Source: Pseudomonadota bacterium
Lineage (GTDB): Bacteria; Pseudomonadota; Gammaproteobacteria; Burkholderiales; Sulfuriferulaceae
NCBI GenBank assembly: GCA_021845925.1
Contig: JAJZUW010000004.1
Coordinates: 189,323-251,960 of the forward strand
DNA length: 62,638 nucleotides
Direction of reading: 5' to 3'
A model generated the notes under the pieces. It did not search any database. It saw nothing but the letters and a program-made list of their open reading frames with translations, and was not told the DNA's origin. The position numbers and the translations under genes are program-made. This document shows positions 1-62,638 of the stretch, piece by piece; the first letter of the stretch is position 1; each line of letters starts with the position of its first letter.

Positions 1-2904
1 GGTCAAGTCAAGCGTGCTGTTATTGCCGCTCACATTAACCGCAACACCCGTACTGGTCAGGTTCAGGGTGTCGTCGTACCCTGTGACCGATACGCTGCCG
101 AAGGCATCACCACCTGTTTGAGCCAATGTATCGAATTCGCCGCCCAGCGTCAGCGTATCGCCAGTGGCCTGCGCCGTTACGTCGAATGTGCCCCAGACAC
201 CAGCAAATGTTTCGCTTGCGCCGGCCGCATCCAGAATGGCGTTCGCCGTCTTGAAGTCTTGCGATTCAGTCACTGTATTGCCATTGCCGCTGGCCAATGT
301 CAGAGTCGCACCAACCCCCATGTTCACCGTGTCGTTCGAACCAGTCAGCGTAGCGCTGCCAGACAGGTTCATCGTACCCACGCCACTCGCCGTGATCGTG
401 CTCGACCCGCCATTCACCGTTAGATTCGTCATTCCGGTTGTCACATCGATCACGCTCGAATTGCCGTTCACCGTCAAGGTTGCCACACCGCTGGTGTCAA
501 CCGTGTTGCCGTTGCCGTTCACCGTCAGATAGTTCGTGCTGCTGGCCGTGACCGTGCTGCCGGTCAGGTCGAGCGTGTCATAGTAGCCGTTGCCGCTCAC
601 AGTCACCGCTGCACCTGTGCTGGTCAGGTCCAGCGTGTCTTCACTTCCCGTGACCGACACGCTACTGAATGCATCGCCCCCCGTCTGGTTCAGCGCATTG
701 CCATAACCAGCCAGCGTCATCACATCACCCGTCGCATTCGCCGTAACATCGAATATGCCGTAATACCCCGCAATGGTGGTATTCGTGTTGGCCGCCTGCT
801 CCATCACATCCGCCGTCCCGTGGTATTGGGTTTCCGTGATCGTGTCGCTACTGCCACTGGCCAGCGTCAGTGTGCTGGCTCCCATGTTCACCGTGTCGTT
901 CGAGCCGGTCAACGTCGCGCTGCCCGACAGGTTCATCGTGCCCACGCCGCTCGCCGTGATCGTGCTCGAATTACCATTCACCGTCAGGTTCGTCACGTCG
1001 CTGACGTCAACCGTGTTGCCGTTGCCGTTCACTGTCAAATAGTTCGTGCTGCTGGCTGTGACCGTGCTGCTGGTCAGGTCGAGCGTGTCATAATCTCCAC
1101 TCATATTCACAAGAGCACCAACATTAGAAACCGTGACTACGTCACTATATCCAGCCAAATATAATTCACCGACAACGTTATAACTCATTGTTTCATTTGA
1201 AGCGGTAACATAAACATTCTGATTCGCAGAGCCGAGAACAGTTATTCTATTTTGGAACGAATCTGTCGGTGTTGGAAAGAAGGCATTGAGCGCACTGACA
1301 ATACCGTTATACGCGCTTGATCCGGAAAGGAAGGTGCCGAATTCAAGCTGTTGCGTCGTGCTCAAATTACCCAGTGCAGTAACAAGCCCCGAAACATCAT
1401 AAGAAAACGACTGCGTCGTCGAATTGTATGTCAGTTTAACATCGGTCAGCAGATTCTGGTTCATCCCGTAATTCAGCAGACAACCGCTGACATAATTGAC
1501 CAACTGATTCCACGCCGATTCCACCATCGGCACGCCTGCCATCGTCACCAGTGTTGTCGACCACCCGCTGTCATTGGAGTACTGCGCACCGACGAATTTT
1601 GACAGGGCATCGATTTCGCGGGTATCGCCGGTGAAATGATATGTGGTTTCTTGCGGATTGTTCTCCACACCTGTCCAAGTAAAGATCAGGTTATTGATCA
1701 GAGTGGCTTGTTGCGCAGGGGTGGCGGCAAGGTATTGTGTGACCAGATTCGCCAGATTGCCGGTGGTGTCCAGTGCCATTGCTGTTTGCAGATTATGCAC
1801 GTCTCCCCAGCCCGCCACATCGGGCAGATTAGCATAAGCGCTGTTGACTGTGCCCGCGCTTTCATCGATGGTATTGGAAGTGTTGACGGACATGTTCATG
1901 TCCGAGAGCGTGCCGGTCGTGCCATTGCCATAGGTGACGGCGCTGGTTGCGAGCGTCTTGTCGCCGTTGGCGTCCGTCGTGTTGACCGCTGTCGAATTCA
2001 GGCTGATGGAGGTGATGCCAGCCTGCGCCAGCGTTTCGAGATGGCCGGAACCCGGCTGTCCATTGGAGCCCACCCAGATTTCGATCTGGTTGAAGTCGGT
2101 GTCGGACGCGTTGATCACGCCATCGTGATTGGTATCCATCGACGCCAGTTGCGTGAAACCCGCCTGCCCCTGCGTGTTGCCGTTCTGATTGGTGGTGCTG
2201 CTGCCGATGATGGTGAAGCCGTTGTTCAGCGTGCCATTGGCGTTGGTCACATCCACCAGAATGCCTGCATTGGAACTGAACCACGAGCTTTGTTCGGCAA
2301 AGCCAGTGTTTTGATAATCCACGAACGCACCGTTTGCCAGCGAGGTGGTTGTCACCGGCTGGCCATTTGTAGAGACTACCAGCGGGTCAATGATTTGATG
2401 CTGAGCGTTGTTCAACAACAACGAAATCGTATTCAATAGCGCAGCTAGCGTATATGGATTATACACGGCTGTAATGCCTGGGCCAACCGGGAGCCCCATT
2501 ATAGGGTTGCCAAGAACGGATTCTGGATCAATACCAGTAATCGCGTCCAGCACACCACTTAGAGCCCAAACAGTACATTCAGAACCATTAAGTAAATTAT
2601 AATATGGCGGGTTATTTATAGAATCATTTATGTAGTTCATCAGCGATGTTCCCTGCTGAACCGTCAGATTTATAGGATTTGAGGTATCTGAAACCGGGTG
2701 CCCAAAATTATCATAAATTTCACCAGGGCCAAGTGGTGAACCAGTAGTAGCTGGCCCTAGACCAACGTCATATATATTTCCATTGACATCAGTCACCTGT
2801 AGAAATGTGTGAGGAATCAATGTGCCTTGGCCGCCAATATAATTTTCTATCTGGACAGTTTGAATTGGGGCAGTAATTGGCTGTGCTCGTGCTCCAGAAC
2901 TCAT
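1..2904 (-). CDS. Very large repeat/calcium-binding (RTX-like) protein, 5' part only
   Basis: One open frame of 968 codons runs from an ATG at 2904 to the window edge without a stop, so the C-terminus is missing. There is no classical signal peptide (it begins MSSGARAQPITAP). Around residues 250-300 is an EF-hand/dockerin-like stretch (DTNHDGVINASD, then QIEIWVGSNG and LAQAGITSISL), a signature I know from large haemolysin-type secreted proteins. From about residue 600 onward the protein is a Ser/Thr/Asn/Gly-rich beta-solenoid with long internal repeats (TVTASSTNYLTVNGNGNTVD type). Inference: a type I-secreted adhesin, toxin or S-layer-like protein whose secretion signal lies outside the window. 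It follows two small envelope genes by only 3 bases, so all three are probably one operon. Function is not assignable further. Confidence 0.8.
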   Translation of the reverse strand, partial: MSSGARAQPITAPIQTVQIENYIGGQGTLIPHTFLQVTDVNGNIYDVGLGPATTGSPLGPGEIYDNFGHPVSDTSNPINLTVQQGTSLMNYINDSINNPPYYNLLNGSECTVWALSGVLDAITGIDPESVLGNPIMGLPVGPGITAVYNPYTLAALLNTISLLLNNAQHQIIDPLVVSTNGQPVTTTSLANGAFVDYQNTGFAEQSSWFSSNAGILVDVTNANGTLNNGFTIIGSSTTNQNGNTQGQAGFTQLASMDTNHDGVINASDTDFNQIEIWVGSNGQPGSGHLETLAQAGITSISLNSTAVNTTDANGDKTLATSAVTYGNGTTGTLSDMNMSVNTSNTIDESAGTVNSAYANLPDVAGWGDVHNLQTAMALDTTGNLANLVTQYLAATPAQQATLINNLIFTWTGVENNPQETTYHFTGDTREIDALSKFVGAQYSNDSGWSTTLVTMAGVPMVESAWNQLVNYVSGCLLNYGMNQNLLTDVKLTYNSTTQSFSYDVSGLVTALGNLSTTQQLEFGTFLSGSSAYNGIVSALNAFFPTPTDSFQNRITVLGSANQNVYVTASNETMSYNVVGELYLAGYSDVVTVSNVGALVNMSGDYDTLDLTSSTVTASSTNYLTVNGNGNTVDVSDVTNLTVNGNSSTITASGVGTMNLSGSATLTGSNDTVNMGASTLTLASGSSDTITETQYHGTADVMEQAANTNTTIAGYYGIFDVTANATGDVMTLAGYGNALNQTGGDAFSSVSVTGSEDTLDLTSTGAAVTVSGNGYYDTLDLTGSTVTASSTNYLTVNGNGNTVDTSGVATLTVNGNSSVIDVTTGMTNLTVNGGSSTITASGVGTMNLSGSATLTGSNDTVNMGVGATLTLASGNGNTVTESQDFKTANAILDAAGASETFAGVWGTFDVTAQATGDTLTLGGEFDTLAQTGGDAFGSVSVTGYDDTLNLTSTGVAVNVSGNNSTLDLT
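10..1095 (-). repeat. Two long tandem repeats (about 510-575 bp each) inside the giant gene
   Basis: The block read on the minus strand from about 1095 recurs from about 585. For example gttcgtgctgctgg at 531 recurs at 1041, and the segment encoding TGGDAF-SVSVTG-DTL-LTSTG recurs about 574 bp away. Each unit encodes roughly 170-190 residues of beta-solenoid with shorter VNGN/TLTLASG turns inside. The copies have diverged at synonymous and some non-synonymous sites, so the duplication is not very recent. Such repeats commonly recombine and change protein length. Confidence 0.8.
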
Positions 2905-2907
2905 AAA

Positions 2908-3351
2908 TTATTTCCTTATACGATTAATATACTCAACTACAGGTTTTTTAAAAAAAGACTTAAAATACTCAAGAGGCGTGTTGTAATTCTCAACCTCTTG
3001 TTCCTTCCAAAAAGTTAGCCGTCTAATATCCATATTACTTTGAATCGCGGTCACTAAGATTTTATTAATAGCCTCACGGTTTGTTACACCCCAAATGTCA
3101 CATGAGAGATAGCGAAAATTAGTGTCATCGCATGAAATTAAATGATCACCAACACAATCACCAGTAACCCGCGTGCAATAACCGTGAGCTATAAAAATCG
3201 GTAACAGTTTATTTTGCACAAAAGCACGCTCCTTATCATCAAAAGGACCTCTATCTCCTGCATAGGTCGTAGTTGATATCAATGCCAGCAATAGCGCCTG
3301 AACAACCACGATCCAATTTATTACGCCGATATTTCTTAACCATTTTGACAT
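2908..3351 (-). CDS. Small exported protein, unknown function
   Basis: The 147-residue protein has an N-terminal hydrophobic stretch (residues 12-31, WIVVVQALLLALISTTTYAG) that looks like a signal peptide with cleavage after AYA/TYAG. The mature part has three cysteines within about 30 residues (YCTRVTGDC, ISCDD, LSCDIWG), suggesting disulfides in the periplasm. The start is 2 bases after the stop of the upstream membrane protein, and the stop is 3 bases before the giant repeat protein's start, so it is translationally coupled to both. Inference: an accessory, chaperone or immunity-like partner of the large secreted protein. No family is recognised. The gene is visibly more AT-rich than the phage genes to the right. 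Confidence 0.7.
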   Translation of the reverse strand: MSKWLRNIGVINWIVVVQALLLALISTTTYAGDRGPFDDKERAFVQNKLLPIFIAHGYCTRVTGDCVGDHLISCDDTNFRYLSCDIWGVTNREAINKILVTAIQSNMDIRRLTFWKEQEVENYNTPLEYFKSFFKKPVVEYINRIRK

Positions 3352-3353
3352 CG

Positions 3354-3851
3354 CTATATACCATCCACATCTTGCACATTCTCAGGAAGCACACTTTTTG
3401 CGGGAAAAATTATTCCGTGATCATGCAATAATAGCGACACAACATAACTGGCAATCCGCCAAACCTGAGCCATTAATATGGCTCGCCAGCTTAGTCCCCA
3501 AAACAAGGCCAATGTACTCTTGTATGGCAACGGCAGATCAAGGGGCCGCCCATTTTCTGTTACGGATATTTGCCAACTCTTGCCTCGAAAATTGACGGTT
3601 TTCTGAAAAATTTTGTTCGAAAAAACATATAACTGAATTCCAATCATTACAATGATTACGATGATTGGAGCCCGCATGATGCCAAAATATTGAGCACGGT
3701 GATCTGGCGATATGCCAATCAGATTTATGGATAAAGCATAAATAACCACACCGACCAGCGCAAGACCAATGCCATACACCAGCGTCCAGCGAAAAAGTCG
3801 CGCCCACAAAATGAATGATATAAATAACATGTTGCCATTTAATCGTTGCAT
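3354..3851 (-). CDS. Inner-membrane protein, unknown function
   Basis: I chose the ATG at 3851 because it has a GGGGA Shine-Dalgarno 6 bases upstream; a longer frame begins at 3926 without one. The 165-residue product has two strong hydrophobic segments near the N-terminus (FRWTLVYGIGLALVGVVIYA and RAPIIVIIVMIGIQLYVFS) and a weaker one later (WRIASYVVSLLLHD). It is the first gene of the operon ending in the giant repeat protein. Being a small two- or three-pass membrane protein next to a giant export substrate, it may take part in export or anchoring, but that is inference only. No family is recognised. Confidence 0.65.
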   Translation of the reverse strand: MQRLNGNMLFISFILWARLFRWTLVYGIGLALVGVVIYALSINLIGISPDHRAQYFGIMRAPIIVIIVMIGIQLYVFSNKIFQKTVNFRGKSWQISVTENGRPLDLPLPYKSTLALFWGLSWRAILMAQVWRIASYVVSLLLHDHGIIFPAKSVLPENVQDVDGI

Positions 3852-4286
3852 GCAATTCCCCTTGCCTTGTAACCTTTTTTGCACGGATGCCACCAAAAAA
3901 TCTACTACACCAGCCAATGGCTGCATCGTTCCAGGCTCATCATCCCATTATCCTGCGGATGCCACGCTTTCTGTACGTGGCACACATGGCCATTATCCGA
4001 TTCGTCACGATTTCCGATGTGGCATTTATTTTTATGCGGCATTGATTTTTTCCTTTGCGCGCTTACCCCTGTGAGGTCGACGAGCAACAATCTACCTCAC
4101 AATTCGAGTGAAATTGCTTTTATGTAAGATAAAATCTGTCAATGGCTTTCTTATTTTTCATTATCTTTTGGATGCTATCATGCATATAACAAAAATTCAA
4201 CACATACGGAATCGCGTTATTATGAATTATGCATGACCAAGTGGCGCCATGGGTGCCCACAAAAGCCGGGGCTGACACTCACTCAT
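3852..4286. other. AT-rich intergenic region between host operon and prophage integration module
   Basis: No convincing gene on either strand: the open frames here are short, lack ribosome sites and read through low-complexity AT-rich DNA (especially 4090-4230). It should hold the promoter for the minus-strand operon ending in the giant protein. Because it lies next to the recombinase module, it is also the likely place of the left attachment site, but I could not identify a core sequence. Confidence 0.5.
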
Positions 4287-4766
4287 TCAATCCATCCCCA
4301 AAACTACCCTTCGCTGTTCCCGCCAGTCCAGCGGCACTTCCATCTGGCGGCCACGCAGGGTGTGCAGGTTGAGATGGCGAGGCTGGCGGCCATCGAGGAC
4401 GGACTCTACGATGTCCGGCGCCAGCCGGGTCAGGCGCAATACTTCCGCCACCCAGCCGGGTTCCAGCCGCAGTTGCCGGGCCAAATCGGCGATGGTGGCG
4501 ACCTTGCCGGCATCCAGCAGTTTCTGCCAGTAGTACGCTTTCCCCAAGGTACGGATCATGGGCAGGTCGAACGACGATCTGACCTGTGCACTGCTGTCTC
4601 CCGGCGGCGGGATCAATACTTTACTGTGGCGGCGTCGCTTGATGCTGAGTGGCACGAAGGTCACGGAACGTCCGCCAGCGTCAAACCGGCGTGCATCACC
4701 GGTCATCGTGATGGCCACCTTTCGCTGGGCTGGCACTTCACGGAATTTTTCGATGTCTGTTTCCAT
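4287..4766 (-). CDS. HTH DNA-binding protein coupled to serine recombinase
   Basis: Start set at the ATG at 4766, which overlaps the recombinase stop (TGATG); a GTG sits one codon earlier. About 159 residues. The C-terminal half has a helix-turn-helix of the ParB/KorB kind (TIADLARQLRLEPGWVAEVL followed by RLTRLAPDIVESVLDG). The N-terminal half is basic. Small HTH proteins of this type are regularly encoded directly after phage large serine recombinases, as here, so it may help or regulate integration and excision. It is the outermost phage gene on the left. Confidence 0.75.
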   Translation of the reverse strand: METDIEKFREVPAQRKVAITMTGDARRFDAGGRSVTFVPLSIKRRRHSKVLIPPPGDSSAQVRSSFDLPMIRTLGKAYYWQKLLDAGKVATIADLARQLRLEPGWVAEVLRLTRLAPDIVESVLDGRQPRHLNLHTLRGRQMEVPLDWREQRRVVLGMD

Positions 4767-6181
4767 CACGCCATCTCCGTCTCATCGGTCAGTTCTGTGG
4801 CTGTGTCATGCTGCTCTACGACAAAGGGGTGGCGGTCGAGTTCGCGGCTGAATGTGTGCCAGCCTTCGTTATTCCAGAGGATGTCCAGCCCGTCGTCGCG
4901 CAGTTGTACCCGTTCGACCAGAAGCCGCACGATGCGGTGCTGCTCGGCCGGAAACAAGTGATGCCACACCGTGCCGATTTGGCGCATGGCAACCACGATG
5001 CCCGGTTCGTCGACAGTATTGCCTGTCGACAGTGCCGATTGCCAGACTGCGGCCATCATTTCTGGCGCTTGCAGGATTTGGTGCACCTGGGTCAAGACGA
5101 CGGCTTCGATTTCGGCGGCAGGCAGCGCCCCCATGCCGCGTCGGCCGGGCTGATTCGATGCGCCGGCACTCCGGCGTTTTTCCAGATAGGGCACATAGTA
5201 CCGGTAGCGCCGACCGTCTTTCTTGGTGGTATGCGACGGAATCATGCGCTGACCATCCGGTGCGTACAGCAAACCCGACAGTAGCGCAGGGGTTGGCGTG
5301 TGCTGTACCCGCGGCCCTTTCTTTCGCCTGTCGATCACGGCATGCACGGCATCCCACAATTCCCGGTCGATGATCGCCTGATGCTGACCGGGATAAGACT
5401 GGCCACGATGACTGATCTCGCCAAGGTAGAGCCGGTTGCGCAGCATCGAGAACAGGTACTGCTGGTCGATGATCCGCCCCTGCCGATGACGGCCTCCCTG
5501 CGTCACCCACGCCTTGGTGGTATGGCCTTCGATCTGCAACTCGCGCACCAGTTGTGCCGCCGAGCCGTGCTCGGCGTAGCGGGTGAAGATATCGCGCACC
5601 AGAGCTGCCTCCGGCTCGTTGATCACCAGTTTGCGATCCATGACGTCATAACCAAGCGGCGGTACACCCCCCATCCACATGCCCTTGGCCTTGCTCGCCG
5701 CCAGTTTGTCGCGGATGCGCTCGCCGGTGACCTCACGCTCGAACTGGGCAAAGGAGAGCAGAATGTTGAGGGTGAGACGCCCCATGCTGGTCGTGGTGTT
5801 GAACTGCTGGGTGACAGATACGAAGGTCACGCCACGGGCATCGAACAGGTCGACGATTTTGGCAAAGTCGCTGAGTGAGCGTGACAGCCGGTCGATCTTG
5901 TAGACCACCACGACATCGATTCTGCCCTCCCCGATATCGGCGAGCAACCGTTTCAAGGCCGGTCGGTTCATGTTGCCGCCGGAGAATCCGCCGTCGTCAT
6001 AGCCGTCATCGATGGCGATCCACCCCTCATGCCGCTGGCTGGTGATGAAGGCGAGTGCGGCATCCCGTTGCGCTTCCAGGCTGTTGTATTCCTGATCCAG
6101 CCCCTCGTCGGTCGATTTGCGGGTATAGACTGCGCAGCGGCGTTTCGGTGTGATGGCAGATGATGATATCGAAGGTTTCAT
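4766..6181 (-). CDS. Large serine recombinase (phage integrase)
   Basis: 471 residues. The N-terminal resolvase domain is clear: the catalytic serine is Ser23 in YTRKSTDEG, followed by the SLEAQRDA helix, the arginine-rich DRLSRSLSDFAK segment and the FNTTTSMGRLTLNILLSFAQFERE helix. A recombinase domain follows (GYDVMDRKLVINEPEAALVR and onward), then a variable C-terminal region. Large serine integrases join attP and attB without supercoiling and need a separate directionality factor. It overlaps the DUF2924 gene by ATGA upstream and the HTH gene downstream, so the module is one minus-strand operon. Confidence 0.95.
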   Translation of the reverse strand: MKPSISSSAITPKRRCAVYTRKSTDEGLDQEYNSLEAQRDAALAFITSQRHEGWIAIDDGYDDGGFSGGNMNRPALKRLLADIGEGRIDVVVVYKIDRLSRSLSDFAKIVDLFDARGVTFVSVTQQFNTTTSMGRLTLNILLSFAQFEREVTGERIRDKLAASKAKGMWMGGVPPLGYDVMDRKLVINEPEAALVRDIFTRYAEHGSAAQLVRELQIEGHTTKAWVTQGGRHRQGRIIDQQYLFSMLRNRLYLGEISHRGQSYPGQHQAIIDRELWDAVHAVIDRRKKGPRVQHTPTPALLSGLLYAPDGQRMIPSHTTKKDGRRYRYYVPYLEKRRSAGASNQPGRRGMGALPAAEIEAVVLTQVHQILQAPEMMAAVWQSALSTGNTVDEPGIVVAMRQIGTVWHHLFPAEQHRIVRLLVERVQLRDDGLDILWNNEGWHTFSRELDRHPFVVEQHDTATELTDETEMA

Positions 6182-6642
6182 GCCTGTCCTTTCCGGCGCT
6201 CACGATGGGAGGGTTTCAGCCCGAAGAACACCGGTCCCGAATAGTTGGAGCCGGTAATGGCCCGTGCCACGGCCGTGAGACTTTTGTAAGGCCGCCCCTG
6301 ATATTCGAAACGCCCGTCGTCGAGCACCGTGACGCGATGATCGATGCCATTGAATTCGCGCACCATCACGGTTCCCGGGGCAAGCTGATTCTCTGATCGA
6401 CGTTTCTGGTTGGGTATCTCGCCAGTCTCACCGATTTTTTCCAGGCGACGGCGCAGGGCTGCGGGCAAGCCACCGAACGCACGCTCCTGCAGTTTGTAGG
6501 CGATGCGACTTTCCAGATAGGTGCGATGGTGATGCCCCGGGCGGCAATCAAAAAATTCGTCCCACAGTGCCCAGATATTCTCCATGGGAAGATTGGGCAA
6601 CTGCGCGATCTGCGCTGTCACACTGGCTGCGTGCGTCGTCAT
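6178..6642 (-). CDS. DUF2924 domain protein
   Basis: The start at 6642 is supported by AAGGAG 7 bases upstream and by a four-base ATGA overlap with the preceding gene's stop. It ends with an ATGA overlap into the recombinase. The 154-residue product has the DUF2924 signature: LWDEFFDCRPGHHHRTYLESRIAYKLQERAFGGL split across the N-terminal half, then PGTVMVREFNG, a basic strand and FEYQGRPYKSLTAVARAITG with GPVFFGL near the end. The family is almost always next to phage large serine recombinases; its role is not established, and a DNA-binding accessory role is a fair guess. Confidence 0.9.
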   Translation of the reverse strand: MTTHAASVTAQIAQLPNLPMENIWALWDEFFDCRPGHHHRTYLESRIAYKLQERAFGGLPAALRRRLEKIGETGEIPNQKRRSENQLAPGTVMVREFNGIDHRVTVLDDGRFEYQGRPYKSLTAVARAITGSNYSGPVFFGLKPSHRERRKGQA

Positions 6643-6863
6643 GGGCAAACTCCTTCTCGATAAGACGGGTTCACATGAACGCTCTGGTCGGCAGTCATAG
6701 CAAGACAAACCGTACTCGATTCCGGAAATCTGGAAACGACCGGATCGACATGCATGCGCAGGATCGCGGCAGCCAGAAGATCGGCAATCTCGCGTTGCGG
6801 GTGCCGGGGACGGTCATCGCTCGTCAGACGATGAGGAAATGAAGATCTTTCGATGTTGGACAT
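6639..6863 (-). CDS. Small conserved phage protein of the recombinase operon
   Basis: 74 residues, ATG at 6863, stop overlapping the DUF2924 start. The central part (REIADLLAAAILRMHVD) is a short amphipathic helix, and the C-terminus TADQSVHVNPSYREG recalls small proteins repeatedly seen upstream of DUF2924/recombinase pairs. No enzyme motif. Tight coupling on the downstream side supports that it is real. Function unknown. Confidence 0.7.
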   Translation of the reverse strand: MSNIERSSFPHRLTSDDRPRHPQREIADLLAAAILRMHVDPVVSRFPESSTVCLAMTADQSVHVNPSYREGVCP

Positions 6864-6956
6864 GGTTGGCGCTCCGGGTGGAAAACGTCATCCATGGTAT
6901 CGCCTGACTCCATGCGGCGTAACGTGTTTGGTGGGGAATGCGTGGTAGATCGGTGT

Positions 6957-7046
6957 TCAGTTTTTCAGGTGGAGGTCGAGCAGGCGGTGCAGGAATTCCC
7001 GCTGATGGGTAGAATGCTCCATCAACTGGCGTAGATCCTGTTTCAC
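6957..7046 (-). CDS. Possible 29-residue peptide (GTG start)
   Basis: A short frame, VKQDLRQLMEHSTHQREFLH then RLLDLHLKN, starts with GTG at 7046 and has GGAG 8 bases upstream. The sequence is a charged amphipathic helix that looks protein-like. It sits between the ImmA-like gene and the recombinase operon, where no other gene is convincing. It could also be a remnant of a longer gene, since the frame stays open upstream without a good start. Confidence 0.35.
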   Translation of the reverse strand: MKQDLRQLMEHSTHQREFLHRLLDLHLKN

Positions 7047-7201
7047 CTGCCGTTCTCCATGCTGGCAAACCGCGCCGGTTTCATGATGCCTTGATACGCA
7101 TGAATGCGCTGGATCGGCAAATCCGAACGACAGCCAAATGCGTTACGCCGAAAACATGGCGCGAATTCTCATTTGTGTTTTGCCTGGGTCGTCAAACTGT
7201 C

Positions 7202-8125
7202 CTACCTCACCGGAAATTGTCCGCTATCGACGAAGCGGTCGAACGTATCGCGCGACGCTTCATCCTCCCAGCCGCTACGCGCATATTGTCGTGGCGGCGC
7301 CGATTCCAGCATCAACAGCGACAGCACCCGATTACCGCCAGGATAGCTGTGTTTCAATTCCCGAAGTGTGATGTCTTCGGCTTCGCTGGCGCACCAGACC
7401 CTTGCCGGCATGTCGACGCCATCCCATTCCTGCTCCACGGAATCGTCAGCAGCCAGGGTGCCGATCAACGGTTCCTGCGGATCGCCGGTTTTGTGCAGAC
7501 GCACGCGACTCTTGCGGGCTTCACTGCTCGGCCATTGATATTTCAGAAAGCCGTGATCCCAATATACCAGCATGGCGCGCTGCTCGGTGTACTTCATGAT
7601 ACGGATCGACATCGATTCGAGCGACACGCCGAACTCTCTGGCCAACTCGCCGATGAGATGAAAATCGATGCGTTTACCGGCGATCCGGTTGCGCAGCAGG
7701 TCGCCTGGCATCAGCAGGTTGCCTGCAAAATCGTCGGCCTCGCGTTCGATCTGTTTGAGACTCTCGATGCCGGAATAGACGCTTTCCTTGTCACATTGAA
7801 AACGGGTCTGGCTTGCGCGATGCAAAATGAAATGACCGAGCTCGTGGGCGATGGTAAAACGCCGCCGCTCCGGTCGCGCCTTGGGGTTCACGAAAATCCC
7901 CCACTCGCACTCATTGTCCGGATTGCGAACGAGCGCACCTTCACTGGCATTCCAGGTGAGATCTGCCGGTTCCTTGATGACACTTCCACGGCCGAACGGG
8001 GTTTCAGGCAACATCTGCCGGACGAGATCCAGGTCGATGGGCAAGGTCAGCCGACCGGTGGCATTTAGCCAGGCAAGAATGCGGGTTGCCGCCTTGAAGG
8101 CATTCAGATCGTCCGTGGCGCTCAA
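7202..8125 (-). CDS. ImmA/IrrE-family metallopeptidase
   Basis: 307 residues. The zinc-protease motif HELGH is at residues 94-98 (FTIAHELGHFILH), with the usual downstream EADDFAGNLLMP segment supplying the third ligand and substrate groove. Family members cleave an XRE-type repressor after DNA damage or signalling (ICEBs1 ImmA, Deinococcus IrrE). Here the XRE gene is immediately upstream with an ATGA overlap, the standard repressor/anti-repressor-protease pair, so it probably controls induction of this prophage. The C-terminal 130 residues after the protease domain are not recognised. Confidence 0.92.
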   Translation of the reverse strand: MSATDDLNAFKAATRILAWLNATGRLTLPIDLDLVRQMLPETPFGRGSVIKEPADLTWNASEGALVRNPDNECEWGIFVNPKARPERRRFTIAHELGHFILHRASQTRFQCDKESVYSGIESLKQIEREADDFAGNLLMPGDLLRNRIAGKRIDFHLIGELAREFGVSLESMSIRIMKYTEQRAMLVYWDHGFLKYQWPSSEARKSRVRLHKTGDPQEPLIGTLAADDSVEQEWDGVDMPARVWCASEAEDITLRELKHSYPGGNRVLSLLMLESAPPRQYARSGWEDEASRDTFDRFVDSGQFPVR

Positions 8126-8472
8126 GATTTCTCCGGATCCGCTTTTGCGGGTGAACCGAACATGAGCTTCATTGCCTCACGGTACTTGGCTTTTTCAGCC
8201 TCACTCATGCCGGCGTATTCGCGGAAAAACGCCACGTCAGTCGGAGTGGGGCTTTGTACCGAGTCGACGGGTTCGCCAAGCAGATCCTGGATGGTGACTC
8301 CGAGCGTCTTGGCAATGGCGTTCAGCCGTTCCGCCGTGGGCTTCTGGCCTTCGCGCATTTCCAGTTCCCAGATATAGGCCTTGGTACAACCGACGCGATC
8401 CGCCACCTGCTGCAGGGTCAGCCCTTTGGCTTCCCGGAATCCCCGCAGCCGCTTTCCGAATGAATTTTGCAT
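8122..8472 (-). CDS. XRE-family repressor (probable prophage repressor)
   Basis: 116 residues with a textbook Cro/CI helix-turn-helix: FGKRLRGFREAKGLTLQQVA then DRVGCTKAYIWELEMREGQK, residues 4-45, and the LNAIAKTLGVTIQDLLGE tail. The C-terminal half (VAFFREYAGMSEAEKAKYREAMKLMFG) is a short helical region without a LexA-type peptidase. It is therefore likely inactivated by the ImmA-like protease encoded next to it. It is transcribed divergently from the early operon, with operators expected in 8473-8702. Confidence 0.92.
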   Translation of the reverse strand: MQNSFGKRLRGFREAKGLTLQQVADRVGCTKAYIWELEMREGQKPTAERLNAIAKTLGVTIQDLLGEPVDSVQSPTPTDVAFFREYAGMSEAEKAKYREAMKLMFGSPAKADPEKS

Positions 8473-8502
8473 GGAATTCCCGATTTTTTACCAGATGACC
8501 GG

Positions 8503-8508
8503 AGTATA
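8503..8508 (-). promoter_or_regulatory. Probable -10 box of the repressor operon
   Basis: On the minus strand this reads TATACT, about 30 bases upstream of the repressor ATG. I see no strong -35, which is common for a repressor promoter that is itself activated or autoregulated. Confidence 0.4.
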
Positions 8509-8546
8509 GCAAAAAAAGCCGATTCCATGATGTTATCCTGTTTTGA

Positions 8547-8574
8547 TTGACAAGCGGCAATGCGGGGGTAGAAT
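8547..8574 (+). promoter_or_regulatory. Sigma-70-like promoter of the early operon
   Basis: A perfect -35 TTGACA (8547-8552) is followed after 16 bases by TAGAAT (8569-8574). The start would be near 8581. It points toward the first early gene and lies in the divergent region next to the XRE repressor, so it is the obvious candidate for the repressed rightward lytic promoter. Confidence 0.7.
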
Positions 8575-8577
8575 GAC

Positions 8578-8622
8578 GCCTGTATCGTTTTACTTTACTA
8601 ACGCAACGATACAGGCTTTTTT
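8578..8622 (+). terminator. 12-bp perfect hairpin with T-run at the very start of the early transcript
   Basis: gcctgtatcgtt (8578-8589) pairs exactly with aacgatacaggc (8605-8616), followed by six T. It has the shape of an intrinsic terminator but begins at the predicted transcription start of the promoter immediately upstream. It could be an attenuator, a 5'-end stabilising hairpin, or an operator palindrome for the repressor. Which one cannot be told from sequence. Confidence 0.6.
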
Positions 8623-8702
8623 CGTGAACCATGTCGCCGCCGGCAGCACGAACGTCCACAAGACCCGAGCCCTCCGACGACAGATCATAAGGACCAACAA
8701 CC

Positions 8703-9938
8703 ATGAAGACTTATGCTGACGTTCTACTCCACCTGCCGGTCGATGTGACCCTGCGATGCTATCTCGAAAACCACGGCCTGGCACTGCCTGCCGATTTCGA
8801 CTGGGCCGACGACTCGACAACGACCGAGCGCCTGATCGAAGCAATCCGGGATTGTCCGGACATGGCAGTGCGCGACAGGATCGTGGCAGGGCTTCAGGTC
8901 AGCACGCAACTCGACCATTCTCGCGGAAAAGAGGCCATGTTCCAGATCGGCACCCGGCATTCCGCCGTGTTGCTGGGGCTGATCGCCTGCCGGAGCGACC
9001 TGCATCGGGCATTCTGGCTTTTCGTGCACCATCCCGATCTGTTCGAGCAGGCGGCGGAGATCGAATATGTCGACAGCCACGTCCAGCAGGCCCAGCAGCA
9101 CGATCTGGGGGTAAAAGTGCCGATCCGGCGTGATGATGCATCGATGGCGGCATTCTGTGAAGCCATCAAGGGGTTTTATCAGGCTGAACTCGGTTGCGGA
9201 GAAGTCTGTATCGCGCACATTCTCGACCGGGAGCACGGCACCCAACTGGTCACGGTTCACGCCAAGGATCTGGCCACCATCAGCCTGGAATTTCAGGGTT
9301 CGATTTTGACACGGCGCATCGGCAGTCCCAACATTCACATGGTGCTGGAATATTCCGGGATCACCGGTGTTACGCGCACCATCATTCGTGGTGGCGGCAA
9401 ATATCACGACATGCTGGCGCGGGTTTTTGCGAGACATCTGCTCGGCGCCGATGTCAGCGTCCAGCGCATCAAACCGCCGATGCTCGATCTATCGGCACTG
9501 AAACTCGGGTTTCAGGTACCCCAGGCGATCGATGACGGGTTCGTGGCGCTGCAGGTCAAATCGATCACCGTGATGAGTCCGGACAATGTACTCAAGGCAG
9601 AATTTACCGCCATGGCATCGAGTTTGCATCCGTGCGTCACGAAACTGATCGCCGAGAAACTCCCGCAGGACAATCCGCTTGCCCATCACTGGCAGGTCAA
9701 GGCAGCCTGCATCGATCTTTATTATGCGCCATCTCCCGGCATGCAACGCAGCCCGAAGGTTACCGTAGAGTTGACGAGCCGAGGACGACTGAACCTGCAC
9801 AGGTTCGACGACAAACTGCGCGCCCAGCTGGAAGGCTATCTGGTGCAGATCGGCATCCTCACGGAAAAGCAGACCTTATCGTCGCATGTCGATACGTCCG
9901 GGGAACGACCAGATCTCGTCGATGAGCGCAGCGAATGA
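8703..9938 (+). CDS. Unrecognised first gene of the phage early operon
   Basis: 411 residues; ATG at 8703 after an AAGGACCAACAACC leader, and an ATGA overlap with the next gene. There is no membrane segment or obvious catalytic motif. Visible features are an acidic N-terminal third, a central strand-rich part (LEYSGITGVTRTIIRGGG, then KYHDMLARVFARHLLGADVS) and a C-terminal part with many beta-strand-like stretches (PKVTVELTSRGRLNLHRFDD). Position directly behind the rightward promoter and opposite the repressor is where lambdoid-type phages keep regulatory or host-takeover genes, but this is context only. It forms a two-gene unit with the zinc-ribbon-like gene that follows. Confidence 0.8.
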   Translation: MKTYADVLLHLPVDVTLRCYLENHGLALPADFDWADDSTTTERLIEAIRDCPDMAVRDRIVAGLQVSTQLDHSRGKEAMFQIGTRHSAVLLGLIACRSDLHRAFWLFVHHPDLFEQAAEIEYVDSHVQQAQQHDLGVKVPIRRDDASMAAFCEAIKGFYQAELGCGEVCIAHILDREHGTQLVTVHAKDLATISLEFQGSILTRRIGSPNIHMVLEYSGITGVTRTIIRGGGKYHDMLARVFARHLLGADVSVQRIKPPMLDLSALKLGFQVPQAIDDGFVALQVKSITVMSPDNVLKAEFTAMASSLHPCVTKLIAEKLPQDNPLAHHWQVKAACIDLYYAPSPGMQRSPKVTVELTSRGRLNLHRFDDKLRAQLEGYLVQIGILTEKQTLSSHVDTSGERPDLVDERSE

Positions 9939-10882
9939 TCGGCAACCGCAACGCGGCAGCATGGAAACTTGCGTGCGACCTCTTTGAGCGCGGCGTGCCG
10001 GTCATCGAGTCGGCCCTGTCGGAATCCGAAAGGGATGCGCTGGCGCTGCTGGTCGAGCTCAAGGCGGTCAAGCCAAAGGCAATCGATGCGAGATATCTGC
10101 TCTGCCCCTACTGTCAATTGCACCGGGGTCTGGTCGTTCAAGTCCGCGCAGGACTTGAATGCCATTGTCCTGATTGCGGGCCGGTATCCATCGACAAGCC
10201 GGATACGCGCGCCTGGATGTTCGATACCGACTGGTTGATCCGCAAGCTGCGCGGCGCGCTCGACATCCCGGCGCAGCAGGCGACCGTTTCCCTCACCAGC
10301 GACATCTGGCGCATCGGCAACCATCAGCGCCATCCTGTCATCCTCGGCAAGCATCCTGATCACATCCTTCTACATCCGGGACTTCAATCCAGAGTCAGCG
10401 CACGCAGCACCAATCCTGCCTGGCTGATCACACCCAAGCCGCTGAAGGATGTTTTCGACGATCCGGGCGGCGTGGCCTGGCTGCCGCTGGAGGAGCGATT
10501 CAACCTCCATGGCGGGAATCTGCATTTCATCGAGCCCGGGGAAACATTCCTGTCGAATGATGACAGTCCGACTGCGGTCAACGGCCCCTTCTCAGCCGAC
10601 TTCCATACCGTACATGTGGATGGCTGGCCGCATGGATCCATTTCCTTGTCGGAGGCACAGGCGGCGGTGTTCAAGGCACTGTGGCATTTCAAGGGAATTC
10701 CGCAACTGGCAGAACCAATCATGAACAAGGCCGGCCTCGAAAGTGCCAAGCCGATCGACGTTTTCAAGGTGAAATCGCAAAACAAGGGCGATCCCAAGTA
10801 TGAGGGGCCGCTTCACGCTTACAAAACGTTGGTTGAAACCGATCGTCGATCTGGTAGCTACGCCATGCATTGTGCACGTTAG
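9935..10882 (+). CDS. Zinc-ribbon-containing early protein, unknown function
   Basis: 315 residues, translationally coupled (ATGA) to the 411-residue gene. Residues 53-80 hold a probable zinc ribbon: CPYCQLH, about 20 residues, CHCPDC. The C-terminal 80 residues (SLSEAQAAVFKALWHFKGIP onward to RSGSYAMHCA) look like a winged-helix domain: a helix-turn-helix predicted around EAQAAVFKALW, then a basic wing. Together these suggest a nucleic-acid-binding protein. A hairpin terminator follows at 10912, so the two genes are an independent transcription unit. No named family recognised. Confidence 0.8.
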   Translation: MIGNRNAAAWKLACDLFERGVPVIESALSESERDALALLVELKAVKPKAIDARYLLCPYCQLHRGLVVQVRAGLECHCPDCGPVSIDKPDTRAWMFDTDWLIRKLRGALDIPAQQATVSLTSDIWRIGNHQRHPVILGKHPDHILLHPGLQSRVSARSTNPAWLITPKPLKDVFDDPGGVAWLPLEERFNLHGGNLHFIEPGETFLSNDDSPTAVNGPFSADFHTVHVDGWPHGSISLSEAQAAVFKALWHFKGIPQLAEPIMNKAGLESAKPIDVFKVKSQNKGDPKYEGPLHAYKTLVETDRRSGSYAMHCAR

Positions 10883-10911
10883 CCACAGCCTGATTCAATT
10901 TCACCCCGATT

Positions 10912-10945
10912 AAACGGCGAGCCAGTGCGGTTCGCCGTTTTCATT
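10912..10945 (+). terminator. Hairpin terminator after the two-gene early unit
   Basis: AAACGGCGA (10912-10920) pairs with TCGCCGTTT (10932-10940), followed by TCATTTC. The loop is 11 bases. It sits 30 bases beyond the stop at 10882, consistent with ending that unit before the replication operon. Confidence 0.6.
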
Positions 10946-11010
10946 TCAGGAGTCACTGGCGAACTGGAAGTTTCCGCCGGGTTCGCCATCCAGTCCATCA
11001 ACAGTTCGCC
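10930..11010. repeat. Four copies of GTTCGCC in direct and inverted orientation
   Basis: GTTCGCC occurs at 10930 and 10981 and 11004 on the plus strand and as GGCGAAC at 10958; the last two are GTTCGCCA spaced 23 bases apart. They lie in the promoter region of the next operon, so they could be operator sites for the HTH protein encoded at 11065 or for the XRE repressor. Confidence 0.4.
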
Positions 11011-11064
11011 ACCCGGCATTCACACTTCGCAGCGTTGTTCCTCACCTCACAGAAAGGAGTATCA

Positions 11065-11346
11065 ATGCTGCATTCCACGACACATCACGGTGCATCAGGA
11101 TCAGATCCCTTGCATGTATCCGGGACGCCGATCGAACGTCGCGTCCTGTCCGAAACTGAACTGGCGCATCGCTGGGGCGTGAGCCCCAAAACGCTGCAGC
11201 GCTGGCGGATGGAAGGCCGCGGTCCCAAGTATCTCAAGCTCTCCAAGCGGGTGACCTATCCGCTGGACGCGATCACCGAGTACGAGCGAAGCGCCTTGCA
11301 TCTTTCCACCTCTGAGCGGACCAGCACCGGGAGGGATCGCACATGA
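11065..11346 (+). CDS. Small HTH (MerR/AlpA-like) protein
   Basis: Start placed at the ATG at 11065, which has AAAGGAG 5-9 bases upstream; an upstream TTG is unlikely. 93 residues. The helix-turn-helix is ETELAHRWGVSPKTLQRWRM, followed by the wing EGRGPKYLKLSKRVTYPLDA, typical of AlpA/excisionase-like DNA-binding proteins. With a serine integrase in the same phage, it may serve as recombination directionality factor or as regulator of the replication operon it heads. Overlaps the next gene by ATGA. Confidence 0.85.
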   Translation: MLHSTTHHGASGSDPLHVSGTPIERRVLSETELAHRWGVSPKTLQRWRMEGRGPKYLKLSKRVTYPLDAITEYERSALHLSTSERTSTGRDRT

Positions 11347-11840
11347 ACGCTCCCGTCATCAGCACACAGGACACGTGCCTTTCTTTGGCCGAAATGAGTG
11401 TGGCCCAGATTGCAGCATTGCCTGCCACACAATTGCAGGAAGTACACGGCAATCTGCTCTCGCTGCAGTCGGCCGTCAAAGGACTGCTGGAACGTTTCAA
11501 CGCCGCACTCGACCAGCGTTACGCCGAGCAGGCTCATGCAGATCGTCAGGCCAGTGGACGCGATTTCGGTGTCTGTCACCTCAACGATGGCCCGCTGCGC
11601 ATCACCATCGATGTCCCGAAACTGGTCGCGTGGGATCAGGCCCAACTGGCCGGGATCTCCCAACACATTGCCGCTTCCGGCGACAAGGTCAGCGACTATA
11701 TCGACATCGAGTACTCGGTATCTGAATCCCGCTTCAACGCCTGGCCAGCGACCCTCAAGGAGTCCTTCGCCAAGGCCCGCACCGTCAAACCCGGCAAGGC
11801 CAGCTACCGCCTTGCCCTCGTACAGGAGAACCACCAATGA
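11343..11840 (+). CDS. Conserved phage protein of the replication operon, unknown
   Basis: 165 residues, ATGA-coupled on both sides. The N-terminal third is helical (SLAEMSVAQIAALPATQLQE, ALDQRYAEQAHADRQ); the rest contains DVPKLVAWDQAQLAGISQHI and YIDIEYSVSESRFNAWP. No catalytic motif and no signal peptide. Proteins like this commonly precede phage recombination genes. Function unknown. Confidence 0.75.
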   Translation: MNAPVISTQDTCLSLAEMSVAQIAALPATQLQEVHGNLLSLQSAVKGLLERFNAALDQRYAEQAHADRQASGRDFGVCHLNDGPLRITIDVPKLVAWDQAQLAGISQHIAASGDKVSDYIDIEYSVSESRFNAWPATLKESFAKARTVKPGKASYRLALVQENHQ

Positions 11841-12127
11841 AAACCCCAACCCTGCATCAAGCCCTGCAAAAGAAAATCGGCTCTGTTTACGGCGACAGCC
11901 TGCCTGCCACGATCAAGTTTCAGGATCGCGCCGGCGACATCATCGAAAAGGATCTGGTCGAAGCGACGCTCGATGAAATCGCATTCGCAATGCAACTGCT
12001 GCAAGCCGAAAGCTCCGCCATCCACGCCCGTCGCGGCGCGCTGGAACGTCTGTACAACTTGGCGCGCGAGCATCGTTGTCTCGGCTCCGACTCCGTCGCC
12101 GTGATCGCTGAGGAGGTGACGAAATGA
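11837..12127 (+). CDS. Small phage protein, unknown function
   Basis: 96 residues, mostly alpha-helical, with a C-terminal stretch LDEIAFAMQLLQAESSAIHA. ATGA-coupled to both neighbours in the early operon, so it is almost certainly expressed. No motif recognised. Confidence 0.7.
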   Translation: MKTPTLHQALQKKIGSVYGDSLPATIKFQDRAGDIIEKDLVEATLDEIAFAMQLLQAESSAIHARRGALERLYNLAREHRCLGSDSVAVIAEEVTK

Positions 12128-12873
12128 GCAATATCGTTGCCTTTGATTTTGAGTCGCATGACGTTCGCGTGGTCATCGACCAGGATGGTGATCCATTGTT
12201 TGTCGCGGCAGACCTACTTTCCACGCTGAACCTGGACCGCAAAGCGCTAGAGCGCCTGGACGATGACGAAAAGGGGGTGAGTTCAATTCACACCCCTGGT
12301 GGAATGCAGGAGATGACGGTTGTCAGCGAGTCTGGGCTTTTCAATCTCGTGCTGGGTAGCCGTAAACCCGAAGCCAAACGCTTCAAACGCTGGGTCACGC
12401 ATGAGGTGTTGCCATCGATCCGCAAGACCGGCAGCTACGCAGCGCCCGGCTCGGTTGCGGCACTGCCTGCGCCCACCCAGGATCGCGTGCATGCCATTTT
12501 GATGATCGGCGAGGCGGTCGCCAAAATTCCGGGTGTCAAGGCCGGTATCGCCATGGCCGCGACACTCACTTGCATCCACGACAACACCGGACTCGCCATC
12601 GAGCACCTGCGGCGCGCGTTGCCGTCGTTACAAGAGCCAATCTGCAGTCTGAATCCTACCCAAGTTGGTGAACTCCTGGGATTGTCGGCCCGGTCGGTCA
12701 ATCTGCGCCTGCAGTCGCATGGTTTCCAGTTCAAGAATGAGCGCGACGAATGGGAATTGACCGAGGCCGGAAAAAGCTGGGCTGAAGCACTGCCGTATTC
12801 GCGCAACGGTCATTCCGGGTATCAGATTCTCTGGAATCCGGAAGTGGCCGACATGATCAGGGAGGCCGCATGA
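12124..12873 (+). CDS. Bro-N domain antirepressor
   Basis: 249 residues. The N-terminal 100 residues are a BRO-N/Ant domain: VRVVIDQDGDPLFVAADLLS, the basic QEMTVVSESGLFNLVLGSR segment and KRFKRWVTHEVLPSIRKTGS. The C-terminal half contains a second helix-turn-helix-like part (TQVGELLGLSARSVNLRLQS) and an ANT/KilA-C-like end (TEAGKSWAEALPYSRNGHSG). Such proteins oppose repressors or act as transcription regulators during lytic growth. One of two antirepressor-type genes in this phage. Confidence 0.88.
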   Translation: MSNIVAFDFESHDVRVVIDQDGDPLFVAADLLSTLNLDRKALERLDDDEKGVSSIHTPGGMQEMTVVSESGLFNLVLGSRKPEAKRFKRWVTHEVLPSIRKTGSYAAPGSVAALPAPTQDRVHAILMIGEAVAKIPGVKAGIAMAATLTCIHDNTGLAIEHLRRALPSLQEPICSLNPTQVGELLGLSARSVNLRLQSHGFQFKNERDEWELTEAGKSWAEALPYSRNGHSGYQILWNPEVADMIREAA

Positions 12874-13688
12874 TGAGCCTGCCCATCATTTCTGCTGACC
12901 AGCGCCGCACTGAGAAGCGTGGCGTGAAGATGGCCCTGCTCGGCAAGAGCGGCATCGGCAAGACCACCCAGTTGAAGACCCTGGACACTGACACCACGCT
13001 ATTCATCGATCTGGAGGCAGGCGACCTGGCGGTGGCCGACTGGTCGGGTGACACCATCCGCCCGCGCACCTGGCCGGAGTTCCGCGATCTGGTGGTGTTT
13101 CTCGCAGGACCCAATCCTGCCTTGCCCGCCGATCAGCCGTTTTCGCAGGCGCACTTCGACCACGTCTGCCAGACCTACGGCGAGCCCGCCCAACTGGCGA
13201 AATACCAGACCTACTTCTGCGATTCGATCACGGCACTGTCCCGCCTGTGTTTTACCTGGGCCAAGGCGCAGCCTGCTGCCTACTCCGAGCGTACCGGCAA
13301 GCCGGACAGCCGGGGCAGCTACGGTTTACTCGGACAGGAAATGATCACCGCGCTCACCCACCTGCAGCATGCGCGCGGCAAGAACGTGGTGTTCGTCGCC
13401 ATCCTCGACGAGAAACTGGACGACTTCAATCGCAAGGTGTTCGTGCCGCAGATCGAGGGCAGCAAAACCGCGCTGGAACTCCCCGGCATCGTCGATGAGG
13501 TCGCAACCCTTGCCGAGCTAAAAGCCGAGGACGGCACGAGTTATCGCGCCTTCATCTGCCACACCATGAACCCATGGGGCTTTCCGGCCAAGGACCGTTC
13601 GGGACGCCTCGACATGCAGGAAGAACCCCATTTAGGTCGCCTGATCGCCAAGTGTGCCGCCACCACCAACCCATCTGACAAGGAATGA
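12870..13688 (+). CDS. RecA-like phage ATPase (AAA_24 type)
   Basis: 272 residues. Walker A is GKSGIGKTT at about residues 25-33; a Walker B-like strand is KNVVFVAILDE at about 170-180. An acidic DLEAGDLAV follows the first helix. This fits the phage ATP-binding family that is encoded between an antirepressor and a DUF669-like single-strand-binding protein and is thought to act in recombination or replication. ATGA overlap with the antirepressor; the DUF669-like gene follows after 3 bases. Confidence 0.85.
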   Translation: MMSLPIISADQRRTEKRGVKMALLGKSGIGKTTQLKTLDTDTTLFIDLEAGDLAVADWSGDTIRPRTWPEFRDLVVFLAGPNPALPADQPFSQAHFDHVCQTYGEPAQLAKYQTYFCDSITALSRLCFTWAKAQPAAYSERTGKPDSRGSYGLLGQEMITALTHLQHARGKNVVFVAILDEKLDDFNRKVFVPQIEGSKTALELPGIVDEVATLAELKAEDGTSYRAFICHTMNPWGFPAKDRSGRLDMQEEPHLGRLIAKCAATTNPSDKE

Positions 13689-13691
13689 ATC

Positions 13692-14312
13692 ATGAGCATG
13701 AACTGGAACGATTTCAACGATGCTGAGCAGCAAACCTCTTTCGATCTGATCCCCAAGGGCACCGTCGCCCGCGTACGCATGACGATCAAGCCGGGTGGAC
13801 ATGACGATGCCGAGCGCGGCTGGACGGATGGCTATGCCACCGAATCGTTCGACACCGGCTCCGTCTATCTTGCCGCTGAATTCGTGGTGCTGGCAGGCGA
13901 ATATGCCCGCCGCAAGCTGTGGAGCAACATCGGGCTTTATTCTCCCAAGGGGGATACCTGGGCCAACATGGGCCGCACCTTCATTCGTGCCGTGCTCAAC
14001 TCGGCCAATGGGGTGTTGCCCTCCGATCAGTCGCCCGATGCGCAGAACGCCCGGCGCATTGCGAGCTTCGCGGCGCTGGACGGCATCGAGTTCGTCGCCC
14101 GCATCGATGTGGAGAAGGACAGCAAGGGTGAGAACCGTAACGTCATCAAACTCGCTATCGAGCCCGATCATCCCGATTACGCCGGATTGATGGGCGTGCC
14201 ACCGAAGACGAATCCTGGCGGCGGCACCTCCGGCGCCCCGGCGCAAGTGGCACCAGCCCGGGCAACTCCGGCACGTCCTGCATCGACCGGCAAGCCCGCC
14301 TGGGCTCAGTGA
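13692..14312 (+). CDS. DUF669-like phage DNA-binding protein
   Basis: 206 residues. The first 165 residues fit the DUF669-type phage fold (LIPKGTVARVRMTIKPGGHD, SVYLAAEFVVLAGEYARRKL, then a core ending in NVIKLAIEPDHPDY). The tail is a Gly/Ala/Pro-rich low-complexity stretch ending KPAWAQ, as in single-strand DNA-binding proteins where the C-terminal tip binds partners. Directly follows the RecA-like ATPase, supporting a joint role in strand annealing or replication. Family assignment by resemblance. Confidence 0.7.
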   Translation: MSMNWNDFNDAEQQTSFDLIPKGTVARVRMTIKPGGHDDAERGWTDGYATESFDTGSVYLAAEFVVLAGEYARRKLWSNIGLYSPKGDTWANMGRTFIRAVLNSANGVLPSDQSPDAQNARRIASFAALDGIEFVARIDVEKDSKGENRNVIKLAIEPDHPDYAGLMGVPPKTNPGGGTSGAPAQVAPARATPARPASTGKPAWAQ

Positions 14313-14319
14313 GGAGGCA

Positions 14320-14796
14320 ATGAAATGCTGGATCTGTTCACGCGAAGCGCGTGGCTTTGGCATCACCGACACGCGCTATCCCATCGCCGATCCCAGGCGT
14401 TACCCGATCAACTGGGTGTTCTGCTCGAAACGCTGTCAGGACGTATTTCATCGGCTCTACGGCCTGTACGTGAATGCAGACAACAATGGCAAGGAACCTA
14501 CCATGATTGATACGACCAGACATGAACAGGCCGCGATCCGCCGCTGCCTCAAAGCGTTCGGCGAGGCGGCGGGCGAGATCGGGTACGCCTTGCCGTTAGG
14601 AGACTACAGCGAAGCGCAAGCGCTCAAGGTCTGCGATGCCATCGTTTCCTGCTTCGTGGATGCCATGGCCGAACAGCACGCCTCGACGGCATTTCCTGCG
14701 GTGCGGGGCATGTCTGCTGTGGTGCAGGACCCGTTCGCCGATCTCGAGGACGATCTGCCGTGGGAAGAACCTCAGACCCGGAAAGGCGGTGCGTGA
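14320..14796 (+). CDS. DUF6511-like zinc-binding phage protein
   Basis: 158 residues. Two cysteine pairs near the N-terminus, MKCWICSREARGFG and VFCSKRCQDVFHRLYG, make a probable zinc site; the rest is helical with an acidic end (DPFADLEDDLPWEE). The MKCWIC-start is characteristic of a small phage family placed before the Cas4/RecB-like nuclease gene. Stop and next start overlap as TGATG. Precise function unknown. Confidence 0.7.
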   Translation: MKCWICSREARGFGITDTRYPIADPRRYPINWVFCSKRCQDVFHRLYGLYVNADNNGKEPTMIDTTRHEQAAIRRCLKAFGEAAGEIGYALPLGDYSEAQALKVCDAIVSCFVDAMAEQHASTAFPAVRGMSAVVQDPFADLEDDLPWEEPQTRKGGA

Positions 14797-15551
14797 TGCT
14801 GGACTTCAACTCGCGCCCCAAATTGCATGACCGAATCACCACGCACATCGATGTGGCGCTGACCACCGAACGTGCGGGACAGGAACGGCGCACCTATCTC
14901 GGAGCATCCCGTCTCGGTGTCGCCTGCGATCGGGCGCTGCAATACGAATTTGCCGGAGCACCTGTCGATCCCGATCGTGATTTTGATGGTCGGGTGCTGC
15001 GCATCTTCGAGGTCGGTCACGTGCTGGAAGATCTCGCGATCCGCTGGCTGCGCCTGGCCGGGTTCGATCTGCATACACGCACTCGCTCCGGTAGTCAGTT
15101 CGGCTTCTCTGTCTGTGATGGGCTCATCCAGGGGCACGTGGACGGCATCGTCATGGGCGCGCCCGCCGATCTTGGGTTCTCGTTCCCGATGCTGTGGGAA
15201 ACAAAATCCATGAACGCGCAAAACTGGCGGGATTGCGTGAAGCGCGGCGTGTCGGTAGCCAAGCCGGTCTATGCCGCGCAGATGGCGATCTACCAGGCGT
15301 ACATGGAATCCACGGTCGATGGCATCAGCCGGAATCCTGCGCTCTTTACCGCCATCAACAAGGACACGCAGGAACTGTGGTTCGAACTGGTTCCGTTCGA
15401 TGCGGTACTGGCGCAACGGGCGTCAGATCGTGCAGTAAAAATCATCACCGCCACCGGGCACGGAGAACTGCTGCCCCGGTCATTTTCCGATCCCGCCCAC
15501 CATGAATGCAGGTTCTGCGCGTGGCAGGAACGTTGCTGGAGACCCGCATGA
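14796..15551 (+). CDS. PD-(D/E)XK exonuclease (Cas4/RecB-like)
   Basis: The start ATG at 14796 overlaps the previous stop; about 251 residues. The nuclease core shows GHVDGIV (Asp) near residue 118, then LWETKSMN (Glu and Lys of the ExK motif) near 138, and a QMAIYQAYM helix. The C-terminus has a cysteine pair with HECRFCAWQERCW, reminiscent of the Fe-S cluster of Cas4/AddB-type nucleases. Probable role: 5'-3' resection for phage recombination together with the RecA-like and DUF669-like proteins. Confidence 0.85.
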   Translation: MLDFNSRPKLHDRITTHIDVALTTERAGQERRTYLGASRLGVACDRALQYEFAGAPVDPDRDFDGRVLRIFEVGHVLEDLAIRWLRLAGFDLHTRTRSGSQFGFSVCDGLIQGHVDGIVMGAPADLGFSFPMLWETKSMNAQNWRDCVKRGVSVAKPVYAAQMAIYQAYMESTVDGISRNPALFTAINKDTQELWFELVPFDAVLAQRASDRAVKIITATGHGELLPRSFSDPAHHECRFCAWQERCWRPA

Positions 15552-15769
15552 AAAGCCAATTAAAGAAAACGATTCTACAGGCTGAACCTTTCGTCGATGC
15601 GCGCGAAGCGGCATACACGATGAACCTGCCCATGTACTACCTGACCAATGCCGCCCAGCGCAAGCGGATGGCGATTCCGCATTACCACATCGGACGGATG
15701 GTACGCTTCAAATTGTCTGAACTCGAGGCGTGGCTGTCAGCTAGGAGCGAGGAGGACAACCATGCTTGA
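15548..15769 (+). CDS. Small HTH/excisionase-like protein
   Basis: ATG at 15548 overlaps the nuclease stop (ATGA). 73 residues: FVDAREAAYTMNLPMYYLTN then RKRMAIPHYHIGRMVRFKLS and ELEAWLSAR, the pattern of excisionase-type winged helix (HTH_17) proteins. It may be a DNA-binding loader for the primase-helicase that follows or a second candidate directionality factor. Overlaps the primase start by 8 bases. Confidence 0.75.
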   Translation: MKSQLKKTILQAEPFVDAREAAYTMNLPMYYLTNAAQRKRMAIPHYHIGRMVRFKLSELEAWLSARSEEDNHA

Positions 15770-18053
15770 TTTCAACGATCAGCCCAACTGCGAAATTGAA
15801 AGACGCTCCGGAAGGGATGAGGTCCTGACTGATCTCATGGGCAAACTGGAATCGGTGTTGTTCACGCTCTATCCTGCCGGCAAAGTTCGTCACGGTAAAT
15901 TCTTCATCGGGGACGTGCTGGGTAGCCCCGGCGACAGCCTCGAGGTCGTGCTCGACGGCGAGAAGGCGGGACTCTGGACAGATCGCGCAACCGGCCAAGG
16001 TGGGAATTTCTTTGCCCTGCTCGCCGCGCACGATCATCTGGACGTGCATGCGGATTTCCCGAAGGTGCTGGAAATTGCCGCCGGTCTTTCTGGGAGCACG
16101 CACGCCAAACCGCCCAGGAAATCCCGCCGTTGTGCGCCGACTGACGACCTGGGACCGGCGACCGCCAAGTGGGATTACTGCGATGTCGACGGCAAACTCA
16201 TCGCGGTGGTCTACCGCTACGATCCGCCCGGCCGCAAGAAGGAGTTCCGGCCATGGGATGCCAAACACCGCAAGATGGCCCCACCCGAGCCCCGGCCACT
16301 CTATAACCAGCCGGGCATCGCGCAGTCTGCTCAGGTGATTCTGGTCGAAGGCGAGAAATGCGCTAAGACACTGATCGACATGGGCACCTGCGCCACCACC
16401 GCCATGCACGGCGCCAACGCCCCGGTGGACAAAACCGACTGGACGCCGCTTGTCGGCAAAGAGGTACTGATCTGGCCGGATCGCGACAAGCCGGGCTGGG
16501 AGTATGCCGATCGCGCATCGCAAGCCTTGCTCATGGCGGGTGCGGCAAGCTGCCATATTCTCTATCCGCCAGAAAGTGTGCCGGATGGATGGGATGCCGC
16601 CGATGCCAGAGCCGAAGGGTTCGACATCGCAGGATTCATTGCCCATGGACCGCGACTGCAGATGCATCTTGCCGAAGCAGATCCGCTTTCCGGAATTGCC
16701 GATGGCAATGAGCCGACCGAGGAGAGCGTATGGGGGACCGAAGATGCCCTGGCGTTGTCCTATACCCGTCGCTATCACCGGGACTGGCGCTATGTCGCTG
16801 CCTGGGGCAAGTGGATGGTGTGGGACGGACAGCGCTGGCGCACCGAGGACACACTCGCTGCAACCGATCTCATCCGGCACGTCTGCCGCCAGGCGGCCGT
16901 GAAATCCAGTAACCCGAAGCTTGCCGCGAAACTTGCTTCATCCGGCACGGTAGGCGGTGTGGAACGCCTGGCCCGGGCCGATCGCAGGCACGCGGCCACC
17001 ACCGAGGAATGGGATGCCGATCCGTGGCTGCTCAACACACCCGGTGGCGTGGTCGACCTCAAGACGGGGAGAAATCGCCCACATGACCGGGCCGACCGCA
17101 TGACCCGGATCACCACTGCCACCCCACGGGGTGAGTGCCCGACCTGGCGGAAGTTTCTCGATGAAGTCACCGGAGGCGACAAGGCATTGCAGGACTATTT
17201 GCAGCGCATGGCGGGGTATGCATTGACCGGCTCCACCCGCGAACACGCCCTGTTCTTCCTCTACGGCACGGGCGCCAACGGCAAGTCGGTGTTTCTGAAT
17301 ACGCTCGCCAGCATCCTGGGCAATTATGCCACCAACGCGCCCATGGATACGTTCATGGAAACGCGTAGCGACCGGCATCCGACCGACATGGCGGGACTGC
17401 GCGGTGCGCGCTTCGTGTCCAGCATCGAAACCGAGCAAGGCCGACGCTGGGCCGAATCCAAGGTCAAAAGTCTGACCGGCGGCGACAAGATCTCCGCGCG
17501 CTTCATGCGGCAGGATTTTTTTGAGTTCTTCCCGCAGTTCAAGCTCTTCGTGGCTGGTAACCACAAGCCCGCCATCCGCAACATCGACGAGGCGATGAAG
17601 CGCAGGCTGCATCTGATTCCGTTCACGGTCACGATTCCGCCCGAACGGCGCGACAAGCACCTGCAGCAGAAATTGATGGCTGAGCGTGACGGCATTCTCG
17701 CCTGGGCGGTACAAGGGTGTCTGAACTGGCAGCGTGACGGGCTCAACCCGCCTGCGAGCGTGGTATCGGCTACCGACGAGTATTTCGAGGCGGAAGACGC
17801 CGTTGGTCGCTGGCTGGAAGAAAACTGCGTGCTGCACGCGAACGCCAGATCCCTCACCGCCGAACTCTTCAACGACTGGAAACAGTGGTGCGATGCGGCG
17901 GGCGAATTCATCGGCTCGCAGCGCCGGTTTTCCGATCTGCTCGTCACTCGCGGTATCGAGAAATGGCGCAATCCTGCCGGGCTGCGCGGGTTCCAGGGGA
18001 TAGGACTCAAGGCACCGGCCACAACCGGATATACCCCTTATGCGGACGACTGA
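15762..18053 (+). CDS. Phage primase-helicase (TOPRIM + D5/P4-type SF3 helicase)
   Basis: The start ATG at 15762 has GAGGAGGA upstream; about 763 residues. The N-terminal part holds a TOPRIM-like core (VILVEGEKCAKTLI, then VLIWPDRDKPGW) at about residues 195-260. The C-terminal part has the D5_N segment and an SF3 helicase: Walker A GTGANGKS near 502, RGARFVSSIETEQGRRWAES and LFVAGNHKPAIRNIDEAMKR (sensor/arginine finger). It primes and unwinds at the phage origin. It is followed by a 139-base region with inverted repeats that may be that origin. Confidence 0.93.
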   Translation: MLDFNDQPNCEIERRSGRDEVLTDLMGKLESVLFTLYPAGKVRHGKFFIGDVLGSPGDSLEVVLDGEKAGLWTDRATGQGGNFFALLAAHDHLDVHADFPKVLEIAAGLSGSTHAKPPRKSRRCAPTDDLGPATAKWDYCDVDGKLIAVVYRYDPPGRKKEFRPWDAKHRKMAPPEPRPLYNQPGIAQSAQVILVEGEKCAKTLIDMGTCATTAMHGANAPVDKTDWTPLVGKEVLIWPDRDKPGWEYADRASQALLMAGAASCHILYPPESVPDGWDAADARAEGFDIAGFIAHGPRLQMHLAEADPLSGIADGNEPTEESVWGTEDALALSYTRRYHRDWRYVAAWGKWMVWDGQRWRTEDTLAATDLIRHVCRQAAVKSSNPKLAAKLASSGTVGGVERLARADRRHAATTEEWDADPWLLNTPGGVVDLKTGRNRPHDRADRMTRITTATPRGECPTWRKFLDEVTGGDKALQDYLQRMAGYALTGSTREHALFFLYGTGANGKSVFLNTLASILGNYATNAPMDTFMETRSDRHPTDMAGLRGARFVSSIETEQGRRWAESKVKSLTGGDKISARFMRQDFFEFFPQFKLFVAGNHKPAIRNIDEAMKRRLHLIPFTVTIPPERRDKHLQQKLMAERDGILAWAVQGCLNWQRDGLNPPASVVSATDEYFEAEDAVGRWLEENCVLHANARSLTAELFNDWKQWCDAAGEFIGSQRRFSDLLVTRGIEKWRNPAGLRGFQGIGLKAPATTGYTPYADD

Positions 18054-18058
18054 TTCTC

Positions 18059-18192
18059 ATGAAAACCGTCGGCCTGACGCAGTTGACGCAGTTTGTCGTA
18101 ACTCTCTATACGCGCGCGTGTGCGCGCCTCATGGAAGGTTTCGACATTCTGTGTCAACTGCGTCAGACCCAGACCATACAAGGACTGACGAC
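18059..18192. other. Candidate replication origin: 14-bp inverted repeat with a CG-alternating centre
   Basis: CTGACGCAGTTGAC (18074-18087) and its exact reverse complement GTCAACTGCGTCAG (18153-18166) flank 65 bases that include alternating cgcgcgcgtgtgcgcgc (about 18111-18127). The left arm is part of a short direct repeat (tgacgcagt tgacgcagt). It lies between the primase-helicase and RuvC-like genes. A 45-codon frame crosses it but looks like a by-product of the repeats. Confidence 0.45.
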
Positions 18193-18663
18193 ATGAACCA
18201 AACCCTGCTCGCCCTCGACCTGGGCACCCATACCGGATGGGCGCTGCGCCATCTAGACGGTGGCATCACCAGCGGCACCGAGCATTTCAAACCACAACGC
18301 TTTGAAGGCGGCGGCATGCGCTACCTTCGGTTCAAACGATGGCTTACAGAACTGAAAGCCATGGCCGACGGCATCGACGCTGTGTACTTCGAAGAAGTGC
18401 GGCGCCACGCAGGGGTCGATGCGGCACACGCCTATGGCGGGTTTCTCGCCACGCTCACTGCCTGGTGCGAACACCACCAGATTCCGTATCAGGGGGTGCC
18501 GGTGGGCACGATCAAGAAACACGCGACAGGTAAAGGCCGCGCCAGCAAGGACGAGATGATCGCAAGTGTCCGCGCACGCGGATTTAGCCCAATCGACGAC
18601 AACGAAGCCGATGCCCTGGCACTTCTGCACTGGGCACTCGAACAGCAAGGAGATCAAACATGA
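18193..18663 (+). CDS. RuvC-like Holliday junction resolvase
   Basis: 156 residues with a RuvC/RNase H fold: Asp9 in LLALDLGTHTGWAL, Glu67/68 in DAVYFEEVRRH, and the C-terminal acidic pair in IDDNEADALALLHWALE. The GTIKKHATGKGRASKDEMI stretch matches the basic loop of phage RuvC-like resolvases. It would resolve branched replication or recombination products before packaging. ATGA overlap with the next gene. Confidence 0.9.
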   Translation: MNQTLLALDLGTHTGWALRHLDGGITSGTEHFKPQRFEGGGMRYLRFKRWLTELKAMADGIDAVYFEEVRRHAGVDAAHAYGGFLATLTAWCEHHQIPYQGVPVGTIKKHATGKGRASKDEMIASVRARGFSPIDDNEADALALLHWALEQQGDQT

Positions 18664-19193
18664 AACACACACCAATCATGCCGGTTTTGCCCGGAACGCT
18701 GGATGGCAAGGAAGTCCGCTTCGTGAACGCCCGGCTTCTTCATGCTTTCCTGGGTGTTGGCCGGGATTTCTCGACCTGGATCAAGGAGCGTATCGAGGAA
18801 TTCGAGTTTGTGGAAGGCGAGGACTTTTCCCCCGTTTCGGGGAAAAGTCGAGGTGGACGCCCAGCCATCGAGTATTTCATTACCCTCGACATGGCCAAGG
18901 AACTGTCCATGGTGGAACGCACTGCGCGGGGACGGGAGGCCCGGCGTTACTTCATCGACTGTGAGCGCCAGCTTCGGCAACTGCAGCAGATGACGAACCG
19001 TGCCGCCGCAGTGCCCGGGTTGAGCCGTGCACAGCGACAGGCCATCAACCGCCAGGCATGGGCCGATGTCGCAGGCCACGCCTACACCCGATTCCACGCC
19101 CGTCGTGAGGAGCTGTTACAGAATCTGGTCATGGATACAGAATCGGGGCCGACACTCCTGCCCCGCAACTTTCGGCCGGATTGGGCAAAGTGA
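18660..19193 (+). CDS. AntA/AntB-type antirepressor
   Basis: 177 residues. The AntA/AntB domain is clear: EVRFVNARLLHAFLGVGRDF, STWIKERIEEFEFVEGEDFS and IEYFITLDMAKELSMVERTA, then RGREARRYFIDCERQL. In P1 and relatives such proteins antagonise the repressor. The C-terminal third is helical and basic. Second antirepressor-like gene in the operon besides the Bro-N gene. Confidence 0.9.
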   Translation: MKHTPIMPVLPGTLDGKEVRFVNARLLHAFLGVGRDFSTWIKERIEEFEFVEGEDFSPVSGKSRGGRPAIEYFITLDMAKELSMVERTARGREARRYFIDCERQLRQLQQMTNRAAAVPGLSRAQRQAINRQAWADVAGHAYTRFHARREELLQNLVMDTESGPTLLPRNFRPDWAK

Positions 19194-19202
19194 GGACCTG
19201 AC

Positions 19203-19418
19203 ATGAAAATCCCATCTTCTTCCTACCGCTGCCCACTCGGTCGATTGCAGCCCGACACTCCGGATCTGGACGCCATCAAACAAAACGGCTGGCGCGACCA
19301 GCACATTCTGGTGGTGTCAGAAAACGACGAACGCCTCGATTTCGTCGAGCGCGAAATCGTTCGTCGCATTGGCAATCGCCTGTATGGCACCGTACCCAGG
19401 AGCAAACCCCATGAGTGA
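19203..19418 (+). CDS. Small phage protein, unknown function
   Basis: 71 residues, ATG at 19203 after GAGGACCTGAC. Composition is soluble and mixed; the part RDQHILVVSENDERLDFVER followed by EIVRRIGNRLYG recalls short proteins encoded just before the phage late regulator-like gene. Overlaps the next gene by 8 bases. Confidence 0.65.
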   Translation: MKIPSSSYRCPLGRLQPDTPDLDAIKQNGWRDQHILVVSENDERLDFVEREIVRRIGNRLYGTVPRSKPHE

Positions 19419-19833
19419 ATGGAGCAGCCATGACGTGGCGCAACGCATCCACGAGGCAACGCAAACCGCGCACCGCCTGCCGCCGGTGCGGGTCCAGGGG
19501 TATTTCAATCTTTGGCCGGTCATGGCCCGGAGCGAATTCGAGCGATTTGCGAACGACGATCCACAGCCCATCAGATTTCCGCCGTCACCGCTGGAAATTG
19601 ACCGGATGATGGAAGTGATGCGCTGGATGGTGTGGCTCGACGTTGACGATCGCAAACTCGTCTGGATGCGCGCCGACCGTTATCGCTGGGAGGAGATCGC
19701 CAGGCGTTCCGGTTGTTCGACGCGCACTGCGCAGCGGCGCTGGAACGATGCCGTCGGCCGGGTGGCTGTGCACCTCAATATGCGGCAGGGGGAAATAGCG
19801 GGTTTTGGCGTGAATGCGCGTAATCCCGCGTGA
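19411..19833 (+). CDS. DUF6362-like HTH protein (possible late regulator)
   Basis: 140 residues from the ATG at 19411 inside the end of the previous gene. The C-terminal part has a sigma-like helix-turn-helix, YRWEEIARRSGCSTRTAQRR followed by WNDAVGRVAVHLN. The middle (EIDRMMEVMRWMVWLDVDDR) is helical. This resembles the small phage proteins that end the early operon and are thought to regulate late transcription. The family name is by resemblance. Confidence 0.75.
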   Translation: MSEWSSHDVAQRIHEATQTAHRLPPVRVQGYFNLWPVMARSEFERFANDDPQPIRFPPSPLEIDRMMEVMRWMVWLDVDDRKLVWMRADRYRWEEIARRSGCSTRTAQRRWNDAVGRVAVHLNMRQGEIAGFGVNARNPA

Positions 19834-19953
19834 TGCTGCGGAAATGAGCGAATTTTGGGCGTGTCGCGTTTTCGGGAAATTCCGGTAGAATTCTGGCTAT
19901 GATCTGGACAGAAAAGCGACCAGAACAGCCCACCACGATTTGAACGAATCCCG

Positions 19954-19985
19954 AACCCGCCTGGCAACCCCCGGCGGGTTTTTTA
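19954..19985 (+). terminator. Intrinsic terminator at the early/late boundary
   Basis: AACCCGCC (19954-19961) pairs with GGCGGGTT (19973-19980) and runs into TTTTTTA. It ends only 14 bases before the methylase start codon, so the methylase needs read-through, antitermination or a processed leader. The same arrangement recurs upstream of the capsid gene and of the lysis module. Confidence 0.75.
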
Positions 19986-19998
19986 TTTCCCGGATGCC

Positions 19999-21984
19999 AT
20001 GACTGCCCTGCACATCGAATACCGTCCCATCGACGTCCTGATTCCATACATTCGCAATGCCAGGCAGCATTCCGATGCCCAGGTGGCACAGATCGCCGCC
20101 TCCATCCGGGAGTTCGGCTGGGGTGCTCCGATTCTGATCGACGGGCAAAACAACGTGATCGCCGGTCATGGTCGGCTGCTCGCCGCCCGCAAGCTCGGGC
20201 TGGCCGAAGTTCCGGTCGTGCCAATGACCCACCTCACCGACACCCAGCGCCGTGCGCTGATCCTGGCCGACAACAAGATCGGCGAGAATGCGGCATGGGA
20301 TGAGGAACTGCTGGGACTGGAACTGTCGGAACTCAATGAGTCCGGTTTCGATCTGGAACTGACCGGATTTACCGAAGCCGAATGGGCGGCGCTCATCGAT
20401 GGAGAAGAAACCAGCAAGGGCGGTCTTACCGATGAAGATGCGGTTCCTGAAGTTCAAGAAACGCCCATCTCGCAACCCGGCGATCTGTGGCTGCTGGGCG
20501 AGCACAAGCTACTGTGCGGTGATGCTACCAAGGCCGAGGACTACAAGGTGCTGCTGGGCGATGAACTGGTGGACATGGCCTTCACCGACCCACCCTACAA
20601 TGTCAATTATGCCAACACGGCGAAAGACAAGCTGCGTGGCAAGCATCGCCCGATCCTGAACGATAACCTGGGCGCAGATTTCGGTGCATTCCTGACAGAT
20701 GCCTGCCGGAACATCCTCTCTGTCACCAAGGGCGCGGTCTACATCGCCATGAGTTCTTCCGAACTCGACACCCTGCAGTTCGCATTCCGGTCTGCCGGCG
20801 GAAAGTGGTCGACCTTCATCATCTGGGCCAAGAACACCTTCACGCTCGGCCGCGCCGACTACCAGCGCCAGTACGAGCCGATCCTGTATGGCTGGCGCGA
20901 TGGTGCCGACCACTACTGGTGCGGCGCACGCGACCAGGGTGATGTTTGGCAGATCAAGAAACCGCAAAAGAATGATCTTCATCCTTGCCTATGTCCAGGC
21001 TCAGAGGTGTTAACGGAAAACGGTTGGCGCGTCATTGAATCGTTGGTCGAAGGTGATTGCGTCCTGGCGGCAGACGGTGTGTTCCGTTCAGTGGAACTGG
21101 TGTCGTCTCATTTTATTGAAAAGTGTGTATTCCGGCTTGCTGTTTCGGGTGTTGAGAGTGCAGTCGATGCCACCGGCAACCACCCATTTCTCGTTCTGCG
21201 CGACGGCGAATTAGCGTGGATCGAGGCTTCTCAAATCGTTGTCGGGGACGAAATATGCTCACCAAAAAAGGTTATGTCAGAAACTGGTACGGCGATCGGC
21301 AACGAATGGAACACGACATCGTATGGGAACGGAATTTCGGAGCCGTCCCGGACGGACATTGCGTCCATCATATCGACCACGACAAACAAAACAATCACAT
21401 TTCAAACCTGCAACTTGTCACCCACCTTGAGCACAAGCGGATTCACTCCGGTTGCCACCTCCGCGATGGTGTTTGGTGGAAGCCTTGCGGCGCCTGCGGA
21501 TCACTTAAACCGGTTACTCCAGAACACTGGTATCTCAACGCAAAAGGATGGCCTTATGGATGGGGCTGTCGACCATGCCACGTCAAAAAAGTCGTACAGC
21601 TTCGTTCTGCGAAGCGTAAGCAGCCTCGAGAAAATAAATTACTCGGGGTTGGTGTGGAACTTGTCGGTGAAGGACAGCCCCACCTTTGAAACGCGCATTG
21701 GCATGTCTCATAACACCATGAAGCCTGTCGAACTGGTGGAACGTGCGGTGAGAAACAGCAGCAAGACGCGCGACATCGTGCTCGATCCGTTCGGCGGATC
21801 GGGATCTACGTTGATTGCCTGCGAAAAATCCGGCCGACGAGCGCGCTTGATCGAACTCGATCCGAAGTATGTGGATATAGTTATTCGGCGCTGGCAGGAA
21901 TTCAGCGGACAGGAAGCAAAACGCGCCGGTGACGGCGCGACATTCGTGGATCTTGCGACCTCTGATCAGGCGACGATCCGGTAG
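19999..21984 (+). CDS. ParB-like/N6-adenine DNA methyltransferase with in-frame intein
   Basis: 661 codons. Residues 1-130 are a ParB-like nuclease domain (IDVLIPYIRNARQHSDAQVA, ILIDGQNNVIAGHGRLLAAR). Then comes a beta-order methylase: motif IV TDPPYNVNY near residue 195, the conserved NDLHP/TMKPVEL segment, and the SAM motif DPFGGSGST near the end. The HP|TMKP motif is split by a 243-residue intein (20986-21714); removal gives a normal 418-residue enzyme. Phage ParB-methylases probably protect phage DNA from restriction. The gene's last 19 bases overlap a convergent DUF3489 gene. The zero-frame linker of the intein also covers an HNH gene in the -1 frame. Confidence 0.95.
   Translation: MTALHIEYRPIDVLIPYIRNARQHSDAQVAQIAASIREFGWGAPILIDGQNNVIAGHGRLLAARKLGLAEVPVVPMTHLTDTQRRALILADNKIGENAAWDEELLGLELSELNESGFDLELTGFTEAEWAALIDGEETSKGGLTDEDAVPEVQETPISQPGDLWLLGEHKLLCGDATKAEDYKVLLGDELVDMAFTDPPYNVNYANTAKDKLRGKHRPILNDNLGADFGAFLTDACRNILSVTKGAVYIAMSSSELDTLQFAFRSAGGKWSTFIIWAKNTFTLGRADYQRQYEPILYGWRDGADHYWCGARDQGDVWQIKKPQKNDLHPCLCPGSEVLTENGWRVIESLVEGDCVLAADGVFRSVELVSSHFIEKCVFRLAVSGVESAVDATGNHPFLVLRDGELAWIEASQIVVGDEICSPKKVMSETGTAIGNEWNTTSYGNGISEPSRTDIASIISTTTNKTITFQTCNLSPTLSTSGFTPVATSAMVFGGSLAAPADHLNRLLQNTGISTQKDGLMDGAVDHATSKKSYSFVLRSVSSLEKINYSGLVWNLSVKDSPTFETRIGMSHNTMKPVELVERAVRNSSKTRDIVLDPFGGSGSTLIACEKSGRRARLIELDPKYVDIVIRRWQEFSGQEAKRAGDGATFVDLATSDQATIR
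21255..21689 (+). CDS. HNH endonuclease gene nested in the intein in the -1 frame
   Basis: 144 residues beginning MLTKKGYVRNWYGD, an N-terminus typical of free-standing phage HNH endonucleases. Core motif: DIVWERNFGAVPDGHCVHHI, DHDKQNNHISNLQLVTHLEH and KRIHSG. A zinc ribbon follows: KPCGACG...CRPC. The ATG at 21255 has GGGGA 7 bases upstream. The frame is offset by -1 from the surrounding intein, which remains open throughout. Access could be by internal initiation, or by -1 slippage at A_AAA_AAG (21264-21270), which would add the HNH domain to the N-terminal methylase and intein part. The last residues, after KRKQPRENK, read through the intein's C-terminal coding region. Confidence 0.85.
   Translation: MLTKKGYVRNWYGDRQRMEHDIVWERNFGAVPDGHCVHHIDHDKQNNHISNLQLVTHLEHKRIHSGCHLRDGVWWKPCGACGSLKPVTPEHWYLNAKGWPYGWGCRPCHVKKVVQLRSAKRKQPRENKLLGVGVELVGEGQPHL
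21264..21270 (+). promoter_or_regulatory. Candidate -1 ribosomal frameshift heptamer A_AAA_AAG
   Basis: In the intein frame the codons are CCA AAA AAG GTT, so the heptamer A AAA AAG is in the register required for simultaneous slippage, the same heptamer as in dnaX. A -1 slip continues as GGT TAT GTC, which is exactly the HNH frame (GYVRNWYG). GGGG lies about 17 bases upstream. I see no strong downstream stem. Predicted shifted product: 424 + 139 residues. Confidence 0.5.
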
Positions 21985-22439
21985 ATGCGTTCGGCTCCAG
22001 ATTCCTTGCTCGAGGTAATCGCAAGGCCGAACTTCTTCTTGAACGCACCGGCAAACGTGCCGCGCACAGTATGTGCCTGCCACCCTGTTGCAGCGCAGAT
22101 CTGCGCGATCGTGGCGCCTTCTGGACGCCTGAGCAGGGCAATTACCTGCGCCTGCTTGCTATTCTGCCGGATGCACGGCTTGGCCTGTTCGATGACGGCA
22201 TTGATCTCCTGAGCCGTCATTGGTCCCTTGCGCGGCACACCCAGGGCATCGTAGGCTTCGGCGGTGATGAACCAGTCACCGTGCAGAGGCGTGATCAAGG
22301 CTCGGTTGAACATGCCGTCCAGCACCTTCTTGCGCGCGCCGCCCTTGATGTTGTCGGGGAACCAGACGATCTTGCCGTCGGTGTGCTGATGCGCGTGGGC
22401 CAGAATGGTCTGTTGGGCTGAGGTAAGTTGCGTGGGCAT
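21966..22439 (-). CDS. DUF3489 domain protein
   Basis: 157 residues; ATG at 22439 with AGGAG 7 bases upstream. The C-terminal half is the DUF3489 helix-turn-helix: QNSKQAQVIALLRRPEGATI, AQICAATGWQAHTVRGTFAG and AFKKKFGLAITSSKE. The N-terminal half has a repeated related segment (HQHTDGKIVWFPDNIKGGAR). DUF3489 genes accompany phage serine-recombinase/DUF2924 modules; here it is instead placed in the middle of the phage on the minus strand. Probably a DNA-binding regulator. Confidence 0.88.
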   Translation of the reverse strand: MPTQLTSAQQTILAHAHQHTDGKIVWFPDNIKGGARKKVLDGMFNRALITPLHGDWFITAEAYDALGVPRKGPMTAQEINAVIEQAKPCIRQNSKQAQVIALLRRPEGATIAQICAATGWQAHTVRGTFAGAFKKKFGLAITSSKESGAERIYRIVA

Positions 22440-22455
22440 GATGATCTCCTGATAG

Positions 22456-22680
22456 TCAAACGGGATGGTTGATCCTGGCGTAGCGAATGGCGTTGCGTCG
22501 TTCCTTGAAGGTGGCAATAGCAACCCCGTTCGCATTCGGGTATTCGACATACCACCGCCCATCGTCCGGATTCCATGACATCTGCCAGCCATTGACGGAT
22601 GGTTGAAGGATAGATGGCTCATTGCCGTTCATGACGGGATAGGTTTTGTCGTGGTGCGTTTTTCTGGTTTCGGCAGGCAT
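22456..22680 (-). CDS. Small protein, unknown function
   Basis: 74 residues, ATG at 22680 with AGAGGAA upstream. The core NGWQMSWNPDDGRWYVEYPN and GVAIATFKERRNAIRYARI reads as a small beta-hairpin followed by a helix. It precedes the DUF3489 gene by 16 bases in the same operon. No family recognised. Confidence 0.6.
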   Translation of the reverse strand: MPAETRKTHHDKTYPVMNGNEPSILQPSVNGWQMSWNPDDGRWYVEYPNANGVAIATFKERRNAIRYARINHPV

Positions 22681-22708
22681 GATCGTTTCCTCTACAGGTT
22701 GACAATGA

Positions 22709-22975
22709 TTACTTTAAGTTCCGGATGATCCGGACACCTTCATGCGCCAGACTCAACGCGGCGTTGGCCAGTGCGATGTGGGTGATGCCTGGTGCGGCTT
22801 TAGCATCGGCAAACAACTCGTCGATGACCCACTTGCTTTGAGCGCGCATCGCAGTACAGGCCGCTTCGAGTTTTTCAGTGCTGGCCGTTCTGACTTCCGG
22901 GCAGATGCGAACCAGGGTGGTCAAGGCAGCTTCGGCGAGCTTTTTGCCCAGGGTGTCGATGTGTTGGGTGTTCAT
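22709..22975 (-). CDS. Small protein, unknown function
   Basis: 88 residues, largely alpha-helical (TLGKKLAEAALTTLVRICPE, ALANAALSLAHEGVRIIRNL), ATG at 22975 with GGAG 9 bases upstream. First gene of the three-gene minus-strand unit. No motif recognised. Confidence 0.6.
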   Translation of the reverse strand: MNTQHIDTLGKKLAEAALTTLVRICPEVRTASTEKLEAACTAMRAQSKWVIDELFADAKAAPGITHIALANAALSLAHEGVRIIRNLK

Positions 22976-23063
22976 GTTCGTTGCTCCGTTCTCGTTGATG
23001 ACGGTGACATGAACGCTTCATTGCCGGAATCAATCAAGTTGTTTTTACAGGAATTTTTATCGT

Positions 23064-23450
23064 ATGGCAGTTGCCGCTCCGACTCCGTGTCGTTACCCCG
23101 GATGCGCCGCTCTGCTTGCCACACCGGGATACTGCGACAGGCATCTGCATGTGGTCCGAAGGCAGCAGGACGATCGTCGGGGATCACCCGCAAGTCGTGG
23201 CTACGATTCTCGATGGCGCAAGGCGCGAAGTCATTTTCTGTGTCAGCACCCACTGTGCACCGCGTGTGAACGTCGGGGGCTGGTCACTCCAGCTTCTGTG
23301 GTTGACCATATCGTTCCGCATCGCGGTGATAAACAACTGTTCTGGGATACAACCAACTGGCAGGCGCTTTGCAAGCCCTGTCACGATGCAAAGACTGCTC
23401 GCGAGGATGGCGGCTTCGGTCGTCTGGTCAAGCCCCTTGCCCAACGGTAG
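23064..23450 (+). CDS. HNH nuclease of the packaging module
   Basis: 128 residues, ATG at 23064. N-terminal zinc site (CRYPGCAALLATPGYCDRH), then the HNH core: LCQHPLCTACERRGLVTPAS, VVDHIVPHRGDKQLFWDTTN and WQALCKPCHDAKTARED. This is the terminase-associated HNH family (HK97 gp74-like), needed with TerL for specific cos-type DNA cleavage. Its position just before the small terminase gene fits. The start near an RBS-poor leader leaves the first residues slightly uncertain. Confidence 0.92.
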   Translation: MAVAAPTPCRYPGCAALLATPGYCDRHLHVVRRQQDDRRGSPASRGYDSRWRKARSHFLCQHPLCTACERRGLVTPASVVDHIVPHRGDKQLFWDTTNWQALCKPCHDAKTAREDGGFGRLVKPLAQR

Positions 23451-23535
23451 GGGGGATCAATTCCTTGGCGGCCCGCTGCGCGGCACCGCACGGGTGCCCA
23501 AATTTTTGTGCGTGCAAATTCAAAGGAAATTTTTT

Positions 23536-24024
23536 ATGGCCGCTGGCGGCTCCCGAACCGGCGCTGGCCGTAAACCCCTGCCAGTCGCAGTGAAACAAAT
23601 CAAAGGCACTTTGCAGAAATGCCGCACCAATCCCAACGAACCAAAGCCTGCCGGTGTACTGAGTGATCCACCGGAATACATGAGTGAGGGTGCGAAAGAA
23701 GCGTGGCGCTACGCAGTGTCCAATGCGCCGCCCGGTTTGCTGTCAGCCCTGGATGGTGCGGTGCTGGAACGCTGGGCCAATTGCTCCGGACTCTACCGCG
23801 AGGCGCTGGCCAAGATCAATCGTGCCGGAGTATCCGGCATGTTGGTCAAAACCCCCAGCGGCATCCTGCGACGTTCACCGCTGATGGATGTGATCCGCGA
23901 TCTGGCGCAGGAAATGAAAGGTTATGAGGCTGAGATGGGGTTCACCCCTGCATCGCGTTCGCGCGTGTCAGTGCCCAACGACCAAGCAAAATTCAACGAC
24001 CCATGGGATGAGATTGCAGGTTAA
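23536..24024 (+). CDS. terS: Phage terminase small subunit (P27 family)
   Basis: 162 residues; ATG at 23536 after AAGGAAATTTTTT. The N-terminus GGSRTGAGRKPLPVAVKQIK GTL pattern, then LSDPPEYMSEGAKEAWRYAV and LEMKGY-like ending with ASRSRVSVPN are the P27-type small terminase features. It recognises the packaging site and loads the large subunit. Lies between the HNH gene and the overlapping methylase pair, which separates it from terL by about 1.1 kb. Confidence 0.88.
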   Translation: MAAGGSRTGAGRKPLPVAVKQIKGTLQKCRTNPNEPKPAGVLSDPPEYMSEGAKEAWRYAVSNAPPGLLSALDGAVLERWANCSGLYREALAKINRAGVSGMLVKTPSGILRRSPLMDVIRDLAQEMKGYEAEMGFTPASRSRVSVPNDQAKFNDPWDEIAG

Positions 24025-24042
24025 CCCAACAAATCAACCACA

Positions 24043-25173
24043 ATGACCGCCTACTACAACGAAAATAATCCCTACTGCGCCCAGTGGCTGAAGAATCTGA
24101 TTGCAGCTGGCCACATTGCACCGGGAGACATTGATGAACGAGACATACGCGATGTCAAACCAGACGAACTTGCCGGATACACGCAATGCCATTTCTTCGC
24201 CGGAATCGGTGTGTGGAGTCACGCCTTGCGCCAATCGGGCTGGCCTGACGACCGGCCAGTGTGGACCGGATCATGTCCTTGCCAGCCTTTCAGCGCGGCA
24301 GGTGCAGGACTTGGGTTTGCTGATGAGCGGCACCTTTGGCCATTCTGGTTCCACCTCATCGGCCAGCTTCGCCCTGCGGTCATCTTTGGTGAGCAGGTTG
24401 AAACATCAATTGGACACGGTTGGCTCGACCTTGTACAAAATGACCTGGAAGGAATCGGTTACGCCTTTGCAGCGGCCGGTATCCCTGCTGCGGGCGTCGG
24501 TGCCCCGCACATCCGGCAACGACTCTGGTTCGTGGCCGACGCTACAGGCCATCGACAGCAGCGGTCAGTATCGCCCGGGACGGTTGAAGAAGGATGGGCA
24601 GCGGAATCCGCAAGCCTTGGGCAGTTACCGGATGGATTTGAAAGACACGGTATTGCTGGCGCACTGGCCCACGCCACAGGCAAGCGACATGACCGGCGGT
24701 GGACAGACGAAGCGGGCCATGGGGCCGACACGCCACGGTTCGAACCTGAAGGATTTTGTGGTACTTGCGGGGTGGCCAACCACCACAGCCTGCGACCACA
24801 AAGGGGGTTATCAGGGCGGACGGATCCGCAATGGGAAATTGAGCACGGACAGGCTGGATCTAGCAACACAACTGGCGGGATGGCAGGCGCCATCGACGGA
24901 CAATTTCAGGAAACGGGGTGGGAGTCGCTCAGACGAGTTGGGCAATCAGGAGATGCTGAAAAACCTGATGCAACCCGCCAGGCTGACCACCCATGGAGAA
25001 ATGCTGACTGGCTCCTCTGCCATGATGGAAAATGGCGGCCAGTTGAATCCGGCACATTCCCGCTGGCTCATGGGGCTTCCGCGCGCGTGGGACGACTGCG
25101 CGCCTATGGCAATGCCATCGTCGCGCAAGTCGCCACGGAACTAATTGCTGCCTACAACGCCGTCCGACCGTGA
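24043..25173 (+). CDS. Phage C5-cytosine DNA methyltransferase (Dcm-like)
   Basis: 376 residues. [11 protein letters not shown] is the SAM-binding motif [13 protein letters not shown] is motif IV with the catalytic Cys, and GEQV replaces the usual ENV of motif [11 protein letters not shown] is motif VIII and [20 protein letters not shown] is motif IX/X. The middle (about 180-300) is the variable target-recognition part. Likely role: shielding phage DNA from host restriction. Almost its full length overlaps another long open frame (24134-25144) on the same strand, and its end overlaps the terL start by GTGA. Confidence 0.9.
24134..25144 (+). CDS. Conserved phage protein overlapping the cytosine methylase gene in the +1 frame
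   Basis: 336 residues from the ATG at 24134, which has GGGAGA 5 bases upstream. The sequence is protein-like rather than a shadow: [64 protein letters not shown], and the ending [20 protein letters not shown] with PSSRKS. From memory of the family, the same motifs (WPTP.ASD, NP.WVEWLMG.P) recur in many phages, also overlapping a Dcm-type gene. Role unknown; co-residence suggests a function linked to methylation. Confidence 0.75.
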
Positions 25174-25811
25174 GAACCCATCATTACACCACCATCGCCC
25201 GCCATTACGCCGAAGCCGTGGTGGCAGGCGACATCCCTGCCTGCCGTTGGGTGAGGCTCGCCTGCCAGCGGCAACTGGACGATCTCGTCAGATTCCGTGG
25301 CAAGGCCAGTCCGTACCGGTTCAACCCGAAGCTCACGGATGGCAAGGGCCGCAGTTTTTACCCCGCCGACAACCTGTGCGCATTCATCGAACGTCTGCCG
25401 CACGTCAAGGGGCCGCTGGCAGGTCAGTCGATCAAACTGGAGCCGTGGCAGGTGTTCATCCTGACGACCGTATTCGGCTGGGTGAAACCGGATGGCCGCC
25501 GGCGCTTTCGACGCAGCTATGTGGAAGTGCCCCGTGGCAATGGCAAGGCGCTCGACATCGAAACGCTGATCCCGACTACCCGGGGATTAAAGCGAATGGC
25601 CGATATCCAACCCGGCGATCAGGTCTTCGATGAACGTGGCCAGCCCTGTACCGTCACGGCGGTCAGCGATATCCTGCGGGGACGTCCTTGCTATCGGGTG
25701 CGTTTCTCCACGGGAGAGACCCTGATCGCCGACGAGGAACACGAGTGGCTGACCTGTGCCAAGGTCGACCAGCCGGGGACGAAACGCCAACGCATCAAGC
25801 CTGCACCTTAA
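25170..25811 (+). CDS. terL: Large terminase N-terminal part plus N-terminal intein domain, ending at an in-frame TAA
   Basis: 213 residues from a GTG at 25170. Residues 1-126 are the start of TerL (FYPADNLCAFIERLPHVKGP, LEPWQVFILTTVFGWVKP, SYVEVPRGNGK). The intein then begins with Ala: ALDIETLIPTTRGLKRMADI, PGDQVFDERGQPCTVTAVSD, and block B TLIADEEHEWLTC. The TAA at 25809-25811 is in the same frame as the downstream part, which restarts after 9 bases. Either a single nonsense change has inactivated packaging or the intein is naturally split here. Confidence 0.85.
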   Translation: MRTHHYTTIARHYAEAVVAGDIPACRWVRLACQRQLDDLVRFRGKASPYRFNPKLTDGKGRSFYPADNLCAFIERLPHVKGPLAGQSIKLEPWQVFILTTVFGWVKPDGRRRFRRSYVEVPRGNGKALDIETLIPTTRGLKRMADIQPGDQVFDERGQPCTVTAVSDILRGRPCYRVRFSTGETLIADEEHEWLTCAKVDQPGTKRQRIKPAP

Positions 25812-26822
25812 GAGATTCCCTTGCGCCGCTACAAGATGCCCACCCTGCACATACACAAAAGCGCAGGGGCACTGGCCTATTGTGTTCGCCTGTATGGACG
25901 CGTCGTGCGTTTGGGCGCCGTGAGCAGGATGACGCTGGAGGAAGCCCAGGCGCGATTTGCACAGTTGACCGAACAGGACCTCAAGGATCACCCATTCGGC
26001 GTGGATACCCTGACGCGCGTGCGCACCACCGGCGAGATTCATCGCACGCAGCGCTACGGCGTGCGTGGTGATACCAATCACACGATTGACGTTGCCGCCG
26101 CACTCGACTTGCCCCCGGTGTCTCTGCCAGTACCGCCTTACACCCTGGGTGCCTGGTTGGGTGACGGCCACAGTGCCAACGCCAATCTGACCAATGCCGA
26201 TATCGATCTGGCCATTGTCGAGCAAATTCGGGCCGAAGGCATCGATGCTCGCCGCCAACAACATTCTGAGGGCCATCACGTCGGCAGATACACGCTGGGC
26301 TCCTGTCGCGACAGCGCCATGGGCAAGCAGCACTGCCTGCAGACCAGGCTCAGGCGACTTGGGGTGCTTGGCAACAAGCATATCCCGATGATCTATCTGC
26401 GATCGTCCAAGGCGCAGCGCCTGGCACTGCTGCGAGGGCTGATGGACACTGACGGCACGGCATCCAAGGCCGGTCAGTGCGTGTTCACCAATACCAATGA
26501 GCGACTCGCCAAAGACGTGTTTCATCTCGTCGCAACACTTGGTTTCAAGCCGACATGGCAGATAAAGCGCGCAAAGCTGTATGGCAAAGACTGTGGCCCA
26601 TCCTATGCCGTCAGCTTTTTTGCGTACCGAGGCGAGGTCGAACCCTTTGGTCTGGCACGCAAACTGAATCGGCTGCGAACTCGGCCAACCCGAGGCTGTC
26701 TGCAAAACTCCCGCGCGATCACCTCGGTCGAGCCTGTGGCCTCCAGGCCGCTCAGGTGCATCGAAGTGGATTCACCATCGCGCCTCTATCTGGCGGGCGA
26801 GTCGTGCATTCCCACGCACAAC
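25548..26822 (+). other. Class 3-like intein in the TerL Walker A motif, interrupted by TAA
   Basis: Inserted between Lys and Ser of RGNGK|S. It starts with Ala rather than Cys or Ser and carries the Trp-Cys-Thr set of class 3 inteins: Trp in block B (EEHEWLT), Cys in block F (RCIEVDSP), Thr in block G (IPTHN), with extein Ser at +1. Length is 425 codons including the stop codon at 25809. Contains a LAGLIDADG endonuclease with two dodecapeptides. Class 3 inteins have been proposed to be of phage origin. Confidence 0.88.
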
Positions 26823-28154
26823 TCCGCGTTGTCCTCGGCAGTCGCCTTGTACATGCTGGCAGCCGACCGTGAAGGCGGTGCCGAGGTGTATTCACTGGCC
26901 ACCACCCGCGACCAGGCGCGCATCGTGTTCGGCGACGCGCAGGCCATGGCGCGGCGCTCGCCGGGATTCCGCTCCCGCTTCGGAGTCGCGGTCGGCGCGC
27001 ACAACCTGCATGTGCTGGCTTCCGGCTCCAAGTTCGAGGCGCTGTCCGCCGAAGGCTCGACGCTGGATGGCTTAAACATCCATTTCGGCTGTGTCGATGA
27101 ACTGCACGCGCACAAGACCCGCACGGTCTACGACGTGGTGGAAACCGGCACCGGCAAACGCGACAACTCGCTCTTGTGGGTCATCACCACCGCCGGCAGC
27201 AACCGCGCCGGCATCTGTTACGAGATCCGCACCTTCGTGAACCGCCTGCTCGAAGGCCTGTTCGTGGACGACTCCCAGTTCGGCATCATATATGGGCTGG
27301 ACGACGCCGACGACTGGGCCAGCGAATCGGCGCTCATCAAGGCCAACCCCAACTGGGGGATTTCTGTCAGACCCGAGGTGCTGCTGCCGCTGCAGGCCAA
27401 GGCCATGCAGATGCCGTCTGCCGCCAACAACTTCAAAACCAAGCATCTGAACGAATGGGTCAACGCCGACACCGCCTGGATGGACATGCGCGCCTGGGAT
27501 GCCTGTGCGGATCCGGAACTCTCCGAAGATGATTTCATCGGTGAGCCGTGCTTCATCGGGCTGGATCTCGCCAGCAAGGTGGACATCGCCGCCAAGGCCA
27601 AGGTCTTCCAGCGCGAGGGCCGGTTTTACGTGTTCCTGAGCTACTACCTGCCCGAAGCCGCGGTGGAGGACGGGCGCAACAGCCAGTATTCCGGCTGGGT
27701 GCGCCGGGGGTTGCTCACCATAACACCCGGCAACGTCACCGACTTCGACCAGATCGAGGCGGAACTGGTGGCGGACGCGAGCCGCTTTCAGATCAAAGAA
27801 GTGCCGTTCGATCCGTTTCAGGCCACACAACTCTCGAGTCATCTCATCGCTGAAGGACTACCGATGGTGGAGATGCGCCCGACGGTGCTCAATTTCTCGG
27901 AGCCGATGAAACAACTGGAAGCGCTGGTGCTGCAAAAGCGTCTCGTGCACGACGGCGACCCGATTCTCGCCTGGATGATTTCCAATGTGGTCTGCCACCG
28001 GGATGCCAAGGACAACATCTATCCGAGGAAAGAACGTGAGGAGAACAAGATCGATGGTGTGGTGGCATTGATCATGGCATTGGGGCGACAGATGGTGCAC
28101 GGCAGCGAATCGAACACGGTGATCGACACCGATTACCGCATCATGGTGATCTGA
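25821..28154 (+). CDS. terL: Intein endonuclease and C-terminal splicing domain plus terminase ATPase/nuclease C-part
   Basis: 777 residues if started at TTG 25821 (AAGAG 9 bases upstream; ATG at 25836 is the alternative). Order: an Arm-domain-like stretch (LHIHKSAGALAYCVRLYGRV, VRLGAVSRMTLEEAQARFAQ), then a LAGLIDADG endonuclease (LGAWLGDGHS and LLRGLMDTDGT). Next is the C-terminal splicing end (RCIEVDSPSRLYLAGE, PTHN) and the TerL extein: SALSSAVALYML completing Walker A, GCVDELHAHKTR Walker B, TTAGSN, and nuclease residues FIGLDLASKVD and HRDAKDNI. Extein total 126 + 443 residues fits TerL. Confidence 0.88.
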   Translation: MRRYKMPTLHIHKSAGALAYCVRLYGRVVRLGAVSRMTLEEAQARFAQLTEQDLKDHPFGVDTLTRVRTTGEIHRTQRYGVRGDTNHTIDVAAALDLPPVSLPVPPYTLGAWLGDGHSANANLTNADIDLAIVEQIRAEGIDARRQQHSEGHHVGRYTLGSCRDSAMGKQHCLQTRLRRLGVLGNKHIPMIYLRSSKAQRLALLRGLMDTDGTASKAGQCVFTNTNERLAKDVFHLVATLGFKPTWQIKRAKLYGKDCGPSYAVSFFAYRGEVEPFGLARKLNRLRTRPTRGCLQNSRAITSVEPVASRPLRCIEVDSPSRLYLAGESCIPTHNSALSSAVALYMLAADREGGAEVYSLATTRDQARIVFGDAQAMARRSPGFRSRFGVAVGAHNLHVLASGSKFEALSAEGSTLDGLNIHFGCVDELHAHKTRTVYDVVETGTGKRDNSLLWVITTAGSNRAGICYEIRTFVNRLLEGLFVDDSQFGIIYGLDDADDWASESALIKANPNWGISVRPEVLLPLQAKAMQMPSAANNFKTKHLNEWVNADTAWMDMRAWDACADPELSEDDFIGEPCFIGLDLASKVDIAAKAKVFQREGRFYVFLSYYLPEAAVEDGRNSQYSGWVRRGLLTITPGNVTDFDQIEAELVADASRFQIKEVPFDPFQATQLSSHLIAEGLPMVEMRPTVLNFSEPMKQLEALVLQKRLVHDGDPILAWMISNVVCHRDAKDNIYPRKEREENKIDGVVALIMALGRQMVHGSESNTVIDTDYRIMVI

Positions 28155-29374
28155 TGGACATCCGCAACTTCTTCTCGCGGATCTTCGCTTCCGGCGACCG
28201 CTCGCCTTACGGCGGATTCTGGTTCGAGCCGGTGGGCATGCACACGACCGCCGGGATGCGCGTGTCGGCCGACGGCGCGCTGCAACTCTCCGCCGTGTTC
28301 GCCTGCGTGCGCATCATCGCGAGCCAGTTCGCGAGCCTGCCCTTCACGCTGTATCGCAACCGGCCCGACGGCGGCAAGGATCGCGTCACCGACCACCCGG
28401 TCTATCGCCTGCTTGCCCGCAAACCGAACCAATATCAGAACGCCTTCGAATGGCGCGAGATGATGGCCGGACACTTGGCGCTACGTGGTAATGCGTATAA
28501 CCAGATCGTCACCGATGGTCGCGGCAACATCACGGCACTCATCCCGCTGCACCCGGACAGGATGCAGATCGTGCTGGCCACAAACGGCGATTATGGTTAC
28601 CGCTACACGCAGATGAACGGGGCGATCATCACCTATTCGCGTGGCGAGATCTGGCATCTGCGCGGGCTGTCGTCGGATGGCGTCATCGGCTTGTCACCGA
28701 TTGCACTCGCCCGCAACGCCATCGGTGGCGCCATGGCAGCACAAGATTACGGTGCACGCTTCTTCGCCAACGACGCCACGCCCACCGGCGGCTGGATCGA
28801 GTATCCGGGCTCGTTCAAGGACAAACAGGCGCGCGAGCAGTTTCGCGAGTCGTTACAGGAATCGCAGTCCGGCATCAACCACGGCAAGCTCGCCGTGTTC
28901 GAGTTCGGCATGAAGTACCACCAGATCAGCGTCACACCGGAAGACGCACAGTTTCTGGAAACGCGCCGGTTTCACGTCACCGACATCGCGCGCTGGTTCG
29001 GTGTGCCGCCGCACAAGATCGGCGATCTGGACCGGGCGACCAACAACAACATCGAGCAGCAGGCGCTGGAATTCGTGCAGGAAACTCTGGGGCCGATGGC
29101 CGAGCGCTGGGAGGCCAGTATCGAAGCCGAACTGCTATTCGACGACGAGGATCTGGAAGCGGAATTCCAGTTCTCGCAACTGATGCGCGGCGATTCGCAG
29201 TCGCGCGCCACGTTCTACAACATGGGTATCCAGTCCGGCTGGCTCACGCGCAACGAAGCGCGGATCGCCGAGAACCTGAACCCCCTGCCGGGACTCGATG
29301 CGCCGCTGCGACCGCTCAACATGGCCGAAGAAGGTTCAAACCCGCTACCGCCGCAGAATGCCAATACATCGTGA
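28154..29374 (+). CDS. HK97-family portal protein
   Basis: 406 residues; ATG overlaps the terL stop. Typical portal order: LSAVFACVRIIASQFASLPF, DHPVYRLLARKPNQYQNAFE, WREMMAGHLALRGNAYNQIV, EIWHLRGLSSDGVIGLSPIA, then FHVTDIARWFGVPPHKIGDL and NNIEQQALEFVQETLGPMAE. It forms the dodecameric vertex through which DNA enters and leaves the capsid. Neighbours terL and the protease are as expected for this phage type. Confidence 0.96.
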   Translation: MDIRNFFSRIFASGDRSPYGGFWFEPVGMHTTAGMRVSADGALQLSAVFACVRIIASQFASLPFTLYRNRPDGGKDRVTDHPVYRLLARKPNQYQNAFEWREMMAGHLALRGNAYNQIVTDGRGNITALIPLHPDRMQIVLATNGDYGYRYTQMNGAIITYSRGEIWHLRGLSSDGVIGLSPIALARNAIGGAMAAQDYGARFFANDATPTGGWIEYPGSFKDKQAREQFRESLQESQSGINHGKLAVFEFGMKYHQISVTPEDAQFLETRRFHVTDIARWFGVPPHKIGDLDRATNNNIEQQALEFVQETLGPMAERWEASIEAELLFDDEDLEAEFQFSQLMRGDSQSRATFYNMGIQSGWLTRNEARIAENLNPLPGLDAPLRPLNMAEEGSNPLPPQNANTS

Positions 29375-29381
29375 GGACGAC

Positions 29382-30635
29382 ATGACCCTACAACTCAACC
29401 CCAAAGCCCGCGCACACGCCCGCGATCTCATCACCGAAGGCCGGGTGGACCGGGATTCGCCCTGGAGCATCGATGCTGATGATGAGAACGCCCTGCTGGG
29501 TGAAGACGACTGGGCGCAGTACGGCCTGTGGTTCCTGGGGCTCGATGAGAATGAAGCCAGCGACACCAAGGCGCACTACCGCTACCCGGTGGGCAAGGCT
29601 GGCCGCGTCTACCGCTCGGCGCTGATTGCGATCCGGCAGCGTGCCGGGCAACAGGATGCGGCGGGGATCTTCGATGCGGCCGGCGAACTCATCGAACTCA
29701 TCGACGGCGGCCAGAAGGATCCAGATCACGATGGCGCAGCCCGGGACGGGAACGGTCGGGACAAGATCGCCAACATCCTGCTCGATTCGCGGCGTCTGGC
29801 GATGAGCGCCAGCCCCTGGGCGCTGATGCCGGAGTGTCTGGCGGCGGTGACCCACCCCTTTGCGCAGCCGCCCCAGATGCGTCCGGTCATGAGCCGCAAT
29901 CCATCTTCCTCGCCTGCTGCGATCGCCGTGCTCTCGCTCACCGGCGTCATCACCCAGCACCCGGACTGGATGGGCGACACCAGCCTCGATGGGTTCATGG
30001 CGGATTTCATGACGGCGATGCAGGATCCTGCGGTGGGCGCCATTCTCATTTCCATCGACTCGCCCGGCGGCTCGGTGTATGGCGTGCAGGAGGTGTCCCA
30101 AATGATGCTCTCCCTGCGCGAGCAAAAACCCATAGTGGCTTTCGCCAACAGCCTCGCGGCTTCCGCCGCGTATTGGATCGGCTGCAGCGCCTCAGCGTTC
30201 TACTGCACGCCGGGCGGCGAAGTGGGCTCGATCGGTGTCTGGCAGGCGCACATGGATATCTCCGGAATGCTCGACAACGCCGGCATCCAGACCACGGTGA
30301 TCTGGGCGGGCAAATACAAGACCGAGGGCAATCCCTATCAACCGTTGGATCAAGCCGCGCAGGCCTTCATGCAGTCGCGGGTGGACGATTACTACGCGGC
30401 CTTCGTCGATGCGGTGGCATCCGCCCGTGGTGTCACATCCGACACCGTGAAGAACGGCATGGGACAGGGGCGCGTGCTCGGCGCACAGGACGCCCTGAAA
30501 CAGAACATGATCGACGGTGTCATGACCTTGCCGCAGGTTTTACAGGGCATGGCGCGGCAGATCACGCCCAAGAGCCCGCAGCCTGTCCGGAAGGGATCCG
30601 GATCACACCGGAGCCGGTTGTCCGTGCTGGTCTGA
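29382..30635 (+). CDS. Head maturation protease (S49/ClpP-like) with N-terminal extension
   Basis: ATG at 29382 with GAGGA upstream; 417 residues. The peptidase part has AVGAILISIDSPGGSVYGVQ, then FANSLAASAAYWIGCSASAF (nucleophile Ser in the ASAAYWI helix) and GGEVGSIGVWQAHMD, characteristic of SppA/S49-type phage prohead proteases, and a catalytic Lys-region GKYKTEGNPYQPL. The N-terminal 130 residues (DRDSPWSIDADDENALLGED onward, YPVGKAGRVYRSALIAIRQR) form a separate domain also seen in other phage structural genes. No separate scaffold gene is seen; the capsid N-terminal delta domain may substitute. Confidence 0.92.
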   Translation: MTLQLNPKARAHARDLITEGRVDRDSPWSIDADDENALLGEDDWAQYGLWFLGLDENEASDTKAHYRYPVGKAGRVYRSALIAIRQRAGQQDAAGIFDAAGELIELIDGGQKDPDHDGAARDGNGRDKIANILLDSRRLAMSASPWALMPECLAAVTHPFAQPPQMRPVMSRNPSSSPAAIAVLSLTGVITQHPDWMGDTSLDGFMADFMTAMQDPAVGAILISIDSPGGSVYGVQEVSQMMLSLREQKPIVAFANSLAASAAYWIGCSASAFYCTPGGEVGSIGVWQAHMDISGMLDNAGIQTTVIWAGKYKTEGNPYQPLDQAAQAFMQSRVDDYYAAFVDAVASARGVTSDTVKNGMGQGRVLGAQDALKQNMIDGVMTLPQVLQGMARQITPKSPQPVRKGSGSHRSRLSVLV

Positions 30636-30658
30636 ACTGCCATGAACCAACGATTTTG

Positions 30659-31267
30659 CTAGTTATTTTGCAAGAACGGCAACAGATTCGCGATCGGGAT
30701 CGACAAACACTTGTCTTGCGATCCTTGCGATCTGACCCCAAAGTTGAGCCCGATCAGTTCTCCTTTGACGTTGAACAGTGGGCTACCAGACGATCCGGGA
30801 TTGCAAAACGAGCCTGATTCGATCACCAGCCCCTGGTTGGTATTGACCAGCCTCAAAATCACGCCCTGACCAAATGCGAAGATATTACGAGGGTAACCAA
30901 AATGCCAGACATTTTCCCCGATCTCGAACTGGCCTGACAAAGCGACCGGCGTGCCTTGCGTAAAATTTCCCTGAAGGATACAGGCATCATAATTGCCGAG
31001 ATTGTAGTAGCTGGTTGGTGAAAACACTTGCCCGGTTTGCTGATGAATGACCCGAAAGACTCCATTTTGTCGGACGACATGACAGTTGGTAAGAATTTTA
31101 TTGCGAGATATGAGAACACCCGTTCCCATATGAACGACGTCATGATCCTGTATCTCGATTTTATATACGGCAGATGCGGCTGCATAAGGATTGGAGTCAT
31201 ATGCCGCAGCTGATATGGAGAAGAAAAATAATGCCGTAAGCAATATTGATCTGATTTTCAGCGCCAT
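30659..31267 (-). CDS. Exported trypsin-like serine protease (accessory gene)
   Basis: 202 residues from the ATG at 31267 (AGGAG 7 bases upstream). Signal peptide IRSILLTALFFFSISAAAYD. Catalytic triad visible: His in ILTNCHVV, Asp in GNYDACIL, Ser in SFCNPGSSGSPLFN (GSSGSP). Resembles the trypsin-like part of DegP-type or S1 proteases without PDZ domains. It faces against the late genes, sits between protease and capsid, has its own promoter-like region, and is more AT-rich than its neighbours. All this fits a lysogen-expressed moron acting in the periplasm or outside the cell. Confidence 0.88.
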   Translation of the reverse strand: MALKIRSILLTALFFFSISAAAYDSNPYAAASAVYKIEIQDHDVVHMGTGVLISRNKILTNCHVVRQNGVFRVIHQQTGQVFSPTSYYNLGNYDACILQGNFTQGTPVALSGQFEIGENVWHFGYPRNIFAFGQGVILRLVNTNQGLVIESGSFCNPGSSGSPLFNVKGELIGLNFGVRSQGSQDKCLSIPIANLLPFLQNN

Positions 31268-31383
31268 TCCGGTCTCCTTGGACGAGAGATGAAACAAGAC
31301 ATGCAGTCGGTGCTTACGTCAACTATTCGAAACGATGCAAAATCGATCAGATCTGATGGGCATGTCCGAGATGGAGCGCCAAT

Positions 31384-31389
31384 TATACG
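31384..31389 (-). promoter_or_regulatory. Probable -10 box for the exported protease gene
   Basis: Reads TATAAT on the minus strand (31382-31387 region, consensus centred here), about 115 bases upstream of the protease ATG in an AT-rich gap. A -35 match is weak. Supports independent expression of the accessory gene from the prophage. Coordinates are good to within 2 bases. Confidence 0.4.
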
Positions 31390-31462
31390 GTATCAAATAT
31401 CCAAAAAAGGAAAGCATGCCGATCGAAATTGATTTTGTTTGAATTTGAATCAAACCAACCTG

Positions 31463-31483
31463 CCGCCTCCGGGCGGTTTTTTT
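31463..31483 (+). terminator. Intrinsic terminator just upstream of the capsid gene
   Basis: CCGCC (31463-31467) pairs with GGCGG (31472-31476), followed by seven T. The hairpin ends 18 bases before the capsid ATG, leaving just room for its GAGAGGAA ribosome site. Same layout as at 19954 and 50291. Confidence 0.65.
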
Positions 31484-31501
31484 ATTCCCGAGAGGAACAC
31501 C

Positions 31502-32857
31502 ATGAGCAAGAAACTGCGTGAATTGCAGGCGAAGAAGTCTGCGGTAGCACAAGAGAAAGTCGCATCTCTGAATACAGCGTCCAGCCTGCTGGATCAGGCG
31601 GAAGCGTCCGGGCGCGATTTGAATGAAGACGAGAGCCGGGAATTTGCCCGACTGAAATCTGAGGCGCAGGCCAAAGGGATCGAGATCGAACGTATCCAGA
31701 TGTCGATCGACCTCGAACAGGAGCGCATCGCAGCGCAGGCGGCCGCCGGATCGGTCGTGGTGCTCGCAGGGAATGGTTCAGACATCACGGTGGCCGATCG
31801 CAGTGCTGTTGATACGACAGCGGGATTTCGCAACTTCGGCGAATTCGCCCGTGCGGTGTTCCAGGCGTCCCTGCCGGGCAATGCGCCGGATGGGCGTCTG
31901 CTCTCGCCGCGTCTGGCAGCAGCTCCATCGCTCTATGGCTCGGAGACGGCGGGTGCCGACGGCGGGTTTCTCGTGCCGCCGCAGTTTGCCCGTGACATCT
32001 TCACGCTGTCGCTGGACGACGAGGCCCTGCTGCCTTTGACCGACAACACCAACGTGGCGGGCAATGCGATGGTGTTCCCGAAGGATGAGACCACCCCCTG
32101 GGGCACGGACGGCATCACGGTCGCCTGGCAGGCCGAGGGGTTGGCTGCGGCCACCTCCAAACCGAAGCTCGGCACCTCGGCCCTGCGCCTGAAGAAGCTG
32201 ATGGCCTTGGTTCCCATCACCGACGAGCTGCTCTCCGACACCGATGCGCTCACCTCCTATCTGCCGAAGAAGGTGGCTTCCCGTATGCAATGGAAGATCA
32301 ACGAGTCGATCCTGTTCGGCTCGGGCGCCGGCATCCCGCAAGGCGCGCTGGCAGGAGGTGCCGTCATCACCCAGGCGAAAGACACAGGGCAAGCCAGCAA
32401 TACGCTGACCCCGTCGAATCTGGCCAACATGATCTCGCGCCTGCCGCCCGGTTCGTTCAAGAACGCGGTATGGATCGTCAACAACAGCGTGCTGCCGGCG
32501 CTCTTTACCTTGACGCTCGGCAACTACCCGATCTACTTGCCGGTGGGCGGTGGTGTGGGCGGCATGCGGGGTTCTCCCTACGGCACGCTCCTGGGGCGTC
32601 CGGTGTATGTCTCGCAGCATGCGTCGCAGTTCTCGGCTCAGGGCGACGTGATCCTGGTCGATCTCACCTTTTACCAGACCATCACCAAGGAAGGCGGGAT
32701 GGAGACCGCGACTTCGATGCATCTGTATTTCGATGCCGACGCCACGGCGTTTCGCACGCTGTTTCGCATGGACGGGCAGTCGAAGATCGCTGCCCCCATC
32801 CTGCCCGCCAAGGGGGCTGCGACCTTGTCGCCCTTCATTCAACTGGCTGCCCGCTGA
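31502..32857 (+). CDS. HK97-family major capsid protein
   Basis: 451 residues; ATG at 31502 with GAGAGGAA. Residues 1-95 are a coiled-coil delta domain (KKLRELQAKKSAVAQEKVAS, EAQAKGIEIERIQMSIDLEQ) that serves as internal scaffold and is cut off by the maturation protease. The shell domain begins near SLYGSETAGADGGFLVPPQF and includes LRLKKLMALVPITDELLSDT and ILFGSGAGIPQGAL, all standard for HK97 gp5. About 415 copies form the head, by family knowledge. Confidence 0.96.
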   Translation: MSKKLRELQAKKSAVAQEKVASLNTASSLLDQAEASGRDLNEDESREFARLKSEAQAKGIEIERIQMSIDLEQERIAAQAAAGSVVVLAGNGSDITVADRSAVDTTAGFRNFGEFARAVFQASLPGNAPDGRLLSPRLAAAPSLYGSETAGADGGFLVPPQFARDIFTLSLDDEALLPLTDNTNVAGNAMVFPKDETTPWGTDGITVAWQAEGLAAATSKPKLGTSALRLKKLMALVPITDELLSDTDALTSYLPKKVASRMQWKINESILFGSGAGIPQGALAGGAVITQAKDTGQASNTLTPSNLANMISRLPPGSFKNAVWIVNNSVLPALFTLTLGNYPIYLPVGGGVGGMRGSPYGTLLGRPVYVSQHASQFSAQGDVILVDLTFYQTITKEGGMETATSMHLYFDADATAFRTLFRMDGQSKIAAPILPAKGAATLSPFIQLAAR

Positions 32858-32888
32858 TCTTTACCTATCCGTCTGAAAGGAATTCCAC

Positions 32889-33335
32889 ATGATTTTGAAT
32901 GAGAAACTCTCCGAAGCGCTCGCACTGCTCGCTGCCATTGCCCCTTCGGCACAGGCCGTTGGCACCGTATTCAGCCCGTGGGTCGAGCTTGCCGAAGTCG
33001 ATCGCATCCTCGCCATCATCCAGGTCGGCACCTTCGGTGCCCTGGCCACGGTCGATGCCTCGATCGCGCAGGCGCAGGACAATAAGGGTACGAATGCCAA
33101 GGCGATCGGTGCTGGCAAGGCCGTTGCTTTGACTGCTGCCATGGGCAACGATGTGCAGGCGACCATCAATGTCGCCGCCATCGAACTCGATGCGGCCAAC
33201 GGCTACGGCTTCGTGCAGCTGGGGCTTTCGGTCGGCGTGGCCGCAACCGAAACCGCTGCGCTGATCCTGGGTGGTTCCTCGCGGTATGAACCGGCGAGCA
33301 GCTTCAATGCCGCATCGGTGGTCGAGACTGCCTGA
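32889..33335 (+). CDS. Probable head decoration or minor head protein
   Basis: 148 residues; ATG at 32889 after GAAAGGAATTCCAC. Ala/Val-rich, no motif: ALALLAAIAPSAQAVGTVFS, TNAKAIGAGKAVALTAAMGN, ELDAANGYGFVQLGLSVGVA. Position between capsid and connector genes is where phages encode cement proteins. Stop overlaps the next start (TGATG). Assignment from position only. Confidence 0.7.
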   Translation: MILNEKLSEALALLAAIAPSAQAVGTVFSPWVELAEVDRILAIIQVGTFGALATVDASIAQAQDNKGTNAKAIGAGKAVALTAAMGNDVQATINVAAIELDAANGYGFVQLGLSVGVAATETAALILGGSSRYEPASSFNAASVVETA

Positions 33336-34195
33336 TGCCGCTACGACTCGTTCGGGATGCGGCGGTCGAGCCGTTGAGTATTGCTGACGCGAAATCGCAT
33401 CTGCGGGTGGACATTCCAGATGACGATGTACTGATCGGCGCGTTGATTTTGGCTTCGCGCCGGTTTGCCGAGCATCTCACCCAGCGCGCGTTGATCTATC
33501 AGGCGTGGCGGCTGGTGATCGACTCGTTTCCGGGGCCGACATTGATCGGAGTTCCCTGGGGCAAGACCTTCACCTTGCCGGCACACGCGATCCTGCTGGA
33601 AAAATCCGCAGTACAGCAGGTGACAGCGATCCATTATCTGGACATGGGCGGCAACCCGCAGGTGATGCCGACTGCCGATTACACCGTGGACTATACGTCG
33701 GAACCCTGCCGGATCACCCCGGTATTCGGCCAGATATGGCCGATTCCCTTGCCGCAGATCGGTGCAGTCGAGGTGGATTTTACGGCAGGTTATGCCGTGC
33801 CGGTGGTCTGTTCAAACGACACGATGACGGTGCCTGCGGACTGGCAGCCATATTCGGTGGGTGACGCGGTGCGTTTCTCGCTGGCCGATGCGAGCAATGG
33901 GGTGCTGCCGGCGCCACTGACCGTAGGCACGGATTACTATATCCAGTCGGTGGTGGCACCCGGTGTGTATACCTTGTCGAATGTTTCGGGTGGTAGCGCC
34001 ATCACGTTCACGAGTACGGGATCCGGCACCACTTTGTTGGGCAAGGTGCCGGAAGGCATCCTGTCCTGGATGAAGTTGCGCATAGGTACGTTGTACCAGC
34101 ATCGGGAAGAGTATTTTACCAGCGAGAAATCCGGCAAGGTGCTGCCGCTGCCGTTCGTCGACCGGCTGCTCGACCCTTACCGGGTGGTATTCTGA
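33335..34195 (+). CDS. Head-tail connector (gp6/phiE125 gp8 family)
   Basis: 286 residues. The N-terminal half is the connector fold: PLSIADAKSHLRVDIPDDDV, LIGALILASRRFAEHLTQRA, then VDFTAGYAVP. A segment of about 70 residues (NDTMTVPADWQPYSVGDAVR to FTSTGSGTTLLGKV) appears inserted before the conserved end VPEGILSWMKLRIGTLYQHR. That insert resembles the beta-rich domain seen again in the fibre gene at 49179 (TATPAIGANVYVTW, SVDSTTAFTVQLA). Completes the connector below the portal. Confidence 0.88.
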   Translation: MPLRLVRDAAVEPLSIADAKSHLRVDIPDDDVLIGALILASRRFAEHLTQRALIYQAWRLVIDSFPGPTLIGVPWGKTFTLPAHAILLEKSAVQQVTAIHYLDMGGNPQVMPTADYTVDYTSEPCRITPVFGQIWPIPLPQIGAVEVDFTAGYAVPVVCSNDTMTVPADWQPYSVGDAVRFSLADASNGVLPAPLTVGTDYYIQSVVAPGVYTLSNVSGGSAITFTSTGSGTTLLGKVPEGILSWMKLRIGTLYQHREEYFTSEKSGKVLPLPFVDRLLDPYRVVF

Positions 34196-34527
34196 TGGCG
34201 CTGGTCTCGAGTGGTGTGCTCGATCAGCGCATCACGATCAATCAATTGACGGTGGTGCGGGGCGCATTCGGCGGGCATGACGAAACCTGGGCACCTTTCG
34301 CGACCGTGTGGGCGCAGATGCAGGACATGACCGGGCGCGAGATCTTCCAGGCGCATGCCATGGGCAGTGCTGCGACCAAACTGTTTACCATCCGTTACCT
34401 TGCCGGGGTAAAACCTGCCATGCAGGTGATCGCCCCCGATGGCGTGATCTGCCGGATCGAGTGGATCCGCTATGTGCCCCGGAAAGAATACATGGAACTC
34501 TACTGTCTGGTGCTCGATGACGACTGA
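34195..34527 (+). CDS. Head closure protein (SPP1 gp16-like)
   Basis: 110 residues: SGVLDQRITINQLTVVRGAF, WAPFATVWAQMQDMTGREIF, and IRYLAGVKPAMQVIAPDGVI, the usual beta-barrel of head-tail adaptor stoppers. ATG overlaps the previous stop (TGATG), and it overlaps the next gene by 11 bases. Confidence 0.9.
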   Translation: MALVSSGVLDQRITINQLTVVRGAFGGHDETWAPFATVWAQMQDMTGREIFQAHAMGSAATKLFTIRYLAGVKPAMQVIAPDGVICRIEWIRYVPRKEYMELYCLVLDDD

Positions 34528-34987
34528 GATTCACATCAAGGGTCTGGAAGGGTTGCAGGCGCTGCTCGATACCTTGCCTGCCCGCATCGAAAAAAATATC
34601 GTGCGCGGCGGACTGCGGGCGGCTGCCCGTGTGGTCGAGGCGGAGGCCAAGCGTCTGTGTCCTGTGGGCAAGACTGGGGCACTCAGAGATTCGGTCCACG
34701 TCTCGATGCACAGCCACCGTGGCCGTGTCCAGGCGCTGATCGAGGCCGGTGGCGGCAAGGTGTACTATGCTGCCATGGTCGAATATGGCACGGCACGCCA
34801 CTGGATCAAGCCGAAGAACCGCAAGAGTCTGTTCGTCGCGGGTCTCCTGCGCGAAGCCGTCGACCATCCTGGGGCGAAGAAGCAACCCTTCATGCGCTCT
34901 GCCATCGACACCCGGGCACAGGATGCCATCGAGACTCTGTCGGCCTACATCGGGCAGCGGCTCGACAAGATCGAGGCCGGAAAATGA
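34517..34987 (+). CDS. HK97 gp10-family tail completion protein
   Basis: 156 residues from ATG 34517 inside the end of the previous gene: IHIKGLEGLQALLDTLPARI, CPVGKTGALRDSVHVSM, VEYGTARHWIKPKNRK and KKQPFMRSAIDTRAQDAIET are the standard gp10 motifs. It helps join head and tail. Overlaps the next gene by ATGA. Confidence 0.93.
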   Translation: MTTEIHIKGLEGLQALLDTLPARIEKNIVRGGLRAAARVVEAEAKRLCPVGKTGALRDSVHVSMHSHRGRVQALIEAGGGKVYYAAMVEYGTARHWIKPKNRKSLFVAGLLREAVDHPGAKKQPFMRSAIDTRAQDAIETLSAYIGQRLDKIEAGK

Positions 34988-35376
34988 AGCCGGAAACCGT
35001 CATCTATACCCTGCTCGGTGCGTCGAGCGCCATTGCCGCCCAGGTGGGCAGCCGGATTTATCTCGACACACGCCCGGAAGCCGATTGGTTGCCTGCCATC
35101 ACCTATGGGCTCATCTCGGATGTGCAGGATGGTGCGCGTCCGATCGATCCGGAACTCGTCACCGCCCGGGTGCAGGTCAACTGCATGGGCAACGTAGCCG
35201 ACGATCTCGTGACCCTGCGCGAAGCCGTGCGTCTGGCCTGTCACAACCGCTCGGGCAGCATCGGCGGCGTCGAGGTCGTGGCGTGCATCCAGCAGAGCAT
35301 GGGGCCGGACAGCTATGACGAACTGGTGAACGTGTATCTGAAACCGGTCGATTTCAAGATCCATTACGTGCGTTGA
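34984..35376 (+). CDS. DUF3168 tail terminator/completion protein
   Basis: 130 residues: YTLLGASSAIAAQVGSRIYL, ADWLPAITYGLISDVQD, RVQVNCMGNVADDLVTLREA and VYLKPVDFKIHYVR. This is the gpU-like DUF3168 fold that caps the tail tube. It is followed by the inverted mqsRA pair, which separates it from the tail tube gene. Confidence 0.9.
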   Translation: MKPETVIYTLLGASSAIAAQVGSRIYLDTRPEADWLPAITYGLISDVQDGARPIDPELVTARVQVNCMGNVADDLVTLREAVRLACHNRSGSIGGVEVVACIQQSMGPDSYDELVNVYLKPVDFKIHYVR

Positions 35377-35383
35377 TCGGGTC

Positions 35384-35794
35384 TCACGCCTGGTTTCGGA
35401 TCTCACCCAGCAGATCCGGGTGCCGGTCGAGCAGTTTGAACAGCTTGACCAATGCCAGCGGCGGTCGGGTCTTGCCGTTCTCGTAGCGTGAGAAGGCATT
35501 GATGCCCCCGCCGAAGATTTCGGCGGCCTCGCGCTGGTCGAGGTCGAGCTTCTTGCGCACGTTCGTAATGAAAGCAGGATCGACGATGGCTGCGTTCACC
35601 TGCCTGGAAAATGCCCGCATTTCACGCATGACGCGGTTGGATTCCGCCGCGTCCAGGACCGATTCGGCGCAGGCCGGGCAGAAGTCACCCGTCACCGCGG
35701 CAATGACAGTGGTTTCCCCTTTGTAGGTGTAGGGCAGGTCGCGGGTGTCATGGATCAGTTCCGCCGCGCCACAGACTGGACATTTCATGGTCAT
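35384..35794 (-). CDS. mqsA: MqsA antitoxin
   Basis: 136 residues: N-terminal zinc domain CPVCGAAELIHDTRDLPYTY with CPAC, then a C-terminal HTH (RKKLDLDQREAAEIFGGGIN, AFSRYENGKTRPPLALVKLF). Length and order match MqsA. It binds and neutralises MqsR and represses the operon. Unusually for a TA pair but as in E. coli, the toxin gene comes first; the two overlap by ATGA. Confidence 0.93.
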   Translation of the reverse strand: MTMKCPVCGAAELIHDTRDLPYTYKGETTVIAAVTGDFCPACAESVLDAAESNRVMREMRAFSRQVNAAIVDPAFITNVRKKLDLDQREAAEIFGGGINAFSRYENGKTRPPLALVKLFKLLDRHPDLLGEIRNQA

Positions 35795-36087
35795 AGCTCC
35801 TTGAAGGACACGATCAGCACGTCATCGATGACAACCAGTTTCAGGTATACGTCGCCCGCCTGCGTGCTGGGGCGGTACACGTCCTGCCAGACCGTATGAT
35901 CGGCATGGGTGGTCATGCTTTTGTAGAAGTCCTCTGGCGTGAGTGCCATCACCACGTTCAGCATGTCGGAGAAAGAAAGCCCAAGCTCGTTTGCGCCGGT
36001 ACGCGCCGCGTGCGTGGTGCGCATCTTGCCGGCCTCTACCAGGGCTTTGACAATTGACAGCTTGCAGTGCGGGGTTCGTTTCTCCAT
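35791..36087 (-). CDS. mqsR: MqsR toxin (mRNA interferase)
   Basis: 98 residues: KRTPHCKLSIVKALVEAGKM, TRTGANELGLSFSDMLNVV-type core (here THAARTGANELGLSFSDMLN) and YRPSTQAGDVYLKLVVIDDV, matching the RelE-fold MqsR ribonuclease, which cuts mRNA at GCU/GCA-type sites. The pair is inserted against the direction of the tail genes and has its own promoter region (36088-36243). It likely stabilises the prophage or aborts competing infections. Confidence 0.93.
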   Translation of the reverse strand: MEKRTPHCKLSIVKALVEAGKMRTTHAARTGANELGLSFSDMLNVVMALTPEDFYKSMTTHADHTVWQDVYRPSTQAGDVYLKLVVIDDVLIVSFKEL

Positions 36088-36243
36088 CTTGGCATTCTAA
36101 CTGGCTTGGCTTGATTTTAGCAAGTAGGTTAAAAATTGTTCCGTCGGATTTTACGACGCGGATGCATCGCTTCATTTCGCGAATTCAAGTTTTTTAATAT
36201 CTGACAGTTCTGTCGGCATTCGATCTCACACAAGGAGAAATTC

Positions 36244-37011
36244 ATGGCCCAATATGGTTTCGGGTCGGGGGTGGTGTTTGCCGTCCCCCTGACCAACGCG
36301 CAGGGTAACCTACTCGCGAACGGCACGCCGGTGCGCTTTGGCGTGCTGCAGGATGTGTCGGTCGATTTCAGTTTCACCAACAAGGAACTGCACGGGCAGA
36401 ACCAGTTTCCGGTCGCCATCGGGCGCGGGCAAGGCAAGATCCAGGGCAAGGCCAAGTTCGGCCAGTTCAACGGCGCACTGGTCAACAGCCTGTTCTTCGG
36501 CCAGACGCTGACGGCAGGCCAGTCGGTGATTTCCGACAAGGAAGTGCTGAACATCGCGTCGGATACCGGCACGGTGGTCAATTCTGCGACCTTCGAGGAC
36601 GATCTGGGCGTGGTGTATGCATCCGGCGGTCTGCCGCTTACCCGTGTGGCATCGGCACCTGCCGTCGGGCAGTACAGTGTGACGCCCGCTGGTGTGTATA
36701 GCTTTGCGGCAGGCGATGCGAGTGCGGTGACCGGCAACATTCTGGTGAGTTACCGCTACCAGACGCCAGCTACAGGGACGTCTGCGACCAGCATCACGCT
36801 CACCAACCAGCTGATGGGATATGCGCCGACTTTCCGGGCGGAGCTGTATGTGCCATATGCCAGCAAACAACTGGTGGTCACACTCAATCAGTGCATCGGC
36901 TCCAAGCTCAACTTTGCCACCAAGCTCGATGATTTCCTGATTCCGGAATTCGATTTCGAGGCCTTTGCCGATGCGTCGAACACCATCGGCAGCATCAACT
37001 TTGCGGAGTAA
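36244..37011 (+). CDS. Phage tail tube protein
   Basis: 255 residues; ATG at 36244 after AAGGAGAAATTC. Features: FGVLQDVSVDFSFTNKELHG, GRGQGKIQGKAKFGQFNGAL, VNSLFFGQTL, and ELYVPYASKQLVVTLNQCIG then DDFLIPEFDFEAFADASN. It has the two-sheet major tail protein organisation, followed directly by the tail chaperone pair and tape measure. A short immunoglobulin-like region (residues 130-180) precedes the end. Confidence 0.9.
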   Translation: MAQYGFGSGVVFAVPLTNAQGNLLANGTPVRFGVLQDVSVDFSFTNKELHGQNQFPVAIGRGQGKIQGKAKFGQFNGALVNSLFFGQTLTAGQSVISDKEVLNIASDTGTVVNSATFEDDLGVVYASGGLPLTRVASAPAVGQYSVTPAGVYSFAAGDASAVTGNILVSYRYQTPATGTSATSITLTNQLMGYAPTFRAELYVPYASKQLVVTLNQCIGSKLNFATKLDDFLIPEFDFEAFADASNTIGSINFAE

Positions 37012-37015
37012 AGAC

Positions 37016-37551
37016 ATGGTCGACGGCAAATCCATCCTTCTCAACGGGCGTGAATTCATCGTGCCGCCTGCTCCCCTGTCCTGCGTGCGCCGGCATCACG
37101 AAGTATTCGAGGGGGCGGCATCGGTGACGCTCCTCATCATGGCCGAGATCATCCATGCGGCGATGAAGCGCAATTATCCGGAACTCACCCAGGAGGAACT
37201 GGAAAACGAATACCTCGACGTGGCCAACATGAAAGACGTGTTCAACACCGTCATGAATGTCTCGGGGGCGGAAGCAAAAAAGTAGCGGCGCCAGGGCGGG
37301 CGGTCGACTGGGGTCATCTGTACTGCATGATCATCGACCGCACCGGCTGGACGTGGGAATACGTCGATGAGCAGATGGACATTCCGCGGCTCATCGAGAT
37401 GAACCGTTACTGGCGCGCGCATCCGCCGGTACGCGAGATGGTGCAGGCATATCTGGGTATCGAGATCCGGGACGATCGGGATGCCGGCGGATCGCAGGGT
37501 GACGTGGACGGGCTGATTGCGCTCTTTGGAGGGATCGGAGGCAGGATATGA
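37016..37551 (+). CDS. Tail assembly chaperones G and G-T (-1 programmed frameshift)
   Basis: The zero-frame product (37016-37285, 89 residues) ends GAEAKK at a TAG. Immediately before the stop is A_AAA_AAG. Slipping -1 continues as V-A-A-P-G-R and runs into the frame starting MIIDRTGWTWEYVDEQMDIP, ending at 37551, for a fused product of about 178 residues. This is the classic G/G-T arrangement that sets the ratio of short to long tail chaperone in siphophages, placed between tail tube and tape measure as expected. Confidence 0.92.
37276..37282 (+). promoter_or_regulatory. -1 frameshift heptamer A_AAA_AAG of the tail chaperone
   Basis: Codons GCA AAA AAG TAG; the in-register A AAA AAG directly abuts the stop. 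The -1 frame joins exactly to the downstream chaperone frame. The same heptamer occurs in the methylase intein at 21264. Confidence 0.85.
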
Positions 37552-39929
37552 GCAAGGTAGCGACACTCGAGATCGAGATTGCGGCGAATGTGGCGCGGCT
37601 CACCGAGGACTTTGCGAAGGCAAAAAAAGAAGTCTCACATTCGATGGGTGAGATGAAGCACAGCGTCAAGGAATCGCTGAACGGCGTCATTGAATCGATG
37701 GAGGGCGTCAACAAGAAGATCGCGGCGATGAATGATGCCTTTGCGACCATCGGTGAATTTGCCGTGGCGGGTGTGATCGGCGACAAGGTGATCGAGATGG
37801 GAACCGACTTTGCCGAGGCCGCAGAAAAAATCAGCCGCACCGCGCAGATCACCGGCATGACGACGGACGAAGTGCAGGCGTTGGGCTATGCTGCAACGGC
37901 GACGGGGGCGAGTTCGGACGCGATGACCAATGGCATGCGCAAACTGGCGATGATGATCACCGAGGCCAAAAACGGCAGCCAGCAGGCCGTGGCGGCATTC
38001 CGGGATGTGGGCATTTCGCAGGATGAAATCAAAAACAGCAGCCCGCACGCGATTCTTCTCAAAATCGCCGATGCGTACCACGCTGCCGCCAACGATGCCT
38101 CGAAATCGGCCAATGCGCAGAGGCTGTTCGGACGTGCGGGTGCGGATCTGATTCCCACGCTGAATCAGGGCAGCGCAGGACTCGATGAGATGGGGGCCAA
38201 GGCACGCGAACTGGGTGTAGTGCTGAGTCAATCTGCGATCGAGAAAGGCGAGCAGGCCGCCGACACATTCAAGGAAGTGCGTGCCGTCACCCATGCGGCA
38301 TCGCTGCAACTGGGGAGCGAAATGGTACCAGGGTTGCGGGCGCTTGGGCTGGCATTCGTCGATTCGGCGAAAGATGGCGGTGCGCTGCACGGCGCGATGG
38401 GCGTGCTCGATGCCATCGTCGTGGATGCGACCCGTGTATTTACGGTGGCGGCCAATGCCGTGCGGGCGCTGGGAATGGGGATCGGTGCTGTGGCTGCGAT
38501 CATCGCCCACCCGATGAGTGCCAGAACGATCTGGCAGGATTGGACATCCGATGTCGATGCCCTGCAAAAGAAGCAGGATGCCTTCTTCGCGAGCCTGCGT
38601 GCGGGGCAATCCGAAGTATCCGGCAGCGCGCCGGAGGATGCAGGCTTTGGACATATCGGTTCGGATACGGGAACGGGTGGTGGCGGTCGCAGCCCATCGC
38701 ATCATGCAGCCCATCGGCATGTCACGCACCAGACATCCCGAATGGACAGCTATGCGCAGCAGCTGGCTGATGCGCAGATCTACTACCAGCAGACGAACGA
38801 TCTGCGCCAGATGTCGAAAGAACAGGAAATCGAATACTGGCAGAACATCCTTGCGACCGATGACGTGACAGCCAATGACCGCATCGCCATCGAGCGCAAG
38901 GTGGCGCAACTCAAACTCGCGCAACTCAAGCAATCAGCATCCGATGAGCAGAGGCTGTCCGCCGAGCAGATCGATGCCAATGAGCAGGCAGCACTGAATG
39001 CGGTAGCCATCGACCGGGAGCGCGCGCAGGAAAAACTCAAGACAGGCCAAATCACCCAGGCCGAACTTGCCAGACTCGATATTCAGTACGAGGACCGGAA
39101 ATACCAGATCGAACGGGATGCGCAGCAAAAGCGTATCGCGCTCATGCAGGGGGATCCGGACAGCGACCCGGCTGCCTTGCAGCAGCAGCTCGACAAACTG
39201 GCGCAGATCCAGCAGCAGCATCTGCTGCAACTGCAGACGATGCAGACCCAGGCGGCCCATCGCACCCAGTCCATCTGGGATCCGGTATTCAAATCCATGA
39301 GTCAGGCGTTCGACACCACCATCAAGGGCATGATCATGGGGACGACCACCTGGCAGAAAGGCATGCGCAACATGATGCAGTCCGTTCTGGGTGAATTCAT
39401 CGACATGGGGGTCAAGATGGTGACGACCTGGGCAGAAAACGAGCTCACCCGCACGGTGGCATCGGTCACCGGGACGGAAGAACGTTCTGCCGCAGAAAAT
39501 GCCGCCAATGCATCGGGGCTCATGAGTTCGGCTGAGACCGTCATCAAGGCGATCATGAACGATGCGGTCAAGGTGTTCTCGGGCGTGTGGGCAGCGTTGT
39601 CCGGTATTCCCTATGTGGGACCGGCACTCGCCGCTGCCTCGGCGCCTGCCGCCATGGCCACCGTCGCCGGGGTGGCCGGCAGTGTGGCGTCCTCCGCTGG
39701 TGGCGCCTGGCAGATTCCGTCTGATCGGTTGAACTTTGTGCACAGGAACGAGACCATCCTGCCTGCCGACAAGTCCAGAGGGCTCGATGAGCTCATCAGT
39801 CGTGGTACCGGGCAGAGCGCACCGATCCACATTCACGGCAACCCGTCGAGCACGTTTACCATGAGTCAGCTGCAGCAGATGTTGAAACAGATGGGGCGGA
39901 ATTTCGTGCCGGTTGCGCGCTACCCATGA
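37548..39929 (+). CDS. Tape measure protein
   Basis: 793 residues, ATGA overlap with the chaperone stop. N-terminal coiled coils (LEIEIAANVARLTEDFAKAK, KESLNGVIESMEGVNKKIAA), a TP901-like core (FAEAAEKISRTAQITGMTTD, ALGYAATATGASSDAMTNGM, RLFGRAGADLIPTLNQG), a long Gln-rich helical middle (QQQLDKLAQIQQQHLLQLQT) and a C-terminal region with Gly/Ala-rich hydrophobic helices (VWAALSGIPYVGPALAAASA). Length sets tail length, and the C-terminal part ends WQIPSDRLNFVHRNETILPA, typical of tape measures. Confidence 0.95.
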   Translation: MSKVATLEIEIAANVARLTEDFAKAKKEVSHSMGEMKHSVKESLNGVIESMEGVNKKIAAMNDAFATIGEFAVAGVIGDKVIEMGTDFAEAAEKISRTAQITGMTTDEVQALGYAATATGASSDAMTNGMRKLAMMITEAKNGSQQAVAAFRDVGISQDEIKNSSPHAILLKIADAYHAAANDASKSANAQRLFGRAGADLIPTLNQGSAGLDEMGAKARELGVVLSQSAIEKGEQAADTFKEVRAVTHAASLQLGSEMVPGLRALGLAFVDSAKDGGALHGAMGVLDAIVVDATRVFTVAANAVRALGMGIGAVAAIIAHPMSARTIWQDWTSDVDALQKKQDAFFASLRAGQSEVSGSAPEDAGFGHIGSDTGTGGGGRSPSHHAAHRHVTHQTSRMDSYAQQLADAQIYYQQTNDLRQMSKEQEIEYWQNILATDDVTANDRIAIERKVAQLKLAQLKQSASDEQRLSAEQIDANEQAALNAVAIDRERAQEKLKTGQITQAELARLDIQYEDRKYQIERDAQQKRIALMQGDPDSDPAALQQQLDKLAQIQQQHLLQLQTMQTQAAHRTQSIWDPVFKSMSQAFDTTIKGMIMGTTTWQKGMRNMMQSVLGEFIDMGVKMVTTWAENELTRTVASVTGTEERSAAENAANASGLMSSAETVIKAIMNDAVKVFSGVWAALSGIPYVGPALAAASAPAAMATVAGVAGSVASSAGGAWQIPSDRLNFVHRNETILPADKSRGLDELISRGTGQSAPIHIHGNPSSTFTMSQLQQMLKQMGRNFVPVARYP

Positions 39930-41104
39930 AGATCCTCGTTGCGTGGGAGATGGGTGGTAACTGGGGGCACGTTGCACGCGATCTGCCCGTACTACGAAGA
40001 TTGCAGGCCGAAGGCCATGATGTGCGGTATGCGGTGCGTGATGCGACGCTTGCGGCATCACTTTGCACCTCGGTCGGCGTCCCTTGCATGGCAGCACCCG
40101 CTGGTGTGAGCCCTTCCCGCATGCCACGCGGGCTGGCGGGCTTTGGTGCCGTCCTCTTTGCCGACGGGTTTGGCGATGTGGTGATTCTGCGGGAACGCAT
40201 CAGCGGCTGGATGCAGCTTTTTACGGAGCATGGAACGGACATCGTGGTGAGCGATTATGCGCCGGGGGCGCTCTTGGCCGCCCACGCGGCGGGTATTCCA
40301 TCGGTGGCGGTCGGCAGCGGATTCGAGATTCCGCCAGATCAAGCCCTGCTGCCTTCGTTCCAGAATGATCCGGCGCGGGATGAAGCTGCGCGCCGGTTTA
40401 GCGAAGGACTGGTTCTGTTCAACGTCAACCGGGTGCTGACTGACCTCGATGCACCGCCGCTGGAACGGCTGGCACAGGTGTTTCAGGGGACGTGCCATGT
40501 GCTCGCCACCATTGCCGAACTGGATCATTGCGGCCCCAGAGATGGTGCGGTCTACGCCGGCCCGGTACAGGATCTGCCGGGTGGAGTGGCGGCGAATTGG
40601 CGAACGACCAGGCCCCGCGTGCTGGTCTATCTGCGCGGGAATGGGGCGGCCATCGACGACGTGCTGCGGGCGCTCGATGCGATCGGCGCCGAGGTCATCG
40701 CCGTACTGCCGGAAGTAGGACGGCTTCCCCCTGTTGGCACCGAGATTCAGGTGTTCCGGCAGCCGGTTTCCTTCGATGGGCTGATCGAGACTGCCGATCT
40801 CGTGATCGCCGGAGGATCCGGCACCGTCACCGCCGCACTGCTTGCCGGTGTTCCGGTGCTCGTGCTGCCGGCCAATGCCGAGCAGACGATGCTGGGCCGC
40901 CGGGTCGAGGCTGCGGGCGTTGGAATGACCGTAAGCAGCGGAACAGCGGCAACCCTCGATGATGCGATCGATCGCCTGTTACACGATGCCGCCTTTCGCA
41001 CTGCCGCCCAAGCGCTTGCCGCGAAATACCACGATCTTGGCAATGAATCCGCCATCCAGACGGTGATCGACGCCATTCACAGCACTGCATCGGGTCATTC
41101 ATGA
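39926..41104 (+). CDS. GT-B glycosyltransferase (UDP-glycosyltransferase-like) inside the tail module
   Basis: 392 residues. N-terminal Rossmann start MKILVAWEMGGNWGHVARDL with the His often used as base; C-terminal donor-site signature LVIAGGSGTVTAALLAGVPV, VLPANAEQTMLGRRVEAAGV, as in MGT/UGT GT1 enzymes (there GG.GT...AL..GVP....P...DQ). ATGA-coupled to both the tape measure and the DUF2460 gene, so co-expressed with the tail. Possible targets: virion protein, a cell-surface glycan, or a small molecule. No transmembrane segment. Base use is like the phage, so acquisition is not recent. Confidence 0.88.
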   Translation: MKILVAWEMGGNWGHVARDLPVLRRLQAEGHDVRYAVRDATLAASLCTSVGVPCMAAPAGVSPSRMPRGLAGFGAVLFADGFGDVVILRERISGWMQLFTEHGTDIVVSDYAPGALLAAHAAGIPSVAVGSGFEIPPDQALLPSFQNDPARDEAARRFSEGLVLFNVNRVLTDLDAPPLERLAQVFQGTCHVLATIAELDHCGPRDGAVYAGPVQDLPGGVAANWRTTRPRVLVYLRGNGAAIDDVLRALDAIGAEVIAVLPEVGRLPPVGTEIQVFRQPVSFDGLIETADLVIAGGSGTVTAALLAGVPVLVLPANAEQTMLGRRVEAAGVGMTVSSGTAATLDDAIDRLLHDAAFRTAAQALAAKYHDLGNESAIQTVIDAIHSTASGHS

Positions 41105-41736
41105 GTATCGCCATCGCCTCTCCGCCCTCATCTCCGGGCTGCGGCAACATCTTCCCGACCTTACCCGGCATCCAGTGGGGCGTGCAGAAGTCGCCGCAGT
41201 TCAACACCGTGACCCACCGGGCGGTGTCCGGGTTTGAGGTGCGCGCCGCCCGGATGCAGTACCCGCTGTGGACCTTCACGCTCTCCTACGAATTCCTGCG
41301 CGACGGAGCGTATGTTGAAATCCAGACCTTGCTGGGATTCTTCCTGCAGCAGATGGGCAGCTTCTCGGCCTTCTGCTACTCCGATCCGTCCGACAACTCG
41401 GTGGTCAACCAGACATTCGCCACCGGCGACGGGGTGACGACCAGCTTTCCGCTCACCCGCGCCTACGGCGGCTTCGTCGAGCCGGTACAGAACCTGAACG
41501 GCACACCGCAGATCTTCGTGGGTGGGGTGCTGGAAACACCTACCGCCTTCTCCATCGTCAACGGACAGGTCGCCTTTGCGACACCGCCCGCCGCAGGCAG
41601 CGTGCTTTCCTGGACGGGCTCGTTCTTCTACCGCGTGCGCTTCGTCAGCGACCATGCCGATTTCAACCAGTTCATGTACCAGCTCTATGAACTGAAGCAG
41701 ATCGCGTTCGTGGGCAGTCCTTTGAACAAGGTGTAA
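41101..41736 (+). CDS. Distal tail protein (DUF2460)
   Basis: 211 residues: FPTLPGIQWGVQKSPQFNTV, SGFEVRAARMQYPLWTFTLS, YEFLRDGAYVEIQTLLGFFL, FCYSDPSDNSVVNQTFATGD. This is the standard DUF2460 domain of lambda-like/GTA-like tail tips, acting together with DUF2163 and NlpC/P60 proteins. In other phages the DUF2163 gene follows directly; here a 3.3 kb accessory block intervenes. Confidence 0.93.
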   Translation: MSIAIASPPSSPGCGNIFPTLPGIQWGVQKSPQFNTVTHRAVSGFEVRAARMQYPLWTFTLSYEFLRDGAYVEIQTLLGFFLQQMGSFSAFCYSDPSDNSVVNQTFATGDGVTTSFPLTRAYGGFVEPVQNLNGTPQIFVGGVLETPTAFSIVNGQVAFATPPAAGSVLSWTGSFFYRVRFVSDHADFNQFMYQLYELKQIAFVGSPLNKV

Positions 41737-41820
41737 GCGCGGTGGTACAGGATACAGGCCCTATCGACCAGCAGATTCTATTGTACAATTGCCGAATTTC
41801 ATACGCATTGATATCAATTC

Positions 41821-42402
41821 ATGACAGTGATGGGTAAAAAGCTATATCGCCTGCGCATTGGGGTCACTATTGCGATATCGATGGCATCTCCCCCGTTGAT
41901 GGCGGCTGACTCATCGCTACCATTCGTCGCCCCTGGCTTGTGGCGCATCGTTTCCGATGTGCAAGGCCCGATGAATCAGCACAGCCGGATGACTCAGGAG
42001 CAATGTCTCAACTTCCAAGGCGGATCAGATCAGGAGACCGGCCTGCCCGGCATGGCGGGTGGAACGGGTGTGACCACACAAGTCATCAACAGCGCAAACC
42101 GGTCAACGGTGCATTTGTCCAGCGTCGTCGATATGCCGAATGGAACGATGACTCAGGACATTACCCAGGTGTTCACCGTAACCAACAGTGTATTGCATCG
42201 CGCTACCATGACCGGACAAGGCAGTTTGAAATTCACTTCCAGCCCGATGCTGGATGAAACATTCACCCAGCAGGGTACATGGCTGTCAACAGCCTGCCCG
42301 ACGGTATTGCCAGCCGCCAAGACAGAAACTTTGCAGAATGGCACGCTACCAGCGCTGGATGCCTTGAAAAAGTTGTCTCGGCAATCGAACGGAGCACCCT
42401 GA
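41821..42402 (+). CDS. Exported DUF3617-like protein (accessory)
   Basis: 193 residues; signal peptide ending MASPPLMAADSS. Mature part begins FVAPGLWRIVSDVQGPMNQH and continues MTQEQCLNFQGG and ATMTGQGSLKFTS, matching the layout of DUF3617 periplasmic proteins (PGLWE.....C). First gene of a four-gene plus-strand block between tail genes, preceded by an AT-rich, promoter-like gap (41737-41820). Role unknown. Confidence 0.75.
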   Translation: MTVMGKKLYRLRIGVTIAISMASPPLMAADSSLPFVAPGLWRIVSDVQGPMNQHSRMTQEQCLNFQGGSDQETGLPGMAGGTGVTTQVINSANRSTVHLSSVVDMPNGTMTQDITQVFTVTNSVLHRATMTGQGSLKFTSSPMLDETFTQQGTWLSTACPTVLPAAKTETLQNGTLPALDALKKLSRQSNGAP

Positions 42403-42403
42403 T

Positions 42404-43588
42404 ATGCGTAAACATCGACGTTGCTGTTTGATAATTTCCCTGTTCGTTTTTCTGCTGGATGGGGTATACCAACCAGCATGGGCTGACTCAACTCCAACGC
42501 CTGCGCAGTTGATGAAGCAGATTTCCGCCAGATGGCGTCCCAGGTATCCCAAAGACGACTGGAACATGGCGAATGCCCAGGCCTGGGCACGCGATGCCTG
42601 CCATAAGAGCGAATCTCTACCGTTACCACAAACCGACTTGCCAACGATGACCGATTTGCCCAAGCTCAAGGGCTGCGATTCGACCCCTTTATACTATGGA
42701 TACACAACAAAGCCAGATTATGTGCAGGCTCGTCAGTGTGCTTACTTTGAGCGAGGGACAGGAGGCGGAGAAATAATTGGTGGATCGGCTATTCTGACCA
42801 TGATTTACGCCAATGGTTTTGGCGTGCCACGTAACCTGCCGCTCGCCATCAAGTTTGCCTGCGAAGCCGGTGGTGCACCAGCTGAAATCGAGGGCCGTAT
42901 TTCAGACCTGAATCATCTGCAAAACAACCAACCATCTTCCAACCAACGCCCCTATGATTTTTGCGATGACACGACCAGCGGATACATGCAGGGGGCGTGC
43001 GAAGGCATCACGACCGATGCCGACAAAGCCAAGCGTCAAGCCCAAGTCGATACCCTGACGAAGACTTATTCCCCTGAACAGAAAAAAGCATTGACGGCTT
43101 TGCAACGCGCGGCCAAAGCGTACTTCAAGGCTCATGCTGACAATGAAGTTGATCTAAGCGGCACCGATCGTGGAATGGTCAGCCTGGAAGATCAGGATGG
43201 CAACGAGGACACGTTTATAGCGGATCTTCAGTCTCTGGAGTCCAACAAGATTCCGGGTGTCTCGGCAACACAGTTTGCCAGGGTGGACGCCCATCTGAAT
43301 GCAGTCTATCAACATGTGCTTGCCAACCCGGCATTCAAGCTGTATCCCGGCTCCACACCGGATGACCCAATGAGCAACATGGGTACCATCACGCCAGATG
43401 GCATTCGCGCAGATCAGCGCCTGTGGCTTGCGTACCGGAATGCCTGGGTGCATTTTGCAGCATTGCGTCGGCCCGACATCACCAGATCCAGCCTGATGGC
43501 CTGGATTACCAATCAACGCATCGAAGATTTGCGTACCTTGTTGCCAAGTACCGATCCGGACTATCGCCAACCGGAAGGTGAACATTGA
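42404..43588 (+). CDS. Exported Sel1/LprI-like protein (accessory)
   Basis: 394 residues. Signal peptide CLIISLFVFLLDGVYQPAWA. A Sel1-like repeat is visible (GGSAILTMIYANGFGVPRNL PLAIKFACEAGG). The C-terminal part resembles lysozyme-inhibitor LprI/DUF1311 domains: HLNAVYQHVLANPAFKLYPG, GIRADQRLWLAYRNAWVHFA, ITNQRIEDLRTLL. A periplasmic protein shielding the host wall from lysozyme or superinfecting phage endolysin would suit a lysogenic-conversion gene, but this is inference. Start 1 base after the previous stop. Confidence 0.7.
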   Translation: MRKHRRCCLIISLFVFLLDGVYQPAWADSTPTPAQLMKQISARWRPRYPKDDWNMANAQAWARDACHKSESLPLPQTDLPTMTDLPKLKGCDSTPLYYGYTTKPDYVQARQCAYFERGTGGGEIIGGSAILTMIYANGFGVPRNLPLAIKFACEAGGAPAEIEGRISDLNHLQNNQPSSNQRPYDFCDDTTSGYMQGACEGITTDADKAKRQAQVDTLTKTYSPEQKKALTALQRAAKAYFKAHADNEVDLSGTDRGMVSLEDQDGNEDTFIADLQSLESNKIPGVSATQFARVDAHLNAVYQHVLANPAFKLYPGSTPDDPMSNMGTITPDGIRADQRLWLAYRNAWVHFAALRRPDITRSSLMAWITNQRIEDLRTLLPSTDPDYRQPEGEH

Positions 43589-43649
43589 TGACTCGACGTC
43601 AAATGCCTCGACGGGGACAGAAATAATCGACAATGAATGGAGAAATGAC

Positions 43650-44102
43650 ATGATGAATAACCAAAAAACACTCGCGCTGCTGCTTGCCATGGGCCTGTCT
43701 GCCACTGTTCACGCCTCGCCACTGATAGCACAGGGCGAATGGGAAACCACATCCACCGTCAGCACCCCACAAGGCCCGATGACCTTCCATACCAAAAACT
43801 GCAACAAGGGTCAGGATATTTCGCAGGTCATGCCGAAGCAGGCCAACGCCCACTGCAAACCGTGGCAGGAAAGTTCGTCGAATGGCGGGCGGGATATCGT
43901 TTTGAAGGGTGAATGCACGCAAAACGGGCCCGCACCCGGACAAAACATGCTCATGCACCTCGAAGCCAAGGTTAGCGTAGCACCTGATGGCCGTTCGTTT
44001 ACTGGCACGACGCAGGCGTCCGGGCAAGTCAATGGATTCGCCTTTACATCGCCACCTACGCAATTTTCAGCAAAATACATCGGCGTATGCACCGCACATT
44101 GA
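43650..44102 (+). CDS. Second exported DUF3617 protein (accessory)
   Basis: 150 residues from the ATG at 43650 (GGAG upstream). Signal peptide TLALLLAMGLSATVHASP. Mature core GEWETTSTVSTPQGPMTFHT, CNKGQDISQVMPKQANAHCK and IVLKGECTQNGP matches DUF3617. Probably a paralogue of the protein at 41821, diverged strongly. Function of the family is unknown. Confidence 0.78.
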   Translation: MMNNQKTLALLLAMGLSATVHASPLIAQGEWETTSTVSTPQGPMTFHTKNCNKGQDISQVMPKQANAHCKPWQESSSNGGRDIVLKGECTQNGPAPGQNMLMHLEAKVSVAPDGRSFTGTTQASGQVNGFAFTSPPTQFSAKYIGVCTAH

Positions 44103-44142
44103 TTCAATTAGCGATTATTCTGGGCGAAACACGATTAAACAC

Positions 44143-44763
44143 ATGAATTTCAGCATTGATAGCCGATGGCTGCACATGATGGTAGTCATGGCAGGCTGCT
44201 TCATGACCACAGTAGCACTGACGACGTCCGCCGTCGCCATCGCGGGCCAAACAGCCGATCCGGTGCAACAGCTTGCCGGTCGTTTCAGCGAACACTTCGA
44301 AAACAGCGATGTCGATGGCGACAACTTCTGGAGCGATAATATTGTCGAAGTCGTGCCGGTGAGCACCCATGCGGCGTATTTTCGTATTCATCTGGAATTT
44401 TATAATGGGCACGAGTGCGGCATCTGGGGTATCGCCCAAACCGGCGGTTCCGGATTGCGATACCAGCACGCAGAACAGGTTTATGATTTTAAAGCCAAAG
44501 GCATGAAAAATACCCAATGCGTGCTGCAGATCAGCAAACAGGGAGATCATCTGCTATTGCAAGAACTCGATCCAGACTCAGCCTGCAAAATAAATTATTG
44601 CGGGATGCGTGGCAGCTTTGATGGCATCACGCTGCCCTGGAACAGTCACCGCCCGATCACTTATCTGCAAAAACTGAAAGCATCCAGACAATATCAAGAT
44701 ACCCTGAAACAATGGCATGATCAGACGGGTGGCGGGCCAGCCGCACCCGATCCGGAACATTGA
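44143..44763 (+). CDS. Exported protein, unknown function (accessory)
   Basis: 206 residues; N-terminal hydrophobic segment MMVVMAGCFMTTVALTTSAV then AIAGQTADPVQ, a probable signal peptide. Mature part contains HLEFYNGHECGIWGIAQTGG, VYDFKAKGMKNTQCVLQISK and SACKINYCGMRGSF with paired cysteines. I recognise no certain family; the general pattern resembles small periplasmic binding-barrel proteins. Last gene of the accessory block. Confidence 0.7.
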   Translation: MNFSIDSRWLHMMVVMAGCFMTTVALTTSAVAIAGQTADPVQQLAGRFSEHFENSDVDGDNFWSDNIVEVVPVSTHAAYFRIHLEFYNGHECGIWGIAQTGGSGLRYQHAEQVYDFKAKGMKNTQCVLQISKQGDHLLLQELDPDSACKINYCGMRGSFDGITLPWNSHRPITYLQKLKASRQYQDTLKQWHDQTGGGPAAPDPEH

Positions 44764-45119
44764 TCAGGCAGATCGGTTTTTACGCGCTGAATCCAGCGTC
44801 GTCAGGATAAAAACATGCTCCGGACTGTTCATAATATCAAACGATTTTTGTCATTCGGCACATGACATCTCGTCCTTGAGATTCCGGACAATTTCCGTCC
44901 ATCAAGATAATGTAACGTATCGACACGGCAACTGAATGGTTTGCCGAATTCAGACACGCGTCTTTCCCGGCCACCAGTCGCAATCAATCATCATTCATTC
45001 GATAACAAACAAATGGTCGGCACAATCGGTTGTCGGACAGCAGGACTGCGTTCGCGATGAACCAGAATCAGTACGCACATCCCAAATATATCTTTGCCTT
45101 TCAGATAGAAAACATCGTC
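44764..45119. other. Gap between accessory block and DUF2163 gene
   Basis: About 350 bases, AT-richer than flanks, with no convincing gene. The frames starting at 44936 and 45030 lack ribosome sites and the latter merely extends the DUF2163 frame upstream. Probably remnant DNA brought with the accessory genes. Confidence 0.5.
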
Positions 45120-46049
45120 ATGAAAACCGCCTCTCCTGCCCTGATCGGATTGCTTGCCACGCAGCAGCTGCTCTACGCCGATCTCTACACCATCACGCTC
45201 GTCACGTCAGACCCGGGGGCTGCGATGGGCGGTTATGGCTACGGCTACGGCTACGGTTACGGGCCGCCGGCACCGACGCAGCTTTTTTACACCGACGCCG
45301 ACCAGGATCTGGTCTACAACGGCAACACCTATCTGTGCACGCATCCGACGGTGTCGAGGACCGGCATCAAGTGCTCGCTCGATCTCTCGGTCGATACGGT
45401 GGAGGTGTCGATTTATGGGTCTTCGGCCGATCTCGTGCTGAGCGTGCCGTTCCCGCAGTTTGCCGTCAACGGCGGTTTCGACGGGGCGACGATGAGCATA
45501 GATCGCTGCTTCATGCCCACCTACGGCGACACCTCGGCCGGAGTGGTCAACCTGTTCTTTGGCAACGTCTCCGAAGTCAAGCCTTCGCGCTCGGCCGTGG
45601 TGCTGACGGTGAGCTCGCAACTGGAACTCTTGAATCTCGATATGCCGAGAAACCTGCTCTCGCCCGGATGCATCCATTCGCTGTTCGATACCGGCTGCGC
45701 GCTGACACAGGCCTATTACGCGGAATACGGCTGGGTGACTAATGGATCTGCCCTGGCCGTCAACAGCACCAATCTGAATCTGCCGTCCGGGTATTTCACC
45801 CAGGGCACGATGCTCTTCACCTCGGGCGCCAATGCTGGGGCGAGTGCCACCATCAAGCAGCACACGCTCGCGAATGGTGTCAACACCTTCGCCCTGATGA
45901 CACCGCTGAATGCCGCGCCTGCCGCCGGCGACAACTTCACCATCTTTCCCGGCTGCGACAAAACCATGGCCACTTGCCAGAGCAAGTTCAACAACCTCAC
46001 CAACTTCCGCGGCTGGCCCTTCGTGCCGTCGCCCACGGCGAGTACTTGA
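45120..46049 (+). CDS. DUF2163 tail tip protein
   Basis: 309 residues from ATG 45120 (the ribosome site is weak). Core: LIGLLATQQLLYADLYTITL, FYTDADQDLVYNGNTYLCTH, GIKCSLDLSVDTVEVSIYGS, LFFGNVSEVKPSRSAVVLTV, GCIHSLFDTGCAL and DKTMATCQSKFNNLTNFRGW. The final Cys-rich end is the hallmark of DUF2163 (phage_BR0599). An insert of five GY pairs (GGYGYGYGYGYG) interrupts strand 2. Works with DUF2460 and NlpC/P60 in the tail tip. Confidence 0.93.
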   Translation: MKTASPALIGLLATQQLLYADLYTITLVTSDPGAAMGGYGYGYGYGYGPPAPTQLFYTDADQDLVYNGNTYLCTHPTVSRTGIKCSLDLSVDTVEVSIYGSSADLVLSVPFPQFAVNGGFDGATMSIDRCFMPTYGDTSAGVVNLFFGNVSEVKPSRSAVVLTVSSQLELLNLDMPRNLLSPGCIHSLFDTGCALTQAYYAEYGWVTNGSALAVNSTNLNLPSGYFTQGTMLFTSGANAGASATIKQHTLANGVNTFALMTPLNAAPAAGDNFTIFPGCDKTMATCQSKFNNLTNFRGWPFVPSPTAST

Positions 46050-46050
46050 C

Positions 46051-46500
46051 ATGAACGGCACACGCGAAGACGTCATCTGTGAGGCGCGGGAGTGGCTGGG
46101 CACACCGTACCATCATGCCGCGCGCGTCAAGGGTGCCGGGGTCGATTGCTTGATGCTGGTACTCGAAGTCTATGGGCGAGCCGGGGTGTTCGCACGCAGC
46201 GGGGTAGACGTGGCGGCCATCCCAATTCCGCGCTATGCCCGAGACATCATGCTGCATCGTAACGAGGAAACCTACCTCGAGGGCATCCGGCAGTACGCGG
46301 CCGAAGTGGCGGATCCCGCACCCGGCAACATCGCGCTGTGGAAGTTCGGCCGCATGTTTAGCCATGCGGGGATCATCACCGACTGGCCCGCGATCATCCA
46401 TGCCTATGCCCCGGAGAAGCGCGTCGTCATCGGCAACGCGACGATGGGGGCGCTCGCGGGCCGCCCGGTGCGCTTCTTCGATCCGTGGAGATTGCCATGA
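46051..46500 (+). CDS. NlpC/P60-family tail tip peptidase
   Basis: 149 residues. Catalytic Cys in GVDCLMLVLEVY, His in FSHAGIITDWP, and a following polar residue region AYAPEKRVVIG. This is the C40-type peptidoglycan hydrolase of GTA/lambda-K-like tail tips that opens the wall during injection. ATG is 1 base after the DUF2163 stop, and it overlaps the next gene by ATGA. Confidence 0.93.
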   Translation: MNGTREDVICEAREWLGTPYHHAARVKGAGVDCLMLVLEVYGRAGVFARSGVDVAAIPIPRYARDIMLHRNEETYLEGIRQYAAEVADPAPGNIALWKFGRMFSHAGIITDWPAIIHAYAPEKRVVIGNATMGALAGRPVRFFDPWRLP

Positions 46501-49169
46501 GTGGGTTGTTCGGTGGCAACAAGCCGCAGCCCTCGGGGTGGCAGACCCCGGTGCTGGCTGGCCTGCAGATCCAGAAGACCGGCTACAGCCAGCCGGTGCC
46601 TATCGTCTATGGCACCGCGCGCGTGTCACCCACGCTCATGTACTACACCGACTGGCAGGTGCATCCGCACACGAGTTCGCAAAGCACGGGTGGGGGAAAA
46701 GGCGGCGGCAGGGGCGGATCGGTCACGACCACCACCTACACCTACTCGGCGACGGTCTGCTTTCTGCTCGCCGAAGGGCCGGTCGCGGGCGTCTCACGCA
46801 TCTGGCGCAACCACGTGTCCTATGCCAACCCGGCAGCGGTCGGCTTCATGATCTTCCCTGGCAGCTATCCGCAGACGCCCTGGGGATATTTGAGTTCCGC
46901 GCATCCGACCGAGGCCCTGGGCTACGCCGGCAGCGCCTATGCGGCGTTTGCGAACTATGACCTGGGAAGCCAAGGGTCACTCGGCAATCACCTCTTCGAG
47001 GTCGAGGGTGCCCAGATCAGTTCCGGCACGCAGGACGCCAATCCGGCCGATGTGATCAGTGATTTCCTGGGCAATCCCTACTACGGCGTGCTGTCAGTCT
47101 TTCCCAACGCCTGGAGCCCACAGTCGTTTCTGGGTGACTTGACCGCCTTGCGCAACTGGTGCGCGACCAACAATCTATTGATCAGCCCGGCGGTGGCGAC
47201 CCAGCGCGCGGCGCACGACTGGATCGCCGACTGGCTGCTGGTGGCCAACGCCGGCGCCTTCTGGTCGGAGGCCACGCTCAAGATCATCCCCTACGGCATG
47301 GTGTCTGCCACCCCGGTCTATGACCTGGGGGATGATGACTTCATCGTCACCGGGCATGAGGATCCCGTCGTCGTCACGCGCAAACGCCGGGCCGATGCCT
47401 ACAACGACGTGTCGGTGGAATACCTCGATCGCACCAACGAGTACACCGCAGCCCCCGCGCGGGTGACCGACGCATCAGCCATCGAAACCTTCGGTGTGCG
47501 CACCAAGCCCACCGTGACACTGCACTCGATCTGCCTGCAGTCGGTCGCGCAACAGGTCGCCCAAGCCATTCTGTTGCGTGAGCTCTATATCCTGAACACC
47601 TTCCAGTTCAAGCTTGCGCCGCGCTACTGCCTGTTGGAACCCATGGACGTGGTGACGATCACCGACTCGATGCTTGGGCTCGAGCACACGCAGGTTTTGA
47701 TCACGGCAATCGAGGAGGATGCAACGGGGCTCCTCACCATCACCGCCGAGGAATACAACCCGGCGTTCTATGCCTCGCTCGCGTACAACGCGCAAGTTGC
47801 CTCGGGCTACATCCCCAATCTCGGCACGGCACCCACCCAACTGTCGGCGGCGACGCTGTTTCTCGCGCCACCGGCGGCAACGGCAAGCGGGAATGAAATC
47901 TGGATGGCGGTGACCAACCTCGACCCACTCTACGCCGGCTCGCAGATCTACATGAGCTATGACGACGTGAGCTACCAGCCGATCGGGGTGATCTACGGCA
48001 ACTCGACCGCAGGGGTGACGACGACGGCTTTGGGGCCTGCGCCATCCGCCTCGCCCGGCGTGCTCGACAGCGTCGATACGGTGGGTGTGGACCTGTCGGC
48101 AAGTCGTGGGGTGTTGACCGGCGTCAGCCAGGCCGTGCTCATGACCTACGGCACGCTCTCGCTGGTAGGCAACGAGTTCCTCGCCTGGCGCGATGCGACG
48201 CTCACCGCAGTTTCGCACTACACGCTCGACACCCTGCTGCGCGGCCTCTATTACAGCGCCGACCAGAATCCGATCCAGAGTGGTGCGCGTTTCGTGCTGT
48301 GCGATGAGACGCTCTTTCGCTACCCATACAACCCGAATCTCCAAGGCAAGACGATCTACTTCAAGTTCGTGGCGTTCAACGCCGGAGCGGTCGCCGTGCA
48401 GGATATTGCGCAGGTGCCGGCGGTGACCTTTGCGGTCAGCGGGCAACTGAGCGTGCCGCCGGCACCCTCGGGGCTCACCGTCACGCAAAGCGGCAGCACG
48501 GTCAATTTCAGCTGGATCGGATCCGGCTTGAGCAGCGCCCGGTACGAGCTGCGCTATGTGCCGCAGGGCAATCCCGCCAATTGGAATGATGGCGTGCTGA
48601 TTGCAACCTCCATCACGCAGACCACCTACGCCTCGTCGCAGGTGCCGCCGGGCGCCTGGACGTTTCTGCTGGCCGCACAGGATTCGGGGGGCAACTACTC
48701 AGCGGCCGCATGGCTCGATTTCACCGTCGCCGACACGCTGACCGTGCAGGCCGCACTCGCATTCGGGCCGCAGTGGCCAGGAACATTGACCCATCTCGTC
48801 TACCACTGGACGGGCAAGCTCATTCCCCAGGGGCAGGGTCCCACGGCAGATGACGGCTGGGACACCTTCGACGCGCTGGTGGCCAATCCGTACCCGGTCT
48901 CCTCGTTCACGGCGCAAACCGTGCTCGATCTGGGTTCGGTCAAGACCGTGCGCGCCTGGGCCGCGTTCGCCGGCACGCTCCCCATCCCGGGCGGGGTAGC
49001 GCAGCCGCAGCTTTGGATCAACAGCAGTTCCGATGGCGTGAGCTACTCCGGCTTCACTCCGTGGGGGAACGGAACCCTGACTGCCCGATTCGTCCAGGCC
49101 CAGGTCGTCCTCGACGCCGCGCAGGGCACACCGTGCCTGTCTGCCTTCCACGTCACACTCGATAGCTGA
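46497..49169 (+). CDS. Tail tip attachment/host specificity protein (J-like)
   Basis: 890 residues. N-terminal part: GLQIQKTGYSQPVPIVYGTA, then ADVISDFLGNPYYGVLSVFP and WIADWLLVANAGAFWSEATL, the phage tail hub fold (phage-tail_3 type). A fibronectin III domain is at about 660-745 (PPAPSGLTVTQSGSTVNFSW to GGNYSAAAWLDFT). The C-terminal part (about 760-890) is a beta-sandwich, carbohydrate-binding-like (TVLDLGSVKTVRAWAAFAGT, LWINSSSDGVSYSGF), plausibly the receptor-binding part. A Gly-rich loop GGGKGGGRGGS lies near residue 65. Confidence 0.92.
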   Translation: MSGLFGGNKPQPSGWQTPVLAGLQIQKTGYSQPVPIVYGTARVSPTLMYYTDWQVHPHTSSQSTGGGKGGGRGGSVTTTTYTYSATVCFLLAEGPVAGVSRIWRNHVSYANPAAVGFMIFPGSYPQTPWGYLSSAHPTEALGYAGSAYAAFANYDLGSQGSLGNHLFEVEGAQISSGTQDANPADVISDFLGNPYYGVLSVFPNAWSPQSFLGDLTALRNWCATNNLLISPAVATQRAAHDWIADWLLVANAGAFWSEATLKIIPYGMVSATPVYDLGDDDFIVTGHEDPVVVTRKRRADAYNDVSVEYLDRTNEYTAAPARVTDASAIETFGVRTKPTVTLHSICLQSVAQQVAQAILLRELYILNTFQFKLAPRYCLLEPMDVVTITDSMLGLEHTQVLITAIEEDATGLLTITAEEYNPAFYASLAYNAQVASGYIPNLGTAPTQLSAATLFLAPPAATASGNEIWMAVTNLDPLYAGSQIYMSYDDVSYQPIGVIYGNSTAGVTTTALGPAPSASPGVLDSVDTVGVDLSASRGVLTGVSQAVLMTYGTLSLVGNEFLAWRDATLTAVSHYTLDTLLRGLYYSADQNPIQSGARFVLCDETLFRYPYNPNLQGKTIYFKFVAFNAGAVAVQDIAQVPAVTFAVSGQLSVPPAPSGLTVTQSGSTVNFSWIGSGLSSARYELRYVPQGNPANWNDGVLIATSITQTTYASSQVPPGAWTFLLAAQDSGGNYSAAAWLDFTVADTLTVQAALAFGPQWPGTLTHLVYHWTGKLIPQGQGPTADDGWDTFDALVANPYPVSSFTAQTVLDLGSVKTVRAWAAFAGTLPIPGGVAQPQLWINSSSDGVSYSGFTPWGNGTLTARFVQAQVVLDAAQGTPCLSAFHVTLDS

Positions 49170-49178
49170 GGAGTAAAG

Positions 49179-50270
49179 ATGCCCGTTGCAACGTATCTAC
49201 CGACCGATTTCACGACGCAGGACTCGACCACCTACAAGGCGGCCATCGACGGCAACGGCAGTGTGCTTTCGCGTCTCGCGGCCGCCTTCGCGCCCAGCCA
49301 GCAGGCAACACCGAACATGACCGTTCTGGTTGGCGCGGGGGCGCTCATGGTCTGGGGGAACGTGGTAGCCGTCGCCGCACAAAGCACGGCGGTCATCAGC
49401 GCACCGGTTGCCAACCTGCGCATCGACCGGGTGGTGATCGATGCGGGAAATGGCGTCATCGCAACCGTTCTCGGCACGGAAAGTGTCTCGCCCACGGCAC
49501 CGACGATTCCGGCAGGCTTCCTGCCGATCGCGCAGGTACAGCTATCGCCCGGTGCGACCAGCATCACCAACGCGATGATCATGGACGAGCGTGTCACTGG
49601 CAACCTGCAGCCGGCGGGGAGTGTTCGGGTGCTCGCGCAAAACGCGGTGCCGACATCATTCGTCGCGGTGGCCGCGACCTTCACGGGGGCTGCCGTCGCC
49701 AACAACGCCGGAAATGTGCAGTTGTCGGGCACCGGTGCGCACGGATTCACCGCGACGCCTGCCATCGGTGCCAACGTCTATGTGACCTGGTCGGGTGGCA
49801 CCGAGGCGTCCGGGTTCTACAAGGTGGTGTCGGTGGACAGCACGACCGCCTTCACCGTCCAGCTTGCCTATGCGACGGGGCTCGGCACGCCGATCGTGAC
49901 GCCGGTGGCCACCGATGTGGTGGTGGCCAGTATCCCGATTCCGGCAGGAACCCTGTCGGCCAACGGCTCGCTCGAGTGTCAGGTGTTCTTTGACGGCACG
50001 CCGTCCGCCAACGCCAAGACGACCTCGTGGTACGTGGGTACGACCAAGCTCGACGCCAATGCGTACACCACCGGCCCGCAGATCAGTCACTGGTGGCTCG
50101 TTAACCGGGGCGCGGTCAGCAGCCAACTCTACGCCATGAACGGCGGAGCGCTCGCAGGCGGCGTGAGCGTGGATTTCTCGCAGGGTCAGACGCTCGCGAT
50201 CCGGGCGCAGGCCGCTGCCGCCAACGAACGTATCACCCTGGAAGGGTACGTGATCCGCGCGAATTACTGA
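49179..50270 (+). CDS. Tail fibre/tip-associated protein
   Basis: 363 residues, ATG after GAGGAGTAAAG. N-terminal part LPTDFTTQDSTTYKAAIDGN, LVGAGALMVWGNVVAVAAQS, then NLRIDRVVIDAGNGVIATVL is the common phage fibre-base domain. The rest is beta-rich (GAHGFTATPAIGANVYVTWS, VDSTTAFTVQLAYATG, TLSANGSLECQVFFDGTPSA). Receptor binding or base-plate role inferred from place behind the hub gene. Ends before a terminator. Confidence 0.82.
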   Translation: MPVATYLPTDFTTQDSTTYKAAIDGNGSVLSRLAAAFAPSQQATPNMTVLVGAGALMVWGNVVAVAAQSTAVISAPVANLRIDRVVIDAGNGVIATVLGTESVSPTAPTIPAGFLPIAQVQLSPGATSITNAMIMDERVTGNLQPAGSVRVLAQNAVPTSFVAVAATFTGAAVANNAGNVQLSGTGAHGFTATPAIGANVYVTWSGGTEASGFYKVVSVDSTTAFTVQLAYATGLGTPIVTPVATDVVVASIPIPAGTLSANGSLECQVFFDGTPSANAKTTSWYVGTTKLDANAYTTGPQISHWWLVNRGAVSSQLYAMNGGALAGGVSVDFSQGQTLAIRAQAAAANERITLEGYVIRANY

Positions 50271-50290
50271 GCATTTCGCCTCAACCCACC

Positions 50291-50313
50291 AACCGCCCTC
50301 GGGCGGTTTTTTT
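50291..50313 (+). terminator. Intrinsic terminator between tail and lysis modules
   Basis: AACCGCCC (50291-50298) pairs with GGGCGGTT (50301-50308), followed by TTTTT. The hairpin ends 26 bases before the next ATG, like those at 19954 and 31463. Confidence 0.75.
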
Positions 50314-50338
50314 ACGCCTGAAAAAAGGAGAAATCAGC

Positions 50339-50587
50339 ATGACCGAACTCGAACAAAACCTGCAAACCCTGCGCGCCGAGATCGACAAGATCGAGTCGCC
50401 GGAATTCCGTCTGCTTGCCCATTACATCGAGGCATTCCACCAGAAGCATTCGGAGGAGATGGCAGAGATGAAACAAACCTTCCTCGCCGCCAAGTTCGGC
50501 GCGAGGGTGGTGATGTGGCTCTCGGTGGTTGGCAGCGGCATCGCGGTGATCTGGGGTGTCATCCACGGCCACGGGGTAATCAAATGA
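50339..50587 (+). CDS. Small membrane protein at the head of the lysis cassette
   Basis: 82 residues: N-terminal coiled coil (LEQNLQTLRAEIDKIESPEF) and one C-terminal transmembrane segment (VVMWLSVVGSGIAVIWGVIH). ATG after AAAAAAGGAGAAATCAGC. May be a holin, antiholin or membrane anchor. ATGA overlap with the PLD-like gene. Confidence 0.7.
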   Translation: MTELEQNLQTLRAEIDKIESPEFRLLAHYIEAFHQKHSEEMAEMKQTFLAAKFGARVVMWLSVVGSGIAVIWGVIHGHGVIK

Positions 50588-51150
50588 ACGCGGTCCTTTC
50601 GTCTCTTGGCATTCTGCATGAACGGGCCGAACAGACCCGGCTCATCACCCCCTACGCCGACGGGCTCTCGGCTTTCGAAGCGTTTCTCGCAAGTGCCGCG
50701 CAGCCAGGTACAAAGCTTTGCACCATGATCTACGGTTGCACTCTGCAACCCTTCTTTGATGCGCTGATCGCAGCACACACGGCGGGGTGTGAGGTGCGGG
50801 TGATCTTCGACCACACCCAGACAGCCGGTAAGGCGGAAGCGCCGCAGATCGAGCGGCTCATCACTGCGGGTCTCGTCGACGGCGAACACTTTCTCATCGG
50901 CACCTCGCCCGTGCACCACCAGATCGTGCATCTCAAGGCGACCGTCATCCGCACGCCGGACGGCAAGGCCATGGTCGAGGACGGATCCTGGAACTACTCG
51001 GTGAGCGCAAGCCAGCAGTTGAACGACCTCTGCTTCACCGAATCCGACGCGCTTGCCCGCTATTACGAAGATGCCTTCGATCGGCTGTGGGATTGGGTAA
51101 AAACCAACGAACCGCAGTACCAGCAATCCATCGAGGAGGACAAGCCATGA
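50584..51150 (+). CDS. Phospholipase D-like (single HKD-type) protein
   Basis: 188 residues. PLD-fold hints: ITPYADGLSAFEAFLASAAQ, HTAGCEVRVIFDHTQTAGKA, and the motif HHQIVHLKATVIRTPDGKAM VEDGSWNYS, corresponding to the HxKxxx(D)...GSxN motif of PLD nucleases. With one motif it would act as a dimer. No signal peptide, so likely intracellular DNA or lipid hydrolysis. Placement inside the lysis operon, ATGA-coupled on both sides, is unusual. Confidence 0.75.
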   Translation: MNAVLSSLGILHERAEQTRLITPYADGLSAFEAFLASAAQPGTKLCTMIYGCTLQPFFDALIAAHTAGCEVRVIFDHTQTAGKAEAPQIERLITAGLVDGEHFLIGTSPVHHQIVHLKATVIRTPDGKAMVEDGSWNYSVSASQQLNDLCFTESDALARYYEDAFDRLWDWVKTNEPQYQQSIEEDKP

Positions 51151-51596
51151 ACCCACCCATGACCTACAGCAAGACCGGGATCCAGCTCACCGAGCGCTTC
51201 GAGGGCTGTCGCCTGGAATCCTATCCCGATACCGGCGGTGTATGGACGATCGGCTACGGCCACACCCACGGTGTTCACGAAGGCATGACCTGCACGCTCG
51301 AGCAGGCGGAGGCTTGGCTCAAAGAGGATATCCAGGCGGCCACCGATGCGGTCAACCGCCTGGTGACCGTGCCCTTGAACCAACCAGAGTTCGACGCGCT
51401 GGTGGACTTCGTCTTCAACCTCGGCGGGGGCGCCTTTGCCCGCTCGACGATGCTGAAAGACATCAACGCCGGGAACTTCGCGGCGGCGGCCTTGCAGTTT
51501 CCGCTGTGGGACCGGGATGCCGGGCGCGTGTTGGCCGGACTCCTGCACCGGCGTCTGGCTGAGGAGGCGGAATTCAACGAGGAGAGAACGGCATGA
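51147..51596 (+). CDS. Endolysin, GH24 lysozyme (T4-lysozyme-like)
   Basis: 149 residues. Catalytic Glu-Asp-Thr arrangement: LTERFEGCRLESYPDTGGVW, TIGYGHTHGVHEG. Then QPEFDALVDFVFNLGGGAFA and LLHRRLAEEAEF, all GH24. No N-terminal membrane segment, so it depends on a holin for release. ATGA-coupled to neighbours. Confidence 0.95.
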   Translation: MNPPMTYSKTGIQLTERFEGCRLESYPDTGGVWTIGYGHTHGVHEGMTCTLEQAEAWLKEDIQAATDAVNRLVTVPLNQPEFDALVDFVFNLGGGAFARSTMLKDINAGNFAAAALQFPLWDRDAGRVLAGLLHRRLAEEAEFNEERTA

Positions 51597-51829
51597 TGAA
51601 GTTGCTGAAAGACTGTTTCACCACGGCGGACGGCGAGAGCTTCGACGTCGGCCGGGTGCTCTGGGCGCAAGGTGTGGTCGTGTTCCTGGGGCTGGCGATC
51701 TATTCCGTAGTGGGTCAGGGCCATCCATTCGACATGCAGGCGTTCGGCATCGGACTGGGGGCAACCTTGGCCGCCGGCGGTGCCGCGCTGGGCTTCAAAG
51801 CCAGGACCGAGCCGGGGGGAGGTGCGTGA
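51593..51829 (+). CDS. Holin-like membrane protein
   Basis: 78 residues; two hydrophobic segments, VLWAQGVVVFLGLAIYSVVG and FGIGLGATLAAGGAALGF. Located between endolysin and Rz, so probably the class II holin or a spanin helper. Overlaps the endolysin stop and ends at the Rz start. Confidence 0.8.
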   Translation: MMKLLKDCFTTADGESFDVGRVLWAQGVVVFLGLAIYSVVGQGHPFDMQAFGIGLGATLAAGGAALGFKARTEPGGGA

Positions 51830-52350
51830 TGTTCGTGACGCTCGACATTCTGAAACTGCTGCCGTGGCGGCTGATCGGCGCGGCCACTCTCGCACTCGCG
51901 GTGTTCGCAGCCGGGTACCGCTACGGCGAGCAGCGCGTCACCGCCCAATGGGATGCCGAGAAAGCGGCGCAAGCCCAGGCCGTGGCCAGGCAGGCCGCCC
52001 AAGTCGCAGCCGTCACCACCCATCAATCCACCATCAACCAGGAGATTTCGAATGACTTTGAGACCGAGAAAGCCAAAATTGTGGCGGATCGTCGCCATCT
52101 GTTTTCCCGCGTTCCTCGGCGCGTGCGCCACCACGCCACAAGTCATGCCGGCGCAGTGCCCGAAGTTCCCGCCGTTGCCGCCCGAACTGATGCAGCCCCC
52201 GCCAACCCTGTACCTGCTGCCGGACAGCAAACCGGTGCGGCCACCTGCAACCAATTAGCCGAGGATGCGGCGCAGACCACGCTGATGGTGGTGGAATTCC
52301 AGAAGTGGTATCGGGAGCAGGCAGAGGACTTCAATGCGTCCACTAAATGA
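51829..52350 (+). CDS. Rz-like inner-membrane spanin
   Basis: 173 residues. N-terminal signal anchor LIGAATLALAVFAAGYRYGE, then a helical periplasmic domain rich in Ala/Gln (AEKAAQAQAVARQAAQVAAV) and a Pro/Ala-rich end. Spanins fuse inner and outer membranes in the last lysis step. The partner Rz1 is nested inside in the +1 frame. Confidence 0.85.
   Translation: MFVTLDILKLLPWRLIGAATLALAVFAAGYRYGEQRVTAQWDAEKAAQAQAVARQAAQVAAVTTHQSTINQEISNDFETEKAKIVADRRHLFSRVPRRVRHHATSHAGAVPEVPAVAARTDAAPANPVPAAGQQTGAATCNQLAEDAAQTTLMVVEFQKWYREQAEDFNASTK
52052..52258 (+). CDS. Rz1-like outer-membrane lipoprotein spanin, nested in Rz
   Basis: 68 residues from ATG 52052 (AGGAG 7 bases upstream). Lipobox LGAC after a short hydrophobic run (IVAICFPAFLGAC) and a proline-rich mature part (CPKFPPLPPELMQPPP), the hallmarks of Rz1. 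Entirely inside the Rz gene in another frame, as in lambda. Confidence 0.9.
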   Translation: MTLRPRKPKLWRIVAICFPAFLGACATTPQVMPAQCPKFPPLPPELMQPPPTLYLLPDSKPVRPPATN

Positions 52351-52428
52351 GCCAGCGTTCGCGCCTGACCATTTCAAAATGGCTCCGTACCGTTATTCCC
52401 ACCATTGGCAATTTGATTGTGTTAGCAT

Positions 52429-53226
52429 TTGCAGGTGGACGCCAAAACAAAACAAATTGTCAGCCTGCCAGAGGCAATTGCCAGTCTTACTCCATCACAG
52501 AAAAACTGGATTCAGGCATTCGTGCTGCAGTTTAAGATGCCGCATATGTTTGCGCGTAACCCGTGCAGCAATTTAATGACTGACACCATGCTGGAGAACA
52601 TCGGTGATCTGCTGCGTATTCACCACGCGATGAGCAAGCGCTCGCTGAGCAAGGCACCGTTCGAGTATGCATTTGAGAAGGCTCTGCAGCTGTCAGGTAA
52701 GCCGGCGAAGTTGGCTGATAGCTCTACGAATCCCGGCTATGACATGACCATCGGTGATGAACGCATCAGCCTCAAGACGGAAGCAGCTAAGAACGTCAAA
52801 GAAAACCAGCTGCACGTCAGCAAGTGGATGGAAATGGGCAAAGGAGTATGGGACCCGCCTAATATCCAACTTCCGCGATTTTTGGAGCATATGAAGGGCT
52901 ATGACCGTATCCTGTCGTTGCGGTGCTTGATGCAAACGGGCAAGCAGTACTGGTATGAACTGGTAGAGATTCCGCACGCCCTAATGATGGAAGCGGCCCA
53001 TGGTGCAATGGAAAAAGCTGTCAACACTACGCAAGAAACTTCACCTTGGTACTGCCGTGTGCCGGACGGTAAGGGCGGCTACAAATTCAGCCTCTACTTC
53101 GACGCAGGTAGTGAGCGCAAGCTACAAGTCAAGGGGCTGGATAAGGCCTACTGCGTACTGCATGCCACCTGGAAGTTTGAGTCCTTCCAGCTAACGCCAG
53201 AATCAAACTATGGCGACGACAAGTGA
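52429..53226 (+). CDS. Type II restriction endonuclease (probable)
   Basis: About 265 residues. The start is TTG 52429 or GTG 52435; an in-frame TAG at 52423 excludes anything earlier. A PD-(D/E)XK-like core is visible: NPGYDMTIGDERISLKTEAAKN (Asp, then LKTE), followed by LHVSKWMEMGKGVW, a segment I associate with type II endonucleases. C-terminal half is substrate- or target-related (RFLEHMKGYDRILSLRCLMQ). It converges on a DNA methylase gene 5 bases away, the usual R-M pairing. AT-richer and different codon use compared with the phage late genes. Confidence 0.75.
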   Translation: MQVDAKTKQIVSLPEAIASLTPSQKNWIQAFVLQFKMPHMFARNPCSNLMTDTMLENIGDLLRIHHAMSKRSLSKAPFEYAFEKALQLSGKPAKLADSSTNPGYDMTIGDERISLKTEAAKNVKENQLHVSKWMEMGKGVWDPPNIQLPRFLEHMKGYDRILSLRCLMQTGKQYWYELVEIPHALMMEAAHGAMEKAVNTTQETSPWYCRVPDGKGGYKFSLYFDAGSERKLQVKGLDKAYCVLHATWKFESFQLTPESNYGDDK

Positions 53227-53231
53227 GGTAG

Positions 53232-54122
53232 TCACTTGCCTTTCAACAGGCGATGACGGGCAAGTTCCGCGTACTCTTCGTTCAACTCGATGCCGGTGCA
53301 ATGGCGACCTAGTTCATTGCATACAACGCCAGTTGTGCCTGACCCAAAGAAGGGATCTAGCACCCTGTCGCCGCGCTTGGAGCCAGCTTTCACGCACAGA
53401 CGCACCAATTCGCGCGGGTAGACGGCGAAGTGCGACCCCGGATAAGGCTCTGTATTGATGTTCCAAACCGTGCGGCGGTTCTTCGATTTCTGCTTCGGGT
53501 CGAGGGCAGGCTCCTTGATCGCGTCAAAATCATAGAAGTACTTTTCGGTCTTCGAGAACAAGAATACATATTCATGGGACCTTGTAGGTCTGTCCTTAAC
53601 ACTCTCAGGCTGGCAGTTGGGTTTATTCCAGATGATGTCGGCGCGCAGAAACCAGCCATCCTCTTGGAGCGCAAAGGCGAGGCGCCAAGGTACTCCAATG
53701 AGGTCTTTCGGCTTGAGCCCGTCCGGGGTCGGAGCACGATAGGACATGCCACGGCCTTTGTTCTTGGCGTCATCGCCCCGCCAAGTGCGGCCACCCGAGG
53801 TGTAGCTGTCGCCAATGTTCAGCCAAAAGGTGCCTTCGTCGGTCAATACGCGGCGAACTTCTCGGAACACAGCCACAAGGTCCCTGATATAGTCGCGGAT
53901 ATCCATCTCGGCACCGATTTGCCCATTGACACCATAGTCCCGCAACCCCCAATAAGGTGGCGACGTCACGCACGTTTGGAAAAATCCATCCGGAAAATCG
54001 CGCAAAATCTTACGTACGTCTCCAATGATAATTTCCGCCTGATTCCGCGGAATATCCTTGGTTGCAGGCAAAGGTGCCCGCTCGTCATCCAAAAGTTGGA
54101 ATACCTGTTCCATATGCGACAT
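53232..54122 (-). CDS. Modification methylase (beta-class N4C/N6A) of the R-M pair
   Basis: About 296 residues from the ATG at 54122, behind AGGAGAGGAA; an ATG at 54161 lacks a ribosome site. Motif IV TSPPYWGLRDYG near residue 53 precedes motif I (DPFFGSGTTGVVCNELGRHC), i.e. beta order, as in many N4-cytosine methylases. Intermediate LIGVPWRLAFALQEDGWFLR and SHEYVFLFSKTEKYFYDFDA are standard. Protects the host against the convergent endonuclease. Confidence 0.92.
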   Translation of the reverse strand: MSHMEQVFQLLDDERAPLPATKDIPRNQAEIIIGDVRKILRDFPDGFFQTCVTSPPYWGLRDYGVNGQIGAEMDIRDYIRDLVAVFREVRRVLTDEGTFWLNIGDSYTSGGRTWRGDDAKNKGRGMSYRAPTPDGLKPKDLIGVPWRLAFALQEDGWFLRADIIWNKPNCQPESVKDRPTRSHEYVFLFSKTEKYFYDFDAIKEPALDPKQKSKNRRTVWNINTEPYPGSHFAVYPRELVRLCVKAGSKRGDRVLDPFFGSGTTGVVCNELGRHCTGIELNEEYAELARHRLLKGK

Positions 54123-54339
54123 GATATATGATTCCTCTCCTATACGTTTCCCTATACGCATGAGTCCATAACAACGTCTCTCACCGAAGAAGTCAAGCCT
54201 TGAGATGCAAAGCTATTGTCGGGTTGATGCCAACGTTCGTCCGTGGCTTGCGCCCCGGAAAGCAGGGGCGCCGATCGCTCGGCGGGTGACCGTTATCCAG
54301 CATCTTGCTAAGAAACAGCTCGGCACTTTTGTCTCTCAA
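54123..54339. other. Promoter region between methylase and helicase genes
   Basis: About 215 bases without a convincing gene. It should carry the methylase promoter on the minus strand. It also marks the boundary between the R-M pair and the next cluster, so a recombination joint could lie here; I see no repeats that prove it. Confidence 0.4.
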
Positions 54340-57108
54340 TCATGCAGTAGAAATGTCGGAACGACAGATGCTCTGCATGTCGCACCCGCGACAGTGAGCC
54401 AAGCGGCAAAGTCTGTTGTCGCGGATGTCTCGACCAGCAGCAACTACCTGATCTTCCGTTTCCCGTAACAGGCGTTCCTCCACCAATTCCCGCTGGGCCG
54501 TGCCGGCGCCCTGGTCCAAGTTATAGATTTCGATCAGGTCCGCCGAGCGGCCGGTGAGCTGTTGGTAGCCCAGGGCATAGATGTGAAGCTGGCGGCTGGT
54601 GATATCCTCTTCCTGGGCGCGCTCGGTGGATTTGAAGTCGATGATGATGATCTGCTGGGTGTCGATGCGGCGAATCAGGTCGATGCGGCCATGCACCACC
54701 ACGCCGTCGGCGAGCTTAAGTTCGATGGCCTTCTCGGCGTACTCGATCTTGTCCAGCAGGTGGCTGTTTTCATCCAGGTAGCGGCGCAAGGCTCGGTCCG
54801 CCTGCACCCGCATGTCCTCCTGCAATTGCTGCCAAGCGTAGGGCAGGTGCAGGTGGGTATCGAGCAGTTGCGGAACCGCCCGTGCGTCCAGGTATTCGCC
54901 GTCCAGCGCCTTATGATGGACTTCCGCCAGGGCGTCGTGGAGCGATTTGCCGAAGCCAATCTTTTCGTGGAAACCCGGGTTGAAGCCGTACATGAAACGC
55001 AGCTTGAATTGGTACGGGCACTCGTAGAAGTACTTCAGCTCGCTGAAGGTGAGCAGGATCTCCGGCTGCGCCTGGCGCGGCTGCGGTGGCAATTCCTCGA
55101 CGGCTGGCGGCGCGGGCTCGCGGGTGAGCACGTAAGCAGAGGCAGTGATTTCACGCAGGAAGGGCGACTCCTTAGCGAACATGCCTTTGGCCGCCTCGGG
55201 CGCCCAGGTGCAGTAGAGGTATTTCTTGGCACGGGTCAGGGCGACGTAGAGCAGGCGACGCTCGTCCGCCTCACCGCCATTGAGGCGGTCACCGCCCACT
55301 ACTGCCGCTGCCGGTAGAACACTGGACCATTTCCGCCCACCCTGCCCCTTGGCGGGGAAGCGATTCTTGACCAGGTTGGGCAGAAAGACGGCGGGGAATT
55401 CCGTGCCCTTGGCACGATGCACCGTCATAACCTGCACGGCATCCGGCTGGGCGAACCCGGCGTCCTCCCAGCCCTCTGGATAGTAGTCCGGGGCATTGTG
55501 GATCAGATAGCCGGAGAAGTACGTGTACAGGTCGTCGGGCTTGGTGTGGAAGTGGATAGTCTCGTAATCGGTGATGACCTGGCTGAACTTGCCCAGGTTG
55601 TAGAAGACGATTTCTCCTCGCGCCCGCTCCTCACCGCCGTGATGGGGGATGGCTTCCTCCCGCAGCTCGATCGCGGCGAGGAAGCCAGTATAGGCACCCT
55701 GCAACGAGTAGGTCGATTTCTGCCAGCGATTGGGCCAGTCGGCCTTTTCGGCATCCAGCCAAGCGATACCTTGCCGGACTTGAGCCAGTGTCAAGCCCAG
55801 ATCGGCCTGCTGCCATGACTGTTCTAGTTGGGCTGCCGGGACGCCGCCGGCTAGGTAGTGAAAGACGGCGCAGGCCGCCTTGACCTCGATGGTGTCGAAC
55901 AGCCCGGCCATGCCCTTGACCAAGTAGGGAATGCCGGCCTCGCGCAAGGCATCCAGGATGGGCCCGGCGCTGTTCTTCACGCTGCGCAGCAGGATGGCGC
56001 AGTCGGACCAGGACAGGCCACGGGTCTCGCCATTCTCGGTGAAAGGTATGCCGCGCATTTCCTGAATCTTGCTGGCGATCCACTGGGCTTCGCTTGTCGT
56101 GCTATCGAACTTGAGGCAGAGCAGGTCGCCATGTCGGAAGATTTGAGTGCCGGCGCTCTGCATGCGCTTCTGTAACCGCCCGTTATTGCGCTCCACAACC
56201 TGACGCGCACTTTCCACGACGCCCTCGCTGCTGCGAAAATTTTCGGCCAATGCAATGCGCCTGACACCAGGGTAGCGGTCGGCGAAGCCGACAATGTTGG
56301 CGATGTCGCTGCCATTCCACTGGTAGATGGTCTGGTCGTCGTCGCCGACCACGCACAACTGGGCGCCAAGGTCGTGAAGTAGGCGGATCAAGGCTTCCTG
56401 CAGGGGATTCACATCCTGGTATTCGTCCACGATCAGGTATTTGACCCGGTCCGCCATCTTCTGTCGCAGGACAGCATCGTTCATCAGCGCCTCGACAGCC
56501 TCCGTCAGGATCATGCTGTAATCGAGGTAACGGTGGTCGTGGAGCAAGGACTCGTACTTGTCCAAGGACTGGCGCACCGGGTGATTTTCCAGCGCACCCT
56601 CGTCGATCTGCGCCTCTCGTACCAGGGAGAGGATTTTCATGTAGAGCTTGGAATCCTTCCAGCGCTCCAGTTGCTTCCCGTCGTGAGTGGTGAGCTCGCG
56701 CAGGCCGCTCCGATTACTGTTGCGGTCGATGAGCAGGCGCTGCTGTACCTCGCTCAGGACCGAATACTTCAGGAAGCGGAAAAGATAGGACTGGAGCAGG
56801 TCCAGGCCGAAGCCGTGGATGGTGCCGACAAACATCTCGGCCAATCCGACGTCCTGCCCCAATTGTTCACGGCACAAGCGGTGAATACGATCCTTGAGTT
56901 CGCCGGCAGCCTTTTCGGTGAAGGTGAAGGCCACGATGTTCGCCGGAGTGATGCCTTCGGCGGCTTTGGTGCTCAGGATGTTGACGATGCGCTGGGCCAA
57001 TACTTGGGTCTTTCCCGATCCCGCGCAGGCGATCACCTGGAGGTTGCCATCCAGATGATCAATGGCCTGTTGCTGCTGTTCTGTGTATTGCATTCTCGAC
57101 TCGCTCAC
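54340..57108 (-). CDS. UvrD/PcrA-like helicase fused to a RecB-type nuclease with Fe-S cysteines
   Basis: 922 residues from GTG 57108 (ATG alternative at 57093). Helicase motifs: Q-motif YTEQQQQAIDHLD, Walker A ACAGSGKTQ (about 28-36), YLIVDEYQDVNPLQEA, GDDDQTIYQWNGSD, and VMTVHRAKGTEFPAVFLPNL, ending LLYVALTRAKKYLYC. The C-terminal PD-(D/E)XK nuclease has GRIDLIRR then IIIIDFKS. Cys in FYECPYQFKLR and the trio HCRGCDMQSIC form the 4Fe-4S site of AddB/RecB-like nucleases. Its start overlaps the upstream small gene's stop (TAGTG). Divergent from nurA-herA, so presumably one functional unit: DNA-end unwinding and degradation. Confidence 0.93.
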   Translation of the reverse strand: MSESRMQYTEQQQQAIDHLDGNLQVIACAGSGKTQVLAQRIVNILSTKAAEGITPANIVAFTFTEKAAGELKDRIHRLCREQLGQDVGLAEMFVGTIHGFGLDLLQSYLFRFLKYSVLSEVQQRLLIDRNSNRSGLRELTTHDGKQLERWKDSKLYMKILSLVREAQIDEGALENHPVRQSLDKYESLLHDHRYLDYSMILTEAVEALMNDAVLRQKMADRVKYLIVDEYQDVNPLQEALIRLLHDLGAQLCVVGDDDQTIYQWNGSDIANIVGFADRYPGVRRIALAENFRSSEGVVESARQVVERNNGRLQKRMQSAGTQIFRHGDLLCLKFDSTTSEAQWIASKIQEMRGIPFTENGETRGLSWSDCAILLRSVKNSAGPILDALREAGIPYLVKGMAGLFDTIEVKAACAVFHYLAGGVPAAQLEQSWQQADLGLTLAQVRQGIAWLDAEKADWPNRWQKSTYSLQGAYTGFLAAIELREEAIPHHGGEERARGEIVFYNLGKFSQVITDYETIHFHTKPDDLYTYFSGYLIHNAPDYYPEGWEDAGFAQPDAVQVMTVHRAKGTEFPAVFLPNLVKNRFPAKGQGGRKWSSVLPAAAVVGGDRLNGGEADERRLLYVALTRAKKYLYCTWAPEAAKGMFAKESPFLREITASAYVLTREPAPPAVEELPPQPRQAQPEILLTFSELKYFYECPYQFKLRFMYGFNPGFHEKIGFGKSLHDALAEVHHKALDGEYLDARAVPQLLDTHLHLPYAWQQLQEDMRVQADRALRRYLDENSHLLDKIEYAEKAIELKLADGVVVHGRIDLIRRIDTQQIIIIDFKSTERAQEEDITSRQLHIYALGYQQLTGRSADLIEIYNLDQGAGTAQRELVEERLLRETEDQVVAAGRDIRDNRLCRLAHCRGCDMQSICRSDISTA

Positions 57109-57245
57109 TATGCGTACTTGGGCGCTGTCTCCAGCGCCACCAACATCTGCTCTGCCACCTCCCAGGGTAAGCGTCGCCTGTTTACCCTCATTTTGTGGAG
57201 CGCCGCTCTGGCCACTGCCACCGTGATTCGTTGCTGCTGCACCAT
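57108..57245 (-). CDS. Small helical protein or frameshifted C-terminal domain of the HTH gene
   Basis: 45 residues from ATG 57245: MVQQQRITVAVARAALHKMR, VNRRRLPWEVAEQMLVALET and APKYA. Its stop overlaps the helicase GTG. The frame is open further upstream to about 57352 and would encode PDAPTPETEQVEVKSTVWLI as a natural linker; there is no start codon in that part. Removing one base at the HTH stop (GGA TGA) would fuse it to the HTH protein. So the real gene may be a two-domain regulator with a recent or programmed frameshift. Confidence 0.5.
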   Translation of the reverse strand: MVQQQRITVAVARAALHKMRVNRRRLPWEVAEQMLVALETAPKYA

Positions 57246-57318
57246 CTCGGCGATGAGCCAGACCGTGCTCTTTACCTCGACCTGCTCAGTTTCTGGAGTT
57301 GGAGCATCCGGCGGCCCT

Positions 57319-57546
57319 TCATCCCTTATGGCCGTGAGGGCCGCCGGGAACTACGCTGCCCAGAGCTTCCGCCGTTTGCTTCTTGATCCACTGGTCGATT
57401 TCCTGACGCTGGAATCGCCACGTTCCACCGACTTTGAAGGCGGGAATCTTCTTCGCCGCCGCTAGGCGATAAACCGTGCGCTTGCCCACCTTGAGGTATG
57501 CCGCTACTTCATCAAGGGTAAATATCTGTCCAGGTTTGTTTTTCAT
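57319..57546 (-). CDS. HTH (excisionase/MerR-like) regulator
   Basis: 75 residues from ATG 57546 (GAGGAA upstream). IFTLDEVAAYLKVGKRTVYR then LAAAKKIPAFKVGGTWRFQR and QEIDQWIKKQ is the HTH_17 domain. C-terminal residues (SVVPGGPHGHKG) look like a linker rather than a proper end. It is encoded first in the minus-strand unit and faces nurA across a short region with the palindrome CCACCGGTGG, so it probably regulates both directions. Confidence 0.85.
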   Translation of the reverse strand: MKNKPGQIFTLDEVAAYLKVGKRTVYRLAAAKKIPAFKVGGTWRFQRQEIDQWIKKQTAEALGSVVPGGPHGHKG

Positions 57547-57574
57547 CGTTTCCTCAACACGGCAACGGGTCTGG

Positions 57575-57584
57575 CCACCGGTGG
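57575..57584. promoter_or_regulatory. 10-bp perfect palindrome in the divergent promoter region
   Basis: CCACCGGTGG lies centrally in the 106-base gap between the HTH gene and nurA. It is the obvious candidate operator for the HTH regulator. Confidence 0.4.
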
Positions 57585-57652
57585 TGATGGTAATCTTGGC
57601 AAGCATAAGGCAAAATTGCGTAAAGTTGAACAGCAAATCTGCGGGAGGGGAG

Positions 57653-58795
57653 ATGATTGACCCGGCAAGCCAAGCCCAGCTCAAGGAAGCTATCTCGGAC
57701 TGCATCGGTACCGACCAAGGGGTGCTGGATGGACTTCGGGAAGAGATCCGCCCCTTGAAGAGCGCCACTCGGCGTATTCAAGCGCGTGCGACGACGTCGA
57801 TCTCACTAGTTGGGACCGACGGCGGCAACAACCAACTCCAGTTCGACCCCTTCCTGATTCAACTGGTCCGGGTGGTGGACAGCAGCAACAACGAGTACTG
57901 CCTGGAAGCAGTCTCGCCCACAACGCCTGTGCAGAAGCTCAATGAGCGACAGTTCGCTGCGGACGGGGCGGCTCGGACGGCACTGGGCGAGATGATGGCT
58001 TTTCTTGGTGTAAACAGCCTGCCGGCGCTCTCGCACATGATTCGACCAACGGACAAGGGGAAGCCAGTCTCGCCCAGTTGGGTGCAGGTGTACCGCGAGC
58101 TGGTCGAATGGGCGATCCTGTTTGCCATCCTCAAGAAGGATTTTGGTACCGATACCCTGATCGTCTGCGATGGCCTGTTACGCAGCAAGGTTTTCGCCAA
58201 GGACCTGTTCCAGCTACTGCTTCAGGGCATGAAGGACCGTATCGAGGCGCAGTGGAGCAAGAGCCGGCGTCGGGTGTACCTGGCTGGAGTGGCAAAGCAC
58301 AGCAAGGTGCTATCCCGGTACCGTCTGGCGATGGCTCTTGAAGGCGTCCTTCAGACCGACTACCCGGCCTACGTCGAGGTGCCGCGTGAGGTGGAGGAAC
58401 AGTCCTATGTCTGGTCGGAATTCGCCCGGGGTGATGACCGCGCCGGTGAGGGTGGAGAGATCAACAAGTTTGTTGGCGGCAAGATGTTCCTGGTGAAGTT
58501 CGGCTCACAGCGCCGCGACCCCGTGTGGCCGGTGGATATTTTTGTGCCGCAAGTCGGAGAGTCTCAGACCATCCTCGGCTCGATGCTCGCTGACGCGATC
58601 AACGGATTCCCGGTGCCGCACTACCCGCGTTGTCTGCAGAAGGCGCATGAAAACGCGGCCCTGGTCGATTTCGATTTCGACATCCTGCAGGACTTCATCT
58701 ACGAAGGTGTGCGATCAAGTCTCGGTGGTGCCGCAGGGATCTTGGACGCGTTTCAGCTTCAAGATGCCGACCCAGCACAACGCCGGTACGGATAA
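57653..58795 (+). CDS. nurA: NurA-family 5'-3' nuclease
   Basis: 380 residues; ATG 57653 after GGGAGGGGAG. NurA signatures: SISLVGTDGGNNQLQ (first catalytic Asp) near residue 50, DTLIVCDGLLRS (second Asp) near 180, and the final PVPHYPRCLQKAHENAALVD segment with His. NurA works as a dimer on the HerA hexamer to resect or degrade DNA ends. HerA follows after 11 bases. In archaea this pair partners Mre11-Rad50; here it partners a methylase and a UvrD-like helicase. Confidence 0.88.
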   Translation: MIDPASQAQLKEAISDCIGTDQGVLDGLREEIRPLKSATRRIQARATTSISLVGTDGGNNQLQFDPFLIQLVRVVDSSNNEYCLEAVSPTTPVQKLNERQFAADGAARTALGEMMAFLGVNSLPALSHMIRPTDKGKPVSPSWVQVYRELVEWAILFAILKKDFGTDTLIVCDGLLRSKVFAKDLFQLLLQGMKDRIEAQWSKSRRRVYLAGVAKHSKVLSRYRLAMALEGVLQTDYPAYVEVPREVEEQSYVWSEFARGDDRAGEGGEINKFVGGKMFLVKFGSQRRDPVWPVDIFVPQVGESQTILGSMLADAINGFPVPHYPRCLQKAHENAALVDFDFDILQDFIYEGVRSSLGGAAGILDAFQLQDADPAQRRYG

Positions 58796-58806
58796 GGGAG
58801 AACAAC

Positions 58807-60915
58807 ATGGCAGAAATCCAACTCTTTCCCAGGGAACAGGTCGTCGGCATCTTCCGTGGCTTTCAGCAAGGGGGCATGGAGTTCCACGCCGACCTAGTGT
58901 TGCCGTACCGGAACGAGTTCCAGAACATCCCAATGCACGGGCAGTTCCTCCTCGTGCAATTGGAGACGCCCGATGAGGCCGTGCTGGGACGCATAGCTTC
59001 CTTCTCCTCGGAGGGCAAGCTGTCCTTCGGCTCCGGAGAGGAATTCAATATCCGTGCAGTCCGTGAAGACCGGCCAATTCCAGAAGACCTGCGCGAGCAG
59101 TACCTCAAATACCGGGTCAACATCCGAGTCTTGGGCGTGCTGCGCAAGAATGGCAAGGGACTGACCTTCGTCCCCTCGCATCGCCGGCTCCCCCATGTTG
59201 GCAGCAAGGTGGCATTCCCAAACGACGAGGTGCTGCGCGAAATCGCTGGTCACAACATCGATGGGGCACCCATCGGCCATCTGGCCTTCGGCGAGTACAT
59301 TTACGCCGCAGGTAGCAAATTACTCCAGTCGCAAGAATGGATGCAGGTGGTCGACCCGGAGGTGCTGGTTCGCTTCCCAATCGAGTCGCTGGTATCTCGT
59401 CGCAGTTTCATCTTTGCCCGAGCGGGTTTCGGCAAATCCAATCTTAACAAGCTGCTCTTCTCGAAGCTCTACGAGACGACGCCATTCGTCACAAAACGTG
59501 CTGGCAAGCAGGTCCCTGTGGGCACGGTGATCTTCGATCCAGATGGCGAGTATTTCTGGCCTGACGACAAGGGTCGCCCCGGTCTCTGCGACGTCCCCGC
59601 TCTGGAGGACAAGGTCGTCGTCTTCACCGACAGGAAAAACCCAAGTCCTTTCTATCAGTCGTTCGTGGCCGGTGGCATCAAGCTGGATATTCGCCGCCTA
59701 CGTCCAGGCGATGTGATTTCAATCGCGCTCGGACCAGAACGTCAGGAACAGCAGAACGTTCGGAAGCTACGCGGGCTTCCGCAAGACCGCTGGGAATCGC
59801 TGGTCAATCTGATCGACACCAACGGCAACACCACGCCGCTTGACGACATCTGCCGACTGCTCGACCTTGATCCGCAGCGGCAGGAAGCCGAGGCCTTGGC
59901 AGCCAGAGGCAACATGACAGCGATCGTGAAAATGCTGCATGACAAGAGCAGTCAGCTCATGGACATGCTAGTTCATGCGCTCTCCGAAGGAAAGTTGTGC
60001 GTCATTGACGTCTCCCAGATGCGCGGCGGTCAGTCACTGGTGCTTTCCGGTCTGATCCTTCGCCGTATTTTCGATCGAAATCAGCTGGAATTTACCGCAG
60101 CCGATCCAAAGACGATTCCGACAATCGCGGTCGTCGAAGAAGCCCAGTCTGTGCTGAACGAAAACGCACCGGCTGCAGAGCCATACATCGCCTGGGTGAA
60201 GGAAGGTCGCAAGTACGACTTGGGCGCGCTGCTGATCACCCAACAGCCGGGCAGCATTCCTGTCGAGATCCTCAGCCAGGGCGACAACTGGTTCATCTTC
60301 CACCTGTTGTCGGCGGCGGATCTTACGTCCCTGAAACGAGCCAACGCCCATTTCAGTGACGACTTGTTGAGCTCGCTGCTCAACGAGCCCATCCCGGGCC
60401 AGGGTGTGTTTTGGAGCTCCGTGGGAGGCAAGCCCTATCCAGTCAGCCTACGCGCGCTGTCGTTCGAGAAGATGTTCTCGATGCGGGACCATGACTACAA
60501 CCAGCCAGCCGGCCACACCTACGCCCAAACGCTGCGCAGCACCTTTTCCGGGATGAGACAGATTACGCCAGCAGCCCGAGTTCCGGATGCCGAGAACGCG
60601 GGCACCTTGTTTCCATCTGAAGACGAGGGAGCCGAGCCAGTAGATATCATGGCAAATATCGAGCAGCGGGCAATCGAAGCGTTGAGAGGAGATAACGATA
60701 CCCGGCAGATGCTGGAATCTGCGAATGGAATGCCATGGTATGGTGTTCAGAAATTTCTAATTGATCATTTGCCTGAACACCTTGAAGACCGTAGGCAATT
60801 TGCCTACAACCTCGTCTCAAAGGCCATGAATGCCATTTTTGGATCACAGCCTCAAGGGTGGGAGACATTCAAGAACCCGGGTACGGGAAAAACTTGGATA
60901 AGGGTCAATAAGTGA
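58807..60915 (+). CDS. herA: HerA-family hexameric DNA translocase
   Basis: 702 residues. N-terminal HAS-barrel (VVGIFRGFQQGGMEFHADLV, HGQFLLVQLETPDEAVLGRI), Walker A ARAGFGKSN (about 204-212), Walker B TIAVVEEAQSVL (about 440), then sensor/arginine-finger region (KYDLGALLITQQPGSIPVEI, LSQGDNWFIFHLLSAADLTS). The C-terminal 180 residues, after the ATPase, are an unrecognised helical domain. Acts with NurA: HerA feeds DNA into the nuclease ring. The end overlaps the methylase start (GTGA). Confidence 0.92.
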   Translation: MAEIQLFPREQVVGIFRGFQQGGMEFHADLVLPYRNEFQNIPMHGQFLLVQLETPDEAVLGRIASFSSEGKLSFGSGEEFNIRAVREDRPIPEDLREQYLKYRVNIRVLGVLRKNGKGLTFVPSHRRLPHVGSKVAFPNDEVLREIAGHNIDGAPIGHLAFGEYIYAAGSKLLQSQEWMQVVDPEVLVRFPIESLVSRRSFIFARAGFGKSNLNKLLFSKLYETTPFVTKRAGKQVPVGTVIFDPDGEYFWPDDKGRPGLCDVPALEDKVVVFTDRKNPSPFYQSFVAGGIKLDIRRLRPGDVISIALGPERQEQQNVRKLRGLPQDRWESLVNLIDTNGNTTPLDDICRLLDLDPQRQEAEALAARGNMTAIVKMLHDKSSQLMDMLVHALSEGKLCVIDVSQMRGGQSLVLSGLILRRIFDRNQLEFTAADPKTIPTIAVVEEAQSVLNENAPAAEPYIAWVKEGRKYDLGALLITQQPGSIPVEILSQGDNWFIFHLLSAADLTSLKRANAHFSDDLLSSLLNEPIPGQGVFWSSVGGKPYPVSLRALSFEKMFSMRDHDYNQPAGHTYAQTLRSTFSGMRQITPAARVPDAENAGTLFPSEDEGAEPVDIMANIEQRAIEALRGDNDTRQMLESANGMPWYGVQKFLIDHLPEHLEDRRQFAYNLVSKAMNAIFGSQPQGWETFKNPGTGKTWIRVNK

Positions 60916-62018
60916 TCAACAGCTTACAACCAAGCAATACCGCCCTGAACGGAATTTGCCCCTACTTCACGATGTTCCCGCTCGATTTTCCGCTCAATAT
61001 CCTGAAGCGGAGAGCACGAGAGGGTGATGTCGTGCTTGACCCCTTTTGCGGCCGAGGTACCACCAACTTCGCCGCACGACTTGTCGGCCTTCGATCCCTA
61101 GGTGTGGATTCCAGTCCGGTAGCCGCAGCCATTACTGCCTCGAAGCTTGTGACAGTGAGCGTCGAGGATGTCCTCGACGAAGCACGCAGGATTTTGACGG
61201 AACGTGAGGCGCATCACATACCGGCCAGCGAGTTCTGGCACTGGGCGTTTCACTCGACCGTGCTGGACGCGCTGTGTCGATTCCGGGGGGCATTCCTAGA
61301 GGATTGCACCACGAACGCGCGCATTGCACTCCGTGGCATCGTCTTGGGTGCATTACATGGCCCAAAGCAGAAGACTTTCCCGAGCTACTTCTCCAACCAA
61401 TGCCCCCGCACCTACGCTCCCAAGCCTGCCTATGCGACACGCTTCTGGCAGGGGCGAGGGCTTGTGCCTGAACCCGTCGATGTCTTGGCAGTGATTGAAC
61501 GGCGGGCGAAACGCTACTATGGAGCGTCATCCGACATCACGGGAGCCGTGCGATTGGCGGACAGCCGGGACGCCAAGGCGCTCCAACCAGAAATACCGGA
61601 AACGCGGTTCGATTGGGTGATCACTTCACCCCCGTACTACGGCATGCGGACCTACATCCCCGACCAGTGGCTCCGCAACTGGTTCGTCGGCGGCTCTGAA
61701 GTGGTTGACTACACCAATCGCGATCAGGTCGTTCATTCGAGCCCAGATGACTTTGCAGCCAATTTGCGTCAGGTATGGCGCAACGCGGAGAACGTGTGCG
61801 CGGAAGATGCAAAGATGGTCATCCGGTTCGGCGGTATCACGGACAGGCGCGCCGACCCCCTCAACCTCATCAAGAGCTCCCTCAGCGACAGCGGCTGGCG
61901 CATCACTACCATTAGAGAGGCTGGTTCTGCCGCAGAAGGCAAGCGCCAGGCGGATGCCTTCCTGCGCACAAAGTCCAAGCCGATGGTCGAGTATGACGTT
62001 TGGGCGACCAGACAATAA
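60912..62018 (+). CDS. Alpha-order DNA methyltransferase of the NurA-HerA cluster
   Basis: 368 residues from GTG 60912. Motif I DPFCGRGTTN is at 43-52, followed by LRSLGVDSSPVAAAITASKL; motif IV TSPPYYGMRTYIPDQWLRNW is at 238-257. A target-recognition region lies between them, i.e. I-TRD-IV order. Likely N6-adenine or N4-cytosine. By analogy with BREX, DISARM and R-M systems it would mark self DNA so that the NurA-HerA and helicase-nuclease machine acts on unmodified DNA. No helicase or PglX-type domain. Confidence 0.9.
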   Translation: MINSLQPSNTALNGICPYFTMFPLDFPLNILKRRAREGDVVLDPFCGRGTTNFAARLVGLRSLGVDSSPVAAAITASKLVTVSVEDVLDEARRILTEREAHHIPASEFWHWAFHSTVLDALCRFRGAFLEDCTTNARIALRGIVLGALHGPKQKTFPSYFSNQCPRTYAPKPAYATRFWQGRGLVPEPVDVLAVIERRAKRYYGASSDITGAVRLADSRDAKALQPEIPETRFDWVITSPPYYGMRTYIPDQWLRNWFVGGSEVVDYTNRDQVVHSSPDDFAANLRQVWRNAENVCAEDAKMVIRFGGITDRRADPLNLIKSSLSDSGWRITTIREAGSAAEGKRQADAFLRTKSKPMVEYDVWATRQ

Positions 62019-62512
62019 CAGGGGACGTCATTAGATTTTGAATACCAGGCGTGCGAAGCGGACTGGATGTAAACCTGGCGAAACCCCTTTAACCGCGCGG
62101 AGGCGCGCCCATTTGCCCGATAAAATGACAGCGCAGTTTGGGAGTCCGTTACACTACACCACCAATACCTCACCCCCAACCGTTCTAGGTTGGGGGTTTT
62201 TCTTGTGTGAACACGCCAGTTCCCGCGCGTTGTTTGGGGTTATTGCGAAAACTTGCGGACTTCACCGGCCAGCCTATCAACCAGCTTCTGACCATTATCC
62301 ACTCTCTCCCGGCCATTCTTCTCTCCGGCTGCGCTCTCCGAAACAAGCCAGAAGTCCGCAAAGGCCAAGAGTAAGACCGTTATAAATCAACTAGTTACGC
62401 GTGGACTAGTCAAGCGGTTGGATTGCAGCATTGGCTACCCGAAGTAATAAGGTACCGCTATCACCGCAGCTGAAACCTTTGCCATTCGATCAACGATGAC
62501 ACGGAGAGAAGC
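62019..62512. other. Non-coding region between methyltransferase and IS66-like element
   Basis: Nearly 500 bases with no convincing gene. It contains the terminator at 62172 and, further right, AT-mixed sequence with two ACTAGT sites near 62388 and 62405. A stretch at about 62135-62165 superficially recalls a tRNA 3' end but does not fold as one. Probably intergenic host DNA. Confidence 0.5.
62172..62201 (+). terminator. Strong intrinsic terminator
   Basis: ACCCCCAACC (62172-62181) pairs perfectly with GGTTGGGGGT (62188-62197) around a 6-base loop, followed by a T-run. Located 150 bases beyond the methyltransferase stop; it likely ends the nurA-herA-methylase transcript. Confidence 0.8.
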
Positions 62513-62638
62513 GTAAGCGGCCAGCCCTCCCATCTATGACCGGCCGTTGATTTATGCTTCTGCTTTGAGCGGCAGCAGTTCATCCAGCCGACTGTTCGGC
62601 CAGGCGGGTAGTTTTTCCAGCGTGTCTTTCATCCAGGC
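62513..62638 (-). mobile_element. IS66-family element, end portion (continues beyond window)
   Basis: GTAAGCGG at 62513 matches the terminal inverted repeat start typical of IS66 elements, and the transposase C-terminus reads inward from the window edge. If this is the end, the preceding 8 bases (AGAGAAGC) would be the target duplication; the other copy lies outside the window. Confidence 0.7.
62552..62638 (-). CDS. IS66-family transposase (TnpC), last 28 residues
   Basis: Reads AWMKDTLEKLPAWPNSRLDE then LLPLKAEA and a stop at 62552; the 5' part is outside the window. The LP.WP.SR.DELLP ending is the conserved IS66_C tail. Confidence 0.85.
   Translation of the reverse strand, partial: AWMKDTLEKLPAWPNSRLDELLPLKAEA

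Follow-up and report, generated by a model that had tools for sequence, protein, structure and literature searches.

A prophage DNA methylase gene in the window (the whole stretch of DNA that was analysed, 62,638 nucleotides from a Pseudomonadota bacterium of the Sulfuriferulaceae) carries an intein, and the DNA of the intein linker also encodes a complete HNH endonuclease in the -1 frame. Our preferred reading, to which we give a probability of roughly 0.78, is that a mobile intein has entered a phage DNA methylase and that its homing endonuclease is made as a protein of its own from the overprinted -1 frame. The dual-frame layout itself is real and is no sequencing artefact.

The methylase intein and its second reading frame

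The methylase ORF occupies 19999-21984 on the forward strand and is open throughout, the intein at 20986-21714 included. Its features are listed below; the block labels A, B, F and G were assigned by eye.

19999-20985, + strand: N-extein with ParB-N and the first part of the N6_N4 DNA methylase, ending ...NDLHP (N6_N4_Mtase, phrog_498; ParB_N below its cut-off)
20986-21258, + strand: N-terminal intein splicing half with block A (Cys1, CLCPGSEVL) and block B (TGNHPF) (Pfam; blocks by eye)
21244-21248, + strand: weak Shine-Dalgarno-like GGGGA, 6 nt upstream of the HNH ATG (sequence)
21255-21689, + strand: HNH_3 homing-type endonuclease of 144 aa, in the -1 frame relative to the methylase, ATG 21255-21257, TGA 21687-21689 (ORF, Pfam, structural model)
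21259-21630, + strand: zero-frame intein linker, Ser/Thr-rich, overprinted by the HNH and kept open (Pfam, variable sites, codon simulation)
21264-21270, + strand: heptamer A AAA AAG, in host-frame phase and a candidate site for -1 slippage (sequence)
21631-21714, + strand: C-terminal intein splicing half with block F (LVWNLSVKD) and block G (GMSHN) (Pfam; blocks by eye)
21715-21984, + strand: C-extein TMKPVELVERA..., the second part of the methylase, with Thr as the +1 nucleophile (ORF, Pfam)

Pfam searches of the host frame at E <= 1 matched N6_N4_Mtase (1.9e-24), Intein_splicing (4.3e-6, or 3.8e-7 for the intein alone), ParB_N and Hint_2, the intein, ParB and Hint scores lying below the curated cut-offs, and they matched no endonuclease family. 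In the -1 frame, HNH_3 was matched at 1e-14, above the Pfam cut-off. These results bear out the preliminary description, which had seen a methylase frame open through an intein with blocks A, B, F and G, a zero-frame middle without an endonuclease, and a complete HNH gene in the -1 frame with its own ATG at 21255. The intein has Cys1, the T-x-x-H of TGNH, block F and the terminal HN, followed by Thr at +1; columns C1, T63, H66, H242 and N243 were invariant in 10 of 10 aligned rows, again with Thr at +1. Empty alleles of the same methylase exist, that is, the in-frame insertion is present or absent at a conserved site. The HNH holds the HNH_3 core and the putative zinc-binding cysteines, and its predicted structure had a pLDDT of 86. 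For the host-frame intein, AlphaFold gave no folded model (mean pLDDT 33) from a shallow alignment of 10 rows. A group I or II intron carrying an endonuclease gene was ruled out, as no intron RNA structure matched this stretch of the window: Rfam gave no intron family at E <= 1 between 20500 and 22200, and on five related loci it gave only tRNA and no intron.

Conservation of both frames and probable mobility of the intein

Two scans of viral contigs returned 12 HNH loci and the best 80 of 87 methylase loci, some of them sharing contigs, and a genome scan returned 18 loci. The intein was matched in three of the 399 genomes of the order, the window's own counted, and in four of the 369 genomes of the class-level search, one being the window's own; the other three (L271-L273) had weak N-intein-like matches and no convincing HNH match (best E 0.21). 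A plasmid search with the intein gave no match. Among named phages, the window HNH matched 200 records, each at less than 60% identity, and the HNH of L118 had no match at E 1e-10.

After duplicates were set aside (L094 = L182; L014 = L015 = L016; L098 is 99.6% identical to L097), the clade comprised 11 distinct full-length inteins, namely the window, L094, L013, L014, L017, L018, L095, L096, L097, L098 and L099. Ten of the 11, the window counted, have an open host frame with the HNH in the -1 frame from the same ATG, and in nine of those 10 the HNH is uninterrupted, the exception being L017, in which a stop interrupts it. In the eleventh, L099, a frameshift disrupts both frames, and this copy was excluded from the selection, null-model and identity counts. 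The partial copies L007, L009, L113, L115 and L008/L075 are consistent over the length that they hold. As both frames recur in relatives on independent contigs, the two compensating sequencing errors that had been named as an alternative are ruled out, and the out-of-frame HNH is conserved, which the preliminary description had proposed to check in homologous inteins.

The substitution analysis in both frames, likewise proposed there, revealed that constraint switches along the intein. The codon positions of the host and the HNH are offset, host position 2 being HNH position 3. Among 10 sequences, the proportions of variable columns at host positions 1, 2 and 3 were 0.39, 0.21 and 0.78 in the N-intein, 0.19, 0.61 and 0.30 in the overlap core, and 0.29, 0.29 and 0.58 at block F; the core and the N-intein differed with p 2e-10 when columns were taken as independent. 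Since host position 2 is HNH position 3, the core is constrained as an HNH and the ends are constrained as an intein. No clear amino-acid constraint was seen in the zero-frame linker beyond its openness. In six sets from other families divergence likewise peaked at HNH position 3, in an alignment that was made in the HNH frame and is biased towards it, one set being a subset of another.

Host-frame openness over the HNH exceeds chance. When the HNH protein was fixed and its codons were redrawn from the usage of eight window ORFs, the host frame of the window was open in 0.17% of synonymous redraws, with a mean of 4.3 stops, and those of eight clade sequences were open in 0.17-2.6%. Under a weaker null, in which each gene's own codons were shuffled, the figure was 1.7-7.2%. 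Further, 67 non-redundant nested HNHs had no host-frame stop, against 4.3 stops per 100 codons for the 54 HNH loci classed as other, where openness is part of the definition of a nested locus and two of the 54 are in fact nested, L183 and L008, the latter cut by a contig end. The history first suggested was invasion of a mini-intein by a free-standing HNH gene that happened to leave the frame open; "happened" is too weak for zero stops in 67 nested HNHs.

As to mobility, identities were compared with 67 empty alleles, using at most 300 N-extein and 70 C-extein residues. The exteins of the window are 90% identical to those of the empty allele L019. The intein of L094 is 92% identical to that of the window, but its exteins are only 76% identical; L097 and L098 have near-identical inteins and exteins of 86% identity. 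Across 45 pairs, extein and intein identities correlated at 0.46. The Pro codon before the intein was CCT in 12 of 12 invaded alleles, compared to none of 64 distinct empty alleles (p 3e-14), where the invaded set includes L099 and L009 and the near-identical pairs L014/L009 and L097/L098, and both this marker and the identity statistics ignore the shared ancestry of related copies. CCT is also found in L007, L113 and L115. The marker fits co-conversion, and from these comparisons the window intein looks mobile.

Under our preferred reading, ribosomes in frame 0 would make the methylase-intein precursor, from which the intein would excise itself, as its intact blocks suggest. A second set of ribosomes would start at the internal ATG at 21255 and make the 144-aa HNH nuclease. 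This nuclease would cut intein-free methylase alleles near the HP/TMKP codons, and repair would copy the whole intein in; we infer both steps from the empty alleles and the sequence discordance. It is unlikely that homing has been lost and that the HNH has another role, such as cutting rival phages, and merely shares the DNA. The HNH does have its own start and stop, and HNH proteins play several roles in phages (also PMC11855218), but homing accords with the presence/absence alleles, the CCT marker and the discordance between intein and exteins.

Proposed translation of the nuclease and the wider class of inteins

The HNH ATG is found in every clade relative that reaches this point. The Shine-Dalgarno-like motif is weak in the window and reads GAGGGAG, AGGAG or GGAGG in several relatives. 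An ATG lies close to the conserved start in 61 of the 67 non-redundant nested HNHs. A Shine-Dalgarno-like motif precedes 21 of these 61 ATGs and is missing before the other 40; at upstream background positions its frequency is about 8%. The conserved ATG, these signals and the constraint on the HNH frame together argue for an internal start. Instead, -1 frameshifting at A AAA AAG (21264-21270) would yield a fusion of the methylase N-part, N-intein and HNH, with no free HNH. The heptamer is in the right phase in the window and in L094/L182, and a slip there enters the HNH frame. However, the other full-length relatives lack it and read GCAAAGG, GCAAGGG or ACAAAGG, though all keep the ATG, and the fusion would be without block G. 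Programmed frameshifting was thus rejected as the general mechanism because the heptamer is not conserved; at the heptamers of the window and L094 it is possible, and as the explanation of the locus we think it quite improbable.

Inteins with an HNH in the -1 frame extend beyond this clade. The classifier took 196 loci as input, 72 methylase loci within L019-L092 being omitted, and an HNH was matched at E 1e-6 in 193 of them (not in L011, L012 and L024). Among the matches listed, 67 of the 193 had an intein C-motif with the HNH in the -1 frame, 19 of them in the methylase clade; of the rest, 45 were nested in -1 without the C-motif, six were in-frame inteins and 75 were other, and none had the HNH nested in the remaining frame. 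These counts are redundant and give no prevalence, as the lists behind them are the best 80 of 210 and the best 80 of 161. When collapsed at 0.9 similarity, the four classes held 37, 30, 3 and 54 loci. Pfam was run on 31 of the 37 host frames, the other six being of the window's clade, and all 31 had Hint or intein matches at E <= 0.01, many of them below the curated cut-offs. Such matches were also found in all 14 of the non-methylase loci among the 30 on which Pfam was run, so at least 14 non-redundant loci with a Hint or intein match escaped our home-made C-intein motif. The best such match of L264 falls beyond the HNH region, and in L194, L241 and L267 only Hint families were matched, without the C-terminal part of an intein. 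Pfam found no Hint or intein in any of the 12 methylase insertions L010, L112, L114, L116-L120, L123-L125 and L183. The out-of-frame HNH of these 12 mostly lies, by eye, just before an HPTVKP-like motif, and the methylase of L123 also has an in-frame LAGLIDADG_1.

At Pfam E <= 0.01, the hosts of the 37 were seven methylases, 23 terminases and two portal proteins (L169, L177), with no family match for five (L172, L173, L225, L227, L255). Named examples are Tetrasphaera phage TJE1, Acinetobacter phage Highwayman and Rhodobacteraceae phage LS06-2018-MD07, the records of which annotate only the terminase at the HNH stretch. The HNH of the Klebsiella phage locus L184 was rejected as nested because it overlaps the next gene only at its end. 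In L152 (1541-4559), a terminase has two inteins, seen as two Intein_splicing stretches, and an HNH in -1 overlaps the second.

Two further features of the window were also observed. At 25170-28154, the terminase large subunit of the prophage itself has an intein-like insert with an in-frame LAGLIDADG (LAGLIDADG_3, 1e-7), which begins with Ala after GNGK and ends HN/S; its Ala1, EHEW and the Cys near block F are reminiscent of class 3 inteins. An in-frame TAA at 25809-25811 splits this gene into two ORFs, so that the gene may be either naturally split or broken. Beside the small terminase subunit, at 23064-23450, stands another HNH gene, which is free-standing and terminase-associated in kind (phrog_144, 3e-37).

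Origin of the nuclease, known systems and significance

A tree of 116 HNHs was built, leaving out L008, L009, L099, L101, L113 and L184 by name and two rows by length, with L183 labelled by hand; many forks are weak and the bootstrap is unsettled. The eight methylase-intein HNHs form one clade (100/95), which joins L112, L114 and L183, methylase insertions without a Hint match, at 100/99. As this joins them to Hint-less insertions, the out-of-frame state here probably predates the association with an intein. Rather than the free-standing gene of the preliminary description, what was captured was probably an HNH gene that lay out of frame in a methylase beforehand, and our preferred mechanism would have the HNH taken from a family already hidden in this way. 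The HNHs of terminase and portal inteins interleave with 'free' rows, with 14 label changes, at least seven of them forced by starred branches, where 'free' denotes the class 'other', not all confirmed as free-standing. In L189 and L190, HNH relatives are ORFs of their own beside terminase genes. The terminase and portal inteins with this layout are probably separate acquisitions. We lean towards a widespread phage class of overprinted-endonuclease inteins with several origins, in which free-standing HNH genes aimed at conserved phage genes (terminase, portal and methylase) repeatedly moved into inteins there, always in the -1 frame so far.

That the locus is an in-frame HNH intein with two compensating indels, its HNH an out-of-frame relic, is very improbable: in-frame HNH inteins do exist (L136, L138-L142), but the HNH frame is under constraint, the HNHs closest to it in the tree also lie out of frame, and three in-frame ribonucleotide reductase HNHs (short rows) form a separate clade (100/97).

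Coding arithmetic may partly set the -1 frame. The +2 frame holds 9.6-13.4 stops per 100 HNH codons in every class, compared to 4.3 in the +1 frame of the 54 other loci and none in that of nested ones. Against this, simulation of the window clade showed only a small difference, with 2.6-4.5 expected stops in +1 and 4.6-5.2 in +2. As the full reason it was rejected, with the class counts for it and the simulation against it, since the simulated chance of an open frame in the window is 0.17% for the real frame and 0.31% for the alternative. Often, the HNH stop codon comes from block F of the intein. In 18 of 39 inteins it is found 5 nt inside this motif (further on in the window), where the Tyr/Phe and Asp/Asn codons become TGA or TAA when read in -1.

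Several known arrangements resemble the window in part. L024 is inserted at the same methylase point (HP/C...HN/TMKP), but its endonuclease is an in-frame LAGLIDADG of another family (LAGLIDADG_3, E 0.008, below the cut-off). L136 and L138-L142, of which the host reads by eye as ribonucleotide reductase, also combine an intein and an HNH, but there the HNH is fused in the intein frame. In split inteins, a free-standing endonuclease may lie between the halves ('fractured genes'); they resemble the window in having a separate endonuclease protein beside intein parts and differ in that the host gene is broken there and uninterrupted here. The SPbeta bnrdE intein was rejected as a precedent, as its LAGLIDADG is in frame by eye and no HNH was seen in six frames.

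The layout had first been described as unprecedented, which does not hold. The ShiLan domain (Arsenault, Gosselin, Gogarten 2025, PMC11855218) is an out-of-frame HNH in a phage methylase insertion of patchy distribution, the methylase being uninterrupted and without an intein; besides, many further inteins with a -1 HNH were found here. When the ShiLan DNA was read, its HNH likewise proved to be in -1 relative to the phage DNA methylase, the frame of which is open through the insertion. Unlike the window, the ShiLan insertion has no intein blocks and is thought to stay in the protein, and its HNH has a GTG start with no RBS found (PMC11855218). The ShiLan HNH is 32% identical to that of the window over 68 aa and 33% identical to that of L118 over 85 aa, and by eye the insertion lies at another place in the methylase. 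On these comparisons the ShiLan domain is a distant analogue, and the methylase insert of the window was not filed as a ShiLan domain because Pfam recognises a splicing domain in it. For overlapping reading frames, the ShiLan paper cites Gosselin et al. 2025 (10.1101/2025.01.02.630785) on actinobacteriophage inteins of 'non-canonical architecture', and this preprint may anticipate part of the finding. A phage announcement (PMC12613952) reports an out-of-frame HNH in a methylase. Within the available portions of the literature compared (PMC11855218, PMC12613952, PMC5050341, PMC7765530, PMC3943268, PMC8899391, PMC3443213, PMC3653736), Gosselin 2025 and Gorbalenya 1998 aside, no out-of-frame endonuclease inside an intein was found.

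The usual picture of an intein is of one protein, its endonuclease either in frame or no longer present. In this intein, the second frame of the linker would conceal a selfish nuclease that is made as a product of its own, a route by which a mini-intein could regain mobility with its own fold unchanged. Such loci offer a natural set of long overlapping genes in which each frame has a clear reason. Annotation can miss homing endonucleases in terminase and methylase genes, as in the three named phage records. If the widespread-class reading is true, splicing and homing would be divided between two translation products of one stretch of DNA.
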